Assembly (NCBI GenBank): GCA_900498245.1
Contig: LS998015.1
Span: forward strand, 1,111,543-1,175,542
Source: Candidatus Zixiibacteriota bacterium
Lineage (GTDB): Bacteria > Zixibacteria > MSB-5A5 > GN15 > PGXB01
Direction: 5' to 3'
Length of the DNA: 64,000 nt
The position numbers and the translations under genes are program-made. Below the pieces are notes generated by a model. The model was not told the DNA's origin. It saw only the letters and a list, made by a program, of their open reading frames with translations, and made no database searches. Of the stretch, positions 1-64,000 are shown piece after piece (the first letter of the stretch is position 1; each line of letters starts with the position of its first letter).

Positions 1-43
1 CCTTAGACCCGCCGCAATCCCCTGCATATTTTCGTAGTGGCAC
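1..43. repeat. Dispersed direct repeat, copy 1 (cut by window edge)
   Basis: The sequence from base 1 to about 43 recurs nearly unchanged at 340-382, about 339 bp downstream in the same orientation. It starts with the CAGACCCGCC-like segment, contains the CCCTGCATATTTTCG core and ends at GTAGTGGCA. The left end may extend beyond the window. Confidence 0.75.
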
Positions 44-148
44 GGCGTGCCGTGCCCTCGTGTGTATTTTGCGCAGGCGGGCGCATCCGCCCTTTTTTCT
101 TTCGCGCGACATCTTCTCCATAATCTCCGGCGCACCATATCGTCGCTC

Positions 149-175
149 GGGCAGATGTGGACATCTGCCGCGCAC
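149..175. repeat. GCAGATGT hairpin repeat
   Basis: A perfect 8-bp inverted repeat, GCAGATGT-gg-ACATCTGC, followed by CGCGCAC. The same 27-bp sequence occurs at 1039-1065, 4888-4914 (one change) and 5033-5059. Here and at 1039 it is preceded by CGCACCATATCG, so the shared element is about 45 bp long. Confidence 0.8.
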
Positions 176-339
176 TTTATCGGCATTCTTCTTGTAGGTC
201 GCCGGTGGATTACGGTGGGGAGGAGATTCCTGTCCTCCACCAGGGAGCCGGACAAGAATGTCCGGCCCACCGATTCTTTGTCCCCGGGCGCGGCCCCGCT
301 TTCGACGGGCCCATTTTTCCCATATTGTGATCGGCGGGT

Positions 340-382
340 CCTCAGACCCGCCGCAATCCCCTGCATATTTTCGTAGTGGCAT
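340..382. repeat. Dispersed direct repeat, copy 2
   Basis: Second copy of the repeat at 1-43, with a single clear difference near its left end before the sequences diverge at GTAGTGGCA[C/T]GG. Neither copy lies in a recognisable gene. Confidence 0.75.
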
Positions 383-448
383 GGCGCCGTGCCCTCCTCC
401 CGCATGATTCGATTCTGTGCGCGGCAGGTATCCTACCTGCCCGAAAGG

Positions 449-514
449 TTGTAGGGGCGGACCGGCGTGTCCGCCCTTTTTTTCCGGGTCGACACATAGG
501 TCGACCCCTACAAT
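449..514 (-). repeat. Composite palindromic element, inverted copy
   Basis: Two adjacent palindromes (GGGCGGAC-type and GTCGAC-type) bounded by CCCCTACAA ends. The segment is the reverse complement of 4819-4882 with only a few changes, so it is one element present in both orientations in this window. Confidence 0.8.
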
Positions 515-1038
515 GCAACCTCTTGTCCCGCAATATCTGCCATAAAATAAAGCCAATCCAATTTCTGCGTAATTGCATTACCGATATAAGGTTGCCGGAT
601 ATTTGGGTTCGCTTTTCTGATACAAAACGGGGCCCCATTTTTTGCGTCTATTCCCTCAACCGATTGAACCGGTGGAGATTACAGCAATGTTTTGACGCCA
701 TTGGGCGTGATAATTTCCCGGCGCCAAGACCGATCGGCTTTTGATAATTTACGGACATATTTATGGACCTCTCTGTACCTATTGGCCTCCTGCACCAAGT
801 TACACCGAATTGATACCGATTTTGCACCGTGCGTACGGCGCGGGGTCTTGCCGAGGACTCCCGTCCGAGGTGTGACCCCGCGCAACTTAAGAATCGGTCG
901 AAAGGACAAGCAGGAATGCTTGTCCTACCGTTGATTGTTATCGGCTTTAGAAAATTATGATTGCCCACCCCAAGGGGTGGGTTACCCGGATTTGGCGGAT
1001 GAGAATCCCGACATCTTTTCCGCACCATATCGGCCCCC

Positions 1039-1065
1039 GGGCAGATGTGGACATCTGCCGCGCAC
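1039..1065. repeat. GCAGATGT hairpin repeat
   Basis: Second copy of the hairpin at 149-175, in the same orientation and preceded by the same CGCACCATATCG segment. Confidence 0.8.
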
Positions 1066-1234
1066 GAAAGTAGGTCAATGACCCCTTGGGGGGATAGGTG
1101 AAGTGCGGACGGGGGGTCTTGACATCTTATTTCTTATTGTAGGTCGAAATCCCCCGAGTTCCGGCTCTGCCGGAACGACAGGGTTTCGACATCTTTTTCT
1201 GAAAAATCCAAAGTCAGACTGACAGGATCTGACA

Positions 1235-1392
1235 GTGGAGCATGATATACTGCCAGGTGAAATATGTGATATTAATAAGGAGTTTATGCTTGCGATCTGG
1301 ATGAATGGTGCTATATTGGCTCTATCGACGGGGATTATGGCATCATACGAATAATTCGGGAAAATGGATTTAGGTTAATAAATGGGCCCTGA
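1235..1392 (+). pseudogene. Possible frameshifted gene remnant
   Basis: A coding-like AT-rich patch. One frame is open from GTG 1235 to TAA 1354, and contains ATG 1286 preceded by AAGGAG. A second frame is open from 1279 to TGA 1392 and reads ...DLDEWCYIGSIDGDYG..., which looks more protein-like than the first. A single shift near 1290 would join them. No family is recognised. It could equally be chance. Confidence 0.2.
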
Positions 1393-1560
1393 AGAATGAA
1401 ATATCAAGATGTCAAGACTATCGCCGCACCCCGTCTTGGTCCAACCAATCGATGTCTTGACCTGCGATGACTGCGATTAGAATCCGGTGGAATTCAAATC
1501 AAAATGATATCAATATGGCACGGTGCGAAGAATCATAATTTGAAAGAAAGAAGATTTGTG

Positions 1561-2223
1561 ATGAAACAAGACTTCCCACAACATATTCGTCCCCTTTATG
1601 ACCTTCTAAATAGAGAAGTGATTGAATTAAACATGCATTGGGATATATTCAAGCAGTTGTATACAGGACGTTCTCTACTTATTGACTTGCTGAATGAAAG
1701 TGCCCCCGTTTTTTTTGGTAAATTGCAGACTATTCTTCTTGATGATATCATTCTTGCAATATCCCGCCTGAGTGATCCCGCAAAAAGTGGCAATAATGAG
1801 AATCTATCTTTAAAAAAAATGAAAGAGGGTTTAGACGCTAAAGGATATGATGACTTAAAAGAGAAGCTTGCAAGGAGAATAATAGAAATAGACTCCAAGT
1901 GTGAGTCGTTCAGAAGGCACCGAAACAAGCGAGTAGCACACAGAGATTTAACCGCTAAGGTGCGGCCATTAGAAGAGAATTTGCCGGACATAAAGGTTGG
2001 AGATATCGAAGCGGCAATTTTGAATATCAATGGATTTCTGAACGATGTGGAAGCAAATTACAATGACCTAAGTTCTTGTGTTTATGACCATGTTATTACG
2101 CCATACCTTGGATTTGTAGATGGATTAATTCACAAATTGAAGATGGCGGCGGCTCTGGACTTTCTAGTCGACCCACATGATCAATGGGAGATAATAGAAA
2201 AGACTAAGTTTAAGGACCTCTGA
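1561..2223 (+). CDS. HEPN/AbiU2-like protein
   Basis: A 220-residue, largely helical protein. Near residues 121-127 it has the arginine-histidine signature RNKRVAH, followed by RD. This matches the R-x(4-6)-H catalytic motif of HEPN ribonuclease domains and the AbiU2 subgroup in particular, where the motif sits in an FxxHRNKxxAH context. HEPN proteins are typically RNases in toxin-antitoxin or phage-abortive systems; activity here is inferred, not shown. The start at 1561 is chosen because the purine-rich AAAGAAAGAAG lies six to seven bases upstream; an in-frame ATG at 1504 has no such site. No antitoxin-like partner is adjacent. The downstream neighbour is a membrane protein about 100 bp away, and the gene is flanked by repeats, as is common for transferred defence genes. 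Confidence 0.7.
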   Translation: MKQDFPQHIRPLYDLLNREVIELNMHWDIFKQLYTGRSLLIDLLNESAPVFFGKLQTILLDDIILAISRLSDPAKSGNNENLSLKKMKEGLDAKGYDDLKEKLARRIIEIDSKCESFRRHRNKRVAHRDLTAKVRPLEENLPDIKVGDIEAAILNINGFLNDVEANYNDLSSCVYDHVITPYLGFVDGLIHKLKMAAALDFLVDPHDQWEIIEKTKFKDL

Positions 2224-2228
2224 TGAAT

Positions 2229-2261
2229 GTGCGCGGCAGACGAGGATGTCTGCCGGGCACG
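2229..2261. repeat. Variant hairpin repeat between genes
   Basis: GCGCGGCAGAC-gagga-TGTCTGCCGGGC: a diverged, inverted relative of the GCAGATGT hairpin family, placed directly after the HEPN-like gene. It could act as a transcript-end structure but has no T-tract. Confidence 0.5.
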
Positions 2262-2326
2262 AAATATTAGTGTAGTATAAGTTTGTGGAATATTAATGGT
2301 TTTGAATTTATGGGGAGGATGATGAA

Positions 2327-3952
2327 ATGCCAGTATCGAAAGATTTAATAGAATTGGCTGAAGAGCAATTTGGTGCCCTTAGCCACGCCGATGAAGCATT
2401 TTTCATAGGTATATCCAATGAGGGCTTAGTGAATTATCAATCTGAATTTAGCGAGGAAAATCTATTGGTCAATGCCCTTAAATGGGATGCTGGCCGTGTA
2501 CTCTCTGCATCAAGGATTAATTGGATATGTAAAAACGCTGCAGCAAGAGAATTTATAACTCATATAGGTGTATGTATAATTGGAGCGCGAATAGAGGAAA
2601 AATTGGATCTGGAGTTTTTAACACTTCCATTTCCTCTCTTATTCCATCAATGTTTTATTAAAGAGGATATTAACCTATTTAGTCTTGAAACCAAAACTAT
2701 AAATTTCGGCGGATCGTTCGTAAAGGCGATAACCGCCGACGGCCTTATAGTACACGGCGATCTTACTATGAATAACGGATTCAAATCGAATGGTGAGGTG
2801 AGATTATTAGGCGCAAGTATTGAAAATGATCTAAATTGTCAAAGTGGCAGTTTTAATGCCAATAATACGCATGCTCTGTCGGCAGATGGAATAAAAGTCC
2901 AAGGGAGCGTTTTCATGGATAAATGCACTGTTTATGGCGGCGAAGCTGAATTTTTGGGAGCAGAAGTAGGCGGTAATATTGGATGCGAGAAAGCCAAATT
3001 TTTCAATGAAGAAGGCATTGCACTTAATATTGGTGGAGCTAAAGTAAAAGGTAGCGTTCATCTTAGAAACGGCTTTGAGGCCCGCGGGGAGGTGCGATTA
3101 GTTGGTGCCGATATTTGCAATTCATTGGAATGCAATGGAGGCATATTCCATAATAATAATGGCTATGCCATATGTGCGGACGTTTGCAGAATCGGCGGTA
3201 ATGCGTATCTTCGCAATGATTTCAGCGCAGCAGGTAAAGTGTCATTCGCAACTGCAATCATAAATAGAATCTTTTCTTGGTCTAAAGTTAAGGCCCCGGA
3301 AAAATGCATTTTGGATCTCCGCAATACAAAAATAGGCTTCTTGTGGGATGACAAAGAAAGTTGGCCCGGCAAAGGCAATTTGCTTATAGATGGTTTGAAA
3401 TATGATGGACTTGATGTTCATGCGCCCAAAGATGCAAAAAACCGAATTGAATGGCTTCATCGGCAGCCGGATGATAATTTTTATGCGCAGCCCTTTGAGC
3501 AATTGGCATCTGTTCTAGAAAAGGGCGGTTATGCGAAGGACGCAGAAAGAATTCGAATCCAAAAAAACATGGATTTAGTAAAGTCTGGAAAAGTGCCCCT
3601 AATATCAAAGCTGGGAAACTATTTTTTCAGATATACAATTTGCTATGGCTATCGGGTTTGGCCGGTTTTTGTATACATGGCCTCAATTATTGCAGTAGGT
3701 TGGATCTTATTTGGGATCGCAGCAAATGAAAAGATGATTGCAAGTAGTCAAGCTGCTCCTCCTCCTTTTAGCGCTTTAGTTTATTCAATTGATGAATTCA
3801 TTCCCTTAGTAAATCTGCATATAGGAGAAAATTATTTTCCGGATTGTGGATTTTTATACGGTTATTTATGTATTCACATATTATTGGGCTGGATACTAAC
3901 CTCCCTTCTAATTGCGGGTCTTACTCGGCATATTCGCAAAAAGGAAATATAG
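2327..3952 (+). CDS. Beta-helix repeat protein with C-terminal membrane segments
   Basis: A 541-residue protein. Residues ~130-330 contain degenerate repeats of about 40 residues with the recurring phrases GEVRLLGA, L.C..G.F and ALSADG..V.GSV. This looks like a right-handed beta-helix related to pentapeptide-type repeats. The C-terminal third has two hydrophobic segments (about 435-460 and 505-535) separated by YSIDEFIPLVNLHIGENY, a motif shared with a widespread family often mislabelled 'membrane-associated oxidoreductase' in actinobacteria. No redox motif is visible, and function is unknown. The start at ATG 2327 follows GGGGAGGATGA. Codon use is more AT-rich than in the core genes further right, consistent with acquisition. 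It may be functionally linked to the HEPN-like gene upstream, but the two are not overlapping. Confidence 0.65.
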   Translation: MPVSKDLIELAEEQFGALSHADEAFFIGISNEGLVNYQSEFSEENLLVNALKWDAGRVLSASRINWICKNAAAREFITHIGVCIIGARIEEKLDLEFLTLPFPLLFHQCFIKEDINLFSLETKTINFGGSFVKAITADGLIVHGDLTMNNGFKSNGEVRLLGASIENDLNCQSGSFNANNTHALSADGIKVQGSVFMDKCTVYGGEAEFLGAEVGGNIGCEKAKFFNEEGIALNIGGAKVKGSVHLRNGFEARGEVRLVGADICNSLECNGGIFHNNNGYAICADVCRIGGNAYLRNDFSAAGKVSFATAIINRIFSWSKVKAPEKCILDLRNTKIGFLWDDKESWPGKGNLLIDGLKYDGLDVHAPKDAKNRIEWLHRQPDDNFYAQPFEQLASVLEKGGYAKDAERIRIQKNMDLVKSGKVPLISKLGNYFFRYTICYGYRVWPVFVYMASIIAVGWILFGIAANEKMIASSQAAPPPFSALVYSIDEFIPLVNLHIGENYFPDCGFLYGYLCIHILLGWILTSLLIAGLTRHIRKKEI

Positions 3953-4164
3953 AAAAGAATAGATTAACCCGGTGACCGACTCAACGGGTGGGAATTATCA
4001 TCATACCTGAAATATTGATTCTAAATATATAAATTGGCAGAACCACGCCCGTCTCCATGCCGCCACCCCATGGGGTTCCGCCCTACCAGACTCCTAATTC
4101 GCACTTTCGATACCATTTTGATGTTATCTCCCTGCCCCTCTATATATAGAGAAAGGTGGTAACT

Positions 4165-4788
4165 ATGTCTAATAACGAAAATCTCTCCTCTCCGGCAGAG
4201 GAACCAAAAACCCCGGCATCTATATCAGGCCGGTCGATTCTCATCGATTCCCCGTTAATCAGCGAGGATCAAGCCGAATACAACTCTCTCCTGGCCTCGT
4301 TGGAGGAGGAATTTCACCCCCAAACCTCCTTCCAGCATTACCTTGTCCGCAAAATCGCCAACAACATCTGGCGCTCGCTCCGGCTCAATCACGCCGAAAC
4401 CTGCACCATCAACGACCGCCTCGACAAATATCAAGCCGATTTCGACGATCCCCGCATGGCTTATGTGCACCAGATCGCCCCCACCAATGTCGGCATTTTC
4501 TCCGTCCCCCTCCCCGACGATTCCGCCTGCATTCTCCGCGATGAAATGCGTCTCGACCGCCAATTGGCCCGGACCATTAACCTCCTTCGGAAATCTCAGC
4601 AAATGCACGATAAACATTCCCGTAAATCCCGCGCGGCCAAAAAGATACCGAAAAAGTATCAAAAAATGGGGTCCCCTTTTGTATCAGAAAAACAGATCCA
4701 AAGCCCGGAACCTCAAGTCCTTGCCGAACAAGATGATAACCAAAACCACTCATCCCTTCCCCTGGATTCCGGGTCAAGCCCGGAATGA
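4165..4788 (+). CDS. Conserved repeat-associated protein of unknown function
   Basis: A 207-residue hydrophilic protein. Its central part (about residues 30-155) has the pattern EYNSLLASLEEEF, then LVRKIANNIWRS, then EMRLDRQLARTINLLRK. I associate this pattern with a family of uncharacterised proteins found in many copies in Planctomycetes- and Zixibacteria-like genomes, often near intergenic repeats. The C-terminal ~40 residues are low-complexity. Their coding DNA overlaps repeated sequence: the KMGSPFVSEKQ segment recurs in inverted orientation at 612-645, and the last codons are a GGATTCCGGGTCAAGCCCGG palindrome. Start at ATG 4165 is supported by AAAGGTGG five bases upstream; GTG 4156 is also possible. 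No enzymatic motif was recognised. Confidence 0.55.
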   Translation: MSNNENLSSPAEEPKTPASISGRSILIDSPLISEDQAEYNSLLASLEEEFHPQTSFQHYLVRKIANNIWRSLRLNHAETCTINDRLDKYQADFDDPRMAYVHQIAPTNVGIFSVPLPDDSACILRDEMRLDRQLARTINLLRKSQQMHDKHSRKSRAAKKIPKKYQKMGSPFVSEKQIQSPEPQVLAEQDDNQNHSSLPLDSGSSPE

Positions 4789-4818
4789 CAATATGGGGAT
4801 GGCCGGGCCGCGCATATA

Positions 4819-4882
4819 TTGTAGGGGTCGACCTATGTGTCGACCCGGGAAAAGGGCGGACGCGCAGGTCCGCCCCTACAAC
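4819..4882 (+). repeat. Composite palindromic element, forward copy
   Basis: Bounded by TTGTAGGGG and CCCCTACAAC, with internal GTCGACCTATGTGTCGAC and GGGCGGACgcgcagGTCCGCCC palindromes. It is the reverse complement of 449-514. Its right half is the beginning of the tandem array at 4854. Confidence 0.8.
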
Positions 4883-5174
4883 TACTCGGGCAGATATGGA
4901 CATCTGCCGCGCACAATAAGATGTCGGGTTTCTCATACCGGCAGGGCCGGATTCGGAACCCGACCTACGAAATGGATTCCTGCGCGTCGACCCGAAAAGG
5001 GCGGACGCGCAGGTCCGCCCCTACAACTACTCGGGCAGATGTGGACATCTGCCGCGCACAATAAGATGTCGGGTTTCTCATACCGGCAGGGCCGGAATCG
5101 GAACCCGACCTACGAAATGGATTCCTGTGTGTCGACCCGGGAAAAGGGCGGACGCGCAGGTCCGCCCCTACAAC
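4854..5174 (+). repeat. ~145-bp tandem repeat, 2.2 copies
   Basis: Unit 1 (4854-4998) and unit 2 (4999-5145) are almost identical and a third copy starts at 5146 and stops at 5174. Each unit contains, in order, a GGGCGGAC/GTCCGCCC palindrome, the GCAGATGT hairpin (4888-4914 and 5033-5059), a GGGTTTCTCATACCGGC stretch and a TGTGTCGACC-like end. An open frame runs through it on the plus strand (4343-5299), but its codons simply repeat the DNA and give no recognisable protein. Confidence 0.85.
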
Positions 5175-5286
5175 GGCTGGGGCGGGTGTTCCTCGGCGCG
5201 AAAAGACCGTCGGGGCGGGGTGATAAAGGAAAATTAAGATGGGTCGATAAAAGAATTAGAGTCGGGATGCGGCTGATTTTACAATT

Positions 5287-5718
5287 ATGCACAAGATAGA
5301 TAGAACTTCATACGGCGTTTATATCATTCTAAAAGGCCCCATGGAGGTGGCAGATTTCGGGAGTTACATCGCGGATCTGGAGGCCGTGCTCAAGACTATC
5401 AACGGCCCGTATTCCGCCATAATTGACGCCCGCGAAGGGATCCCCTCGAAACCGGAAGTCCTGGAGTTGTTTCATGGGCAATTGGCCGGAACGAAAAGCA
5501 CCCCGCTTCAGCGGCTGGCGATTCTGGCCAAATCGCCGGTGATCAAGAATCAGATCATACAATTGGCCTTTCGATCCGAGACTTCGGAGACCATCCGTTT
5601 CTTCGATACCACCAAGGTCCCTGACTGGGAACGGCAAAGTCTGGAATGGGTAAGCAGAGGAATCGAGCCGGATTATGAGCCGGCGCCAACGGACAAGATG
5701 AAGATCCGCCAGAGATAG
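5287..5718 (+). CDS. Hypothetical protein, possible STAS/SpoIIAA-like fold
   Basis: A 143-residue soluble protein. The first half alternates short strands and helices (GVYIILKGPMEVADF, AIIDAREG) in a way that resembles STAS / SpoIIAA-like domains, and then ILAKSPVIKNQIIQLAF and a charged tail. The resemblance is weak and I do not assign a function. The gene starts at ATG 5287, just after the tandem repeats and without a clear ribosome binding site, and ends four bases before the convergent methyltransferase gene. It probably stands alone as a transcription unit. Confidence 0.6.
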   Translation: MHKIDRTSYGVYIILKGPMEVADFGSYIADLEAVLKTINGPYSAIIDAREGIPSKPEVLELFHGQLAGTKSTPLQRLAILAKSPVIKNQIIQLAFRSETSETIRFFDTTKVPDWERQSLEWVSRGIEPDYEPAPTDKMKIRQR

Positions 5719-5722
5719 AAAA

Positions 5723-6286
5723 TTATCTCTCCGGCTTAATCATATCAATAGAATGGTTTTTCTTAATTTGCGGTGCGCTGATTTTTTTGAATCCGCAATT
5801 TTCAGCCAGTGATACGGTCTTTTGAAACTCATCCCGCGTGACGCGTTTCCCCGGCTCGGAAATGAGAAGAGTGCCACCCGGTTTTAGCGCGGCCATAATG
5901 CTTTCCAGAGCGGCCTTCTGATCGGGAATTTCGTGCATGACGGCGAACGCGACGGCGAAATCGATGGTCCCGGACAAATCATCGATTTCAAGAGATGTCG
6001 GGGAACACGGTCGGGCCATGATCCGATTTTTCAGCCCGGCTTTGGCGGCCCGTTTCTCGAGCGAGGCGAGCATTTTCTGCTGAACATCGACCGCAAAAAT
6101 CCGCCCTTTATCGCCGACCATACGGGCCATCGAAAGAGTGAAAAAGCCCATCCCGGGGCCGATTTCAAGGATTTTTATGCCGCTTTTGATGTATGGTGAT
6201 AAAATCTTTTCAGGATTTTGCAGGCGCCGCCGCCACGGAGATATCAGAAAATAACCCATCCACCACGGGCAGATATGAGTCGCCAT
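5723..6286 (-). CDS. Class I SAM-dependent methyltransferase
   Basis: A 187-residue protein with the Rossmann methyltransferase core: motif I LEIGPGMGFFTL at about residues 40-51, an acidic strand-2 end (IFAVDVQQKML), motif II around DFAVAFAVMHEI and the post-motif LKPGGTLLISEPG. It should bind S-adenosylmethionine; the substrate cannot be told. It is short for the family, with little beyond the core. The start ATG 6286 follows GAGGTCCTCT. It is convergent with the 5287 gene and is followed, on the same strand and upstream, by the alcohol dehydrogenase gene 57 bp away, so the two may be cotranscribed from the 7540 region. Confidence 0.8.
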   Translation of the reverse strand: MATHICPWWMGYFLISPWRRRLQNPEKILSPYIKSGIKILEIGPGMGFFTLSMARMVGDKGRIFAVDVQQKMLASLEKRAAKAGLKNRIMARPCSPTSLEIDDLSGTIDFAVAFAVMHEIPDQKAALESIMAALKPGGTLLISEPGKRVTRDEFQKTVSLAENCGFKKISAPQIKKNHSIDMIKPER

Positions 6287-6343
6287 AGAGGACCTCGACT
6301 TTTACTTATATTGAAGTGGCGGAGCCGGGGCTCCGCCAGGTTT

Positions 6344-7537
6344 TTATAGAGCCATCCGGAATATCTCGATAATATCTTTTTTATAGAGCGGTTTGGGATT
6401 ATCGAGATATTCGCGGTTGCGGGAATATATGCGCAGAGTATCGTCGGCCATCACTCCGAATTTGGATTCATCGCTGATGCCGAGGTCGGAGAGGCGGATG
6501 TACCGTCCGACCGATTGCAGAAAATCGATCATCCAATCAACCGCCAGTTTGGCGACTTCGAGTTCGCTTTTCCCTTCGGGGTCGATGCCGAACAATTCAC
6601 GCGCCATGATGGCATATTTGTGGGGTCGCGCCGGATAGGTGTGTTCCATCAGGCGCGGCAGAAGCAGGGCAAGTCCCCGGCCGTGGGAAATGTCGTAATG
6701 GGCCGAGAGAGCATGTTCCATAGCATGAAGGGGAAAAGCACCGCCGCGTCCCGAGCCGACCATACCGGACAGGGCCACGGCCGACGACCAGGAGAGTTGC
6801 GAGCGGGCCTCGATATCAGCCGGATCCTCGACGGCTTCGGGAAGGTAATCCATTACGGTTCGGGCGACCGAGAGAGAAAAGCGATCCTGAATCGGAGTAT
6901 TATCGGCACCGGTGAAGAAACCTTCGATGACATGGCAAATAATATCGATACCACCATCGATAGTATAATCTTTGGGGACGGTGATGGTTAGTTCCGGATC
7001 AATGATAGAAACACGGGGGAACAGAAGCGGGGAGCCAAGGACGGCCTTTTCATTGGTTTCCCAATTGGAAATGACGGCGCCGGAATTGGCCTCGGATCCG
7101 GTGGCCGCGAGCGTGGGAATTTCCATTATAGGCAGGGCTTTGGTAATGCGTTTCACGATCGGCTGGCCGTGGTAAATATAATCCCAAATCGGGGTAGCCC
7201 CCGATGCGGCCGCCGCAATCCCTTTGGCGGCATCCATTGCCGAGCCGCCGCCGAGCCCGATGACGAAGTCACAGCCATTTTTTTCCGCCAATTTGGCGGC
7301 ATTGTCGATGGTAGCGGAACGGGGATTCGGTTCAATTTTATCATAAATGACGGCGCCGATGCCTTCCTTTTCGAGCAAGTCCTCGACTTTATTGACGATG
7401 CCAAAGGCGGAGGCGGAACGTTTGCCGGTAACGATAAGGGCCTTCTCGCCGAGCGTCTTAGCCTCGATACCGACTTTTTGAATTTCGCCGGGTCCGAATA
7501 TTATCTTGGTGGGGAGGAAAAAAGTAAAATTCTGCAT
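6344..7537 (-). CDS. Iron-containing alcohol dehydrogenase (butanol dehydrogenase-like)
   Basis: A 397-residue group III dehydrogenase. The N-terminal half carries the dinucleotide-binding GLGGGSAMDAAK (about residues 94-105) and ATGSEANSGAVIS. The C-terminal helical half contains the metal-site pattern: DGGIDIICHVIEGF followed by PLHAMEHALSAHYDISHGRGLA, with the aspartate and three histidines expected to hold Fe2+ or Zn2+. The family reduces aldehydes to alcohols or oxidises alcohols with NAD(P)H. Length is normal. The start ATG 7537 has an AAGGAG site eight bases upstream. It is divergent from the glycosyltransferase at 7700. Confidence 0.92.
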   Translation of the reverse strand: MQNFTFFLPTKIIFGPGEIQKVGIEAKTLGEKALIVTGKRSASAFGIVNKVEDLLEKEGIGAVIYDKIEPNPRSATIDNAAKLAEKNGCDFVIGLGGGSAMDAAKGIAAAASGATPIWDYIYHGQPIVKRITKALPIMEIPTLAATGSEANSGAVISNWETNEKAVLGSPLLFPRVSIIDPELTITVPKDYTIDGGIDIICHVIEGFFTGADNTPIQDRFSLSVARTVMDYLPEAVEDPADIEARSQLSWSSAVALSGMVGSGRGGAFPLHAMEHALSAHYDISHGRGLALLLPRLMEHTYPARPHKYAIMARELFGIDPEGKSELEVAKLAVDWMIDFLQSVGRYIRLSDLGISDESKFGVMADDTLRIYSRNREYLDNPKPLYKKDIIEIFRMAL

Positions 7538-7699
7538 TTATTTCTCCTTATAATTTATATCCATAAATTATGGCCCAAAGCGGCCATTTCATTGAATAGA
7601 GGAATATAAGCGAAAACAAATTATTCCGATATAGATTTTGGGGTTACTTAAATGACGGGAACTGTCTATATTTGACCAATTCAGGGAACTTGGCTCAGG

Positions 7700-8890
7700 G
7701 TGAAGCGATTGAAAGTTCTGTTTATCACACATAATTATATCAGGTTTAAGGGGGATTTTGCGGGCGTATTTCTGCACCTATTGGCGCTGAAACTTCGGGA
7801 AGAGGGGATCGAAGTGGTGGTGGTCGCTCCCCATGACTCGGGGACGGAGGAATTTGAGGAAATTGACGGTGTCAGGATATATCGTTTCAGGTATGCCGTC
7901 GACGATAAAGAGACATTTGCCTATCGGGGAGACATGCACCGGCAGGTCATTCGCAATCCCTTTCGGATATTTGGACTGATAAAATTTCTGAAGGCCGAAT
8001 ATCGTCTCGCCTGCAAGGTTATTGAAAAGGAGGGTATCGGAACCATTTCAGTGCAATGGGTGATTCCGAATGGAGTGCCGGCGCACTTCTTGAAGAGGAA
8101 GTATAAGGAGAAGTTAACTCTTTTTATAAGTTCCCACGGGACGGACATCAGACTTCTGACCGGCACACCGCTCGTTTTCACTCTTTTCCGACCGCTAATC
8201 AGAGAGTCGGCGGGCTGGACGGTGGTATCGAATTACCTGAAGAATCTGCTGGTCAAAAAAGATCGCGGCCTGAGAGATAAATTGCACGTTATACCGCTTC
8301 CAAATGACGAAGCCCTGTTTTTTCCCGAAGAGAAAACAGTGAAAGAGCCATACTTGATTGTGGCGGTGTCACGATTGACGGTTCAAAAGCGGCTCAATTA
8401 CCTTCTGGAAGCAATAAGGCGTTTGGCTGTAGAGTTTCCGGAGATAAAACTCGAAATTTACGGAGCCGGGCCGGAGAAGATTCCCTTGGAGGAGCTTATA
8501 AGGGAATTGGGCCTAATTGGAAGAGCAAAAATAATCAATCCTCTGCCTCAGGAAGGATTAAGGACGGTCTATAACCGGGCCGCGGCCGTTGTTTTAAACT
8601 CGATTGGTGAAGGTTTCGGGCTGGCGTTGACGGAAGCGATGCTCTGCCGGACTGCCGTAATAGGAACGGCATCGGGAGGGATCACCGATATAATTGATGA
8701 CGGCACCACGGGTCTTCTGGTTCCGCCGGATGATTCGGGCAGATTAGGGGATGCGATTCGCCGGCTACTGCTCGAAAGGGATTTCCGCGACAAATTGGCG
8801 CAGGCGGGGTATGAGAAGGCGCTGAAGTGTTTTTCCGCGAAAGCCTCGGCGCAAGAGTACGCCCTATTATTTGAAGGGAAGAAGGATTGA
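7700..8890 (+). CDS. Glycosyltransferase family 4
   Basis: A 396-residue GT-B enzyme. The N-terminal domain begins LKVLFITHNY and has the SSHGTDIRLL loop. The C-terminal domain has VAVSRLTVQKRLNYLLEAI and the EGFGLALTE (E-x7-E) donor-site motif followed by GTASGGITDII and GLLVPPDD, standard for retaining GT4 transferases using nucleotide sugars. The acceptor is unknown; surface polysaccharide or glycolipid synthesis is likely. The start is GTG 7700; no ATG is nearby and the upstream site is weak. It ends one base before the convergent gatE gene, with no room for a terminator between them. Confidence 0.9.
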   Translation: MKRLKVLFITHNYIRFKGDFAGVFLHLLALKLREEGIEVVVVAPHDSGTEEFEEIDGVRIYRFRYAVDDKETFAYRGDMHRQVIRNPFRIFGLIKFLKAEYRLACKVIEKEGIGTISVQWVIPNGVPAHFLKRKYKEKLTLFISSHGTDIRLLTGTPLVFTLFRPLIRESAGWTVVSNYLKNLLVKKDRGLRDKLHVIPLPNDEALFFPEEKTVKEPYLIVAVSRLTVQKRLNYLLEAIRRLAVEFPEIKLEIYGAGPEKIPLEELIRELGLIGRAKIINPLPQEGLRTVYNRAAAVVLNSIGEGFGLALTEAMLCRTAVIGTASGGITDIIDDGTTGLLVPPDDSGRLGDAIRRLLLERDFRDKLAQAGYEKALKCFSAKASAQEYALLFEGKKD

Positions 8891-8891
8891 A

Positions 8892-10805
8892 TTACTTTTC
8901 GCTACCCAGGCGTTCGGAAATCCTGGCCAGGACCTCCGGGCTATGATGAGGAAAGCGGTCGATTAAACGGCCGGTGAGGTAGCGGCGGAATTTCCCGCAC
9001 TTATCATTCGAAACGACCCCGTCAAATTTGCTTTTAATTTCCTCCCAGGAGCGGTCGAGGAGTTTGAGATCGAATGATTCCGGGGTAGTCCGGTTTGGCG
9101 CATCACCGTGAGCCAGCATGATTAAAGCGGCTTTGAGCTGTCGGTGGGGCCATTTTCCCGACAGGGCCGTTTGGAGCAATTGATATAGTTTCCCGCGATC
9201 GGCTTTGGCCAGATCGTATCCACTGCGCCTTAAATCGATCAGCATGCCGGAAAGAATATAGGCGGCCCTTTTGATCGGAATATTGTTCTCCGCGGCCAGT
9301 TGATCGAGAATATCAGCATACGGGGATAACGACAGGTTCCGCACCAATTCGGAGGACAATCCCAAAGAAGTCCAGCGCTTCTGTTTTTCCCAAAGCGGTT
9401 CGGCCAGGCGGCGGCGATTTTCTTCGACCCGGCTATCAGTAATTTTTATAGGGGGATGATCGGTATCGGGATACATCCGGTCGGGGCCAGGGAGAATTCG
9501 TTCGAAATCGGTGGTACCGTTTTTCATATCCTGCCGGGTTTCGTTTATGACCCCTTTGGCCAGTTCAAGAATGCGGATTTTAATTTCATTCAGGGCCGTG
9601 ACGACGTCGGCCGACGGGCCGCAGACCAGAACGATATCATCGCCCGGATTTTCGGTCCAGCGGCTGCGGATTTTTTCCCATACCGTCTCCGGAATATCAT
9701 AAAGATGCCGGTGAGAATAGAAAAATAGATTGGGAACGCTATCGATACAGGCAATAACCCGGACCCGGCCGCCGAGTTCAGAGGCGAAGTCCCAGCCGGG
9801 CTGAAGAGGATGCAAATTGAAATCCGCGAGACCGGCAAGATGCATTCCGACGACTTTAAGGGGGCGATCGCTTTCAAGACGCCGTCCAATAATATTGCCA
9901 CTGCCGCTGAATAGCGAAGTGAAATTCTCCTCCCCAAAATCGATTTTCGGATCGGAACCGAAGCGGGCGACAAATCTGTCTCTCAATTCCAAAAGCCTTT
10001 TTTGGCGGACGGCCTCAATTGCTGTCAGTGGTTTTATATTACCGACTTTGAAAACGCCTTTTATTTCTACCCGGGTGCTTCCGGTGATGGAGACATTGAC
10101 ATCCTGGCGGACAGTTCCGATGCCGCGGCGGACGAGGCCGGTAATTTTCATGGAATTTCCCAGGAGGCGGCAAACATCGGCGGCCTCGACCGGATTTTTC
10201 ATATCGGAAGCAGTTATGATTTCGACTAACGGGGTGGAAAGACGATCCGTGGCAAAGACGATGCGGTGGCCAATATCGGAAACCTCGCGGCAGGCTTCTT
10301 CCTCCAAATTTACCTGAGTGATGGTGATACGTCGATTTTTATAAGGAATCCAGCCATCGACCCCGATAATCATGGTTCGCTGGAAACCGGTCGGAATGGA
10401 ACCGTCGAGATACTGTTTTCTTATGACGTGGATCTCATCGACAATACGGCAATTGAATAAAAGGGCGATACGGATGGCATAATCAATGGCCTGCTGGTTG
10501 ACCAGAAAGGGAGGGGTATCGTCCATCTCGTAGGTGCAGGTGCGGTCGCGGTAGAGACGATAGATGACCTCTTTTTTGGTCTTGAATTCCATCAGCGCGG
10601 TCCCGTCATATTCGCCCAATTCCGATAGAGTGGGGCGCATATGACGCAGGATCTCGGCGTCATATTTCCGGCCGGTCAGGCCGACGGGGCAGTGACAAAA
10701 GAGTTTTTTCTCGGTGGCGAGTTGCTGATGAATTTCAAGCCCGCAGATGAAGCCCAGCGATTCAAAGCGGGCCTTGTCATTTATGTCGAGGTTCGCGATG
10801 TCCAT
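8892..10805 (-). CDS. gatE: Archaeal-type Glu-tRNA(Gln) amidotransferase subunit E
   Basis: A 637-residue member of the GatB/GatE family. It begins with the cradle domain (CGLEIHQQLATEKKLFC, CHCP metal motif). In the middle, about residues 290-420, is an inserted GAD-like domain, which GatE has and bacterial GatB lacks. Next comes LPGPDRMYPDTDHPP, typical of GatE, and then the tail domain that contacts tRNA. In archaea GatE works with the asparaginase-like GatD to convert Glu-tRNA(Gln) to Gln-tRNA(Gln): GatE activates and transamidates while GatD supplies ammonia. No gatD, gatA or gatC is adjacent. Length matches archaeal GatE (about 620-640). The start ATG 10805 has no strong ribosome binding site. 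Sure of the family; function as a working amidotransferase in this organism is inferred. Confidence 0.88.
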   Translation of the reverse strand: MDIANLDINDKARFESLGFICGLEIHQQLATEKKLFCHCPVGLTGRKYDAEILRHMRPTLSELGEYDGTALMEFKTKKEVIYRLYRDRTCTYEMDDTPPFLVNQQAIDYAIRIALLFNCRIVDEIHVIRKQYLDGSIPTGFQRTMIIGVDGWIPYKNRRITITQVNLEEEACREVSDIGHRIVFATDRLSTPLVEIITASDMKNPVEAADVCRLLGNSMKITGLVRRGIGTVRQDVNVSITGSTRVEIKGVFKVGNIKPLTAIEAVRQKRLLELRDRFVARFGSDPKIDFGEENFTSLFSGSGNIIGRRLESDRPLKVVGMHLAGLADFNLHPLQPGWDFASELGGRVRVIACIDSVPNLFFYSHRHLYDIPETVWEKIRSRWTENPGDDIVLVCGPSADVVTALNEIKIRILELAKGVINETRQDMKNGTTDFERILPGPDRMYPDTDHPPIKITDSRVEENRRRLAEPLWEKQKRWTSLGLSSELVRNLSLSPYADILDQLAAENNIPIKRAAYILSGMLIDLRRSGYDLAKADRGKLYQLLQTALSGKWPHRQLKAALIMLAHGDAPNRTTPESFDLKLLDRSWEEIKSKFDGVVSNDKCGKFRRYLTGRLIDRFPHHSPEVLARISERLGSEK

Positions 10806-10918
10806 TTTGCAGGGGAATATATGCAGGTTTGCCGAAAAATAAAGGGTTTTTTGTGAGATTATTTTTGGGCCATTGTGGCTCCATTATCAAGTGACGGGAT
10901 AACGGAAACGAAAACCAT

Positions 10919-10946
10919 TTGACAAAGGTTATACAATATGTAATCT
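10919..10946 (+). promoter_or_regulatory. Possible sigma-70 promoter for the cytidylate-kinase-like gene
   Basis: TTGACA at 10919-10924, a 16-base spacer, then TAATCT at 10941-10946 (a weak -10). The ATG at 10947 immediately follows, which argues that the true start is the later ATG at 10974. Confidence 0.4.
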
Positions 10947-10973
10947 ATGCCGTTTGAAAAGGAGGAGGGCGCG

Positions 10974-11687
10974 ATGAGTTCCATAGAGTCAATAATCGAT
11001 CGTCAGTTGCGGCGCTGGGAATTAGAGAAGAAAATTCGCGCGCTGGAAACGGAAGAAGGGCGTAAGGCGCGCCTGAAACCGATTGTAACGGTCAGCCGCC
11101 TCAAAGGGAGCGGCGGGACGGTCATAGCGAGCCGACTCGCGGAGAAATTGCACTACCAGTTATTACACCGGGAAGTTATCGATGAAATCTGCAGTTCTTC
11201 GGGATACCGCCGGCAGGTGATCGAGTCGCTCGACGACAGGATTCGCTCGCGAATCGAACTCTGGTTCGAGGGAATTTTCAAGGGAAGTTATATCGACGCC
11301 TCTGATTATCTCAAACAGTTGTATAAAGTCATCATGTCGATCGCCGAACACGGGGGAGTGGTCGTTGTTGGCAGGGGCGCCAATTTTATTCTCCCTCGGG
11401 AACAGGTTTTCAGTTTGAGAGTAACGGCCTCGAAAGAACGGCGAATCGAGAATCTGATGCATTATCTCAGTCTCACTCACGATCAGGCCGAGAAAGAAAT
11501 CAGGGAGACGGATAAGGCGCGAGCGGAGTTTATTCACAGCCATTTTAAGAGAAACATCGATGATCCCCTGGCTTACGATTTGACGATCGATACGACATTT
11601 ATCGAGGTGGAGGCGGCGGTGAATCTGGCGGAGGCGGCGATTTGGGCCAAATGGAAAAAGCTAGGGATAGTCGGGCCGGGGCACTGA
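10974..11687 (+). CDS. Cytidylate-kinase-like protein
   Basis: A 237-residue P-loop-type protein of the cytidylate kinase-like family (the one often found beside CBS- or response-related genes rather than cmk itself). It shows IVTVSRLKGSGGTVIASRLAE (a modified P-loop: no classical GKS), then LHREVIDEI, a central VVVVGRGANFILP strand-loop and the arginine-rich lid KERRIENLMHYL. It may phosphorylate a nucleotide or nucleotide-like ligand, but the substrate is not known. The start at 10974 is set by GGAGGAGG five bases upstream. An earlier in-frame ATG (10947) lies in the presumed promoter. It is divergent from gatE. Confidence 0.82.
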   Translation: MSSIESIIDRQLRRWELEKKIRALETEEGRKARLKPIVTVSRLKGSGGTVIASRLAEKLHYQLLHREVIDEICSSSGYRRQVIESLDDRIRSRIELWFEGIFKGSYIDASDYLKQLYKVIMSIAEHGGVVVVGRGANFILPREQVFSLRVTASKERRIENLMHYLSLTHDQAEKEIRETDKARAEFIHSHFKRNIDDPLAYDLTIDTTFIEVEAAVNLAEAAIWAKWKKLGIVGPGH

Positions 11688-12045
11688 TAAGAGATTCCAA
11701 ACCGAATTTTAATTCGCGCAAATCGGGGTAGTGCGTCGCGAGGCCTTATATAATGGGCATTTGCGCCGCACGGCCGGGAGGGAGATAATAATGGACAATA
11801 TAATACATTATAATTTCGCCGGAATTTCGCTCTGGAAATGGGAGTTCCCCGAATGAAAATATTTTTATTTTATTAAAGTTTTTTGTTGCAATAAGTTTTA
11901 AACATAATTTTTTTTGCATTTGATAATAAGCAGAGATGCTTGTGGAGGAAGTAAACAACCGGTGGAAGCAAGTAGAGACGCCGGTTCAAGGACGAATTTG
12001 GAAAGTCCACTGAATCCTTAAACCCCTCATTGAAGGAGGAATTCG
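11688..12045. other. AT-rich intergenic region upstream of the lysine-rich cluster
   Basis: 358 bp without a standard gene. It holds a 21-codon open frame with a strong ribosome binding site (11791-11856), a very AT-rich stretch (11855-11935) likely to contain the promoter of the lysine-rich genes, and a leader with a 6-bp inverted repeat, AACCGG (11957-11962) / CCGGTT (11981-11986). No clean -35/-10 pair can be assigned. Confidence 0.5.
11791..11856 (+). CDS. Candidate small protein or leader peptide (21 aa)
   Basis: An ATG at 11791 preceded by GGGAGGGAG with six bases of spacing, a near-ideal ribosome binding site. The predicted peptide is MDNIIHYNFAGISLWKWEFPE. It is aromatic-rich and unlike the basic peptides downstream. 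No family is known to me. Support rests on the ribosome binding site only, so it may be chance. Confidence 0.3.
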   Translation: MDNIIHYNFAGISLWKWEFPE

Positions 12046-12123
12046 ATGCCAGTAGCAAAGAAGAAAACAGCGAAGAAGACTGCTAAGAAGCCGGCGAAGA
12101 AGACCAAGAAGACCAAGAAGTAA
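12046..12123 (+). CDS. Lysine-rich mini-protein 1 (25 aa)
   Basis: A 25-residue peptide almost entirely of Lys, Ala, Thr and Pro (MPVAKKKTAKKTAKKPAKKT plus five more). It resembles the AKKP repeats of histone H1 tails and of bacterial H1-like proteins. AAGGAGGA five to six bases upstream of ATG 12046 is an optimal ribosome binding site, and two more genes of the same composition follow, each with its own site; together this argues strongly that it is translated. A nucleic-acid-binding role is inferred from charge. Too short to be found by normal gene calling. Confidence 0.65.
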   Translation: MPVAKKKTAKKTAKKPAKKTKKTKK

Positions 12124-12187
12124 ATTTCATTTGGTTTTGGATTCTTACGGAAATCTCTTGCAACGGAAAACAAAAAAGGAGTAAACC

Positions 12188-12259
12188 ATGGCAGTGAAGA
12201 AAGCAGCCAAGAAACCGGCGAAGAAAAAAGCGGCCAAGAAGCCGGCCAAGAAGAAATAG
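12188..12259 (+). CDS. Lysine-rich mini-protein 2 (23 aa)
   Basis: A 23-residue peptide, MAVKKAAKKPAKKKAAKKPA plus three lysines, with the same KKPAKK repeat as its neighbours. AAGGAG lies six bases before ATG 12188. It is 64 bp after mini-protein 1 and 58 bp before the SWIB protein, so the three are probably one transcript. It matches the N-terminal tail of the SWIB protein, as if the tail were encoded separately. Confidence 0.65.
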   Translation: MAVKKAAKKPAKKKAAKKPAKKK

Positions 12260-12317
12260 GAAGTCGGTTTCGATTGCGAAGTCAAACCACCATTTCTATG
12301 GAATAAAGGAGAAACGG

Positions 12318-12683
12318 ATGGCTACAAAGAAGGCCAAGAAGCCGGCAAAGAAGAAAGTGGCCAAGAAATCGGCGAAGAAGCCGGTTAAGAAGGCCGCGAA
12401 GGCGAAGAAGCCGGCCAAGAAGAAAGTCGCTCGGAAGCCGAATCCGGCCTTCATGAAACCGATGCAGCCGGATGATATGCTCGGCGCCGTAGTCGGCATG
12501 AAAGCGATGCCGCGCACCGAGATCACGAAGAAGATTTGGGATTACATCAAGAAGAACAAACTCCAGGATTCTGTGAACCGGAGAATGATCAACGCCGATG
12601 ACAATCTCAAAGCGGTATTCGGCGGCAAGAAGCAGGTCAGCATGTTCGAGATGACGAAACTCATCGCGAAGCATATGAAATAA
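12318..12683 (+). CDS. SWIB/MDM2-domain protein with lysine-rich tail
   Basis: A 121-residue protein in two parts. Residues 1-44 are lysine/alanine/proline repeats (KKAKKPAKKK, KKSAKKPVKK) like a histone H1 tail. Residues ~47-121 are a SWIB domain: an MQPDDMLGAVVG start, TEITKKIWDYIKKNKLQD, INADDNLKAVFGGKK and EMTKLIAKHM, the usual SWIB helices. In eukaryotes SWIB is part of SWI/SNF chromatin remodelling complexes; in bacteria such as Chlamydiae it occurs alone or fused to topoisomerase. Here a DNA-compaction or transcription role is a reasonable guess. GGAGAAACGG precedes ATG 12318. A strong terminator follows at 12701. Confidence 0.88.
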   Translation: MATKKAKKPAKKKVAKKSAKKPVKKAAKAKKPAKKKVARKPNPAFMKPMQPDDMLGAVVGMKAMPRTEITKKIWDYIKKNKLQDSVNRRMINADDNLKAVFGGKKQVSMFEMTKLIAKHMK

Positions 12684-12700
12684 CCTGCCTTCCAAAGGTG

Positions 12701-12732
12701 AAAAAAGGCCGAGTCGGAATCGGCCTTTTTTA
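12701..12732 (+). terminator. Rho-independent terminator of the lysine-rich cluster
   Basis: An 11-bp stem AAAAAGGCCGA / TCGGCCTTTTT with a seven-base loop, followed by a T-rich run, 18 bp after the SWIB stop codon. Confidence 0.9.
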
Positions 12733-12795
12733 TTTTATGATAGGCAGGATGGATCGTCTATCTGGAAGATGATTTGATAATTTCCTTGAGGTCAA

Positions 12796-13245
12796 TTGCG
12801 GAAACTTAATCACATTATTGTGGCAATGGCATTTTCCGGTTTGATTGCGGGTTGCAGCCGTCAAAAAATCGTCATATATGAAATTGACCCTCCCGGCGAA
12901 TATTGCGGGTCCTATAAAGTTAAAATCGGTATGCCCGGGATGACGATAGTAAGCTCATATCCTTTTCAATTAATAATTACAGATTATAAATTTTTCTACG
13001 GTTATAACTTGACCGCGGGAGATTACGATTTTGGCCATCCCGATTGCGGAGGATCCGGCAATTACAACTTGACTCAAAACATAACAATGATGCCGGATTC
13101 GGTGACACAAAATACAGGATGTGACAGTTTATTGGTACTACGGGGCGAATATACTCTTGTCAGAACTGCCGATTCCTTATTTTTGACAAGACGGGATTCA
13201 ACAAATAATATTGATTATGAATTAAGACTGAGCAAATGCCGCTAA
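12796..13245 (+). CDS. Putative lipoprotein
   Basis: A 149-residue protein with a basic start, a hydrophobic segment and the lipobox LIAGC at residues 16-20, so it is probably exported, cleaved and acylated at Cys20. The mature part has several further cysteines (CGSY, DCGG, GCDS, SKC) that could form disulphides, and a repeated strand-turn pattern of unknown family. Start is TTG 12796 with GAGG four bases upstream; the lipobox position supports it. Lnt encoded at 18359 would complete its acylation. Function unknown. Confidence 0.72.
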   Translation: MRKLNHIIVAMAFSGLIAGCSRQKIVIYEIDPPGEYCGSYKVKIGMPGMTIVSSYPFQLIITDYKFFYGYNLTAGDYDFGHPDCGGSGNYNLTQNITMMPDSVTQNTGCDSLLVLRGEYTLVRTADSLFLTRRDSTNNIDYELRLSKCR

Positions 13246-13306
13246 AATGGCGGTAATCCCAAACCGTTCATTTTAATTTCGTTTTTTCCAAAGAGTTCTT
13301 ATATTT

Positions 13307-15043
13307 TTGGACGTGGCACCTGAATCCGTCAAGTCCAGGCATGATTATCTTGCGCCCGTGATAATGGGCGCGGTAGCGATTCTCTATTCTCTTCCGTTCC
13401 TGATTTACTGGGATTATTTGGGGGTCGGGGATTGGGAATTATTCACCACGATGGCGGCTATCCCCGTGAGAGAAGTGTTGTATTATCACCAATTTCCCTT
13501 CTGGAACCCGTATATCGGCGGGGGAAATATCCTTTTTGCTCATCCGGAAGTGGCGGTGCTGTCGCCATTTTTCTTGATCAATATGGTTTTTGGGGCCCTC
13601 GCGGGGCTGAAAGTCCAGGTCTTCTTTACTTTCTTTCTGGGGCTCTGGGGGACCTATCTTTTTTCTCGGAAACTGGGGCTTTCGGAAGTTGCCTCGTATA
13701 TGGCCGCGTTCGTCTATTACGGGAGCACCTATTTCGGGCTGCATTATGCAATCGGGCATATGCCGTTTACCCATTTCTGTTTTCTTCCCTGGTTTCTATA
13801 TTTTCTACTTAAAAGCGAGGAAAATTGGAAATATGTAATGGGCGCCGCGGCGGCGATATTTCTGATGATTGCCGGGAATGGTGCGGCGGTGCCGTTCGTT
13901 TACACGGCTTTCTTTTCCGGAGTCCTGGTAGTTCTGCTATCGATAGAGCGCAAGTCATTCCGTCTGATTAAAAGATATCTTTTCGGCCTGCTTTCGGGAG
14001 TGGCGCTGGCGGCGGTCAAATTTATACCGATGACCATTTATCTGGTGGAGAATCGCTGGCCGGGGATGCCTGATGATCGAACGCCGCTCAATCTGGCCCT
14101 GGCCGCTTTCACATCACTGGATCAATATCTTTTCCGTAATTTCGGACCGGCGCAAAAATGGGGCTGGCACGAATATAGCGCCTATGTTTCTCCGGTTGTT
14201 CTTATTCTGGCGCTGGTGGCCATTTTGTATATGTTCAGAAAAGTCTGGGTCTGGATTGTGATCGGATTGTTCTTTTTAGTTCTTGGTCTAGGTCATTTTT
14301 CGTCTTTTTCACCCTGGAATCTATTGCTTCAGATTCCCGGTTTTTCGTCGCTTCGATGCCCGTCGCGGAACTTTCAATTTGTACTTCTGGCCTTAGGGAT
14401 ACTTGGCGGGGTCGGCCTTGACTATTTGAAAGACAAGATAAGTATTTCCAAACGAGTGATGACTTTGATTATGATTTTGCTGACGGCCGGGGTGCTGATA
14501 GGGAATTTTATCCCGGATTTGAGGGCGTTCAGGCAAATAAAGTACAAGAAAGTCGAGGCTGTCGAGTTCAGCAAAGATTTTCGCAATATAATCGGCCGGA
14601 AAGATGACATATATCGCCAGTTTCAGGCGAATCGCGGATCGCTGGTGACGCCGTGGCTGTCCGGGTATAAAGACAGCCGGGCGCTGGTGACGCCGACCAA
14701 TGAGGTGCTGATGGAATATGTGTCCCGCGGTCAGGCCGAAGTGACAAGAGATTTCTTTTCTCCGAATCGAGTCATTTACGATATTGAGCCGGTTGGTCCC
14801 GGAAGTTTAATTTTATCGATAGGTTATGACAGAGGATGGAAGGCTGTTGACGGGCGACCGATCTATGAGAGCAATAATCTGGTCTCTATAGATTTCAAGA
14901 CTGAGGACAGTAGACTTGAATTATATTACCGAACACCTTATTTCTGGACGGGATTGGTTATATCGCTTCTGGCCTGGGCGGTCTGGTTATTCGCTCTTTT
15001 TAACGGCAAAGCGGGCGAGCGGCTGAAAGCGGTACTTGATTAA
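13307..15043 (+). CDS. YfhO-like polytopic membrane protein
   Basis: A 578-residue inner-membrane protein with about ten hydrophobic segments up to residue ~400, a soluble region (~410-545) and a last segment near the C-terminus. The conserved early loop DYLGVGDWELFTTMAAIP and FPFWNPYIGGGNILFAHPE match YfhO / GT-C-like membrane proteins, where an acidic residue in the first loop is thought to bind a polyprenyl-phosphate sugar. A role in sugar transfer to a surface polymer or lipid is likely but inferred. The start is uncertain: TTG 13307 or GTG 13313, neither with a strong ribosome binding site. Its last 57 bases overlap the convergent glycosyltransferase gene. Confidence 0.75.
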   Translation: MDVAPESVKSRHDYLAPVIMGAVAILYSLPFLIYWDYLGVGDWELFTTMAAIPVREVLYYHQFPFWNPYIGGGNILFAHPEVAVLSPFFLINMVFGALAGLKVQVFFTFFLGLWGTYLFSRKLGLSEVASYMAAFVYYGSTYFGLHYAIGHMPFTHFCFLPWFLYFLLKSEENWKYVMGAAAAIFLMIAGNGAAVPFVYTAFFSGVLVVLLSIERKSFRLIKRYLFGLLSGVALAAVKFIPMTIYLVENRWPGMPDDRTPLNLALAAFTSLDQYLFRNFGPAQKWGWHEYSAYVSPVVLILALVAILYMFRKVWVWIVIGLFFLVLGLGHFSSFSPWNLLLQIPGFSSLRCPSRNFQFVLLALGILGGVGLDYLKDKISISKRVMTLIMILLTAGVLIGNFIPDLRAFRQIKYKKVEAVEFSKDFRNIIGRKDDIYRQFQANRGSLVTPWLSGYKDSRALVTPTNEVLMEYVSRGQAEVTRDFFSPNRVIYDIEPVGPGSLILSIGYDRGWKAVDGRPIYESNNLVSIDFKTEDSRLELYYRTPYFWTGLVISLLAWAVWLFALFNGKAGERLKAVLD

Positions 15044-15703
15044 GGTCCAGACGGCTTCAAGACCGTCGATCCAGCGAATCTTTTTACCTTCCTCAAATTT
15101 TCGCGGGTGATACGCCACCGGTATTTCATGAATTTTAATTTTATTTCGACCCAATTTAGCGACCACTTCGGGACAAAATTCAAAGCGCCGGCATTGAAGA
15201 TTCAATTGTTTCATAATATCGGTGCGAATCATTTTATAGCAGGTCGATTCATCGGTGATGTTGACCCGGAAAAGAAAATTGGCGACGACGGTGAGCAGTT
15301 TTCCTCCCCAGAGATAACGCTGGTATGAAATTCCCGATTCCGGGTGGCGTATTCGAGAACCGAACACCGCCAGAGCACCCTTATCCTGAGCCAATTTTAT
15401 CATCCGCTCGAAATCCTCAGGGGCGTATTCGAGGTCGCCGTCCTGAATGACCGTAAATTCTCCCCGAGCCGAGCGGAGACCGTCGATTATGGCATCCCCT
15501 TTTCCGATATTGCGATCCTTGTCGATTATCCGCAGATTGGAGCGAGGGGCGAAGCCGTGGATGATTTCTTTTGTCCTGTCGGTGGAGCCGTTATTGACGA
15601 TGATTAATTCCAAATCAAGAGGGAGAGAGAGGACGCGGGAAATGATTTCGGCGGCGGTCCGCTCTTCGTTGTACAAGGGCATTATGACGGTCAGAAGCAT
15701 CAC
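14987..15703 (-). CDS. Glycosyltransferase family 2 (dolichol-phosphate mannosyltransferase-like)
   Basis: A 238-residue GT-A enzyme. It has the strand-1 VIMPLYNEERTAAEIISRV, NNGSTDRTKEII, the DGD metal motif in IQDGDLEYAPEDF (about residue 93) and the GSR..HP loop. These match polyprenyl-phosphate hexose synthases, and no C-terminal membrane segment is present. It could supply the lipid-linked sugar used by the YfhO-like protein next door. The 3' ends of the two genes overlap by 57 bp. Start at ATG 15703 or the next codon. Confidence 0.88.
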   Translation of the reverse strand: MMLLTVIMPLYNEERTAAEIISRVLSLPLDLELIIVNNGSTDRTKEIIHGFAPRSNLRIIDKDRNIGKGDAIIDGLRSARGEFTVIQDGDLEYAPEDFERMIKLAQDKGALAVFGSRIRHPESGISYQRYLWGGKLLTVVANFLFRVNITDESTCYKMIRTDIMKQLNLQCRRFEFCPEVVAKLGRNKIKIHEIPVAYHPRKFEEGKKIRWIDGLEAVWTLIKYRFQPLARFAVKKSE

Positions 15704-15747
15704 GCGAATATAATATCCTCAAGCGGTTTTTCAAAAGGGTTATGGTC

Positions 15748-15776
15748 TTGACTTTGACATCCCGAAATGTTAATTT
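15748..15776 (+). promoter_or_regulatory. Possible promoter for purM
   Basis: TTGACT at 15748-15753, 17-base spacer, TAATTT at 15771-15776. A second TTGACA overlaps at 15754. If this is used, the ATG at 15767 would lie inside it, favouring the later purM start, but the 5' leader would then be very short. Confidence 0.35.
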
Positions 15777-15790
15777 TTCGCCTGAACAAT

Positions 15791-16831
15791 ATGAAAAATA
15801 AGAAGATAGATTATGCGTCGGCCGGTGTCGATATTGCCGCCGCCGACAGGGCCAAAGAGAAGATCAAAGTTCTCGCCCGCTCGACATTCAACGATTCGGT
15901 CTTATCCGAGATAGGGGCTTTCGGGGGATTTTTCAGGCCGAATCTGAAACAATATGAGGAACCGGTATTTATTTCATCGACCGACGGGGTCGGCACCAAA
16001 TTGAAAATTGCCTTTATGACAGGACGGCACAATACGGTAGGTGAAGATCTGGTAAATCATTGTATCAATGATATTCTGGTCCATGGGGCGGGGCCGCTTT
16101 TCTTTCTGGATTATATCGCCACCGGAAAACTGGAGCCGGAAATGGTGGCACAAATAGTGGAAGGGCTGGCGCGGGGATGCAAAAATGCCGGAATGGCTTT
16201 GGTAGGCGGAGAAACGGCGGAGATGCCGGACTTTTATGCCCCCGGGGAATATGATCTGGCCGGTTTTATTGTCGGAATAGTTGACCGAAACAAGATTATC
16301 AACGGTCAGAATATAAAGCCCGGAGATATCGCTATCGGATTACCTTCGACCGGGCTTCATACCAACGGCTACTCTCTGGCCCGCAAAGTGATTTTTGAAA
16401 TCGGCGGGATGAAGCCGGATGACAGGATACCTGAATGGGGCCAGACGATTGGGGAATCTCTTCTGGCGACTCATCGATCTTACTTGAAGCCGGTTATGGC
16501 GGTTCTGGAAAAGGTCGGGATAAAAGGAATGGCCCATATTACCGGCGGCGGAATTCCGGGAAATCTGAATCGTATACTTCCCGAGGAAATAGACGCGGTG
16601 ATTGATAAGAAATCCTGGGAACGGCTCCCGATATTTGATTTTATAAAGCGGACCGGGTCCATTGAAGAAGACGACATGTATCCGGCTTTTAATATGGGAA
16701 TCGGGTTTATTCTGGTGACGGCACCGGAGGATGCGGATCAAGTCTGCGATATCCTGAAGATTATCGGCGAAAAGCCGTATATCATTGGTAAAATGGTTAA
16801 AGGCGAAAAGAAAGTAGTATTGAAGGGCTAA
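15791..16831 (+). CDS. purM: Phosphoribosylformylglycinamidine cyclo-ligase (AIR synthetase)
   Basis: Fifth step of purine synthesis: ATP-dependent ring closure of FGAM to AIR. The 346-residue protein has the family's opening DYASAGVDI, the ATP/substrate loop STDGVGTKLKIA, the HCINDILVHGAGPLFFLDY segment, GGETAEMPDFY and the C-terminal MAHITGGGIPGNLNRILP. Length matches typical PurM (about 345). ATG 15791 is chosen over ATG 15767 because the family starts close to the DYASAGVD motif. The next gene, gpmI, begins three bases after the stop, so they form an operon. Confidence 0.95.
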   Translation: MKNKKIDYASAGVDIAAADRAKEKIKVLARSTFNDSVLSEIGAFGGFFRPNLKQYEEPVFISSTDGVGTKLKIAFMTGRHNTVGEDLVNHCINDILVHGAGPLFFLDYIATGKLEPEMVAQIVEGLARGCKNAGMALVGGETAEMPDFYAPGEYDLAGFIVGIVDRNKIINGQNIKPGDIAIGLPSTGLHTNGYSLARKVIFEIGGMKPDDRIPEWGQTIGESLLATHRSYLKPVMAVLEKVGIKGMAHITGGGIPGNLNRILPEEIDAVIDKKSWERLPIFDFIKRTGSIEEDDMYPAFNMGIGFILVTAPEDADQVCDILKIIGEKPYIIGKMVKGEKKVVLKG

Positions 16832-16833
16832 AG

Positions 16834-18393
16834 ATGTTTTTGCTATGCATAATGGACGGTTTCGGACTGCGAAAAGAGAGTTATTACAATGCCATAGCGA
16901 TGGCCAAGAAGCCGAATATAGATAAATTGTTTGAAACCTGCCCCCATACCGCCATCGATGGTTCCGGGCTGGCAGTGGGCCTGCCCAAGGGCCAGATGGG
17001 GAATTCCGAAGTGGGGCACCTCAATTTTGGGGCAGGCCGCGTGGTTTATCAGGACATTACGCGGATAGACAAATCAATCAGCGATGGCGACTTTTTCACC
17101 AATAAGGTCTTTCTGGAGGGAATGAAACTGGCGGCCGGGAATAAGACGGCGCTCCATCTTTTCGGACTGGTATCGAACGGTTGCGTTCATTCATCGCTGG
17201 AACATCTCAAGGCGCTGGCTAAAATGGCCAAGGACAACGGCGTGAAGAAACTATTCCTTCATGCTTTCATGGACGGCCGGGATACGTCACCGACCTCGGG
17301 GGCCGGGTACATGCAGGAGATGGTGGAAAATTTCGGCCGAGTCGGGCTCGGCAAGGTGGCCACGGTAATGGGCCGTTATTATGGAATGGATAGAGATAAA
17401 AGGTGGGAAAGAACCGAGAAAGCATATCAGGCCATTGTGAATAAAGTCGGCGAAAGATTTGGTTCACCGGTGGAAGCGATCAAAGAGTCGTACCGGAACG
17501 ATGTGACCGATGAATTTATAGTTCCCGCGGTAATAAATCTTGGAGGAGAGGATGAAGGGAAATTGAAATCGGGCGATGTGGCGCTCTTTTTCAATTTCAG
17601 GGCGGATCGGGTCAGACAGTTATCTTATTTGTTTGTGGGGCGGCAGTATGAAGGATTTCCCCATCCGGATAATCCCAGAATTCATTTAATCACGTTGACC
17701 AATTATGATGCCGAATTGAAAGAAGCGCATGTGGCCTATCCGCCGATTCATCTGACAAATATTTTCGGGGAAATTATTTCTCGTCAGGGCCTGAGGCAAC
17801 TGCGAATCGCGGAGACGGAAAAATATGCTCATGTGACCTATTTTTTCAATGGGGGGGTGGAAAAGCCGTTTGAAAATGAAGATCGCTGTATGATACCGTC
17901 GCCAAAAGTTGCGACGTATGATTTGAAGCCGGAGATGTCGTCGGTGGAAGTGGCCGATGAAACGGTGCGGCGGATTCTTTCGAAGAAATATGATGTCATA
18001 ATCCTTAATTTTGCCAACTGCGACATGGTTGGCCACACGGGGGTTCTGGAGGCGGCCATAAGGGCGGTGGAGGCGGTTGACGCCGGCGTGGGAAAAGTGA
18101 TAAAGGCGGTGGAAGAAGTGAAAGGGCAGGCGATAATAACGGCCGATCACGGCAACGCCGAGCAGATGTATGACCCGGAAACCAAGGGGCCGCATACGGC
18201 ACACACAACCAACCTGGTGCCCTGCATATTTTTTGACGGTTCGGGGGCACATGACGGGGTAAGACTGCGCGATGGCGGCATTCTGGCCGACGTGGCTCCG
18301 ACGATCCTCCAGTATATGAATATTAACCAGCCGGCCGAGATGACCGGCCATTCGCTGTTTGTTCCGGGTGAAGTTCCCATTTCAAAGCATTAA
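16834..18393 (+). CDS. gpmI: 2,3-bisphosphoglycerate-independent phosphoglycerate mutase
   Basis: Glycolytic interconversion of 3- and 2-phosphoglycerate, metal-dependent (Mn2+). The 519-residue protein belongs to the alkaline phosphatase superfamily: CIMDGFGL at the start with the metal aspartate, the phosphoserine nucleophile in GNSEVGH (Ser58), DGRDTSPTSG, the RADRVRQLS segment and the metal ligands in NFANCDMVGHTG and ADHGNAEQM. Length is typical (about 510). Start ATG 16834. Its 3' end overlaps lnt by 35 bp. Confidence 0.95.
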   Translation: MFLLCIMDGFGLRKESYYNAIAMAKKPNIDKLFETCPHTAIDGSGLAVGLPKGQMGNSEVGHLNFGAGRVVYQDITRIDKSISDGDFFTNKVFLEGMKLAAGNKTALHLFGLVSNGCVHSSLEHLKALAKMAKDNGVKKLFLHAFMDGRDTSPTSGAGYMQEMVENFGRVGLGKVATVMGRYYGMDRDKRWERTEKAYQAIVNKVGERFGSPVEAIKESYRNDVTDEFIVPAVINLGGEDEGKLKSGDVALFFNFRADRVRQLSYLFVGRQYEGFPHPDNPRIHLITLTNYDAELKEAHVAYPPIHLTNIFGEIISRQGLRQLRIAETEKYAHVTYFFNGGVEKPFENEDRCMIPSPKVATYDLKPEMSSVEVADETVRRILSKKYDVIILNFANCDMVGHTGVLEAAIRAVEAVDAGVGKVIKAVEEVKGQAIITADHGNAEQMYDPETKGPHTAHTTNLVPCIFFDGSGAHDGVRLRDGGILADVAPTILQYMNINQPAEMTGHSLFVPGEVPISKH

Positions 18394-19948
18394 GACTTTT
18401 TTCTGGCCGCCGGACAGAGCGCTACGCTTAAGGCGGGCGGAATTGACCTTTTGGGGTTTTGTTCTGGCCCTGGCATATATTCCATTGCCGCTCGGTTTCC
18501 TGGCCTGGGTGGCTCTGGTTCGTCCTCTGGAGATCCTGACCGAACTAAAAGGGAAAGCCGTTTTCAAGGCCGCCTATTTTTACTCGCTGATGAGCAATAT
18601 TTTTCTTTTGTACTGGGTGGCGATTGTCACGCCCCCGGGAGCGGTGGCGGCGATTTTCATTTTGTCACTTTACCCGGCGACGATTCTTTCGGCTTTCGTC
18701 AGAATTTATCACTGGAAAAAATATCTGGGACTTATGGCGCTTCCGATTCTGTGGGTGGGAATGGAGTATTTCCGCAGTCTTTCCCAGTTTGCTTTTCCCT
18801 GGACGGATTTGGCCTACAGCCAGGGATATTACCTGACCTTCATTCAAATTGTTTCGGTAATCGGATCTTACGGGTTATCGTTTCTACTGGTGGTAATAAA
18901 TATTTGTATCTGGCAGGCCAAGAGCCGGGTGAATGTGCTGGAATATCGCGTCAGTTTTGGAATAGCGGCTATAATTATTCCGGCGGCTATTTTTCTCTAT
19001 GGCTGGGTGGTCTTTCCGCCCTTGCCGGTTCCGGCTGATGTAAAGGTGTCCCTGCTTCAGGGGAACGTGCCGCTGGAGGTAAAATGGTCCAATGAGAATC
19101 GAGACGAAAATTTCGTATTGTATGATTCGCTGGCGCAGGTAGCCGCGAAAGATTCTTCGGATTTGATGATTTGGCCGGAGACGGCGGCCCCCTGCTACCC
19201 GCGACTGGAGCCGAAGTACCGGGACTGGATCGGGCGGACGGCGGAACGGAGCCATGCCTATCAACTGGTCGGGGCGCTGGAGGTGGAAACCAGGAATAAT
19301 CGGGAAAAGTCGTATAATTCCGCCTTCCAATTTTCGCCCGACGGCACGATGGGGGCCCGCTATGACAAGATTTATCTTGTTCCCTTTTCCGAGCATGTGC
19401 CGTACCAGGATTATATGCCGTTTTTGACGCGGGAATTTCTGGCGCATTATGTAACTTTGATTAAAACCAACAAGATTGAATGGTGGTCGGATTTTTATCC
19501 GGGAGATTCGGCGGTTGTATTCAAGACCGATCAGGCAAATTATTCGGTTCTAATTTGTTTTGAATCGGCCTTTCCCAATTATGTCAGAGAATGTCTGTTG
19601 AAGGGGGCTGAATTCATGGTGAATATAACCAATGATACCTGGTTCGGCCGTTCACCGGGTCCATTTCAGCATATGCGGATTGCGGTCTTCCGGGCCGTGG
19701 AGAACAGGGTCTGGATGGCACGGTGCGCCAACAGCGGCATATCGGCATTAATCGACCCATACGGCCGGGAAACCGTCCGAGCCGGGTTGTTCGAGCGAAA
19801 AGTGGTCTCGGGAAAAGTGGCAGCGCTCGACGAATATACGTTTTTCACGCGGTTCGGACCGGTTGTCGGCAGGTACTCATTATTGCTTACCACTGCCATC
19901 CTCTTTATATTGATTGTGTTATGGTTAAGGGAAAGATTTTTAAGATAG
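18359..19948 (+). CDS. lnt: Apolipoprotein N-acyltransferase
   Basis: Final lipoprotein maturation step, transferring an acyl chain from phospholipid to the N-terminal cysteine in the inner membrane. A 529-residue protein: about six hydrophobic segments in residues 25-215, then the nitrilase domain with the catalytic triad Glu274 (WPETAAP), Lys337 (YDKIYLVPF) and Cys400 (LICFESAFP), and a final membrane segment. The SEHVPY and NDTWFG signatures fit. Start is TTG 18359 or GTG 18368, both within the gpmI end. It ends inside the next gene. Its presence implies triacylated lipoproteins and an outer membrane. Confidence 0.93.
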   Translation: MFRVKFPFQSIKTFFWPPDRALRLRRAELTFWGFVLALAYIPLPLGFLAWVALVRPLEILTELKGKAVFKAAYFYSLMSNIFLLYWVAIVTPPGAVAAIFILSLYPATILSAFVRIYHWKKYLGLMALPILWVGMEYFRSLSQFAFPWTDLAYSQGYYLTFIQIVSVIGSYGLSFLLVVINICIWQAKSRVNVLEYRVSFGIAAIIIPAAIFLYGWVVFPPLPVPADVKVSLLQGNVPLEVKWSNENRDENFVLYDSLAQVAAKDSSDLMIWPETAAPCYPRLEPKYRDWIGRTAERSHAYQLVGALEVETRNNREKSYNSAFQFSPDGTMGARYDKIYLVPFSEHVPYQDYMPFLTREFLAHYVTLIKTNKIEWWSDFYPGDSAVVFKTDQANYSVLICFESAFPNYVRECLLKGAEFMVNITNDTWFGRSPGPFQHMRIAVFRAVENRVWMARCANSGISALIDPYGRETVRAGLFERKVVSGKVAALDEYTFFTRFGPVVGRYSLLLTTAILFILIVLWLRERFLR

Positions 19949-22125
19949 AAATTATTCTGGCGATATGGGCAATCGCCCTCGCGGCGCCGGCGGGGGCCGC
20001 CACATACTCCAATTGGCGGACGTATACCTCGACGGCCCAGGTGCGGTATGTCGATTATTTTGACGATACTTTGCACGTCATGACCTCCGGAGGGTATTTG
20101 AAAATAGATCCCGCGACCGCGGGCATGACCAAAATTACGAATGATGACGGACTGGGGACAAATGACCTGTATTATATACTGAAAGATTCCTCGCAAGAAG
20201 TATGGCTGGCGGGGTACGGGCGTCTCTTGAGACGGGACGGGGACATATACCAACCATATATCTTTTTCGATCGCAGCGATAACCTTCTCAACTTGTACAG
20301 TCTGGCCGACGACAACGAGCAACTCTGGGTCGGGACATCGGCAGGCCTGACCCTGTTTTCGAAAAATATCGACGGCGGTCAGATTGAGGATTCCTATGAC
20401 CGTTTCGGGAATTTCAATCCCGGGCCGGCCGTCTATGATATTCTGTTAGTCGGCGACACCATCTGGATCGCGACATCGTCAGGACTGGCCGTGGCCGACA
20501 AGAGCCGTCCGGATCTGCTGAAATCTTTCGCAAATTGGAAGACCTTCAATTCCGGCAATTATCCGGAACTTCTTTACGACACGGTCTCGGCCCTGGCCTA
20601 TTATCACGGTCATATTTACCTGGGGACCAGAAAGAGCGCTTATTACATATCAATAGAGGGGGGAGATACCGCATTTGTACGGGTTCCAACGAGGGCCACG
20701 ACAAAAGTCAATCATATGCGGGTGGAAGCGGATACGCTATATATTTATTCCACCGGGGGATATTTTATAGTAACGGATTCAGTGACAATCTGGGGCGATA
20801 TCACATCATTTCCAAATGCGGCTTTTTCAAGCGGCTATGTGACGTCCCAGGGACTCTGGCTCGGGATGCTGCTCAATGGTCTCTATTACGGAGAGGGGGC
20901 GCATTTTACAAAGTACGACGATGGCGGTTTGCCTTCGAATGATGTCACCGCACTCTATGCCGATGATTCGGGAAGAGTCGGGGCCTGTTTCAGATTGTCC
21001 GGGGCCGCCAAATTCGAGAGCGGCAGTTGGAGTCCATTGACTATGAATACCGGATCCGGCGCGGTAGCGGTGGCGATCGATAGGGACAATGCGACCTGGG
21101 TCGGTACCTGGGGAAACGGGCTGAACTATGCCGGAAATGATACCAACATAAATTATGATGAAAATAATTCCACCCTGCGCGGCGTGCTGGAAGCCCCCAG
21201 TTATGTCGTGGTCAACGGGTTGGCGACGAACGGTCGATATCTTTATGTCAATTGCTATCGGGCCCTTGACGGCAATCCCCTGTCGATCGTTGATTTAGAG
21301 AATCGAAACAGATGGGTATCGTTCGGCGTTGCCGATGGAATTGCGACGGATCAAGTCGATGCGATCGATATTTTCGGCAATTATGTCGCCATCGGAAGCG
21401 AGTACAGCGGGGTATATTATTTATATCTGGGGGATGATCCTTTCAATAAGAGCGATGATTCCGCGGTCAATTTTCGGGAGGACAATTCCTGGCTGGGATC
21501 CAATAATGTCAACACGGTCAAATTCGACAACCACGGCGTTTTGTGGGCGGGGACGAAATACGGCCTGTCGCGCTATGATGACGGTATCGAGCGATTCGTG
21601 AATGTCATCCTGCCGGACGGTTTCGGCCCCGAAGTAACACACCTTCTTTTCGACCGCCGCGACAATATCTGGATCGGGGCCCGCAACGGGCTGGCCCGGT
21701 ATGACGCCGCCCAACATTCCATGGAAGTTTTTACCAACCTGAATTCAGGTCTGGCCGACAACATGATTACGGCCCTGGCCATCAATCCGATTACCAATGA
21801 TCTCTGGATCGGGACACCGTCAGGGATTTCAATTCTTAAATCAAGTATCGGCCCGCCCACAACGGAGGCCGCAAAAGTGATTGCCTTCCCGAATCCGTAT
21901 GTAGTCAGAAGTTCCGATGATGTATTGAACTTCAATTATCAAGGAAACGCCACGGTGCGGATATTCACTCCCACCGGCGATCTGGTAAAAGAGTTTGATG
22001 TCAATATTCCCTGGGACGGAACCAATCAGGACGGGAAAGAAGCGGCATCGGGAGTGTATCTTTTTCTTTTGAAGGCATCAGACGGAAGTATCGGCCGGGG
22101 AAAAATCCTTCTGGTTCGGCAGTAA
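19921..22125 (+). CDS. PorZ-like two-component-regulator propeller protein with T9SS sorting domain
   Basis: A 734-residue exported protein. Residues 1-29 look like a signal peptide (hydrophobic IEIILAIWAIALAAPAGA ending AAT). The body is a series of beta-propeller blades of the Reg_prop type (LWVGTSAGL, IWIATSSGLAVADK, LWAGTKYGLSRYDD, IWIGARNGLARYD, LWIGTPSGISIL). The last ~85 residues, from VIAFPNPYVV to GKILLVRQ, are a FlgD-like/T9SS type A sorting domain. This layout resembles PorZ of the T9SS attachment complex, but many FCB proteins share it. ATG 19921 lies 28 bp inside lnt. The next gene starts at the shared base of its TAA (TAATG). Confidence 0.8.
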   Translation: MVKGKIFKIEIILAIWAIALAAPAGAATYSNWRTYTSTAQVRYVDYFDDTLHVMTSGGYLKIDPATAGMTKITNDDGLGTNDLYYILKDSSQEVWLAGYGRLLRRDGDIYQPYIFFDRSDNLLNLYSLADDNEQLWVGTSAGLTLFSKNIDGGQIEDSYDRFGNFNPGPAVYDILLVGDTIWIATSSGLAVADKSRPDLLKSFANWKTFNSGNYPELLYDTVSALAYYHGHIYLGTRKSAYYISIEGGDTAFVRVPTRATTKVNHMRVEADTLYIYSTGGYFIVTDSVTIWGDITSFPNAAFSSGYVTSQGLWLGMLLNGLYYGEGAHFTKYDDGGLPSNDVTALYADDSGRVGACFRLSGAAKFESGSWSPLTMNTGSGAVAVAIDRDNATWVGTWGNGLNYAGNDTNINYDENNSTLRGVLEAPSYVVVNGLATNGRYLYVNCYRALDGNPLSIVDLENRNRWVSFGVADGIATDQVDAIDIFGNYVAIGSEYSGVYYLYLGDDPFNKSDDSAVNFREDNSWLGSNNVNTVKFDNHGVLWAGTKYGLSRYDDGIERFVNVILPDGFGPEVTHLLFDRRDNIWIGARNGLARYDAAQHSMEVFTNLNSGLADNMITALAINPITNDLWIGTPSGISILKSSIGPPTTEAAKVIAFPNPYVVRSSDDVLNFNYQGNATVRIFTPTGDLVKEFDVNIPWDGTNQDGKEAASGVYLFLLKASDGSIGRGKILLVRQ

Positions 22126-23066
22126 TGTCGCTTAAAATATTTTCGACTCATGACCTTCCACGGGAAGAGTGGGACAGACTCACGAAAGATTCCTTTCTGT
22201 CATCGTACGAATTCGCGCGATTATGGGAGATCTTTGGCGGCTGTCCAATTTTTCTGGCTCAGGAGACCCATGGGGCGCTCACCAGCGGACTGACGGGAGT
22301 GATTTTCGGGCGTTCCTTTTACCGCCGTTTCAAATCAATGCCTGACGGACTTACCGGAGGGATTGTGAACGACGGGAAAATGGATGCCGAGGAAATTAAG
22401 AGCGCCAACCATGAATTCACCAATTATCTAAAGGGTCGGGGATTTGCCCGAATCGATATTTATAGTCCGCGATGGCCGATTGAAGAAGCCGGCTTTAACA
22501 AGCGGGATGTTATGACTCAAGTAGTTGATTTAACCGGAGAGTATAAACCGTCGGATGCCGAAGTCCCGCGCCATATTCGGCACGGCCTAAAGGGGGATGG
22601 TGTTGTCGCGGAGCGGATTGATGGGGAGGATCTGGAATCGTTTTACAAATTGGTGCTTGAAACAGCATCCCGGCACGGACAGAAACCGCGATATCCGCTG
22701 GTGTTTTTCAAAAGACTTCGGGCAATGGCCGAGAACGATAAAAGGATTATCTGGCCGGCGGTGTATCATGATGGCCGTCTGGCGGCCGCCCATATATATT
22801 TTCTGGAACGGGGGGAATTATTCCACTGGCAGGGTTTCTCCTCGCAGGAACACTGGAATCTCAAACCGAATCATCTGCTTTTGAATTTTATAATTGAATT
22901 TGCCCGAAGGAGCGGAATTGGCAGTCTCGATTTGGGCGGCTCGCCGCCGGAAGCCGCGGGACTTCGGGAATTCAAAGCCGGCTGGGGCGGCAAAGATGTC
23001 TGCCGGAATTATTATACGCACTTAAACGGTTTCGGGAAATTGTACTTTAGAGGCAAGAGACGATGA
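22125..23066 (+). CDS. FemAB/GNAT-like aminoacyl or acyl transferase
   Basis: A 313-residue protein of the FemAB-like acetyltransferase fold. It starts SLKIFSTHDLPREEWDRL, typical of this group, and has the central RHIRHGLKGDGVV and the second-half core LAAAHIYFLERGELFHWQGFS followed by LDLGGSPPEAAGLREFKAGWG. FemAB proteins add amino acids to peptidoglycan or acyl groups to surface glycans. Here its place among glycosyltransferases suggests modification of a surface polymer. The start overlaps the stop of the previous gene and its end overlaps the next by four bases, so it is translationally coupled on both sides. Confidence 0.78.
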   Translation: MSLKIFSTHDLPREEWDRLTKDSFLSSYEFARLWEIFGGCPIFLAQETHGALTSGLTGVIFGRSFYRRFKSMPDGLTGGIVNDGKMDAEEIKSANHEFTNYLKGRGFARIDIYSPRWPIEEAGFNKRDVMTQVVDLTGEYKPSDAEVPRHIRHGLKGDGVVAERIDGEDLESFYKLVLETASRHGQKPRYPLVFFKRLRAMAENDKRIIWPAVYHDGRLAAAHIYFLERGELFHWQGFSSQEHWNLKPNHLLLNFIIEFARRSGIGSLDLGGSPPEAAGLREFKAGWGGKDVCRNYYTHLNGFGKLYFRGKRR

Positions 23067-24136
23067 AAATATTGCTTCTGGCCGACGGGCGCTCGGTTCA
23101 TACGGAAAGATTCAGAAAGGGTCTCAGGGACGCGGGGGCCGAAGTAAAACTGGCGTCGCTCGAACCGGGGGAAGCCGTGGACTATCCAATAAAGAGAAAA
23201 TCTTCTCTAAATAGCATTAATTACTTTCTGGCCGGGAGACAAATAAGGGAACTGACAGAATCGTTCGATCCGGATATTGTCAATCCGCACTTTGTGTCGG
23301 GGTACGGATATACCGTAGCCGTCTCGAAAGTCTGGAAACAAAAACCGGTGGTTCTGCATGGTCTCGGTTCCGATATTTTGGTTTCACCCCGCAAATCTTT
23401 TCTTCATAAATGGAGAGTGATTAAGTCGTTGGAATGCGCCACCAGGGTGGTGGTGGATTCGCAATATCTTTCGAATGAAATTAAAAAGTTGAATCCGGAA
23501 ATAGAGCCGGCCGTTATTCCCTGGGGTGTCGAGGAAGCGGTTTTGCAGATTTTTCTAAAGAAAGAAGGCGCCAATATCGATTCCGGTCGGCCCAGACAGG
23601 TATTGATTCCGCGTCCGCATAATCCGGTTTACAATAACAATTTCATAATCGAAGCACTCGGGGATATGGTCAGGAAAAGGCGGATTGTCCTGACATTTCC
23701 GGCTCGGGGAGATGATTATAAAGTATTTCGCAGGAGATGCGAGCGGGAATTTCCCGAAGGAGGAATCAATTTCTATGGATTTCTGCCCCGCCGGGAATAT
23801 ATAAAGTTTCTGGGGGGATTCGATATATACCTTTCGGCCGCCCTTTCGGATTCTTCGCCGGCCTCGCTCATAGAGGCAATGGGGGCGGGCCTGTTTCCGG
23901 TAGTCGGCGATGTGCCGGGAGTGAGAGAATGGGCGAATGATGACAGCAGTATCCTATTCGATGTGAAGGATAAAGAATCTCTTGAAAGCGGCCTAAGACG
24001 CCTTCTATCGGGAAAACTGAATTATCGAGGGATCCTTCTGAAGAACCATCGCAAAGTGCGCAGTGAAGCCCTATTTTCGGAAAATATCCGGCAGACTCTG
24101 AGTATAATGGAGGCCATGATTGGCCGAAAAGTATAG
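23063..24136 (+). CDS. Glycosyltransferase family 4
   Basis: A 357-residue GT-B transferase. The N-terminal half contains KILLLADGRSVHTERF and VVLHGLGSDILVSPRK. The C-terminal half has VNFYGFLPRREY-type and LSDSSPASLIEAMGAGLFPVVGDVPGVREWAN, the donor-binding E-containing loop. Starts at ATG 23063 with a four-base ATGA overlap. Part of the FemAB-GT4-GT4-GT2 run that probably makes one surface glycan. Confidence 0.87.
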   Translation: MKILLLADGRSVHTERFRKGLRDAGAEVKLASLEPGEAVDYPIKRKSSLNSINYFLAGRQIRELTESFDPDIVNPHFVSGYGYTVAVSKVWKQKPVVLHGLGSDILVSPRKSFLHKWRVIKSLECATRVVVDSQYLSNEIKKLNPEIEPAVIPWGVEEAVLQIFLKKEGANIDSGRPRQVLIPRPHNPVYNNNFIIEALGDMVRKRRIVLTFPARGDDYKVFRRRCEREFPEGGINFYGFLPRREYIKFLGGFDIYLSAALSDSSPASLIEAMGAGLFPVVGDVPGVREWANDDSSILFDVKDKESLESGLRRLLSGKLNYRGILLKNHRKVRSEALFSENIRQTLSIMEAMIGRKV

Positions 24137-25373
24137 AAGAGTTCTTCTGGTATCATATTACTTCCCGCCGCTCGGAATGGGAGGGGTGGGGCGCCCTCTC
24201 GGTTTGTTTAAATATCTTCCTCGATTCGGTTTCGACGTAACGGTCCTTACGGTAAAAAAGATTCTTTATCCGGAGTATGACCATTCGCTGCTGGAGGATC
24301 GCGAGGACCCGAGGATAGTCCGGACCGGTTCATACGATCCGGCGCGAATGCTGTATTTGCTGGGAGTACGTACCGGCAGGGAAGGGTGGGGGCGGGGCCG
24401 AGCGAGAAGCAGATATTTTCCCGATTCGAAAATCGGATGGAAAAGGTTTGTCGTTCGCAAGGCAAAACGGCTGATTGCAGAGAGCAAATTTGATGCAATT
24501 ATAACGACATCGCCGCCGATAACGGCTCATCTGGCCGGATTAGAGTTAAAGGATAAATTCGGTCTTCCCTGGATAGCCGATTTTCGGGATTTGTGGTTTT
24601 CCCGTCCGATTGAAGAAGTCTATGGGGAAATTAAGCTGGTGGAAAAAGCGAGAGAGTTGAAAGACAGGATATTGAAAGCCGCCGACGAGATAGTAGTAGT
24701 GAATAATGATATAAAGAAATATTTGGGGAAAGGGACCGTGATAACCAACGGAGCCGATCCGGGGCTCATAGATGTCTGGCGTTCAGCCAAGACTCATCCG
24801 ATAAATAAATTCATGATCGGCGTACTGGGGACGATTAACAACCTATGCCCCATTGAACCGCTTTTCAAGGCCCTGGCAATTCTCGGCAATGAAAAAGGCC
24901 CGACGGATAAAGAAATTTATATAATTCATGCCGGACACTATGATAAAAGTATGATGGCAGATCTGCAGGCAAAATACGGGCTTCATGACAGGGTAGATCT
25001 GAAAGGTTATCTTCCGAGAAAAGAGGCGATTAAGACTCTGGCGGAAGCGGACCTGCTTTATCTGGGAGTAGGAGGTTTTGCCGGTCCCGATATTTTGCCG
25101 GGACGGATTTTCGACTACCTGATTTCCGGCAAACCGATTTTAGGGGTGGCCCCGGAGAAGTCCGATGCGGCTAAATTGATCCGGGAATATGATCAGGGCA
25201 AGGTTATTGCGGCCGACGATTTAGAGGGAATTGCATCATTTATTAAAGGGTTTCGGAAAGATAATGGAGCCGAACACAATTTTGCCGTGAAAGAGGCCGC
25301 TGATTTGACGAGATATACCTCGCTCGCAATGGCCGAAAAATATGCCGATATTCTGGGGCATATTATCCGATGA
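24120..25373 (+). CDS. Glycosyltransferase family 4 (WcaI-like)
   Basis: A 417-residue GT-B transferase beginning RRVLLVSYYFPPLGMGGVGRP, the start typical of WcaI/colanic-acid-type GT4 enzymes. It continues with TSPPITAHLAGLELKDKFGLPWIADFRDLW and, in the C-terminal half, GLHDRVDLKGYLPRKEAIKTL and ILPGRIFDYLISGKPILGVAP. The start is TTG 24120, inside the previous gene by 17 bp; no ATG is near, and the GLPWIADFRD context confirms the frame. The next gene overlaps by four bases. Confidence 0.87.
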   Translation: MAEKYRRVLLVSYYFPPLGMGGVGRPLGLFKYLPRFGFDVTVLTVKKILYPEYDHSLLEDREDPRIVRTGSYDPARMLYLLGVRTGREGWGRGRARSRYFPDSKIGWKRFVVRKAKRLIAESKFDAIITTSPPITAHLAGLELKDKFGLPWIADFRDLWFSRPIEEVYGEIKLVEKARELKDRILKAADEIVVVNNDIKKYLGKGTVITNGADPGLIDVWRSAKTHPINKFMIGVLGTINNLCPIEPLFKALAILGNEKGPTDKEIYIIHAGHYDKSMMADLQAKYGLHDRVDLKGYLPRKEAIKTLAEADLLYLGVGGFAGPDILPGRIFDYLISGKPILGVAPEKSDAAKLIREYDQGKVIAADDLEGIASFIKGFRKDNGAEHNFAVKEAADLTRYTSLAMAEKYADILGHIIR

Positions 25374-26245
25374 AGGTGATCGCCGGAAAAGTTTCGGTTG
25401 TGATTGTCACTTATAATGGGGCGGAATTTATCAGGGACTGCCTTCGTTCACTTATGGATGAGGCGACGGCATTAAATCTGGAAATAGTGGCTGTCGATAA
25501 TGGATCGACCGATGGGACAGCAGCATTGATATCGAAGGAATTCCCCATCGTTAAATTGATAAAAAATAATGTGAATGCGGGATTTGCCCGGGCGGCTAAT
25601 CAAGGGATTGAAATGACGCAAGGCGACATCATATTGCTTCTCAATCAGGATACTAAAATTCGGAATGATGCCGTGAGCAAACTAGCCAGGTTTCTGAACG
25701 AAAAGGCGAGTGCGGGCGTGATCGGGCCGAGATTCAACGGATTCGACGGCATCTTGCAGAAGTCGTGCCGGGCTTTACCGCGCTACCGGGACCTGTTGTT
25801 TGAATTTACCGGTCTGTCATATTTGTTTCCCCGGTCGAAAATTTTCGCTCACTGGAAGATGGGGTGGTTTGATCATTTGACGGAACGGGAAGTGGATCAG
25901 CCGATGGGGGCGGCCATGATGTTCCGCAAAGGACTGTTTGAGCGGCTTGGCGGTTTCGACGAAGATTTCCCGATTTTTTTCAATGATGTCGATTTTTGCC
26001 GCCGCGCCCAAGATGCCGGATTGGTCAATTATTATTACCCCGAGGCAGTGATTGAACATTTCGTGGGCGGCTCCACGAGAAAGAGGAAGCCGCAGATGAT
26101 TCTGGAATCGCATCGAGCGATGTATCGTTATTTCAGGAAGTATTGCAGAAAGAGTTTCCTTTCCCGGATCGCACTGTATTTCTGGGGGATTATGCTTTAC
26201 ATTTCGGCCTATCTACGAGTCGGATTAAGTCTGATTTTCAAATAA
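25370..26245 (+). CDS. Glycosyltransferase family 2 (rhamnosyltransferase-like)
   Basis: A 291-residue GT-A enzyme: SVVIVTYNGAEFIRDCLRSL, VDNGSTDGTAALI, the LLNQDTK divalent-metal motif (the usual DxD replaced by NQD) and GFDEDFPIFFNDVDFCRRA. These features group it with WbbL-like rhamnosyltransferases. A hydrophobic segment near the C-terminus may associate it with the membrane. It ends three bases from the convergent C25 protease gene. Confidence 0.88.
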   Translation: MKVIAGKVSVVIVTYNGAEFIRDCLRSLMDEATALNLEIVAVDNGSTDGTAALISKEFPIVKLIKNNVNAGFARAANQGIEMTQGDIILLLNQDTKIRNDAVSKLARFLNEKASAGVIGPRFNGFDGILQKSCRALPRYRDLLFEFTGLSYLFPRSKIFAHWKMGWFDHLTEREVDQPMGAAMMFRKGLFERLGGFDEDFPIFFNDVDFCRRAQDAGLVNYYYPEAVIEHFVGGSTRKRKPQMILESHRAMYRYFRKYCRKSFLSRIALYFWGIMLYISAYLRVGLSLIFK

Positions 26246-26248
26246 CAA

Positions 26249-28591
26249 TTACCGAAGCAGTACCATCTTTTTGGTCTGGCTCAACTTGCCGGCACTCAGA
26301 CGATAGAAATAAATGCCGGATGAGACTTCCGTTCCATATTCATTCTTTCCGTTCCAGAGAACCGAGTATTGACCCGCCGGTTTCTCGTCAAAATCCATCT
26401 GTCTTACCCTTTGTCCGAGCAGATTGAAAATTTCCAATTTGGATGAAGTTCGGGCGGGAAGAGAGAATTCGATCTTAGTCTGAGGATTAAAGGGATTCGG
26501 ATAATTCTGCTTCAATAAGAATTCTGTCGGCGGCAGTTCGTTCTTCTCTTCAAAATCGGCGGCGATGGAAGGGATATAATTGAGTTGAGCGATTATGAAG
26601 CCGTCCTTGAGAGCGGTAATCGTATATGAAGAATCATAATTCAGTTGATCGGATATTGGCCAATCACCGGAAGCATCGCTAAACCCTTCTTCAAGAATAT
26701 TCCCGCCGCACGAAAGTATGAGATGAGCTCCCTCGACCGGCCGGCCCTCTTCCGTGACGTTTCCGCGAAATGTCCCGTTGGGGGAGGAATTGACGGTCAC
26801 ATCCATGCGGGAAGGGATGTCACGGTAAATCGTCATTGAGGGGTCGCCGAAGAAATTCTGGCCGTAAATCAGGTCCCGGAGATAGGAACAATCGAGCCAC
26901 GAGAGCGACATGGCGTCAAAGGGATTACCATAGGCCGCGCCGAACAGGTATTTGAAAAAGGCCTGATGCAGAAGATAACTGGAATAGACCCAGCCCCAGC
27001 GGGAATTGGCGACCATGCCGACGGCACCGCCATCGGGCGCGGAGATAAGCCGTTCCACAAGCGAGTAATCGGAGCTTCCTCCCCCTAATGAATCGAGATC
27101 GAATCCGCCGACATCGCAGGCGAGGGAATAATAGAATGAAGTCTTTCCATTTCTTTCGAGATTTGTGACGGTTCCGTGTCCGCCGGTAATTGGCCCGGTG
27201 AGGATGAAAGAGGCCGGCCAATCACCGTAATTGGCGGATTTGACGATGAAGCCGTCGGTTCGCCCGTGAGCGATAATATTAACAACTCCGAATCCTTCCG
27301 ATATTTTTTGAATGGCGGAGGCGCCGTCGGGATTATCGGGATTGGGATCGCCGCCGGAGGGGGATTCTATGGTCGAGAACGTGTCTATAAGAAAGGGCGA
27401 AGGATAAGCCGAGGCAATGTAACCGTGCTGACCTTCAGCCGGGTAGTCGCGCATTTCATCGGATGAAAAGAAAAGAGCCTTATTCAAATAGGTATAATCA
27501 CCGTGGCCGGGATCGGTGTAATAATTCAATAATTTCGTAATGTAATTGGAAATGACCGAATCGTTTTTTGCCGGAATTCGGCCCACCCTTAATTCGGGAA
27601 TCAAATCGGGGGCGTCGTCGTTCGGTTCGCCCCAGATATTGTCGCCGTCTTTGTCCCAGTCGCCGGTCAGATCGGCGTAGTACAAATCGGACGGCAAAAG
27701 ATCGCTTTGTTGAAAAGGACCGGTGCGGACATTGTAATAAAGAAGGTATCTGACCGGCACAATGGATTCATCGCCTCCCAGCATTACAAAGCGACCGCCG
27801 CCGCGATAGAAATCTTCGAGATAATTCCTCAGTTTCTCGGAATTATCGACACCGCCGTAATGGGCGAAGATGGAATCGGTAAGAGCCACGGCGGTATTCA
27901 GGCCGCAGGCATTTTTGAATGTCACCAGGGGTCGGAAGGCGCCAGCCAGTGCCGGAGCGGTTACGATAACGTAGTCGATTCCGAGCGGGAGGCCCGAGGG
28001 ATCGGTGTTTTGCGACGCTCGGGCACGCGGCCGAGAGAAAGCGTTGTCTTTAAATCTATTTATCAATTCGTTATGACCGATACAGATCGCGGATGATGAT
28101 GCTGAAGATAGAGCGATAGTTCGGGCCAGAACCAGATTATCGGCGGAGTCCAGAGTAAGGGGGAGAAGAGCGACGGCATAAACGGTCCTTCCTTCGACAT
28201 CGATGCGGTCGATATTCAGGACATTGTTCCGCAGTTGTGCGACATCATGCAAGAGGGGCGACGGCGATGAAGAATCGATTCCGGTCGTGCGATTTTCGAA
28301 GGTAGTATTCTCGGGCGGGAGCGAAGTAATTTTGATCCGATCGGCGGGCCCGACAGCAAAATCGGCGGAGGTCAAAGGAAGGGCGCTCTCAAGATAGATG
28401 ATTCTGACGGGAAGGGAGAAATTGCAGTTGACATTGAGGGGCACCGTTTCCGGATAAGAAAATATGTACGATGTGGGGTGCTGTCCCAGAGAATCAGGAG
28501 AGAAATGCCATTCTATCGCGCCGAGTTCCGAAGAGGATAAAGCCATCAATAAAACGGCGAGGAATAATATCCGGTTTTTAATTCTTCTCAT
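26249..28591 (-). CDS. Gingipain-type C25 cysteine peptidase with T9SS sorting domain
   Basis: A 780-residue secreted protease. Residues 1-25 are a signal peptide (ILFLAVLLMALSSSELGA). The C25 catalytic domain covers about residues 205-590; the His-Cys dyad is His442 (NIIAHGRTDG) and Cys492 (SLACDVGGF). About residues 605-685 hold a carboxypeptidase-regulatory-like Ig domain (GNVTEEGRPVEGAHL). The C-terminal ~80 residues, from QNYPNPFNPQTKI to KMVLLR, form a FlgD-like/T9SS type A sorting signal. Gingipains are trypsin-like secreted proteases; PorU, the T9SS sortase, also belongs to C25. This could be a substrate or a PorU relative; the Ig domain makes a substrate slightly more likely. It is convergent with the 25370 gene. 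Confidence 0.88.
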   Translation of the reverse strand: MRRIKNRILFLAVLLMALSSSELGAIEWHFSPDSLGQHPTSYIFSYPETVPLNVNCNFSLPVRIIYLESALPLTSADFAVGPADRIKITSLPPENTTFENRTTGIDSSSPSPLLHDVAQLRNNVLNIDRIDVEGRTVYAVALLPLTLDSADNLVLARTIALSSASSSAICIGHNELINRFKDNAFSRPRARASQNTDPSGLPLGIDYVIVTAPALAGAFRPLVTFKNACGLNTAVALTDSIFAHYGGVDNSEKLRNYLEDFYRGGGRFVMLGGDESIVPVRYLLYYNVRTGPFQQSDLLPSDLYYADLTGDWDKDGDNIWGEPNDDAPDLIPELRVGRIPAKNDSVISNYITKLLNYYTDPGHGDYTYLNKALFFSSDEMRDYPAEGQHGYIASAYPSPFLIDTFSTIESPSGGDPNPDNPDGASAIQKISEGFGVVNIIAHGRTDGFIVKSANYGDWPASFILTGPITGGHGTVTNLERNGKTSFYYSLACDVGGFDLDSLGGGSSDYSLVERLISAPDGGAVGMVANSRWGWVYSSYLLHQAFFKYLFGAAYGNPFDAMSLSWLDCSYLRDLIYGQNFFGDPSMTIYRDIPSRMDVTVNSSPNGTFRGNVTEEGRPVEGAHLILSCGGNILEEGFSDASGDWPISDQLNYDSSYTITALKDGFIIAQLNYIPSIAADFEEKNELPPTEFLLKQNYPNPFNPQTKIEFSLPARTSSKLEIFNLLGQRVRQMDFDEKPAGQYSVLWNGKNEYGTEVSSGIYFYRLSAGKLSQTKKMVLLR

Positions 28592-28933
28592 AACCTGTAC
28601 TCTGTTTCAAAGCGAACCGACAGAAAGGAAATGCAAGCGGATTGCCCTGTCTGGGTCTTGTGAAGAGAAAAAAGGAATATGCCTAAATCGATATGGGGGT
28701 TGAGATTGTGTCAGGTGATAAAGGTCGAATGTGGCGAGGCTATTTCTGCGGCCGCAGACTTTATGGGGTTTAATCCATAGATAGGGGATTCAAAGATAGG
28801 AAATTTTGTTTGTGAAAGTTTTCCACAGCGGGCGAACTTAAGGTTAAATATGATCTTAAATTTCAAGAAAATTGAATATAGTTTACTTATTGGAAATAAA
28901 AGATTTATGCGTATAATTTTTTTATTTTTTTCC

Positions 28934-28963
28934 TTGACATTAAAAAGTGATTTTCGCTAAAAT
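28934..28963 (+). promoter_or_regulatory. Promoter of the dcw cluster
   Basis: TTGACA at 28934-28939, an 18-base spacer, then TAAAAT at 28958-28963. Downstream is the MraZ operator, within 35 bp of the expected start site, so occupancy would block transcription. Confidence 0.7.
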
Positions 28964-28973
28964 AGGGTGAATT

Positions 28974-28999
28974 TTGGTGTAAAGTGGAACAAAGTGGAG
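28974..28999 (+). promoter_or_regulatory. MraZ operator (three 10-bp-spaced boxes)
   Basis: TTGG at 28974, GTGG at 28984 and GTGG at 28994, exactly 10 bp apart, the last two in the fuller form AAAGTGGA. MraZ binds such spaced direct repeats just upstream of its own gene. The third box also contains the GGAG that serves as mraZ ribosome binding site. Confidence 0.65.
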
Positions 29000-29009
29000 A
29001 TTGCCTGCG

Positions 29010-29477
29010 ATGGATGGCTTCTACGGACAATATAGCGTGGTAATGGATGAGAAGGGAAGGATTTCGTTACCGTCGAAATTGCGGCCATCATTTCAGGAAG
29101 GCGCTCAGGAAGCAGATAATTTTATTCTTACCAAGGGCCTGGACGGCTGTCTTGCTTTGTATCCCAGGAGACAGTGGGAACAAATTCAGCGTCGGCTTGA
29201 TGCGCTGAGTTTTACCCGAAAGGACTTTAGATACTTCAGCCGCCTGCTTCACTCCGGAGCCGTGCTGATTACATTGGATCGTCAGGGACGACTGCTGATC
29301 CCCTCACACTTGCAGAAGGAAGCTTCGCTGGAGAAGGACCTTCTGGTAATCGGGGCATATCGTTGGATAGAAATTTGGAATCCTTCCCATTACAAGCAGT
29401 ACCTTGATCAGTATGGCCAGAGCTACGAAGAGGTAGCGGAAAAGCTTTTTGATCCAAAGGACTGGCAGAGCGAATGA
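29010..29477 (+). CDS. mraZ: Transcriptional regulator MraZ
   Basis: A 155-residue DNA-binding protein with two SpoVT-AbrB-like domains: the first in FYGQYSVVMDEKGRISLPSKLRP, the second in LITLDRQGRLLIPSHLQKEA. It represses the dcw cluster by binding repeats upstream of itself. ATG 29010 follows GGAG by ten bases; TTG 29001 is possible but too close to the site. The 3' end overlaps rsmH by 29 bp. Confidence 0.95.
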   Translation: MDGFYGQYSVVMDEKGRISLPSKLRPSFQEGAQEADNFILTKGLDGCLALYPRRQWEQIQRRLDALSFTRKDFRYFSRLLHSGAVLITLDRQGRLLIPSHLQKEASLEKDLLVIGAYRWIEIWNPSHYKQYLDQYGQSYEEVAEKLFDPKDWQSE

Positions 29478-30405
29478 AAGGTACCATCACCGCCCGGTTC
29501 TGGCCGAAGAAGCGGTGAGGCAACTGGTGACGCGCCGTGACGGGGTCTATCTCGATTTGACCTGCGGCGGCGGCGGTCATCTGAAAAAAATTTCCGAGGT
29601 ACTCTCTGCCGGCGGGCAATTGATCGGTGTCGATCGCGACCCGGATGCCATAGCGGCGACGCTGGATTATCTCAAGTCCATACCACAGACTTTAAGGGTT
29701 GTTCAAAATAATTTTGGCCGGCTGGACGAAGTGCTGAAAGCCTTCGGAATCAGCCAAGTTAGCGGGGTCTTGTTGGATTTGGGAATTTCATCCTTCCAGA
29801 TTGACACTCCCGAACGGGGCTTTTCTTTCATGCAGGACGGTCCTCTCGACATGCGGATGGATAATACCGGTGAGGTAACTGCGGCCACGGTCGTGAATGA
29901 GTATCCGGTCGAGGAACTGCTTTCGATATTCCGATCGTACGGGGAGGAGAAACGATCCTATCGGGCCGCCCGGGCCATTGCGGGGGCGCGGGAGAAGAGC
30001 CGAATCGAAACCACCGGGCAATTGCGCCAAGTTCTGGAGCCGGTCTTTCCGCCGCATCTTTTAAACGGGTCGCTGGCGAGAATTTTCCAGGCCCTTCGAA
30101 TTGTCGTGAACGGCGAACTGGAGCAATTGGAGACGGCGCTCCCGAAGGCGGTCGATAGTCTTGAGACCGGAGGTCATCTGGTCGTGATTTCATATCATTC
30201 GCTGGAGGATCGGATTGTCAAGCGATTCATCGCCGATAGAGTGAAGGGTTGTATTTGTCCGCCGGAATTCCCGGTTTGCGTTTGCGGCAAGAAACCCACA
30301 TTAAGGGCCCTGACCCGTCATCCCGTGAAACCGTCGGAAGAAGAAATAAAATCTAACAGCCGCGCCAAGTCGGCGAGACTTCGCGCCGCGGAGAAGATGG
30401 CCTGA
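29449..30405 (+). CDS. rsmH: 16S rRNA (cytosine-1402 N4) methyltransferase
   Basis: A 318-residue methyltransferase of MraW/RsmH type. It shows HRPVLAEEAVRQL at the start, LDLTCGGGGHLKKI (SAM site, about residue 36), GVLLDLGISSFQID, RGFSFMQDGPLDMRMD and the C-terminal ISYHSLEDRIVKRF plus a CxCP..PVCVCG cluster typical of the family. It methylates C1402 in the ribosomal P site. The first available start is TTG 29449 inside mraZ; no ATG is in frame before the HRPVL motif. Confidence 0.94.
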   Translation: MIQRTGRANERYHHRPVLAEEAVRQLVTRRDGVYLDLTCGGGGHLKKISEVLSAGGQLIGVDRDPDAIAATLDYLKSIPQTLRVVQNNFGRLDEVLKAFGISQVSGVLLDLGISSFQIDTPERGFSFMQDGPLDMRMDNTGEVTAATVVNEYPVEELLSIFRSYGEEKRSYRAARAIAGAREKSRIETTGQLRQVLEPVFPPHLLNGSLARIFQALRIVVNGELEQLETALPKAVDSLETGGHLVVISYHSLEDRIVKRFIADRVKGCICPPEFPVCVCGKKPTLRALTRHPVKPSEEEIKSNSRAKSARLRAAEKMA

Positions 30406-30406
30406 A

Positions 30407-30880
30407 ATGACGCTAAAGATATCGGTCGAGAGGTATCGCGCCACAAACAAATTAAGACAGTCATATTTTCGACGCCTGATATCGTCGAAAGTCTCCGTGC
30501 CGGCCATGTTTCTCTTGGTTGTCATAACATTCGCCTGCCTTTATATCTGGCAACGGGTATATGTCATGGACCTGGCGAAGGATATATCACAACTGGAAAA
30601 GCGGAAACAGGAATTGACCGATCAGTTGCGCAAGGCCTCGGCGGATGTCGCCGAATTTTCCCGCCTCTCCAAGATTGAGCCGTTGGCGGCGGAGAAATTC
30701 GGGTTGACGCGGACGACCTCGGGGAATCTTTTCACCCTGGAAGTCAAAAGGAACACCGAACCGAAGCGGGCCGGACTCGACAATGTGGTCTGGTCGCTCA
30801 AGAAACTGGCCGATAATCTTCCCGTATTGACGGAAAGCAAGGCCGACACCCTGAGTTATTTCAAGAGTGATGGAAACTGA
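30407..30880 (+). CDS. ftsL: Cell division protein FtsL
   Basis: A 157-residue bitopic protein. A basic cytoplasmic N-terminus is followed by one membrane segment (VSVPAMFLLVVITFACLYIW, about residues 30-49) and a coiled coil (VMDLAKDISQLEKRKQELTD). A C-terminal extension of ~70 residues follows, longer than E. coli FtsL (121). Identification rests on position between rsmH and ftsI and on this layout, since FtsL sequences barely conserve. It bridges FtsQ and FtsI in the divisome. Confidence 0.8.
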   Translation: MTLKISVERYRATNKLRQSYFRRLISSKVSVPAMFLLVVITFACLYIWQRVYVMDLAKDISQLEKRKQELTDQLRKASADVAEFSRLSKIEPLAAEKFGLTRTTSGNLFTLEVKRNTEPKRAGLDNVVWSLKKLADNLPVLTESKADTLSYFKSDGN

Positions 30881-33017
30881 GATAAAGAAAAAGCGCCTCA
30901 TTATTCTCGCCGTGCTGGCGTCCCTTTTCTGGATCGCCCTATTCTACAGGTTGATCGATATCCAGGTGGTTCACGGCAAGTCTTACGGTGAGACGGCGGT
31001 ACGGCAATCGACGGGGCGGATGCCTATTCCGGGAGAACGCGGCACGCTGTATGACAGGAACGGGAAGGAACTGGCGGTAAATGTGATTCAGGGTTCATTA
31101 TTTGCCCAGCCGACGGATCAAACGGAGATTAATAAAATTTGCGGCTATCTGGATCGTCTGTTCGGCAAACCGCGCGGTTATTCACGGCGGAAATATCCCC
31201 TGGAACCGAATAAGTTCAGCTGGATCGAGCGCCGTATGCCCGATAATCTGGCCCAGCAAGTCATGCATGACAGTATCCCGGGTTTATATATACAGAGGGA
31301 TCTGGGGAGAGAATATCCCTATGGGGATGTCGGCTCGCAGTTGATCGGGTGCACCAATATTGACGGGAAAGGGATATCGGGACTGGAATACAGTTATGAT
31401 ACGCTTTTGACGGGGAAATGCGGATTGACGGAGTTTTTGCGAGACGGTCAGAGGACCACGTACCGTCTCCGCGAAGCGCCCCAGATTCAGCCGGAACGGG
31501 GAAAGTCGATCATACTGACGATCGATTGGGCCCTGCAGGAAATAGTCGAACAGGAATTGAAGGCGGCGGTCGAGAAGTATCATGCCCTGGAAGGTTCGGC
31601 CCTATTTATTGATTGCAACACAGGCGAAATTTTGGCGGCGGCCGATTGCATGGCGGACGGTAAGAATGACCCGATAAAATTGCGGGCCATAAGCAATGTC
31701 TTCGAGCCCGGTTCGGTATTCAAAGTAGTTACGGCGGCGGCCATTCTGGACGCCAATAAGGCGACACCGTATGATCAGGTAAACTGCGAAAACGGGTCGT
31801 GGAAATGCGGCCCCCGGGTTCTTCACGATGATCACAAATTGGGGATGCTGACATTTCAGGAAGTGATTGAAAAATCGAGCAATATCGGGACAGCCAAATT
31901 CGCGTTGCGCGTCGGCGGTGAAAAACTGACGGAGACGGCCCGCAAATTCGGTTTCGGCCAGAGATATTATTTGGGGATGCCGGGGGAAGCGGCCGGTTCG
32001 ATTGCCGGGCACAAAAAATGGTCCCAGTATGATGTCGCCGCTCTGGCGATGGGGCATTCGGTTTCCGTGACGGCGCTACAATTGGCGGCGGCTATCGGGG
32101 CGGTCGCAAATGGCGGGAAATTATATCGTCCGATCCTGATCAAAGGAGTCCTTGATAGGGACGGAAAATTGATCTGTGAGAATAAGAAAGAGGTAATCGG
32201 GACGGTTATAAGGCCGGAGACGGCGGTGACCCTGCGGAGTTTTCTGATAGGAGTTGTGGAGCGCGGGACGGGGACGCCGGTAAAATCGAAGATTGTCGCC
32301 ATTGCGGGAAAGACCGGGACGGCGGAAGTGGTCGCAACCGGCGGCAAGGGGTATAATAAGAGTAAGTTCAATGCTACCTTCCTGGGATTTTTCCCGGCCA
32401 ACGATCCGAAGATAGCCGGGGTAGTGGTACTTCACCAGCCGGAGCCGATACATTACGGCGGTTATACATCGGGCCCAGCTTTTAAGAATATCGCGGAGCG
32501 CTTCATGGCGGGTAATACGAAACAGTTGGGATTGGAAAAGAATTTGATCGCCGACGGGCGTGAAACAGAGATGTATGAAGTCCCGGATTTTTCCGGGAAG
32601 AATGTCTCGATAGCGGAGATTATGGCAAAACGGATCGGTCTGGAAATAGTCCCGAACAACGTGGAGGGAACTATTGTCTGGCAGTATCCCGAGGCCGGGC
32701 GCCGAATACCCGGCAACGATAAAATTGCGGTGGTGGTTGATGATGACGATATAGATTCCCTGACGATGGCGGATATGACCGGAATGAATTTGCGGACCGC
32801 CATTTCGATGCTGAATTATCAGGGCTTCAATTTTGAGATAAGCGGTAGCGGCGTCGTAATAAATCAGGACCCGGCGCCGGGGACCTTTCTGGCGGATAAG
32901 AATGTGACGTGCCGATTGGAATTCGGACGAGAAAGCATGGATGAGGATTCAGTTAAGGAACTTAGTCAAGCCCCTCCGAAACGCAACAGTGGTCGGTCGG
33001 GACGACATACTAATTGA
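30870..33017 (+). CDS. ftsI: Peptidoglycan transpeptidase FtsI (PBP3-type) with two PASTA domains
   Basis: A 715-residue division transpeptidase. One membrane segment lies near residues 9-29, followed by a dimerisation domain with PGERGTLYDRNG, and the penicillin-binding domain carrying Ser282 and Lys285 (SVFK), the SSN motif at 336-338 and KTG at 481-483. Two PASTA domains occupy the last ~145 residues (MYEVPDFSGKNVS..., MADMTGMNLRTAIS...). This layout resembles SpoVD/PBP2X rather than E. coli FtsI. ATG 30870 or GTG 30867 start; 11-bp overlap with ftsL and 77-bp overlap with murE. Confidence 0.93.
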   Translation: METEIKKKRLIILAVLASLFWIALFYRLIDIQVVHGKSYGETAVRQSTGRMPIPGERGTLYDRNGKELAVNVIQGSLFAQPTDQTEINKICGYLDRLFGKPRGYSRRKYPLEPNKFSWIERRMPDNLAQQVMHDSIPGLYIQRDLGREYPYGDVGSQLIGCTNIDGKGISGLEYSYDTLLTGKCGLTEFLRDGQRTTYRLREAPQIQPERGKSIILTIDWALQEIVEQELKAAVEKYHALEGSALFIDCNTGEILAAADCMADGKNDPIKLRAISNVFEPGSVFKVVTAAAILDANKATPYDQVNCENGSWKCGPRVLHDDHKLGMLTFQEVIEKSSNIGTAKFALRVGGEKLTETARKFGFGQRYYLGMPGEAAGSIAGHKKWSQYDVAALAMGHSVSVTALQLAAAIGAVANGGKLYRPILIKGVLDRDGKLICENKKEVIGTVIRPETAVTLRSFLIGVVERGTGTPVKSKIVAIAGKTGTAEVVATGGKGYNKSKFNATFLGFFPANDPKIAGVVVLHQPEPIHYGGYTSGPAFKNIAERFMAGNTKQLGLEKNLIADGRETEMYEVPDFSGKNVSIAEIMAKRIGLEIVPNNVEGTIVWQYPEAGRRIPGNDKIAVVVDDDDIDSLTMADMTGMNLRTAISMLNYQGFNFEISGSGVVINQDPAPGTFLADKNVTCRLEFGRESMDEDSVKELSQAPPKRNSGRSGRHTN

Positions 33018-34407
33018 GGGCATCGAGTACGATTCCCGCCGCGTGAGACCGGGACAGCTTTTTGCGGCCGTATCGGGGTTCAAGACCGACGGGAAGAAAT
33101 ATATACCGGAGGCAATAAAAAGGGGCGCGACCGCGATCCTGACCGACAATCGAATTCAGGCGGATGTTCCCCTGGTGCTGGTACCCGATGTCCGAGCCGG
33201 ATTGTCGGACTTGGCCGCCGCCTTCTACGGATTTCCCGGCCGGGATTTGGAGATTATCGGTGTGACGGGGACCAATGGCAAGAGCACGTCGGTCAGCCTG
33301 ATCAGAGAGATATTGCAGCGCTCGGGGAAAAAGGCGGGCATGCTTAATTCGCTGACCTACGATACCGGCGCGGCGCAATATAAAGCGGAACGAACCACGC
33401 CGGAATCGCTGGAAGTGCAGCGGTATCTATATGAGATGAAAGAAGCCGGGTGCACTTATGGAGTAGTCGAGGTTTCCTCTCACGCTCTGGTCCTGAAGCG
33501 AGTTGAGAACATTGATTTTAAGATGGGACTCTTTACCACCTTCAGCCGCGACCATCTGGATTTTCATCATACCATGGAAGAGTATCTGGCGGCCAAGAAA
33601 TTGTTTCTGGAAAAACTCAAAGGGGACAAGAAGCGGACGGTTATTAATGCCGATTCGCCGGAGTTTGCCGGATTTATTTCGGAGGCGCAAAGCCCGGTGC
33701 TGACTTATTCCTCGACCGGAAATAAGGCCGATGTGACAATCATAAATCCAAAATTAAAAGCCGATAAATCGCTGTTTGAATTGGTGACGCCTCAGGGAAA
33801 AGCGGCGGTCGAACTGGGTCTTTTGGGACGGTACAATTTATCGAACGCGGCGGGTGCCGCCGCGGTCGGTTTGGCATTAAATATCGATTTGAATACAATC
33901 GTCAGCGCCCTTAGGAATGCGGAGCCGGTTCCCGGCAGGTTTCGTCCGGTTAAACGCGGTCAGCCGTTTACGGTCATAGTCGATTATGCTCATACCCCAG
34001 ACGCCATAGAGCGGTTGTGCCAGTCGGCCCGGGAGATCACATCGGGACGAGTACTGATTCTATTCGGTTGCGGCGGGGATCGGGACAAAGGGAAACGGCC
34101 ATTGATGGGGAAAATCGCTTCATCGCGAAGTGATCTGGCCGTGGTCACTTCGGACAATCCGCGCACCGAAGATCCTCAGAAAATAATCGATGATATCCTG
34201 CCCGGTATGACGGGAGATAATTATAAGGTGGTCCCGGATAGGCGGGAAGCGATCCGGACAATCATTAAAGCGGCCAAGACCGGGGATATTTTATTAATCG
34301 CCGGAAAAGGAGCGGAAGACTATCAGGAAATCGGGACGGTCAAATATCCTTATGATGATACCACGGAAGTGACCAAGGCGCTGGAAGAAGCGGGATACAA
34401 GGGATAA
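32941..34407 (+). CDS. murE: UDP-MurNAc-tripeptide synthetase (meso-DAP-adding)
   Basis: Adds the third stem amino acid to UDP-MurNAc-L-Ala-D-Glu using ATP. The 488-residue Mur ligase has the P-loop GVTGTNGKST (about 107-116), HHTMEEYLAAK, DYAHTPDAIE and DNPR at 405-408. Asp-Asn-Pro-Arg is the signature of enzymes that add meso-diaminopimelate, as opposed to L-lysine, so the cell wall is DAP-type. ATG 32941 overlaps the end of ftsI by 77 bp, an unusually long overlap. Confidence 0.95.
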   Translation: MRIQLRNLVKPLRNATVVGRDDILIEGIEYDSRRVRPGQLFAAVSGFKTDGKKYIPEAIKRGATAILTDNRIQADVPLVLVPDVRAGLSDLAAAFYGFPGRDLEIIGVTGTNGKSTSVSLIREILQRSGKKAGMLNSLTYDTGAAQYKAERTTPESLEVQRYLYEMKEAGCTYGVVEVSSHALVLKRVENIDFKMGLFTTFSRDHLDFHHTMEEYLAAKKLFLEKLKGDKKRTVINADSPEFAGFISEAQSPVLTYSSTGNKADVTIINPKLKADKSLFELVTPQGKAAVELGLLGRYNLSNAAGAAAVGLALNIDLNTIVSALRNAEPVPGRFRPVKRGQPFTVIVDYAHTPDAIERLCQSAREITSGRVLILFGCGGDRDKGKRPLMGKIASSRSDLAVVTSDNPRTEDPQKIIDDILPGMTGDNYKVVPDRREAIRTIIKAAKTGDILLIAGKGAEDYQEIGTVKYPYDDTTEVTKALEEAGYKG

Positions 34408-34412
34408 TAAGG

Positions 34413-35825
34413 GTGATCAAATTGAATTTCGGGACACTGGCAGAAAATATCGACGGACGTCTTCTGAACGAAGAATATGCGTCGGCGCTTTTCGAGGGCG
34501 TTTCGATAGATAGCCGCGCAGTTACGGAGAAACAGCTGTTTGTGGCTATAAAGGGAGAAAAAGACGACGGTCACAATTATATCGGCGAGGTTTTGAATAA
34601 AGGCGGGGCGGGCCTGCTGATATGCCATGAAATTTCGGATCTGGCCGGAATTGCCGGCAAAATTCCGGTGATAATGGTGGAAGATACACATCGAGCCATG
34701 ATTCAAATGGCCTCGAAATATCGATTGACGCTACCGGGGAAATTTATCGCCATTACCGGTTCCAACGGCAAGACCACCACCAAGGAATTTGTCTATGCCA
34801 TGATTGCCAGTATAGAAAATGATACCTATCGCTCGCCGGGAAATCTGAACAATCTATTCGGCTTACCCCTCGCCATATTCGGAATGGAAGAGACAATGCG
34901 TTTCGGGGTTTTTGAATTGGGAATATCGTATCCCGGTGAGATGACCAAACTGGCGGCGATGGCCCGGCCGGATCTGGCCCTCATAACTAATGTGGGGCCA
35001 ACCCATCTGGAAACCCTGGGAACGGTAGAAGGGGTGGCTGAGGCGAAATTGGAACTGGTTGACGCGATGCCGGCCGATAGACCGGTGATCCTTAATGCCG
35101 ACAGCCCGGAATTGATGAAGGCGGCGCGGAAACGGCGACGCCAGTACACGACCTACGGGATCAATTCAAAAGCGGATTATATGGCGGAAATTTCGGGGCT
35201 ATCCGAAGAAGGGTATCCGACGGTGAAAATCGACGGGGTCGATGTTTCCATCAAATTATTCGGAGAACATCAAGCCTATAATCTACTTGCCGGATATGCC
35301 GTTTGCAGGACGCTCGGACTAGCCGTGCGCCCGGAAGAATTAAATGGAATAAAATATAATTTTGCATCATACCGGGGTGAAATTGAAAATGTCAATGGCA
35401 TGACGATTATCGCCGACTGCTACAACGCCAATCCGGTATCCATGCATTCGGGGCTCAAGTCGTTTCGAGATTATCTGGAACATCCGGTGATGCGGGGACG
35501 GCGAAGCGTGGCGGTCATCGGCGACATGCTGGAATTGGGCAAGAGAACCGCCGAATTCCATCGGGAGGCCGGGGCTTTTGCGGCGGAAATGAATTTTGAC
35601 ACTGTAATAGCGGTCGGGCCCCTTTCGCGGGATTTGTATCGCGGAGCAATTCAATCGGGGTTCGATGAAAAACGGATCGTTCATTTCGACGATCTGGTTG
35701 TGGCAGGAGAGTATCTTTTGGGCCGAGTCAGACGGGGCGATGTGCTGTATTTCAAGGCCTCCCGCGGAATCGGCCTGGAAAAATTAATAACATTATTAAA
35801 GGGGTCGGCTTTCCGTCAGAATTAA
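34413..35825 (+). CDS. murF: UDP-MurNAc-pentapeptide synthetase (D-Ala-D-Ala adding)
   Basis: Adds D-Ala-D-Ala to the UDP-MurNAc-tripeptide. The 470-residue protein has the typical N-terminal domain (FEGVSIDSRAVTEKQLFVAIKG), the P-loop GSNGKTTTKEF (Lys120), NVGPTHLETLGT and DCYNANPVSMHSGLK. Length fits. Start is GTG 34413 after AATAAGG, five bases after the murE stop; the next gene begins one base after its stop. Confidence 0.94.
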   Translation: MIKLNFGTLAENIDGRLLNEEYASALFEGVSIDSRAVTEKQLFVAIKGEKDDGHNYIGEVLNKGGAGLLICHEISDLAGIAGKIPVIMVEDTHRAMIQMASKYRLTLPGKFIAITGSNGKTTTKEFVYAMIASIENDTYRSPGNLNNLFGLPLAIFGMEETMRFGVFELGISYPGEMTKLAAMARPDLALITNVGPTHLETLGTVEGVAEAKLELVDAMPADRPVILNADSPELMKAARKRRRQYTTYGINSKADYMAEISGLSEEGYPTVKIDGVDVSIKLFGEHQAYNLLAGYAVCRTLGLAVRPEELNGIKYNFASYRGEIENVNGMTIIADCYNANPVSMHSGLKSFRDYLEHPVMRGRRSVAVIGDMLELGKRTAEFHREAGAFAAEMNFDTVIAVGPLSRDLYRGAIQSGFDEKRIVHFDDLVVAGEYLLGRVRRGDVLYFKASRGIGLEKLITLLKGSAFRQN

Positions 35826-35826
35826 T

Positions 35827-36915
35827 ATGCTGTATCATATATTCGCCAATCTGGTCGGTTATATTTCGGGATTCAATATCTTCAGATATATCACATTTCG
35901 GACCGCCGGCGCGACGATTACGGCGATCCTGATTTCGCTTTTTCTGGGACCGTATTTTATTCGACTCCTTAAAAAATACCAGATAAAAGAAGAAATCCGG
36001 GCGGAAGGGCCGCAGTCGCACCTGTCAAAGAAGGGGACGCCGACCATGGGCGGTCTGATAATTTTGGCCGGCATCATTATCCCGGTCGTGCTCTGGGCCG
36101 ATCTGACCAATTATTTCATCCTGATGTTGCTTTTAGTGACATTCTGGCTGGGCTTGATCGGTTTTATGGATGATTATCTGAAAGCGGTCAAACATCAGAA
36201 GAAAGGGATGGTGGGCAGAAAGAAATTGATCGGTCAGATAGGACTGGGTTTGATATTCGGTTTGGCCCTGACGCTGATTCCGCCGAACTCGAGTTTTGAC
36301 GGTACTACCGGGATTCCATTTTTCAAAAATTACGTAATATCGCTAGGAATACTCTATGTGCCGTTCATTATACTGGTGATTACGGCATCGTCGAATGCGG
36401 TGAATTTGACCGATGGTCTGGATGGTCTGGCCATAGGTTTGACGGGAATCTGTTTCGTGGCCTTCGCCGGCCTAACCTACGTGGCGGGCCGGACCGACTT
36501 TTCGAACTATCTGCAGATAGAATATATACCCGGGGCAAGCGAGATGACAGTTTACTGCGGTGCGGCGATCGGTTCGGCCATCGGTTTTCTCTGGTTCAAT
36601 TCTCATCCGGCGGAAGTATTCATGGGGGATACCGGGGCGCTGACGCTGGGCGGGGTACTGGGGGCAATTGCCATTTTAATAAAGAAGGAACTGCTGTTGG
36701 TGATAGTCGGCGGAGTTTTCGTGATAGAGGCCGGCTCCGTGATTTTGCAGGTTTTATCATACAGGTATAGGGGGGGCAAGAGAATTTTCAAAATGGCGCC
36801 ATTGCATCATCATTTCGAACTGCTCGGTTGGCCGGAGTCGAAAGTGGTTACGCGATTCTGGATTATAGGCGCCTTATTTGCACTTTTGACACTCTCAACT
36901 TTAAAGATAAGATGA
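35827..36915 (+). CDS. mraY: Phospho-N-acetylmuramoyl-pentapeptide transferase
   Basis: Makes lipid I on the inner membrane from UDP-MurNAc-pentapeptide and undecaprenyl phosphate. The 362-residue protein has about ten membrane segments and the conserved loops GTPTMGGLII, GFMDDYLKAVKH (Asp-Asp motif), NLTDGLDGLAIG, FMGDTGALTLGG and the MAPLHHHFELLGW histidine loop near the end. Its TGA overlaps the ATG of murD. Confidence 0.95.
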   Translation: MLYHIFANLVGYISGFNIFRYITFRTAGATITAILISLFLGPYFIRLLKKYQIKEEIRAEGPQSHLSKKGTPTMGGLIILAGIIIPVVLWADLTNYFILMLLLVTFWLGLIGFMDDYLKAVKHQKKGMVGRKKLIGQIGLGLIFGLALTLIPPNSSFDGTTGIPFFKNYVISLGILYVPFIILVITASSNAVNLTDGLDGLAIGLTGICFVAFAGLTYVAGRTDFSNYLQIEYIPGASEMTVYCGAAIGSAIGFLWFNSHPAEVFMGDTGALTLGGVLGAIAILIKKELLLVIVGGVFVIEAGSVILQVLSYRYRGGKRIFKMAPLHHHFELLGWPESKVVTRFWIIGALFALLTLSTLKIR

Positions 36916-38306
36916 CGGTACAGGAAAGAGTAAAAGGACGGAAAATCGGGGTTATCGGAATGGCCCGCTCCGGGCTGGCGGCGGCGCGGCTCATCCACAA
37001 ACTGGGCGGTCGGGCCTTTGTCTCAGATGCCAAAAAGGAAGAGCAATTGTCCGTTCAAATAGCCGCCCTGAAGGAGATAGGAGCCGATTATGAAACCGGC
37101 GGCCATACCGAAAAACTGCTGAAATGCGATTTCATAATTCTATCACCGGGCGTACCGAAAAGTGTCCCGATGATAAAAAATATTTATGAAGAAGGGATTC
37201 CGGTCTTTTCGGAGATTGAATTGGCCTCATGGTTTTGCCGGGGAAAAATAATAGCAATCACCGGTTCCAATGGCAAAACGACCACGACAAGTCTAATGGG
37301 TGCCATGCTCGAAGCCGCCGGGCTCAAGAATGTGGTTTGCGGCAATATCGGAAATCCTTTCGCCGATGCGGTTTTGGAAATGCCAGCCGACGGCTGGGCG
37401 GTGGTGGAAGTTTCCAATTTCCAATTGGAAGATATCGAGGAATTCAAGCCGCATATCGCCATGATATTGAACCTGACGCCGGATCATCTGGATCGCTATG
37501 AAAATTTCGACGGCTACAAGATGGCCAAGTATCGTATCGCAGAGAATCAGCAACCGTCGGATTTCCTAATACTCAATGCCGATGATACCGTCATCGAGAA
37601 AAATAATATCGCCACCCGCGCCCAAAAAATCTATTTCTCAACCGCCCGCTCGCTGCCGATCGGGGTCTTCCAGAGGGGACAGATGCTGATCGGCAGTGTG
37701 GGTGGGAAAGAATATGAAATTATTGAAATCAATAAGATCAGGATTCCCGGCCCGCATAATCTTCAGAATGCCGCGGCGGCATCGCTGGCGGCTTTGCTGA
37801 TCGGACTGCCTCCCAATCGGATCGCCGAGGCGCTGGAAAAATTTCCGGGTGTGACTCATCGAATGGAAGACGCCGGAACCGTAGCCGGAATAAAATTCAT
37901 AAACGATTCCAAGGCGACCAATGTCGATTCGGTCTGTTATGCTTTGCGTTCAATCAGTACTCCCATCTGTCTTATCGCCGGAGGACGGGATAAAGGCGGG
38001 AGTTATTTGCCGATCGCGGAGTATGGCAAAGGAAAAATCAAAGAGATAATTCTTATCGGGGAAGCGAAAGAGAAAATATTTGCGGCACTGGGGAAGATTT
38101 TCCCGGTCGAGTTTGCGTCCAGCATGGATGAAGCGGTTCAGAAAGCGTTCAAAGCGGCCCGGCCGGGTGAGACGGTGCTGCTGTCGCCGGCCTGTTCCAG
38201 TTTCGATATGTTCGAGAATTATGAGCAGAGAGGCGAGACGTTCAAAAAATTAGTGGCGGCGCTTCACGAAAGAGGTAATGGAGTTCAGTTATCAGGTACG
38301 AAATAG
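36912..38306 (+). CDS. murD: UDP-MurNAc-L-alanine--D-glutamate ligase
   Basis: Adds D-glutamate. A 464-residue Mur ligase: GVIGMARSGLAAARLI (nucleotide-binding start), P-loop GSNGKTTTTSL (Lys122), NLTPDHLDRYENF, KFPGVTHRMEDAG and LSPACSSFDMFENYEQRG (the MurD C-terminal signature). The start is ATG 36912, which overlaps the mraY stop as ATGA; an earlier in-frame codon is inside mraY and is rejected. Confidence 0.95.
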   Translation: MTVQERVKGRKIGVIGMARSGLAAARLIHKLGGRAFVSDAKKEEQLSVQIAALKEIGADYETGGHTEKLLKCDFIILSPGVPKSVPMIKNIYEEGIPVFSEIELASWFCRGKIIAITGSNGKTTTTSLMGAMLEAAGLKNVVCGNIGNPFADAVLEMPADGWAVVEVSNFQLEDIEEFKPHIAMILNLTPDHLDRYENFDGYKMAKYRIAENQQPSDFLILNADDTVIEKNNIATRAQKIYFSTARSLPIGVFQRGQMLIGSVGGKEYEIIEINKIRIPGPHNLQNAAAASLAALLIGLPPNRIAEALEKFPGVTHRMEDAGTVAGIKFINDSKATNVDSVCYALRSISTPICLIAGGRDKGGSYLPIAEYGKGKIKEIILIGEAKEKIFAALGKIFPVEFASSMDEAVQKAFKAARPGETVLLSPACSSFDMFENYEQRGETFKKLVAALHERGNGVQLSGTK

Positions 38307-38309
38307 ACA

Positions 38310-39392
38310 ATGGATAAGAAGTTACTATACAGCACGATGGGATTGCTAATAATCGGGATGGTCATGGTCTATTCGGCATCGTCGATTATGGCCGACGCCC
38401 GGTTCGGTTCGCATTTATATTTTCTACAGCGGCAATTAATCTGGCTCGTGGTGGCGGCGGCCGCGGCCTGGGTGGTGATAAAGGCGGATCTTAAAAAATT
38501 ATCGGTCTATTCGGTCCCGATGCTTTTTCTGACATTTCTTCTGCTGGCGGCGGTTTTTGTCATGCCGGCGCGTAACGGCGCGCATCGCTGGCTTTTCCTG
38601 GGGCCGGGAACCATACAGCCATCGGAAGTCTTTCGGATGGTCGCCATATATTATCTGGCCTTCTCGTTATCTCAGAAGAAAAGGAATATCGAGGACTGGC
38701 GGCAGGTCGTTCTGCCTTACGCCCCGCTTCTCGGGGCCGGACTGATATTGATAATTTTGGAGCCGAGTCTCGGGTCGGCCATGACGATTACGGCAACGGT
38801 TTTGATAATATTCTTTCTGGCCGGGGTACGGTTATATCATCTCGGGGTTCTGATAGTTCCGCTGGCGACGATGGCGTCCTTCATGGTATTCGTGTTGGGG
38901 TACAAAAAAGCCCGTGTAATCGACTACCTTTCGGCAATAGAGAATCCGCTTTCGGGAAGTTATCAGGTGAAGCAGGCGGTTCTGACGCTCGGGGCGGGAG
39001 GGATATTCGGAACCGGTCTGGGCAACGGGCGGCAGAAATTATTTTTCCTTCCGTACCCGCATACTGATTTTATTTTTGCGTCTATCGGAGAGGAGCTGGG
39101 CCTGGTCGGCCTGGCGGCGATACTGCTTCTCTTTTACATAATTTTATGGCGGGGAGTGAAAATCGCGATGTATCAGCCGGATCGCTTCGGCTATTTGCTT
39201 GCGATGGGGATAACGGTCTCGCTTCTTGTATCGGTGGCGCTCAATATCGGCGTGGTGACATCGCTTTTGCCAACCACCGGAATTCCTCTGCCATTCCTGT
39301 CGTACGGGGGTTCGGCCCTGCTGATATCGGTATTATCGGTCGCCATACTCCTGAATCTCTCGCGGCGGAAAGGGATGGTGGTGCGTGAATAG
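38310..39392 (+). CDS. ftsW: Peptidoglycan glycosyltransferase FtsW
   Basis: A SEDS-family septal polymerase, 360 residues, about ten membrane segments. It has RFGSHLYFLQRQLIW, NGAHRWLFLGPGTIQPSE (the conserved acidic/arginine loop), LEPSLGSAMTI, and near the end TTGIPLPFLSYGGSALL. Pairs with FtsI. Starts at ATG 38310, three bases after the murD stop; overlaps murG by eight. Confidence 0.94.
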   Translation: MDKKLLYSTMGLLIIGMVMVYSASSIMADARFGSHLYFLQRQLIWLVVAAAAAWVVIKADLKKLSVYSVPMLFLTFLLLAAVFVMPARNGAHRWLFLGPGTIQPSEVFRMVAIYYLAFSLSQKKRNIEDWRQVVLPYAPLLGAGLILIILEPSLGSAMTITATVLIIFFLAGVRLYHLGVLIVPLATMASFMVFVLGYKKARVIDYLSAIENPLSGSYQVKQAVLTLGAGGIFGTGLGNGRQKLFFLPYPHTDFIFASIGEELGLVGLAAILLLFYIILWRGVKIAMYQPDRFGYLLAMGITVSLLVSVALNIGVVTSLLPTTGIPLPFLSYGGSALLISVLSVAILLNLSRRKGMVVRE

Positions 39393-40512
39393 GATAGGCG
39401 TAATTTTCGCGGGCGGCGGCACCGGCGGTCATCTGAGCCCGGCAATGGCGATCGCGGACAAATTGAAATCAAGGCTGACTTCGGAATATGCACCTGATAT
39501 TCTGTTTATCGGGACGAAACGCGGTATTGAGTACCGGATGCGAGAGAAACTGGGATATCCCTTGGCTCTGATAAATATTCGGGGCATGATGCGGACCTGG
39601 ACATTATCGAATCTGGCGGTACCATTTCTATTGATCGGAGCCGTGACCAGGTCGTTGAGTTTGATGAAGCGATTCAACCCGGCAATTGTAGTTGGAACCG
39701 GAGGTTATGTGATGGGGCCGGTGATGATTGCGGCGATACTTCTGGGGCGCCGGAGAGTCATTCAGGAACAGAATTCCTATCCGGGCGTGACGACTCGTCA
39801 ATTGGCAGGGAGAGTTGACCGGATATTTCTGGGATTCGGCGAAGCGAAAAAATATTTGAAAAGGACCGATCACTGCGTCGAGACGGGCAATCCGGTGAAG
39901 GAAATAATCGGAAAGGTCCCGCGTTCCGAAGGGCGGGCCTATTTTGAGATAAGTAATGAAGAACGAGTCATTTTAATTTTAGGGGGGAGTCAGGGGGCCT
40001 CGGCCATCAACAAGAATATTCTCAGAGGTTTGTCCACTCTACCTGACGGTTTTTCGTTGATCTGGCAAACAGGCGAAAGGGATTACAAGGAAGTGGCCGC
40101 ACTGGCGGGCGGCAAGGTAACGAGCCGCTCCCTTTTCGCATTTACCGACAGGATAGAGATGGCATATGCCGCCGCCGACATAGTTGTCGCCCGGGCCGGG
40201 GCCCTGACTTTAGCCGAGATTACCGCCGCAGGATTGCCGTCGCTTCTGATTCCGTATCCATTCGCGGCGGGGAATCATCAGAGAAAGAATGCCGCCGTTT
40301 TTGCCGAGAAGGGCGCGGCCGTGCTTTTTGATGACAGGCAATTGGGGAGTATTTCGCTTTTGGATGAAGCTGTCACACTATTAATGAGCGGCCAAGCCGA
40401 ACAAATGAAAGAGGCGGTGAGAGAAATAGATAGTCATCGAACAAAGCCCGCCGCCGACATGATTGCGGACGAAATTTTGCGGTTACTCAACCTCGGGAGG
40501 AAGGCCACTTGA
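39385..40512 (+). CDS. murG: UDP-GlcNAc--lipid I GlcNAc transferase
   Basis: Makes lipid II from lipid I. A 375-residue GT28 enzyme with the G-rich loop AGGGTGGHLSPA (residues 9-20), QEQNSYPGVTTR, ILGGSQGASAINKN and the donor-site VVARAGALTLAEITAAGLPSLLIPYPFAAGNHQ. Starts with GTG 39385 inside ftsW. Length is typical. Confidence 0.95.
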   Translation: MNRIGVIFAGGGTGGHLSPAMAIADKLKSRLTSEYAPDILFIGTKRGIEYRMREKLGYPLALINIRGMMRTWTLSNLAVPFLLIGAVTRSLSLMKRFNPAIVVGTGGYVMGPVMIAAILLGRRRVIQEQNSYPGVTTRQLAGRVDRIFLGFGEAKKYLKRTDHCVETGNPVKEIIGKVPRSEGRAYFEISNEERVILILGGSQGASAINKNILRGLSTLPDGFSLIWQTGERDYKEVAALAGGKVTSRSLFAFTDRIEMAYAAADIVVARAGALTLAEITAAGLPSLLIPYPFAAGNHQRKNAAVFAEKGAAVLFDDRQLGSISLLDEAVTLLMSGQAEQMKEAVREIDSHRTKPAADMIADEILRLLNLGRKAT

Positions 40513-41930
40513 AAGCAGGGATCGCGGTACAACCAAAATTTGAAGGCAAGAAAATGATATTCGGAAAATTCAGGGAGTTATATTTTGTGGGGATCGGCGG
40601 AGCGGGTATGTCCGGTATCGCCGAAATATTGTCGAATCTGGGGTACAAAGTAAGCGGTTCCGATATTTCCCCGAGCGAAATCACCGAGTATCTGGAAAGA
40701 CTCGGGATAAAAATCTACGGCGAACACAAACGGGGCAATATCGGCACGGCAAACGTGGTGGTGATTTCCTCGGCCGTGGGCAATGACAACCCGGAGGTGA
40801 TCGAGGCCAGAGAAAAAGGGATCCCGGTCATCAAGCGGGCGGAGATGCTGGGCGAATTGATGCGTCTGAAATATTCTATCGGTATCGCCGGCACCCACGG
40901 CAAGACGACCACGACATCGATGATCGGGAAAATTTTCATCGAAGCCAAGTTGGACCCGACCGTAATCGTGGGGGGTATCGTGGCCGGGACCGGGTCGGGA
41001 GCGGCACTGGGGGCCGGTGAGTACCTGGTGGCGGAGGCCGATGAGTATGACAAGTCATTTCTGTCGATGTTTCCGTCGATGGCGGTGGTGACCAATATCG
41101 AAGCGGATCACCTCGATTGCTATGACGGCATGGAAGATCTGAAAAATTCCTTTCTGGCCTATATGAACCGGGTGCCCTTTTACGGCACGGTCGTTTACGG
41201 CGCCGACAATCCGATTCTCCAAAAACTGCAGGGTCGTATCAGCCGGGCTTCGGTCAGTTTTGGACTCACATCACGAGCCGATTATCAGGCGGTCGATATT
41301 AAGTATCGCGAAGGGGGCTCGGAATTTTCGGTATTTGGCCGGGGCGAGATGGTCGGAAGAATAATTTTGAACGTTCCCGGGGAGCATAATGTCCTGAACG
41401 CTATGGCCGCGACGGCGGCGGCGCTGGAACTGGAAATCCCTTTTGGGGTAATCGCGGAAGCGCTGTCAAAATTCCGCACCGTAGGCCGCCGTTTTGAAAT
41501 TAAGGGTGTTGTGAATGATATAATGGTCGTGGATGACTACGCCCATCATCCGACCGAAGTAGCGGTCACTTTGAGAACGGCGAGGGAATCATACAAGAGA
41601 CGGGTTATTGCCGTCTTTCAGCCGCACCTTTTCAGCCGGACGAGGCAATTCTTCAAAGAATTCGCCGATGTCCTGCATCAGGCCGATGTCGCCTATCTGG
41701 CCGACATCTATCCGGCCAGGGAAAAGCCGATGCCGGGCGTGACATCAGAAATGATTTTAAATTATGCCAAGGAGAAAGGGTATCGAAATATTCATTATAT
41801 CGGTCCGAAGGAGAATGCCATAGAGGCCGTGATTAAAATTGCCCAACCGGGAGATATAATAATTACTATAGGTGCGGGCAGTATCACCCGCATAAACCCG
41901 GAGATATTGAAAGGAATAGAAAAAAGATGA
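40509..41930 (+). CDS. murC: UDP-N-acetylmuramate--L-alanine ligase
   Basis: Adds L-alanine, first step of stem assembly. A 473-residue Mur ligase with YFVGIGGAGMSGIAEIL, P-loop GTHGKT at residues 128-133, EADEYDKSFLSM, NIEADHLDCY, VDDYAHHPTEV and FQPHLFSRTRQF. The start TTG 40509 has GGGAGGAAGG upstream and overlaps murG by four bases; ATG 40554 would remove 15 residues and also has a plausible site. Confidence 0.94.
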   Translation: MKAGIAVQPKFEGKKMIFGKFRELYFVGIGGAGMSGIAEILSNLGYKVSGSDISPSEITEYLERLGIKIYGEHKRGNIGTANVVVISSAVGNDNPEVIEAREKGIPVIKRAEMLGELMRLKYSIGIAGTHGKTTTTSMIGKIFIEAKLDPTVIVGGIVAGTGSGAALGAGEYLVAEADEYDKSFLSMFPSMAVVTNIEADHLDCYDGMEDLKNSFLAYMNRVPFYGTVVYGADNPILQKLQGRISRASVSFGLTSRADYQAVDIKYREGGSEFSVFGRGEMVGRIILNVPGEHNVLNAMAATAAALELEIPFGVIAEALSKFRTVGRRFEIKGVVNDIMVVDDYAHHPTEVAVTLRTARESYKRRVIAVFQPHLFSRTRQFFKEFADVLHQADVAYLADIYPAREKPMPGVTSEMILNYAKEKGYRNIHYIGPKENAIEAVIKIAQPGDIIITIGAGSITRINPEILKGIEKR

Positions 41931-42664
41931 TTCTGCGGATGCGCTGGCCGTTTTTTGCGATGGCCGTTATGCTCCTGCTTTTCATGGGCGGCGGTGCCGC
42001 GGCCTATTATACCGGCTTTTTTAATCTTCACAGGGTATCGGTAAGCCCTGAGAAATATGCCGACCAGGCATCCAATCTCGATTCCGTCCGGGGGAAGAAT
42101 ATCTTCGGCATTCCGTTCGACCAGGAATTGCTCTATTTCATATCGGAGCCGATGGTGCAAAGCGCATCCTTGAAGTACGAATTCCCCGACGCCGTCGCCA
42201 TAGATATAGAGGAAGCCAAACCGCTGGCTTTGGCAATCGCACAGGATGGGCAATCGATATATGCTCTCGATGAGCGGGGACGGGTGATTCTCCGGGAGTC
42301 GCAAGCACCGGCATTTGAACTTCCGATTATCACGGGATTAAAGGACAGCCCGCTGTACACGGTGCCAAAAAATCCCAGATTGAGACTGATTATTCCCCAG
42401 CTGCTGCAAATTCGCAAAGATCATCAGGACTTCTACCGACTTATATCGTCAATCGATCTGTCGGCGCCCGATTCGGTGACGGTCAAGATGGACGGGATGT
42501 CATTCATAGTAATCATGTTCGCGGGAGAAATGTGCGCCAATTGTGAAAGACTGCGACAGTTTCTGCTCGATATCAATCCGGATTTGAAGGATGTCATCGC
42601 GATTGACATGCGGTCCGAGAAACAAATTATCGCCACGAGAAAGAAATGCCAGAAACAAAGCTGA
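41927..42664 (+). CDS. ftsQ: Cell division protein FtsQ/DivIB
   Basis: A 245-residue bitopic protein: short cytoplasmic tail, membrane segment at about 6-28, a POTRA-like domain (LHRVSVSPEK... NIFGIPFDQELLYFI) and the FtsQ beta domain (IDIEEAKPLALAI, IYALDERGRVI, PIITGL). Position between murC and ftsA supports the call. Odd feature: a C-x2-C (CANC) near residue 205 in the periplasmic part, not usual in FtsQ. ATGA overlap with murC and 19-bp overlap with ftsA. Confidence 0.85.
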   Translation: MILRMRWPFFAMAVMLLLFMGGGAAAYYTGFFNLHRVSVSPEKYADQASNLDSVRGKNIFGIPFDQELLYFISEPMVQSASLKYEFPDAVAIDIEEAKPLALAIAQDGQSIYALDERGRVILRESQAPAFELPIITGLKDSPLYTVPKNPRLRLIIPQLLQIRKDHQDFYRLISSIDLSAPDSVTVKMDGMSFIVIMFAGEMCANCERLRQFLLDINPDLKDVIAIDMRSEKQIIATRKKCQKQS

Positions 42665-43869
42665 TAGCCGGGATCGACATCGGTACGACCAAAATTCGGG
42701 CTCTCATAACGGAAAGCACCGAGGAGAACCATCCGGTATTTCTGGGTTACGGATCGGTGCCGGCGCAGGGGCTTCGCCGCGGCGTCATTGTCAATATGGA
42801 GAAAACGATTCAGGCGATATCGAAAGCGGTCGAAGACGCCGAGATGATGGCGGCCGTGCATATCGATTCCGCGGTGGCGGGTATCGCCGGGGATCATATC
42901 AAGTCGATCAACAGCCAGGGAGTAATTGCGGTCGGACGTTCCGACAATGAAATAACGGATGCCGACGTCAGAAAGGCGATTGAGGCCGCCAGCGCGGTGG
43001 CGATACCGGCCGATCGAGAGATAATTCATGTCCTACCTCAGCAGTATTCAATCGACGAACAAAACGGAATAAAAAACCCGGTCGGGATGACGGGAGTACG
43101 GCTGGAAGTGGAGGTTCATATCGTGACGGCGGCCGTAACCTCGGCGAAAAACATATATCGATCCCTAGAGCGGTGCGAAATAAATATCGATCATTTGGTG
43201 TTGCAATCCCTGGCCGGAGCGTATGCGACAATCAGTAATGAAGAACAGGATTTGGGCGTGGTGCTGCTCGATATCGGCGGGGAACTGACCGACGTGGCCG
43301 TCTTTTTCGACGGCTCAATTCGTCATTCGGGAGTTGTCCCGCTCGGCGGCAAAAATGTAACCAATGATATTGCCATAGGATTAAGAACCTCGGTCGAACA
43401 GGCCGAGCAATTGAAACTGGCCTACGGGTCGGCGTTGACATCGACAGTCGATCCGGATGAAATGATGGAGGTGCCGGGGGTAGCGGGCCGCACTTCGCGA
43501 AGTATTTCCCGCAATGTGCTGGCGTCGATAATTGAGCCCCGGATGGAGGAGATTCTGTCGTTGGCGGCGCGGGAAATCAAGAAGGCGAATTCTCCCGATT
43601 CTCTGGCGGCGGGAGTAATTATTACAGGCGGGGGGGCGCTTTTGCCCGGCGCGGTCGATCTTGTCGAACAGATTCTCGACATTCCGGCCAAGCTGGGAAT
43701 TCCATCAGGAATTGAGGGACTTCCGGAAAATATGATTAATCCCGAGATGGCTACTGCTATCGGCTTGATTAATTACGGGCATCGCCATGGAACCGGCAAG
43801 AAAAGGACGAAGGGTGGCATAAGGGGGCTATTCAAAAAAATGGAAAATTGGTTTTCAGGGAATTTTTAA
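42646..43869 (+). CDS. ftsA: Cell division protein FtsA
   Basis: Actin-like membrane anchor of the Z-ring, 407 residues. It has AGIDIGTTKIRALI (phosphate 1), the SHS2/1C subdomain with VAGIAGDHIKSINSQGV, VVLLDIGGELTDVAVF (phosphate 2) and the adenosine motif ITGGGALLPG. The C-terminus GGIRGLFKKMENWFSGNF is an amphipathic helix that should hold the membrane. Followed after 20 bp by ftsZ. Confidence 0.95.
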   Translation: MPETKLIAGIDIGTTKIRALITESTEENHPVFLGYGSVPAQGLRRGVIVNMEKTIQAISKAVEDAEMMAAVHIDSAVAGIAGDHIKSINSQGVIAVGRSDNEITDADVRKAIEAASAVAIPADREIIHVLPQQYSIDEQNGIKNPVGMTGVRLEVEVHIVTAAVTSAKNIYRSLERCEINIDHLVLQSLAGAYATISNEEQDLGVVLLDIGGELTDVAVFFDGSIRHSGVVPLGGKNVTNDIAIGLRTSVEQAEQLKLAYGSALTSTVDPDEMMEVPGVAGRTSRSISRNVLASIIEPRMEEILSLAAREIKKANSPDSLAAGVIITGGGALLPGAVDLVEQILDIPAKLGIPSGIEGLPENMINPEMATAIGLINYGHRHGTGKKRTKGGIRGLFKKMENWFSGNF

Positions 43870-43889
43870 TAATCATGGAGGAGTGACCG

Positions 43890-45110
43890 ATGAGTGATGA
43901 AAGATTGAAATTCGATTTCGATGATGAAATCAGCCGCGTTGCCCGGATCAAGGTGGTGGGCGTAGGCGGTGCGGGCGGGAATGCCATCAATCGCATGATC
44001 GAGGCCGGTTTATCCGGAGTGGAGTTCATCGCGATTAACACCGATGCCCAGGTTCTGGAGAGCAATCTGGCTCCCAAGAAAGTACAAATCGGCAAGAGAC
44101 TGACCAAGGGTCTGGGCGCCGGGGCCAATCCCGAGATCGGGCGGAAAGCGGTGGAAGAAGATCATGATGAAGTCCTGGCGGCGGTGGCCGGGGCCGACAT
44201 GGTTTTTGTCACGGCCGGAATGGGCGGCGGCACGGGGACCGGCGCCGGGCCGGTGGTGGCCGAAATCGCCCGACAGCAGGGAGCGCTGACGGTGGCGGTG
44301 GTGACACGTCCGTTCAAGTGCGAGGGTCAGAAGCGCCAATCCAAGGCCGAATCGGGTTTAAGGGAGTTAAAGGAAAAGGCCGACACGTTGATCGCCATTC
44401 CGAACGAAAGACTTCTGGCAATAGTAGACAAAAATACCCGTCTGACTCAGGCCTTTTCGATAGCCGATGAAATTCTCCATCAGGCTACCAAAGGCATATC
44501 CGAATTGATCACCACTCCCGGTTTAATTAATGTTGATTTTGCCGATGTGAAAACGGTTATGCAGGAAAAAGGCGGGGCATTAATGGGGACAGGGTTCGGG
44601 ACCGGCGAGGAACGGGCCGAAACGGCGGCCAAACAGGCGATATCATCGCCCTTGTTGGAAGATATCTCCATTTCGGGAGCCAAAGGGGTATTGATAAACA
44701 TCACGGGCGGCGAAGATATGACCCTGTTTGATGTTAACACGGCGACTTCGATCATATATCAAGCGGCCGGATCGGAAGCGAATGTAATAGTCGGAACCGC
44801 CATTGATACTTCGCTGAAAGATCAGATGCGGATCACGGTAATCGCGACCGGGTTCAGCGGCATTGTCGAGGCGACCGTTGTCGGCGACCAGAAGGAGAAA
44901 GAAATAATCGCCCATTCTGCACCGGCCAAGGTGATGTCACTTTTTCCAGAACAGAGCAGTTTTCCGCTCAGGAAGGCGGTCGGTATGACGGCTTCGAACG
45001 GCGGCAACGGTAATGGAAATGGCAACGGCAACGGCGGACGGCTGCGGATGCCGACCTTCGAGGATGAAAATCGGACCATTCCGGCCTATATCAGGAGGCT
45101 GGATGAATAA
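43890..45110 (+). CDS. ftsZ: Cell division protein FtsZ
   Basis: Tubulin-like GTPase that forms the Z-ring; 406 residues. It has [12 protein letters not shown], the tubulin signature GGGTGTG at residues 112-118, [13 protein letters not shown] and the T7 loop [13 protein letters not shown] linker after about residue 340 contains an Asn-Gly run (GNGNGNGNGNGG). The C-terminus [10 protein letters not shown] is the conserved peptide that binds FtsA and other partners. Ribosome binding site GGAGGAG at 43877-43883. Last gene of the cluster before a terminator. Confidence 0.97.
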
Positions 45111-45144
45111 TAAATTTTAAGCCCACTCGGTTCCTCCACACCAA

Positions 45145-45182
45145 AACCGCCGGTCACGTTACCCGATCGGCGGTTATTATTT
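45145..45182 (+). terminator. Terminator after the dcw cluster
   Basis: Stem AACCGCCG (45145-45152) / CGGCGGTT (45168-45175), a 15-base loop that may pair further, then TATTATTTT. 34 bp after the ftsZ stop. The T-run is interrupted but the context fits. Confidence 0.7.
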
Positions 45183-45346
45183 TCCCACAAAATATGGGAT
45201 TGAGTCCATATTAATGTTCTTAAATTCTCCATATTAAGGTGTCAATCGATTTATATATATAGACTTAACTTTGACGGCCGGCCGGTATCTCATTTGCGCG
45301 AGTTCAGGCGGGCCGTAATATTTTATGGTCAAAAAGGGAGGTCTTT

Positions 45347-46117
45347 ATGAATATTGGTCCCAACCAGAATCTTTCATCCCTGCGGATAATCAGCAGTATC
45401 AATTTGGCTTCGATGGCCATGAATAAGGCGTCGGCGAAAGTCTCTTCCGGATGGAAAATTAATTTTGCCGCAGACGATCCTGCCGGACTGGTCATATCGG
45501 AAGCGATGAGGGCGCGAATTGCGGGACTCAATCAGGAAATCGAAAATACCTCCATCACCATGGATAAGTATAGTACGGCCGACTCGGCGCTGCTGCAAAT
45601 GAGAAGCAATCTCACGGAAATGAGAACGCTGGCGCTGGCGGCCGGAGATAGCGGCGTAATTGATGATAGTATGAGAGGAGCATATCAGGCGGAAGCGGAT
45701 AATCTGACGGTAAACTACAACAGGATTGCTACCCAGGCATCTTTCGGTGACCAGAAATTACTTGACGGTTCATCGGGATCGGTCGCGAATCTGCCGCCGC
45801 TTACCGGATTCAATTTGTCTTCATCGGCCGAAGCGCAAGAGAGCTTGAAGGCGATAGATGAAGAAATAGCGCGGGTTGATGCGGCCATCGGTCAGGTCGG
45901 CGCCACGGAAAAATATGGACTGGAGAGCCGCCTGAATAGTCTAAGAATCGAGATGCAAAACCTGACGGCGGCGGAGTCCCAGATCCGTGATACCGATTAC
46001 GCCAGCGTGTTTGCCGATTTTCTCAAGAACAAACTAATTCTGCACTCCGCCGTGTCGCTTTTATCTCATCAGGATATTTCGGCGCGAACCGTATTGAATC
46101 TTCTCAATTCCGAATAG
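45347..46117 (+). CDS. Flagellin-type protein (short)
   Basis: A 256-residue protein with flagellin N-terminal domain (SSLRIISSINLASMAMNKAS, KVSSGWKINFAADDPAGLVI, residues 10-145) and C-terminal domain (ESRLNSLRIEMQNLTAAESQ, RDTDYA, residues 175-256). It lacks the variable central D2/D3 region, so the filament would be thin and smooth. FlgL-type junction proteins share these ends, but the length and RDTDYA motif favour a filament flagellin. Ribosome binding site AGGGAGGT before ATG 45347. No other flagellar genes are in the window. Followed by a strong terminator shared with the convergent protease gene. Confidence 0.85.
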   Translation: MNIGPNQNLSSLRIISSINLASMAMNKASAKVSSGWKINFAADDPAGLVISEAMRARIAGLNQEIENTSITMDKYSTADSALLQMRSNLTEMRTLALAAGDSGVIDDSMRGAYQAEADNLTVNYNRIATQASFGDQKLLDGSSGSVANLPPLTGFNLSSSAEAQESLKAIDEEIARVDAAIGQVGATEKYGLESRLNSLRIEMQNLTAAESQIRDTDYASVFADFLKNKLILHSAVSLLSHQDISARTVLNLLNSE

Positions 46118-46142
46118 AAGTCCGTCAAAATTATGATGCCAT

Positions 46143-46176
46143 AAAAAAAGGGAGACGGTGACGTCTCCCTTTTTCT
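46143..46176. terminator. Bidirectional terminator between flagellin and M6 protease genes
   Basis: A perfect 13-bp stem AAAAAGGGAGACG (46145-46157) / CGTCTCCCTTTTT (46162-46174) with a four-base loop. A- and T-rich flanks on both sides let it terminate both convergent genes. Confidence 0.92.
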
Positions 46177-46187
46177 TATATCGATTA

Positions 46188-49100
46188 TCATAACGGCGGA
46201 CAGCTGAGGGCCGGGCCCTGACGGTACAAATAATTAATTAAATATGAGACGTCTATAATATTAACGGAGCCGCTATTATTGACGTCGGCGATCGACATCG
46301 GGCTCGGAGCCGGGCCGGATTTGTAAAGGAAATTGATGAGAAATGAAACATCGAGGATATTTATACTGCCATTACCGTTGAGATCCCCGCAGGTGAAGTC
46401 GCAGGCGTCACCGATGCCGTTATGATTGGAATCTTCCTGCCCGGGATTAGGCACATTGATGCAATTGTCGCAACTGTCGCCGACGGCATCACTATCGACA
46501 TCGGTCTGAGCATAATTGGCTTTGTTCGGGCAATTGTCGCAGAGGTCGCCGCGGCCGTCGCTGTCGGCATCAGCCTGATCATTATTGGGTACGGACGGAC
46601 AATTATCGCAGGCGTTACCCAGACTGTCGCCATCGGTATTCGTTTGATCGGCATTACTGGTGGTGGGGCAATTGTCGCAAACATTGCCGATGCCGTCGCC
46701 ATCGCTGTCAGCCTGATCCGGATTAGGTATCGCCGGGCAATTGTCGCAGACATCGCCCTTGCCGTCGCCGTCAGCGTCAGCCTGGTCGGCATTTGATTTG
46801 GTGGGGCAATTGTCGCAAACATTGCCGATGCCGTCGGCATCGCTGTCGGCCTGATCCGGATTGGCGATCGCAGGACAGTTGTCGCAAATGTCGCCTTTGC
46901 CGTCGCCATCGGTATCAGTTTGATCCGGATTGGCGACGAGCGGGCAATTGTCGACATCGTTGTTAATACCGTCACCGTCTATGTCGGGGTCGCAGACGTC
47001 ACCGATGCCATCACCATCGGTATCTTTCTGATCGGCGTTGGCAACAGCTGGGCAATTATCGCATACATCGCCTTTACCATCGGCGTCCGTGTCCAATTGA
47101 TCAGGATTGTAAACGGAAGGGCAATTATCGGTAAAGCAAATATTTTCAGGATGTCCGGGATCCCCATAACCATCGCCGTCGCTGTCAAAACAGGGGACGG
47201 TGGCCCAGCCGTTGAGGAAAAGCAGAATGCGGGTCAAAACGGTGTCGCGCTTGGCGTATGTCGAAGATGTATTTAAGATGGCCTCATATCCCCAGTTGAA
47301 GAAAATCAATTTGTACGGGCCGGTGTACGAAAGGGCGGAATAATGCGTTCCATCGCGGAATTTGAAAGCCGGTATGGCGCCGCCGACCGTGTCTATTTCC
47401 GCCGATAGCATCAGGGCCTGTTTGGAACCGCTAAAGTAACGGATACTTAGCCCGTCACCGATGGGCGAGCCAGTTATGCCATCGTGGATGAAATTGAAAA
47501 AATTCCCCGCGAAGCGGGCGTGGAGATAGTTATCAAGGAACAGGGAATCCTGAAGCCGCAATTCGCCGGCCAGACCCTGGCCGGTCAGGAAGAGATGCCC
47601 GCCGTTATCGAGATAATCTTTCATAGCGGTGATATCGGCGGTTTGGAGGTAATCGGCGGCGCTATCGCCGGTGAACCAGATTACGGCCGGATATTGACGA
47701 AGAAGAGTGCCGGCGGGCGGGCCCTGAACGGCTTTGGTCCAGATATCATTGGGGACCCTTTTCTTATACAGGTCACCGTGATAAATATCCTCATAAGTGC
47801 CGCCCCGATCATCATCAATCAGCAGAATGCGGGTGTGTCCAACCACCTGCTCGAGGGCAAAAGTATCTGTGAATTGACCGCCGTCGGATTCAATGGTGAC
47901 GAAGAAGGAATCATATGTGGGATTTTCAAGACTGGGAACGATATATTCTAACGGCTGAGAGAAATTATCGACTGAAGCGCCGCCACCGGTAATGGTCCCG
48001 AGATAAGCGGAGGAATTGGTAAAAACAATAGCGGGATCATTGGATGTCATGGTGACGGTGGCGTTAGTCGCGGTGAGCCAGTCATTATGCATTTTGAAAT
48101 AGAATCGGACCGTCTCGCCGGGGTCAAAAAACCCGTCGCTGTTATCGTCGGCGAAATCAGTGGAATCGAGAACATAATATGGCCGGGACCAGCGAACATC
48201 AAGATTTGCAGTCATGACAGAGTCGGAGTTGGAGATGTTCCAGACCGCCACCTGTGTTACAGAAGAATCATAAGCTTTGGAACCGGGATTGGATTTGTCG
48301 TCGAAATTGCGATTATTGGAACTTCCGGGGAAGGCATCACCGGCATCGCCATAGTTATGTGCGTATTGCAGATCCAATCTGCCGTCGGCCTGCTCCAGCG
48401 CCACCTCCGGGTGCCACTCGTCATCGTTGCCGTAGAAATTTTCATTAACATGCCAAACCAGGATTCCTTGTCCGGGGAGGTAGGAATCGAATCCGGTCAA
48501 CTGGCGATTTTCGACTATGAAATATTGTGACCCGATACTGCCGTTGGCCCAGAGACGATAGGCCACGGGATTCCAGGCGGCAACCGGCAGTTGGACATCA
48601 GTCATGTTTGCGGTGACATTGGTGGGGCTCAGGAAGCCAATTTGCGATTTGCACCAGGAGTCGAAACAGGCGGGGACACGGGAATCGCCGTTGTAACTTC
48701 CGTTGGCCATAATTGTCCAGTAACCGCAACCGGCCGAGGAATGGTCATAGTCATAGAGATCGGGCAGTCCCAGAATGTGACCGAATTCATGACAGAAAAC
48801 TCCGATTGGGGACAGACCGGAACCACCGTATTCTTCCGGTTCCATGGAATAACTTCCGATATTCACGCCATCCTGAGTGTGATAATAAATGCCGCTGGCA
48901 TGGGACCAGATTTCGCATTCGTTTCCGGAGACTTCCGTCCCGGAGCCGGCATGAAGGATAAAGAGACCGTCGACATAGCCGTCATTGTCATTGTCGAACT
49001 GGGAATAATCGACATCCGGATCAGCCAGGGCGACCGCCTCTTCGGCCAGTCGCGAGGCATTATTGGGATACGGTCCGAAACCGTGAGAGCCGTCGCAATA

Positions 49101-49553
49101 ATTGGTATAATAGGTCGAATTCTGGGACGCATGATACCATCCAACGACGGTACCATTCATGATGTAATTTCCATATGAGTTCTGGATATAATATTCCTTC
49201 ATCGATCCGGTCGGGTTAATCCCGTCGGAAAAAAGAATGGAGTCAAATTTCTGGACGGTTCCCGCGGCCGAACCGGCGGTGTACGGCTTATCCGGAAAAT
49301 CAATCAGGATCACCAGAATATTGAAAGTGGTCGGCTGATCGAGAGAGAGTTTCTTGGGCGCCTTGCCGTTGTCGGACATGGGAACATCGATCCCTTTGGC
49401 ATGGGCTTCAGCCGTGACCTGAAGATATTTCTCGAAACGCCCTTCATCTTTCATTTTCTGAAGGACCTCGGGAGTCGGGGCGACCGCCCATATGGCGGAA
49501 GAGAAGATAACAAAAAGGATAAAGGAAATAAGCAGATATAACGATTTATTCAT
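46188..49553 (-). CDS. M6-family metalloprotease with thrombospondin type 3 repeats and dockerin
   Basis: A 1,121-residue secreted zinc protease. Signal peptide in the first ~25 residues. The M6 (immune inhibitor A-like) domain spans about 70-400, with the zinc motif HEFGH at residues 255-259 and downstream PDLYD. A middle region (~410-790) contains Ig-like and GATase-like segments. Residues ~795-1050 hold ten calcium-binding thrombospondin type 3 repeats (DNCP..xNxDQxDxDxDGxGD). The last ~65 residues are two dockerin-type Ca2+ repeats ([36 protein letters not shown]). It has no T9SS domain. ATG 49553 is chosen because GGAG lies seven bases upstream; ATG 49565 is four codons earlier. Confidence 0.9.
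46410..47130 (-). repeat. Thrombospondin type 3 repeat array in the M6 protease gene
   Basis: Ten repeats, mostly 69 bp (23 residues), lying within the coding sequence. A stretch beginning GGGGCAATTGTCGC recurs exactly 138 bp apart (46665 and 46803), which shows a recent duplication of a two-repeat unit. Confidence 0.8.
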
Positions 49554-49641
49554 CAATTTCTCCATGGTGAGTATTTATTTAAATATACAAAAAATCATAT
49601 ATCCGTCAATTGATATATTCCTCATCGGCGGCTTTGGTCCA

Positions 49642-49690
49642 TTTTGCATGCCCAAAATGCAAAACGGGGCGGCAAGATCCGCCCCGCTGC
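49642..49690 (-). terminator. Terminator of the chemoreceptor gene
   Basis: An 8-bp stem CGGGGCGG / CCGCCCCG (49665-49672 and 49679-49686) with a six-base loop, followed on the minus strand by TTTTGC. A second hairpin, TTTTGCAT / ATGCAAAA (49642-49649 and 49657-49664), adjoins it. Confidence 0.75.
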
Positions 49691-49709
49691 AATTGACTGC
49701 TTAGAACAA

Positions 49710-51704
49710 TCAGTAGTTTACCGGAATTTTTTCGCTTCGTCCCTTTGCTCCCCCGATGAGGTTTTCGAGTTCGGAAACAATACCGGTCAGGGCCTCGGCC
49801 TGGGCGCTTAATTCCTCGGAGGCCGACGCCGTTTCCTCGGCGGCGGAGGCATTCTGCTGCGTTATTTCATCGACTTGCCCCACGGCCTGGGTAATCTGCG
49901 AGATGCCCTCGGATTGTTCTTCGGACAATTGTGCTATATCCGCAACAATGGAGGCCACCCGCTCGGCATTATCGCCGATGGTTTTGAGCGATTCGACCGC
50001 CCGGACCACGATATCGCGGCCGCCGCGGGCGGTGGAAATGCTATCGGCAATGAGAGAAGCGGTGTCCTTGGCGGAATTGGCGGCCCGCTCCGCCAGATGA
50101 CGGACTTCCTCGGCCACCACGGCGAATCCTTTGCCGTGCTCTCCGGCCCGGGCCGCCTCGACCGCGGCGTTAAGGGCAAGAAGATTGGTTTGGAAAGCAA
50201 TCTCCTCGATTGATTTAATAATATGGGAGATTTTATCCGAGGCCTCATTGATGGCATCCATGGCCTGCTGCATTTCGGCCATGGCGGAATTTCCATCCTG
50301 CGCACTGACCTTGGTTTGCTGAGCCAGTTCATTGGCCTTCCTGGTGTAGTCGGCGTTGTTCTTGGTTTTGCCGGAAATTTCCGTGAGCGAACTTGATGTT
50401 TCCTCTATTGAGGCCGCCTGATCGGAGGCTCCCTGAGAGAGCTGTTGGCTGGCGCTGGTCACCTGACCGGCCGCCGAAGCCGCCTGACCGGAGGCATTTG
50501 TAAGATTGCCGATGGCACGGGTGATAGGACCGGCAATGCTTCCGGCCAAATAGAAGGATATCAGAACGGCAAGGCCGATCAACACCAGACCAATTATGAT
50601 AGAAGCGGTTACCAGTTTATTCAGGGACGATACGGTCTTGTCGGACACGACATTCATTTCGTCGTCATACGATGCCACCCCGATGACCCAGTCCCACGGT
50701 TCGAAGTATGTTACGGCATCAAGGCGCTTCCGCATCGGTTCATTATCACTTTCTCGCCAGGAGAAAGACAAATATGAGACTCTGCCGTCGCTGGCGGAAA
50801 TAGCGTCATTAATGATTTTCAGATAGGCGTTTTCGCTTCCCGCCGTCTGTTTATTAAGGATATTGGTACCATCCAATTTGGAATCTTTGGAAATGACATA
50901 TTCGCCCTTTTGCGCCCCGGTACCGCGGAGAACGTACAAATATCCGGTCTTGCCGGCTTTGACAGAGAGAAGGGCCTTGCGGAGACTGGTGACATTCTCC
51001 TGTTTAATGCCGACGTATAGCATGCCAATTATTTCCCCGGCGGCATTTTTTATGGGTTCATAGGCGGTTATATACCAGGTATTAACGACAAAAGCCTTAC
51101 CCTTGTAGGTTTGGCCGTTCATGACGGCCTCAATAATGGGGTTCGGTTTTCCGTCGGAGCCGCGGGCCGCGATATAGGTTCCGATAGCGCGCTTCCCTTC
51201 CAGAGTCAGAACATTGGTGGAAATACGAAGCATGTCGCCGTCGCTATTCATCCTCTGGAAGATGGTGCAGGTTCCGCCGACAAGCGAAGTCGCATCATCG
51301 ACAACTGGTGAATATTTTCCGGCGTCGGAAGTCTGATCAATTTGATTGCCGCCCAGCCCCATAGCCGGCAGATCGATTTCGGTGGCCTCCTTGGTAATTT
51401 GATTGATAGCTTTCCAATGGATTTTTTGAGATAAGAGACTTGGCCTCCCGTTTCTCAGAAGAAAAAGCCGCGCTACATTTAGACTGCCGGTCAGCGCCTG
51501 TTCTATAGATTCCTGCTGACTTTTGCAGAGAGAATATGAATCCTGGCAAATGGTCGCCAGTTGGCCCTTAGTCTGGGAATCCAATTCTCTGGCTACATCG
51601 GTCACCAGACTCTGCTTCTGGAAGTAGGTCATACAAAGAACGATTGCCATAGGTATGCATGCCCCCAAGATGCCCAAAAGCAGGATTTTAGATTTGATTG
51701 TCAT
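49710..51704 (-). CDS. Methyl-accepting chemotaxis protein with Cache sensor
   Basis: A 664-residue transmembrane receptor. A first membrane segment at about 7-29, a periplasmic Cache-type sensor (about 35-355; [23 protein letters not shown] and [13 protein letters not shown] are typical), a second membrane segment (~365-392) and a signalling domain with the hairpin tip [21 protein letters not shown]. The HAMP region between is degenerate. There is no NWETF-like CheR-binding end. It senses a small ligand, unidentified. Ribosome binding site AGGAGGG. No che genes are adjacent. Confidence 0.93.
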
Positions 51705-51750
51705 CTTTCCCTCCTAATGACATTTGAAAGGTCCCCCTTTTTTTTGTGGA

Positions 51751-51773
51751 ATCGGCGCGTAAAAGCAGACCTT
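51751..51773 (-). promoter_or_regulatory. Possible sigma-28-like promoter of the chemoreceptor gene
   Basis: On the minus strand, TCAA, about 15 bases, then GCCGATTC (51750-51756), close to the flagellar sigma-28 pattern TAAA-N15-GCCGATAA. Motility genes often use this. The match is partial. Confidence 0.25.
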
Positions 51774-51901
51774 GAGTCAAGGATTGTCCGATTGACAGGC
51801 CTTTTGGAAGACTTTATCGCGCCTGCCGGATACCCGGGGTGTTTTTCCCACCCACCTAAGATTATGATAATTAAATTGTTATGAAATGGAGGAGCGGAGT
51901 T

Positions 51902-51988
51902 ATGAAAATTCTAAGGCCCGAATTTCAAATCAGGAGTTTGTGCCGTCAAAATCGCGATTGTTCAGGACAAGGTCAAAAACCACTCTAA
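51902..51988 (+). CDS. Candidate small protein (28 aa)
   Basis: ATG 51902 follows GGAGGAGCGGAG within ten bases, and the frame ends at TAA 51988, eleven bases before a strong terminator that also works on this strand. The peptide starts MKILRPEFQIRSLCRQ and is basic with two cysteines. No family is recognised. An in-frame ATG at 51881 exists. It might instead be a small RNA. Confidence 0.35.
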   Translation: MKILRPEFQIRSLCRQNRDCSGQGQKPL

Positions 51989-51998
51989 ACAGCAAACA

Positions 51999-52035
51999 AA
52001 AACCGCCGATGACGGCGGTTTTCTTTAATTTTTTC
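51999..52035. terminator. Bidirectional terminator
   Basis: A 10-bp stem AAAACCGCCG / CGGCGGTTTT with a four-base loop (atga), T-rich on the plus side (TCTTTAATTTTTT) and T-rich on the minus side (TTTTTGTTTG). It serves rpmB on the minus strand and any transcript of the 51902 frame on the plus strand. Confidence 0.9.
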
Positions 52036-52072
52036 CGATTTAGTCGCGTTGCCGAGGAGCCCGAGCGGCCCG

Positions 52073-52267
52073 TTATCGAGTCACTTTTTGGACCTTGCCT
52101 GCCTTGAGACAGGCGGTGCAGACGCGGATGGTCTTTGTCCGGCCGTTAATGCTGGCGCGAACCGATTGAAGGTTGGGATTCCAGCGGCGGGGAGTCACAT
52201 TATGGGCGTGGGAGACATTGCGGCCCATGACCGGCTTTTTCCCACATATTTCGCACACTTTAGCCAT
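52073..52267 (-). CDS. rpmB: 50S ribosomal protein L28
   Basis: A 64-residue ribosomal protein: [49 protein letters not shown]. It has two Cys pairs (CEIC and CTAC), the zinc-binding form of L28. ATG 52267 preceded by GGAGAAATTG; a longer upstream frame is rejected. It is divergent from serS. Confidence 0.96.
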
Positions 52268-52374
52268 TTTCAATTTCTCCAGTATTTCAAAGTCAAATAA
52301 GATACAGTTTTCGGTCAAAAAAGCAAGGGATAAATTTCCGCCGGGCGGCTTTCCGCGGCCGTCCCGCCATTTTC

Positions 52375-52403
52375 TTGACACCCCCCGATAAAACCGTTAT
52401 TTT
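52375..52403 (+). promoter_or_regulatory. Promoter of the serS operon
   Basis: TTGACA at 52375-52380, exactly 17 bases, TATTTT at 52398-52403. It would give a leader of about 60 bases before serS. The leader carries two copies of GTATAAC. Confidence 0.65.
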
Positions 52404-52471
52404 GGCCTGATAATTGTATAACGTTTTGCCGTAACGATAAATCGTATAACAGGAAACGGGCCGGGATTAAA

Positions 52472-53755
52472 ATGCTTGATATTAAATTTATAAGAGAAAA
52501 TCCGCAATTGGTCAAAGATGCGGTTAAAAATAAGAACGACAAAGCGGATATTGACGGTATCCTGGAGTTGGACAAGAAGCGGCGGGGGATAATTGCCGAG
52601 GTAGAACAACTCAAGGCGCTCAGAAATAGTGTCTCTGAGCAAATTGCGCAGAAGAAGAAAAAGAAAGAGGATGCCGGCGCCGATATCGCCCGGATGAAGG
52701 AAGTCGGTGAAAAAATAGCCTCTTTTGACAACGATCTCCGGGCGACCGAAGAAGAAATAAACGGCATGCTTCTTCGGGTGCCGAATGTGCCGCATCATTC
52801 AGTCCCCGTGGGAGACAGTGAAGAGTGCAATGTCACGGTCCGGGAGTGGGGGAAGATCCCGCAATATAGTTTCACTCCGGCGCCGCACTGGGAAATAGGG
52901 GAGAAGCTGGGGCTTCTGGATCTCCCGGCGGCGGCAAAAATTACCGGCTCCGGGTTTTATATATTGAAGGGGGCCGGGGCCAGGTTGCAGCGTGCCCTGA
53001 TACAATTCATGCTGGATACCCATACCGCCGACGGTTTTGTGGAAATCGCCCCGCCGTATCTGGCGAATTCCGAATCGATGACTGGTACCGGGCAGTTGCC
53101 GAAACTGGCCGAAGATATGTACAAACTTGCCGAGGAGAATTTGTATTTGATCCCGACCGCCGAGGTTCCGGTGACTAATTTGCACCGGGATGAAATTCTG
53201 CCGGAGGAAAAACTGCCGATTTACTATGTGGCCCATACCCCCTGTTTCCGCCGCGAAGCGGGAGCGGCCGGAAAGGATACCCGGGGGATGATACGGGTGC
53301 ATCAATTCGAAAAAGTGGAACTGGTCAAAATCGTGCATCCGGACAAATCGTATGACGAGCACGAAACTCTTCTTCAGCAGGCGGAAAAAATAATCCGGGC
53401 CTTGAACATTCCCTACCGGGTCCGCCTGCTCTGCACCGGGGATCTGTCTTTTGCGGGAGCGAAATGCTACGATATCGAAATCTGGTGCGCGGGAGTGAAC
53501 AAATACCTGGAAATATCATCGGTCTCCAATTTTGAATCGTTCCAGGCCCGGCGGATGAACACCCGTTTCCGCGACAAGGATAAAAAAGTGCATTTTGTCC
53601 ACACTCTGAACGGTTCCGGTACGGCCCTGGCGAGGCTGGTTCCGGCAATAATGGAAAATTACCAGACGGAATACGGTACCATTGTGATACCGGAGGCGCT
53701 TCGACCCTATATGGGAGGGTTAACGGAAATTAGCGAAAAAGAGAAGCGTGGCTAA
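52472..53755 (+). CDS. serS: Seryl-tRNA synthetase
   Basis: Charges tRNA(Ser) with serine. A 427-residue class II synthetase with an N-terminal coiled-coil arm (about 1-110; FIRENPQLVKDAVKNK at the start), motif 2 around CFRREAGAAGKDTRGMIRVH, and motif 3 LNGSGTALARLVPAIMENYQ. Length is normal. It begins a run of tightly spaced genes; the next gene overlaps by eight bases. Confidence 0.97.
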   Translation: MLDIKFIRENPQLVKDAVKNKNDKADIDGILELDKKRRGIIAEVEQLKALRNSVSEQIAQKKKKKEDAGADIARMKEVGEKIASFDNDLRATEEEINGMLLRVPNVPHHSVPVGDSEECNVTVREWGKIPQYSFTPAPHWEIGEKLGLLDLPAAAKITGSGFYILKGAGARLQRALIQFMLDTHTADGFVEIAPPYLANSESMTGTGQLPKLAEDMYKLAEENLYLIPTAEVPVTNLHRDEILPEEKLPIYYVAHTPCFRREAGAAGKDTRGMIRVHQFEKVELVKIVHPDKSYDEHETLLQQAEKIIRALNIPYRVRLLCTGDLSFAGAKCYDIEIWCAGVNKYLEISSVSNFESFQARRMNTRFRDKDKKVHFVHTLNGSGTALARLVPAIMENYQTEYGTIVIPEALRPYMGGLTEISEKEKRG

Positions 53756-55010
53756 GAAAAACAATATAAAACTGGCGATCGGCGGGACGACAGTATTCAA
53801 ACTGTTCCTGGTCGTCGGCATCGTTCTTATCTCGATTGTCTTCATCTGGTACACTCTCGACGTTATCGGGCAGTTGAAATCGGACGCCGAAAAAATGGTG
53901 GCATCGTATGTCAAACTCTGGCAGTTGGCGGCCAATGACAATACCTCGGGCGGCGAGGTTCAGATTATTTTCGACGAAGTCATAAAGAAGGCCAATTTCC
54001 CTGTGGTCATCGCCGGTCTGGATCATCAGCCGATATTCTGGAGAAATATACCAAATATAGAAGACAATGATCCGTCGCCGGCGGCCCGAGCCAAAGTTAT
54101 AAAATTGGTCGAGAAGATGCGGCACGATTACGGTGAAATACCGCTGAAATACAATGATCAGGTAATATCTTATTTTTATTACGGTGATTCGCCGGTAATA
54201 AGTCAATTGCGGCGGATGCCGTTCATCGAAATCGGCCTGGTGCTGGCCTTTATTCTTATCGGTTTCATCGGTTTCCAGAATATTCGGCGATCCGAAGAGC
54301 GTCATATCTGGGTCGGCATGGCCAAAGAGACGGCACACCAACTGGGAACGCCGATATCATCGCTGATGGGCTGGATCGAGATTCTTCAATCGCAGTGTGA
54401 GACCGGGATACCGGCCGCGGGGAATCAACCGGAATTAAATACGGCCGAAATTACGGCTCAAATGAAGACCGATGTGGATCGCCTGCAAAGGGTGGCCAAC
54501 CGATTCGGGCAGATCGGTTCGCGCCCGGAACTGAGGGAAATCGACCTTAACAAATTGTTGGAGGATACGGGGCAATATTTCCGCCGGCGGTTGCCGTTTG
54601 AGGGTAAGGGGATACAGATAAATTGTCATTTTTCTCCCCTGCCGGTGATGGCAATGAACGGCGAACTGATTACCTGGGCGGTGGAAAATCTTATCAAGAA
54701 TGCGTTGCAGGCGGTTGATCCGGAGAAGGGGAGAATCGAAATCAATTCCGCCCCGGCGAAAGACATGAAATGCGTGGTTATACAGGTTATAGATAACGGT
54801 TCCGGAATTCCGGCGGCCTATGCCCGGCGGCTCTTTCGACCCGGATTCACCACCAAGAAGCGCGGATGGGGCCTGGGATTGACTCTGGCACGACGGATTG
54901 TCCAGGAATATCACAAAGGCAAAATATTTTTGGTTCGCTCCAAGCCGGGCGAGACGGTTTTTCAGATAACGCTCCCGGTGCAGGAAGCGACCAAGAAGAA
55001 GACGACATAG
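53748..55010 (+). CDS. Membrane sensor histidine kinase (partner of PorX-like regulator)
   Basis: A 420-residue kinase. Membrane segments at about 18-42 and 158-180 flank a ~110-residue periplasmic sensor. The dimerisation helix has GMAKETAHQLGTPISSLMGW with phospho-acceptor His197. The ATPase domain shows NLIKNALQAVDPE (N box), IDNGSGIPAAYARR (G1) and KKRGWGLGLTLARRI (G2). The W-G-L-G-L and AHQLGTPISSL forms are those seen in FCB kinases near PorX-like regulators, so this may correspond to PorY. Start GTG 53748. 49 bp before the regulator gene. Confidence 0.85.
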   Translation: MAKKNNIKLAIGGTTVFKLFLVVGIVLISIVFIWYTLDVIGQLKSDAEKMVASYVKLWQLAANDNTSGGEVQIIFDEVIKKANFPVVIAGLDHQPIFWRNIPNIEDNDPSPAARAKVIKLVEKMRHDYGEIPLKYNDQVISYFYYGDSPVISQLRRMPFIEIGLVLAFILIGFIGFQNIRRSEERHIWVGMAKETAHQLGTPISSLMGWIEILQSQCETGIPAAGNQPELNTAEITAQMKTDVDRLQRVANRFGQIGSRPELREIDLNKLLEDTGQYFRRRLPFEGKGIQINCHFSPLPVMAMNGELITWAVENLIKNALQAVDPEKGRIEINSAPAKDMKCVVIQVIDNGSGIPAAYARRLFRPGFTTKKRGWGLGLTLARRIVQEYHKGKIFLVRSKPGETVFQITLPVQEATKKKTT

Positions 55011-55059
55011 GCGACGGAACAAACCGGCCAAATCAAGCATTTCCAGAAAAGTGAGCAAT

Positions 55060-56607
55060 ATGACTAAGAAAAAGATACTTTGGGTTGACGATGAAATTGA
55101 TTCTCTGAAGCCGCACATTTTATTCCTTCAGCAGAGAGGGTTCGAAGTCCTGACGGCCAGTTCCGGCGACGATGCCCTGGTGAAGGTGCGTAAGGAAACG
55201 CTGGATTTGATATTACTCGATGAAATGATGCCGGGCAAAGACGGGTTGACGACTCTGGAAGAAATCAAAGAGATAAATCCTCATCTTCCGGTGGTGATGG
55301 TGACCAAATCGGAAGAGGAATCACTGATGGAGGAAGCGATCGGTCAGAAAATAGATGACTATCTGACCAAGCCGGTGAATCCGTCGCAGGTACTTATGGT
55401 GGCCAAACGTCATCTGGACACCAAGAAGATTATTTCCGAGAGCCAGATTAAGCGGTATATGACGGAAATCAACCGTTTTAATCAGAAGTTATTCGGGGCC
55501 CTGGAGCCGCAGGACTGGCTGGAGGCGGGAAGAATTTTGGCCGCCTGGGATTTGGAAATGGATGAATCTCCGGATGAAGGGCTGGAGCAGACACACCTGG
55601 GGACGCGCAAGGAATGGAACACGGAATTCACCAAATATCTGGATCGTCATTACCTGAAATGGCTGCATTCCGACCACCGGCCGGTTTTGTCACCGGACGT
55701 GTTGCGAAAGTACATGATTCCGCCGCTAAGGGCCGGGCAAAATGTCCTTCTCATCGTGGTAGACTGCATGCGCCTCGACCAATGGATGACGATTGAGTCG
55801 CTGCTGGCGGAATTTTACAATATTCAGAGAGAATCGTATTTTTCGCTATTGCCGTCGGCGACCCCGTTCGCCCGGAACGCCCTGTTTTCGGGACTATTCC
55901 CGGACCAGATTCATCAAATGTATCCGGATAATTATGGCGGCGATGACGAAGGCTCGCTGAACCGGAACGAGGATCGCCTTCTGGCCGATTTCGTGGCGCG
56001 GGAAAAAGTGAAATTGACTTCCAACGTGCGTTACGAGAAGGTTTTTGACAATACCGAAGGGGAAGTACTGGCGAAAAGAGCCGCCGATTTTTATCAATCT
56101 CAGCTGGTGGCCTTCGTATTCAATTTCCTTGATATCATGGCCCACGGAAGATCCAACAATGTAATTTTGAAGGAAATTGCCGGAAGCGAAGCGGCCTTCC
56201 GTTCCTTGATGAAAAGCTGGTTTATACATTCGCCTTTGTTTAGTATCCTGAAGTCATTCGCCGACAGGAAATTCACGGTGATTGTCACATCGGATCACGG
56301 GTCGGTGCTCTGTTCGCGAGGGACAATGGCGCACGGCCGGCGGGACACCTCGACCAATCTTCGCTACAAATACGGTGACAATTTGAATGTTGATACCCGC
56401 CACGCCCTGTTGGTGAAAAATCCGGCCGAATTTCGTCTGCCGCGGTTCAATCTGGCCACTACCTATATCATTGCCAAGGAAGATTATTACTTTGTCTATC
56501 CCAATAAATATAACGAGTATATCAGGCAGTTTCAGAATTCCTTTCAGCACGGCGGCATTTCGCTGGAAGAGATGGTGGTTCCGATCGCGGTTTTAACACC
56601 ACGATGA
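55060..56607 (+). CDS. porX: PorX-like response regulator with PglZ phosphatase domain
   Basis: A 515-residue two-part protein. Residues 1-120 are a CheY-like receiver with the phospho-acceptor Asp54 in LLDEMMPG and Lys around 104 (LTKPVN). Residues ~210-515 are a PglZ/alkaline-phosphatase-superfamily domain: IVVDCMRLDQW (Asp235), SATPFARNALFSG with the candidate nucleophile Thr268, DIMAHGR and TSDHGS as metal sites. In Porphyromonas gingivalis PorX has exactly this architecture, the nucleophile threonine is near residue 270, and it controls T9SS genes and hydrolyses oligonucleotides. ATG 55060 is preferred over GTG 55051. Coupled to tsaE by an ATGA overlap. Confidence 0.87.
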   Translation: MTKKKILWVDDEIDSLKPHILFLQQRGFEVLTASSGDDALVKVRKETLDLILLDEMMPGKDGLTTLEEIKEINPHLPVVMVTKSEEESLMEEAIGQKIDDYLTKPVNPSQVLMVAKRHLDTKKIISESQIKRYMTEINRFNQKLFGALEPQDWLEAGRILAAWDLEMDESPDEGLEQTHLGTRKEWNTEFTKYLDRHYLKWLHSDHRPVLSPDVLRKYMIPPLRAGQNVLLIVVDCMRLDQWMTIESLLAEFYNIQRESYFSLLPSATPFARNALFSGLFPDQIHQMYPDNYGGDDEGSLNRNEDRLLADFVAREKVKLTSNVRYEKVFDNTEGEVLAKRAADFYQSQLVAFVFNFLDIMAHGRSNNVILKEIAGSEAAFRSLMKSWFIHSPLFSILKSFADRKFTVIVTSDHGSVLCSRGTMAHGRRDTSTNLRYKYGDNLNVDTRHALLVKNPAEFRLPRFNLATTYIIAKEDYYFVYPNKYNEYIRQFQNSFQHGGISLEEMVVPIAVLTPR

Positions 56608-57047
56608 TGATGACCAAAGGTAGAACTGTCGAAGTCGTTTCCCGCTCGCCGGAGGAAACGCAGAAGGCCGGGCAAGGCCTGGCGGCGTTGCTGAAAGAGC
56701 GGGATCTGGTGGTCCTTTCGGGACCGCTGGGCGCCGGGAAAACTTGTTTCATTAAAGGGATGGCTTTAGGTTTGGGGGTCGCAGAGGACGATGTCAAATC
56801 CCCGTCGTTCACTTTGGTCAACGAATATCACGGAGATAAATGGCTCTATCATTTCGACCTTTACCGATTGAAAGATGAATCGGAGTTGTATCAAATCGGG
56901 TGGGATGAATATCTATTGATGGAGGGAATCGTGGTAGTCGAATGGGGCGAGCGGGCCGCCGGTTATCTCCCGAACAAACGAATCGAAATTGAAATCGCAA
57001 TTATAGATAACCATACCAGAAAAATTGAAATAACCTATATCGGTTAA
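56604..57047 (+). CDS. tsaE: tRNA t6A biosynthesis ATPase TsaE
   Basis: A 147-residue P-loop ATPase needed with TsaB, TsaC and TsaD to form threonylcarbamoyladenosine at A37 of ANN-decoding tRNAs. Walker A GPLGAGKT at residues 40-47, SPSFTLVNEYHG, and HFDLYRL with the catalytic Asp. The start ATG 56604 overlaps the regulator stop. Length is typical. Confidence 0.95.
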   Translation: MMMTKGRTVEVVSRSPEETQKAGQGLAALLKERDLVVLSGPLGAGKTCFIKGMALGLGVAEDDVKSPSFTLVNEYHGDKWLYHFDLYRLKDESELYQIGWDEYLLMEGIVVVEWGERAAGYLPNKRIEIEIAIIDNHTRKIEITYIG

Positions 57048-57718
57048 TGATATCTGAAATGAAGAATAACAGCCCCATTCTGGCCATCGATAGTTCCACC
57101 TCAACACTGCGGATTGGATTAATCCGAGACGACGGCAGGATTGTGCGTCATGAGAGCACGGATAAATTTCGTCACGCCGAACATATTCTGGACTTAATCG
57201 ATCAGGCATTGAAAGAGGGTGGGATTTTACCTTCGGAATTGACGGGCATTGTCGTTGCGACAGGCCCGGGGTCGTTCACCGGACTTCGCGTGGGAATGGC
57301 GGCGGCCAAAGGGTTGGCGGAAGCGTTGAAAATCCCGGTGGCCGGTCTTTCGGTGTACAGGGCCGTGGCGGCCAAGATTTTCGGGCAGTTTGGCCCTGTC
57401 ACGCTTTTGATACCGTCGCGACGCGATGAATTTTATTATGGCTGTATCGACTCCGCTAGTTTCGACGACGGCGCTATTCAGATAATTCATACCGAAAATT
57501 TGCTCCAGGCCGCCGGATCGCGAAGACTTTTATTTCTTGATTTTAATCCGGACGAATTTAATTTCCCACAGGACGCCCTTATCGACGCGGAGAAAGCGCT
57601 AATTTCAATCGATGATTTTCTATTGAAGGCCAAGGATCTGCTTAAAGACGGCGGGGATGATTTGTCCTTGCTGGAGCCGATTTATATCCAAAAATTTCCC
57701 GCCAGGATACCGCAATGA
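57047..57718 (+). CDS. tsaB: tRNA t6A biosynthesis protein TsaB
   Basis: A 223-residue ASKHA-fold protein, a dimer partner of TsaD. It has ILAIDSSTSTLRIGLI at the start, HAEHILDLIDQAL, VATGPGSFTGLRVGMAAAKG and VYRAVAAK. The catalytic metal histidines of TsaD are absent, as expected of TsaB. Starts at the shared base of the tsaE stop (TAATG). TsaE-TsaB-RimI in this order is a common conserved set. Confidence 0.94.
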   Translation: MISEMKNNSPILAIDSSTSTLRIGLIRDDGRIVRHESTDKFRHAEHILDLIDQALKEGGILPSELTGIVVATGPGSFTGLRVGMAAAKGLAEALKIPVAGLSVYRAVAAKIFGQFGPVTLLIPSRRDEFYYGCIDSASFDDGAIQIIHTENLLQAAGSRRLLFLDFNPDEFNFPQDALIDAEKALISIDDFLLKAKDLLKDGGDDLSLLEPIYIQKFPARIPQ

Positions 57719-58188
57719 AGGAACGGGGAAAAGAGGAATTTTTAATAAAAATACGGCCGATGCGCCCCTGTGACATAGCACCGATTACTTTGATCGAAAC
57801 CCGAATTTTCAGCGACCCCTGGCCGATGACGGCATTCGAGGAGGAATTGCAGAGAGAAAACGGCGGTTTTTTTGTGGCGGAAAGTGACGGAACCGTAACC
57901 GGTTACATCGGATATATTATTGCCGCCGGCGAGGCCCAGATTATCAATGTCGGCGTGGCTCCGGAATTTCAAGGGAAATCTATTGCCAAACGGCTTATAA
58001 GCCATATCTTTAAAATTGCAGAAAAAGAAGATTGTGAGTATATTTTTTTGGATGTGCGGCCAAGCAATACGGCCGCCATTAGTTTATATAGGCAATTTGG
58101 GTTTGTGGAACTATATCGGAGGCCGGGTTATTATCGCCTTCCCAACGAGGATGCCATCGTGATGGTCAAGAACCTCAGGGAGGAGTAA
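57715..58188 (+). CDS. rimI: Ribosomal protein S18 alanine N-acetyltransferase RimI
   Basis: A 157-residue GNAT acetyltransferase. PMTAFEEELQRENGGFFVAE, NVGVAPEFQGKSIAKRLI (acetyl-CoA loop), and LDVRPSNTAAISLYRQFGF, all RimI-like. It overlaps tsaB by four bases. Acetylates the N-terminal residue of S18 by analogy. Confidence 0.9.
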   Translation: MKERGKEEFLIKIRPMRPCDIAPITLIETRIFSDPWPMTAFEEELQRENGGFFVAESDGTVTGYIGYIIAAGEAQIINVGVAPEFQGKSIAKRLISHIFKIAEKEDCEYIFLDVRPSNTAAISLYRQFGFVELYRRPGYYRLPNEDAIVMVKNLREE

Positions 58189-58194
58189 TTTTAT

Positions 58195-59034
58195 ATGGAA
58201 TGGTTCAGAAAAGCCAAGGAAGGGCTGACGCGTCAGGAGAAGAAAGAAATTCCCGACGGCTTGTGGTCGAAATGCACTTCCTGCGGTGAAATCATATACA
58301 CCAAGCAATTGGAAAGCAATTTCTGGGTCTGCACCAATTGCAATTATCATTTCCGTATTTCGAGCGCCAAGTATATAAAAATCCTGCTTGATGACGGGCA
58401 ACTTGAGGAATTTGATTCGAACCTGGAATCACTCGATCCGCTCCATTTCAAAGATTCCAAAAAATATCCCGACCGTGTCAAGGCGGCTCAGGCCAAATCG
58501 GGCCTGAAAGATGCCGTTATAGCCGGAATCGGGTCGATCGACAAGATAAAAGTTTCCTTCGCCATCATGGATTTTGATTTTGTCGGCGGTTCGATGGGTT
58601 CGGTGGTAGGTGAAAAAGTGGCCCGCGCCATCGAGCGCGCTATCGATATGAAAATCCCCTTAATCATAGTATCCTGTTCCGGCGGGGCGCGGATGCAGGA
58701 GGGAATATTGTCCCTTATGCAGATGGCCAAGACCTCGGCTCTTCTGGCCGTTCTGGCAGAGAAAGGCCTGCCGTTTATTTCGGTTCTAACCAATCCAACC
58801 ACGGCCGGGGTGATGGCCAGTTATGCTTCCCTGGGAGATGTTATTATAGCCGAGCCGAAGGCGCTCCTGGGATTCGCCGGGGCCCGGGTCATAAAGGAAA
58901 CAATCGGGCAGGATCTGCCTCCGGGATTTCAGTCCTCGGAATTCTTCCTCGAAAAGGGGTTTCTCGACAAAATTGTGGAGCGAGGACAATTGCGAGATAC
59001 CCTGGCCCTTCTATTGAAATATTTCCAGAAATAG
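58195..59034 (+). CDS. accD: Acetyl-CoA carboxylase carboxyltransferase subunit beta
   Basis: Transfers carboxyl from biotin to acetyl-CoA, first step of fatty acid synthesis. 279 residues. N-terminal zinc ribbon with Cys27, Cys30, Cys46 and Cys49, then the crotonase-fold domain with MDFDFVGGSMGSVVGEK, IVSCSGGARMQEGILSLMQM and GFAGARVIKETIGQDLP. The partner accA is not in the window. Ribosome binding site GGGAGGAG precedes ATG 58195. folC follows two bases later. Confidence 0.96.
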   Translation: MEWFRKAKEGLTRQEKKEIPDGLWSKCTSCGEIIYTKQLESNFWVCTNCNYHFRISSAKYIKILLDDGQLEEFDSNLESLDPLHFKDSKKYPDRVKAAQAKSGLKDAVIAGIGSIDKIKVSFAIMDFDFVGGSMGSVVGEKVARAIERAIDMKIPLIIVSCSGGARMQEGILSLMQMAKTSALLAVLAEKGLPFISVLTNPTTAGVMASYASLGDVIIAEPKALLGFAGARVIKETIGQDLPPGFQSSEFFLEKGFLDKIVERGQLRDTLALLLKYFQK

Positions 59035-59036
59035 AA

Positions 59037-60332
59037 ATGATGACCAGAGTTGACGGCCGATATAGATCGGCCCTTAGATTTATTCTTTCCCGAGAGTTGT
59101 TCGGGATGAAACTCGGTCTCGAAAATGTGGCCGGGTTTCTGGATTCGCTAGGAAATCCTCAGCATAATTTCCGCTCGATTCATATTGCGGGGACCAACGG
59201 TAAAGGCTCCACGGCGGCGTATCTGGACGCCGTCTTCCGCCGGGCCGGGTATAAAACCGGGCTTTTCACATCGCCGCATCTGGTCGATTTTCGGGAACGA
59301 ATAAAAATAGACGGGAAGAAAATTAACGAGGAATACATTACGGCTTTTGTCGAGAAACACCGGCGGGAGATATCCCGAAGAAAAATAACTTACTTTGAGG
59401 TGTGCACCGCCCTGGCATTCTCCTATTTCGCGGAAAGAAAAGTTGATATGGCGATAATCGAAGTTGGGTTGGGGGGGAGACTGGATGCCACTAATACAAT
59501 CCTGCCGGAACTTTCCATTATAACCGACATTTCGTATGACCATACCCATATCCTGGGAAAAACCCTGCGCAAAATAGCGTTTGAAAAGGCCGGCATAATC
59601 AAGAAGGATATTCCCGTCCTGATGGGACTATTGCCGCTTTCGGCGGAAAGGGAAATTCTGAAGGTGAGCCGTGAAAGATCGGCGCCGATGGTGAAATTGA
59701 GCAAAAGTAATTTCTCGCAAATTGATAAGAAATTCGGATTTCGCTATAAACATGGCGGTTTGATTTTGAATAATTTACATTCCAGTCTGCCGGGCGAACA
59801 TCAGATGGGAAATGCGGCACTATCGATCCGGGCTATTGAAATGATGCGCCAAAGAGGTTTTGTGATATCTGATAGGGATATTCGTGAAAGTATCGAAGGG
59901 ACGGTTTGGCCGGGCCGCTTCCAAATAGTGAAACGGCCGGGATATCCGACCGTAATCCTCGATGTCGGCCATAATCCCGGAGGTATGAAGGCGATGGCCA
60001 AATGTTTTCGCGCCCTCTATCCCGGGCGCAAGGCGGCAGTAGTTGTGGGGATGGTGCAGACGAAAGATCTGCGGAAATCGCTGGCCAATTTGGGGCCGAT
60101 TTCGTCGCGTCTGGAGATAACTCGTCTCAAAACCCATCGGACGGTGGAGCCCGAAGCAGTCGCGGCCCTTTTCCCAAAGTGGCGGGACAAAATTTCCGTA
60201 TCACAGTCACTGACCCGTGCCGCCAGGAAACTGATTGCTAAGGGAGATTCTGACGATATAGTGATTGTCTGCGGTTCCCATTACGGAGTCGGCGAATTTT
60301 TGGAGAATCAGGATTTGATTTATGCCAAATAG
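59037..60332 (+). CDS. folC: Folylpolyglutamate / dihydrofolate synthase
   Basis: A 431-residue Mur-ligase-fold enzyme adding glutamate to folates. GTNGKGS at residues 52-58 (P-loop), TSPHLVDFRERIKIDG, EVGLGGRLDATN, ISYDHTHILGKTLRKIAFEKAGIIK and LDVGHNPGGMKAM are the family signatures. ATG 59037. Its 3' end overlaps the next gene by 11 bases. accD-folC neighbours occur in many bacteria. Confidence 0.94.
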   Translation: MMTRVDGRYRSALRFILSRELFGMKLGLENVAGFLDSLGNPQHNFRSIHIAGTNGKGSTAAYLDAVFRRAGYKTGLFTSPHLVDFRERIKIDGKKINEEYITAFVEKHRREISRRKITYFEVCTALAFSYFAERKVDMAIIEVGLGGRLDATNTILPELSIITDISYDHTHILGKTLRKIAFEKAGIIKKDIPVLMGLLPLSAEREILKVSRERSAPMVKLSKSNFSQIDKKFGFRYKHGGLILNNLHSSLPGEHQMGNAALSIRAIEMMRQRGFVISDRDIRESIEGTVWPGRFQIVKRPGYPTVILDVGHNPGGMKAMAKCFRALYPGRKAAVVVGMVQTKDLRKSLANLGPISSRLEITRLKTHRTVEPEAVAALFPKWRDKISVSQSLTRAARKLIAKGDSDDIVIVCGSHYGVGEFLENQDLIYAK

Positions 60333-61677
60333 GAAAAATGCCAAGAAGTCCTCGACAAATTCGATTCGAGCGCTCAAGGCCGAGGTAAATCAGAAACTGC
60401 TCGAATTGACCGAATCGAATCGCCGCCTTCGCCGCAAGATTTTCGATTTATATACTATCTTTGAATTAAGCCGGAACTTCAATGCCGTACTGAATTACGA
60501 AACCCTCCTTGATTCTTTTGTGCTGACATCGATGGGACAAATGGGGGCGGCCAAAGCGGCTCTCTATTTGCCCCTGCAGATCGGCCGGAAGGAATTCCAG
60601 TTGGCCCGAATCAAAGGCTCGCCGCCGTATCCGGACAAGGAAATAATAATCGACCCGGACGGCCGTTTCGGACGGTATATCACGGCTCTGAATCGTCCTA
60701 TACATATCGAAGATATCACCAAGAAATTCTCGGCGGCGGACGGAATCGGCTTTGTCAAATATTTTCCTTTCGGGCTGGTTATCCCGCTGATTTTTCAGAC
60801 CAATCTTCGCGGGGTTCTGATTATATCGGTCAAGGTATCGGATCGTAGATATCTTGAGGACGATATAGAATTTTTGTCGATTTTGGCCAATCAGACGGCC
60901 GTATCGATAGAAAATGCCCGTTTGTATGAGTCGGAATCGGAGGCGTTGAATAAATTGCAGAAGGCCCAGGAATTGTTGCTTCAGACTGAAAGATTGGCGG
61001 CGCTGGGAGAATTGTCCGCCAAAATCGCCCACGAAGTGAATAATCCGCTGGGGATAATAAAGAACTATCTGGTTTTGATTCGCCGCAATAACGAGGATGG
61101 CGCCAATCGAGAGGAATTTCTGGATATTGTCAGTCAGGAGATCGACCGTATCGCGGCGATCGTCAGACAACTTCTTGATTTCCACCGGCCCCGGGTCATA
61201 AGGTTTGTGCCCATAGATTTAGGTCAGATTTTAAATGAAGTTGTCGGTCTGGTGGGAAGGCAGATGAATGATGCCGGAATCACCATTGAGGTCCGCGCGA
61301 AGACGGGTCTGCCGATGATTATGGCCTGGCCCGATGGATTGAAGCAGGTCTTCCTGAATCTTCTGATAAACTCCCGAGATGCCATAAAGGGAGGCGGTCA
61401 GGTTACTATCGAGGCGAGCGCGGATGATATGACAGCCACAATTCGTTTTCGCGACACCGGCCCCGGGGTGGAAGAGAAGCACATTCCCCACATATTTGAG
61501 CCGTTTTACACCACCAAGGAACAGACGGGAGGCACGGGGCTGGGTCTATCCGTCTGTTACGGCATAATAAAAAATCACGGTGGGTCGATAGAATATTGTG
61601 ATGCCGGCCCGGGCGGCTGCTTCATAATAAGATTGCCGATTGAGCAGAAAGAAGCGGATTATGATTGGCGAATCTAA
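60322..61677 (+). CDS. GAF-domain sensor histidine kinase
   Basis: A 451-residue soluble kinase. A basic N-terminus and coiled coil (~20-50), a GAF domain (~55-205) that could bind a small ligand, a short coiled coil, then HisKA with KIAHEVNNPLGIIKNYL (His237) and the ATPase domain with NLLINSRDAIKGG, RDTGPGVEEKHI and TGGTGLGLSVCYGI. This resembles NtrB/AtoS-type kinases. It has no membrane segment. Overlaps the next gene by 17 bases; a phosphorelay with it and the regulator at 63899 is likely. Confidence 0.88.
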   Translation: MPNRKNAKKSSTNSIRALKAEVNQKLLELTESNRRLRRKIFDLYTIFELSRNFNAVLNYETLLDSFVLTSMGQMGAAKAALYLPLQIGRKEFQLARIKGSPPYPDKEIIIDPDGRFGRYITALNRPIHIEDITKKFSAADGIGFVKYFPFGLVIPLIFQTNLRGVLIISVKVSDRRYLEDDIEFLSILANQTAVSIENARLYESESEALNKLQKAQELLLQTERLAALGELSAKIAHEVNNPLGIIKNYLVLIRRNNEDGANREEFLDIVSQEIDRIAAIVRQLLDFHRPRVIRFVPIDLGQILNEVVGLVGRQMNDAGITIEVRAKTGLPMIMAWPDGLKQVFLNLLINSRDAIKGGGQVTIEASADDMTATIRFRDTGPGVEEKHIPHIFEPFYTTKEQTGGTGLGLSVCYGIIKNHGGSIEYCDAGPGGCFIIRLPIEQKEADYDWRI

Positions 61678-63799
61678 GCGGATTCTTGTAATCGACGATG
61701 AGTCGCGGATGTGCCATTCGCTGGAGCAATTACTTTCCTCCGGCGGATATGAGGTGACCACGACCCAATCCGGCCGTGACGGAATCAAAAAAATCCAGAG
61801 TGAACGCTTCGATTTAATTCTGACCGACATCAAAATGCCGGAAGTGAGCGGCATGGATATTTTGCGGACGGCGCGCGAGGTCGACCCGGAATTGATAATT
61901 ATTCTAATGACCGGTTATGCGTCGCTGGAAACGGCTCTTGAGGCCATTAAAAACGGGGCCTTTGAATATCTCCTCAAGCCGGTGGAGTTCACTCAACTGG
62001 AAATTTCGGTCAGACGCGGCCTGGAAAAACGGGCCGCGAGCCTTTATAATAAGCGGCTTCTTGAAGATCTCAAAGAAGCCAATCATAATCTCAACAACCG
62101 CCTTCTTGAAATTAATGCGTTGTATGAAGCCGGAAAGTCGCTGGGCTCCGCTCTTAATCATAAGGACCTGTTGCACAAAATAGTGACCCTTGCGGCCGGC
62201 GTAACTCAAGCCGAAATCGGCTCGGTAATGCTTATAAACGAATCCGGCGAATATATGACAATTGAAGCGTCAATCGGGCTGGATCGTTCTCTGGCGGAGA
62301 CCGTGCAATTGCCGGTCGGTTCGTCGATAGCGGGATACGTGGCCCAATCGGGCAAACCGCTGATTATCGATGATGTCGAAAAAGATGACCGCTTCCAGCG
62401 GATCAATAAGGAAAGGTACAGTTCGGCCTCCCTTCTGTGCGCCCCTCTGGTGATAACGAACCGGACCCTGGGAGTCATCAATATGGCGAATAAAAAAGAA
62501 GGGGAGAAGTTTAACGAACACGACCTGAAACTTCTGACCACCTTCGCCGCCCAGGCCGCTGTGGCCATAGATGACGCCCGTCAGTTCGAAAACAACCGTC
62601 AGAAACTGCGGGAATTCTCCCTGCTTTTTGAAATATCACAAAAACTTTCGGCGGTCGGATCAGTTTCGGCGATGCGCAAGGTGGTCTTTGAATATCTGCG
62701 GAAATTGATGCCGATCGATTTTGCGCTCTGGTTCGAATGGGAGCCGATCGCCCAGCATCTTCGCCCGGTCGGCGCCGTCGGGACCGACATACCGATGACC
62801 GACAGCGGGACAATCAATCTGGATTTGATTCGACGAGAAGAAATCACGATCGAAGATATCGATTTCGGCGCTATTGATGTCAATAATATTAGCGCCCTCT
62901 CATCATACCTTTCGAAAAAGATTACCGATTGCCCGGCCTACCCCAGGCCGGGACCCAATTTCACGGCCCTTCCGGTTCTTCAGGAAAAGGAACTCAAGCA
63001 TATCTACTGCATCGGTTCCCGTAGTGACAGACACTATAGCGATCAGGAAATATCCCTGGCCCGTTTGGTAATTTCGCACGCCTCCGGACTCTATGAACGG
63101 GAAAAAGCTCTTTTAAATGCCACCCGACTTTTGACGATGGGAAACATGATATCGGAAATCTCCCATGACCTTCGCAAGCCCCTGACCAACCTTAAGGGCT
63201 GGGTCCAGATTCTCTGTGAAAAATGGCCCGAAGTCGGCAAAGACGGCAAATTTTTCGGAATGGCGGAAGAGGAAATTCAACGGCTGAATGAGCTGGTCCG
63301 GGAACTGGTCGATTTCTCCCGACCCCATAAATATGAAACCGAACTGCGGGATTTGAGAAAGGTCATCGGCCGGGCGGCGGAACTACTCGGTCCGGAATTC
63401 AGGAAGAAAAATATTTCATTTTCGGAAGAGTATTCTGACTGCAATTGGGAAATCCCGATAAATAAGAATCAGGTTTTGGAAGTCTTTCTGAATCTATTTA
63501 TAAATGCCGTCGATGCCATCGATGACGGTAAACCGGGGACAATTCATGTTCACGGGGAAATAGGGCGCCCCGATTTCAAGAAGGCCGACTATCTAGCGGT
63601 GACCGTCACCGATAACGGCCACGGAATCAAAAAGGAGAATCTTCCCAGAATATTCGATCGCTACTATACCACGAAGGATACGGGAACGGGGCTGGGTCTT
63701 TCGGTTGTCGAAAGAATCATAGCGGCCCACGGGGGCACCCTGAAAGTCGAGTCGGACTATGGGCGGGGTACCGATTTCACCCTCTACTTTCCCATCTGA
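61661..63799 (+). CDS. Hybrid receiver-GAF-GAF-histidine kinase
   Basis: A 712-residue protein with an N-terminal receiver (about 1-120; ILVIDDESRM, phospho-acceptor Asp56 in LTDIKMPE, LLKPVEF), a coiled coil, a first GAF domain (~155-310; AEIGSVMLIN, APLVITNRTLGVINMA), a second diverged GAF-like domain (~320-480), HisKA with EISHDLRKPLTNLKGW (His502) and an ATPase domain (NLFINAVDAIDDG, VTDNGHGIKKENL, TGTGLGLSVVERII). A receiver placed before a kinase in one chain suggests it takes phosphate from the upstream kinase. ATG 61661 preceded by AGAAGCGG. Confidence 0.88.
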   Translation: MIGESKRILVIDDESRMCHSLEQLLSSGGYEVTTTQSGRDGIKKIQSERFDLILTDIKMPEVSGMDILRTAREVDPELIIILMTGYASLETALEAIKNGAFEYLLKPVEFTQLEISVRRGLEKRAASLYNKRLLEDLKEANHNLNNRLLEINALYEAGKSLGSALNHKDLLHKIVTLAAGVTQAEIGSVMLINESGEYMTIEASIGLDRSLAETVQLPVGSSIAGYVAQSGKPLIIDDVEKDDRFQRINKERYSSASLLCAPLVITNRTLGVINMANKKEGEKFNEHDLKLLTTFAAQAAVAIDDARQFENNRQKLREFSLLFEISQKLSAVGSVSAMRKVVFEYLRKLMPIDFALWFEWEPIAQHLRPVGAVGTDIPMTDSGTINLDLIRREEITIEDIDFGAIDVNNISALSSYLSKKITDCPAYPRPGPNFTALPVLQEKELKHIYCIGSRSDRHYSDQEISLARLVISHASGLYEREKALLNATRLLTMGNMISEISHDLRKPLTNLKGWVQILCEKWPEVGKDGKFFGMAEEEIQRLNELVRELVDFSRPHKYETELRDLRKVIGRAAELLGPEFRKKNISFSEEYSDCNWEIPINKNQVLEVFLNLFINAVDAIDDGKPGTIHVHGEIGRPDFKKADYLAVTVTDNGHGIKKENLPRIFDRYYTTKDTGTGLGLSVVERIIAAHGGTLKVESDYGRGTDFTLYFPI

Positions 63800-63898
63800 T
63801 TTCTGCAAGAAATTGCAAAAAAAAGCACAAAATCTGCCAAATAGGGTTGATTTTTTAGATGAATTGACGATAAATATGAAAAGTGCAAATAGTTTCGT

Positions 63899-64000
63899 AT
63901 GAAGAAAGATAAAACGAAAGTCCTTATTATCGATGACGATCCCAAGGTTTCCTGGATTTTGAGTGAGGGTCTGGCATCCGATTTTGAATTTGTTTCGGCC
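63899..64000 (+). CDS. Response regulator, partial (window edge)
   Basis: The first 34 codons of a gene that continues beyond the window: MKKDKTKVLIIDDDPKVSWI... This is the start of a receiver domain, with the acidic DDD pocket. It lies 99 bp after the hybrid kinase and could be its output, for example an NtrC-type regulator, but the rest is not visible. Confidence 0.8.
   Translation, partial: MKKDKTKVLIIDDDPKVSWILSEGLASDFEFVSA

Follow-up and report, generated by a model that had tools for sequence, protein, structure and literature searches.

A passage of a 2022 review (PMC9499178) states that the GatDE amidotransferase is today confined to archaea, and the same source gives GlnRS as absent from all archaea. 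An open reading frame resembling GatE in the chromosome of a Candidatus Zixiibacteriota bacterium raises the question of whether it encodes a genuine GatE, whether a GatD accompanies it and what such an enzyme would do in this cell. The window, the whole stretch of 64,000 nucleotides analysed here (G000:C1:1111543-1175542), belongs to a single-contig genome of 3.51 Mb that is 98.9% complete.

Identification of the gatE gene and its domains

The gene, its parts and its two flanking genes have the following positions in the window.

7700-8890 (+), GT4 glycosyltransferase gene, flanking gatE
8892-10805 (-), gatE, 637 aa, uninterrupted ORF with ATG at 10805 and stop at 8892-8894
9954-10805 (-), first part of the GatB/GatE catalytic cradle (residues 1-284); the PF02934 match covers residues 20-460
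9555-9953 (-), GAD insertion domain (residues 285-417), from the match of the model to the AspRS insertion domain
9426-9554 (-), end of the catalytic cradle (residues 418-460), bearing LPGPDRMYPDTD
8895-9425 (-), diverged helical domain and tail (residues 461-637); the tail resembles YqeY in fold alone
10947-11687 (+), cytidylate-kinase-like gene, flanking gatE

In searches with NCBIfam profiles, the product scored 405.5 bits against TIGR00134 (gatE_arch), above the cut-off of 319.55, and 454.6 bits against NF003107 (GatE), 1.4 below the cut-off of 456. Its score against TIGR00133 (gatB) was 117.9 bits, far under the cut-off of 314.8, and by these scores the protein does not fall within bacterial GatB. 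No frameshift or stop codon was found in the 637-codon reading frame. The cradle motifs GLEIHQQ, LEEEA, RQDVNVS and RVEIKGV stand at residues 22, 167, 233 and 245, respectively, and LPGPDRMYP, the motif pointed out in an earlier sequence-only reading of this DNA, occupies residues 438-446. The core columns of this GatE and its relatives were invariant (62 sequences).

An AlphaFold model, for which the window GatE and 61 relatives served as input, had a mean pLDDT of 88.7 and a pTM of 0.85. The whole model aligned with GatE 2d6f_D (Z 37.5, 512 residues), and its residues 285-417 matched the bacterial AspRS insertion domain (1c0a; Z 13.1, 121 residues). The Pfam GAD model gave no match in the window GatE; nevertheless, the structural match indicates that the GAD-like insertion, also proposed in the earlier reading, is real. 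The Pfam model GatB_Yqey was unmatched in the window GatE and matched in the relative L007. The tail region is helical, and the model aligns by fold with GatB 3ip4_B through residue 637. By sequence, the solved structures nearest to it are those of GatE from Methanothermobacter (2d6f) and Pyrococcus abyssi (1zq1). Profile scores, the modelled GAD insertion and the closest solved structures together confirm the ORF as a genuine GatE and not a GatB, as had been read from the letters. Since TIGR00134 is an NCBIfam equivalog, NCBI automatic annotation would probably already label this protein and its bacterial relatives GatE.

GatD and other Gln- and Asn-tRNA genes of the same genome

As the sequence-only reading had noted, no gatD, gatA or gatC lies alongside gatE, and the remaining gat genes of the genome fall outside the window. 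The label "orphan" given to this GatE does not hold, with a full GatD of 461 aa encoded on the same chromosome (G000:C1:2944248-2945633, 1.8 Mb from gatE) and GatE nearly always occurring with GatD in the phylum. The GatD scored 526.7 bits against TIGR02153, passing the equivalog cut-off, contains the GatD_N domain, retains TGGTIAS, HGTDTM and RKMH, and can be aligned with P. abyssi GatD along 409 residues. Going by gene names read by eye, mfd and a gene for a sensor kinase flank gatD.

The search of the genome for gatD, gatA and glnS found all three. GatA and GatB are both encoded, and no gatC was evident beside gatA/gatB. GlnRS (776 bits) is full length, AsnRS scored 630 bits, and GluRS is present in one copy. 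With GlnRS encoded, the suggestion of a second route to Gln-tRNA is tenable. At 12318-12683 (+), the window of this bacterium also encodes a stand-alone SWIB/MDM2 domain protein whose N-terminus is rich in Lys and Ala.

GatDE in Zixibacteria

The genome is assigned to Candidatus Zixiibacteriota by exact matches of GatE that link genomes of the phylum to the named records L149 and L186. Among 132 genomes of the phylum, 69 were above the GatE cut-off and 78 above the GatD cut-off. Co-occurrence was counted in the 57 genomes at least 95% complete, with contig-edge fragments counted by hand. GatD, GatE and GlnRS occurred together in 38 of the 57, GatD and GatE without GlnRS in 1, GlnRS only in 7, GatD and GlnRS in 2, and none of the three in 9. 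Both GatDE subunits were present in 39/57, GatD alone in 2 and GatE alone in none. GatE with a full GatD is therefore common in this phylum; a published description of such a pair, which the sequence-only reading had also envisaged, did not come to light. The openly readable literature mentioning GatDE yielded no report of a bacterial GatDE.

The association between GatDE and GlnRS gave a Fisher p of 8e-7 when phylogeny was ignored. When phylogeny was allowed for, with independent pairs drawn on a GluRS tree of genomes chosen by state, the median p was 0.5 with only 5 independent pairs, and the association is not secured.

AsnRS was found in 76 of 78 good genomes, and GatB was unmatched in several good genomes carrying GatDE (e.g., G083, G116, and G039). 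GatDE without a GlnRS match was found in G119, G120, and G127. G120 (family f17) also gave no GatB match, and the GatE of G127 (family f19; L035) groups with Acidobacteriota. Elsewhere in family f19 (L266:3772-9640, G130:C39), gatE-gatD has glnS immediately upstream, encoded on the other strand.

GatE in other phyla and its gene neighbourhood

A scan of GTDB contigs gave at least 572 relatives. The best 80 of these, nearly all metagenome-assembled, include Planctomycetota, Ignavibacteriota, Bacteroidota, Chlorobiota, Aminicenantes, Cloacimonadota, Fermentibacteria, Krumholzibacteriota, Myxococcota, Acidobacteriota, Gemmatimonadota, Coatesbacteria, Calditrichota, KSB1, WOR-3, Caldisericota and Eisenbacteria, together with three Thermoplasmatota. 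In 60 of the 80 named loci (the best 80 of at least 572), gatD adjoins gatE, usually directly downstream; the split pair in the window's genome is unlike this usual arrangement. No conserved neighbour beyond gatD was evident in the 80 named loci. The other neighbour families that recurred mapped back to gatE and gatD, in most cases on the opposite strand. The GlnRS cut-off was passed by 37 of 50 named GatDE genomes, and 10 of the 50, the complete chromosome of L126 among them, gave no GlnRS match. No relative was confirmed in viral contigs.

In a Thermoplasmatales genome (G176), a bacterial-type gatE lies on a contig with PriL, the archaeal primase large subunit (L262, G176:C116). A second contig of this genome (L261, G176:C81), matching in tetranucleotide make-up (correlation 0.955), encodes a full bacterial GlnRS. 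Two Thermoplasmatota (G201:C102 and C30; G210:C58 and C12) each gave two GatE matches of unequal strength, perhaps an archaeal copy and a bacterial-type one.

Phylogeny of GatE and GatD

In a quick IQ-TREE analysis (143 rows, unrooted, without a GatB outgroup), a branch with a length of 0.99 and an SH-aLRT of 100 separated all sampled bacterial GatE, together with the three Thermoplasmatota named above among the best 80, from 2 archaeal reference GatE and 30 further GatE of Thermoplasmatota. The bacterial set forms a single branch of 111 rows from over a dozen phyla, and the window GatE does not group with archaeal GatE in this unrooted tree. The description "archaeal-type" should be used with caution: the bacterial GatE branch stands apart from archaeal GatE. 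The GatD tree also separated bacterial from archaeal GatD (support 100), a split to be read guardedly given the long branches of the archaeal rows.

Zixibacterial GatE were scattered in the tree, with 10 label changes, 8 of them forced by starred branches. These several positions indicate that the gene moved between phyla. Of the two origins first considered, horizontal acquisition and deep inheritance, transfer among bacteria is borne out; the bacterial branch itself may stem from a transfer out of archaea or from deep inheritance.

Selection, tRNA-Gln and GluRS

The window GatE and the copy in the same genus are 79% identical, with a dN/dS of about 0.11; the value for GatD was lower, and dS was near saturation. 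Both subunits are under purifying selection. Compared with other Zixibacterial families, identity was 53-67% in the GatE core and only 11-28% in the helical and tail domains. The tail and GAD regions, the expected tRNA readers, are the least conserved parts of GatE, and the tail has diverged most.

Both tRNA-Gln genes (TTG and CTG) have U1-A72, G2-C71, G3-C70, and G73, the set that a passage of PMC9976931 gives as the acceptor-stem Gln identity set for bacteria. Archaeal GatDE, according to a section of PMC9499178, reads A1:U72 and the D-loop of the tRNA. The A1-U72 pair is absent from both tRNA-Gln genes of the genome, so that this GatDE would read another acceptor end, ignore the acceptor or act elsewhere. 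The tRNA-Glu(CTC) at L113:990-1064 (-) has an apparent G1-U72 and A73, and tRNA-Glu(TTC) has G1-C72 (read by eye).

The GluRS of the genome bears the Arg of discriminating GluRS, and so do all relatives. As a marker of GluRS specificity, this Arg358-type residue is uninformative, being Arg in 29 of 29 aligned Zixibacterial GluRS, GlnRS-less genomes included. In GlnRS-less Zixibacteria with one GluRS, tRNA-Gln must be glutamylated, that is, the GluRS there is non-discriminating. These GluRS nest inside GlnRS- and GatDE-containing lineages and have the identical residue at the discriminating position.

Proposed function and alternatives

Both subunits are encoded intact, co-occur and evolve under purifying selection in company with GlnRS, and the GatE fold is retained. 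From these observations we infer complex formation, catalysis, the substrate and a clean-up role. The reading that we favour, with somewhat more confidence than doubt, is an active GatDE of the bacterial branch that amidates Glu-tRNA(Gln) as a parallel or clean-up route beside GlnRS. In this two-subunit enzyme the gatE product would act as kinase/amidotransferase, and the distantly encoded GatD would supply it with ammonia by hydrolysing glutamine or asparagine. GatE with ATP would activate the glutamate of Glu-tRNA(Gln) and then amidate it to Gln-tRNA(Gln). For clean-up, GatDE would convert the Glu-tRNA(Gln) that a GluRS of imperfect discrimination produces, with GlnRS also in the cell. The main limits are that activity is deduced from sequence and fold, that the association with GlnRS is not secured once phylogeny is considered, that the analysis leans on metagenome-assembled genomes and that fragments were counted by hand.

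The invariant core columns and the purifying selection on both subunits suggest that the enzyme is active. Amidation of Glu-tRNA(Gln) beside GlnRS is favoured by lineages that retain GatDE without a GlnRS match, and by the position of their necessarily non-discriminating GluRS inside lineages with both GatDE and GlnRS. Several findings count against it: next to a full-length GlnRS, GatDE should be dispensable; tRNA-Gln has U1-A72 instead of A1:U72; the tail and GAD regions are least conserved; and GluRS has the discriminating-type Arg, though this is common to all relatives.

The same divergence could mean that the substrate has changed, the ATP-dependent amidation core being kept while the parts that read tRNA, now diverged, serve a different aminoacyl-tRNA or a target outside translation. 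We consider this unlikely, though it deserves weight: the core is far better conserved than the helical and tail domains, tRNA-Gln is without the archaeal A1-U72 pair, and GlnRS, AsnRS and GatA/GatB leave no obvious tRNA unserved. However, the tail could equally have diverged by simple relaxation or by co-evolving with the bacterial tRNA-Gln, no gene that recurs nearby suggests another pathway, and GatDE lineages without a GlnRS match exist. It is more doubtful still that the pair lacks a distinct role beside GlnRS, being a redundant relic or often transferred. The patchy distribution, the many transfers, the split of gatE and gatD in this genome and the presence of GlnRS would fit, but purifying selection acts on both genes, GatD and GatE are retained together though unlinked, the window gatE has no frameshift or stop, and no relative was confirmed in viral contigs. 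A stray or mis-binned archaeal gene, which the archaeal-only description of GatDE in the cited part of PMC9499178 might suggest, is already refuted by the single contig of 3.5 Mb, the presence of a gene of 79% identity in a second genome of the genus and the single branch of 111 bacterial rows.

The larger finding is the bacterial GatDE branch, beyond the single gene in the window; within the openly readable literature, this large branch appears undescribed and was found in no paper. Whether it is a widespread branch working with GlnRS in one cell, giving the first bacteria with direct and indirect Gln-tRNA routes, and in which recognition switched from A1-U72 to U1-A72 or tRNA-Gln was left for another substrate, is as a joint claim evenly balanced in our judgement. 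Models of Gln-tRNA evolution rest on GatDE being archaeal, on GlnRS being absent from archaea and on one Gln route per bacterium. A bacterial GatDE in over a dozen phyla, usually beside GlnRS, questions these three statements, as does the presence of both a bacterial-type GatE and a GlnRS in at least one genome of the Thermoplasmatota. Whether GatDE and GlnRS are incompatible, as has been proposed, becomes directly testable.

Comparison with known systems

Archaeal GatDE (Methanothermobacter 2d6f and P. abyssi 1zq1) and the system described here have in common the two subunits, the GAD insertion, the core motifs and GatD_N with the asparaginase fold, and the window GatE is 41-42% identical to archaeal GatE over the core. 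Unlike archaeal GatDE, the bacterial system has a separate, long GatE branch and a diverged tail, with gatE and gatD unlinked here, GlnRS in the same cell and U1-A72, not A1-U72, in tRNA-Gln. GatB of bacterial GatCAB shares with the window GatE the catalytic cradle and the helical/tail fold. GatB is without the GAD insertion and has GatA as its glutaminase. The window GatE differs from it in having this insertion and in scoring far under the TIGR00133 cut-off, and the genome has its own GatA and GatB. A GatCAB tRNA amidotransferase kept beside GlnRS/AsnRS is described for Deinococcus, Thermus, and Bdellovibrio in a section of PMC4206432. In those bacteria GatCAB serves tRNA-Asn, whereas here an amidotransferase of the Gln-specific GatDE type stands beside GlnRS.
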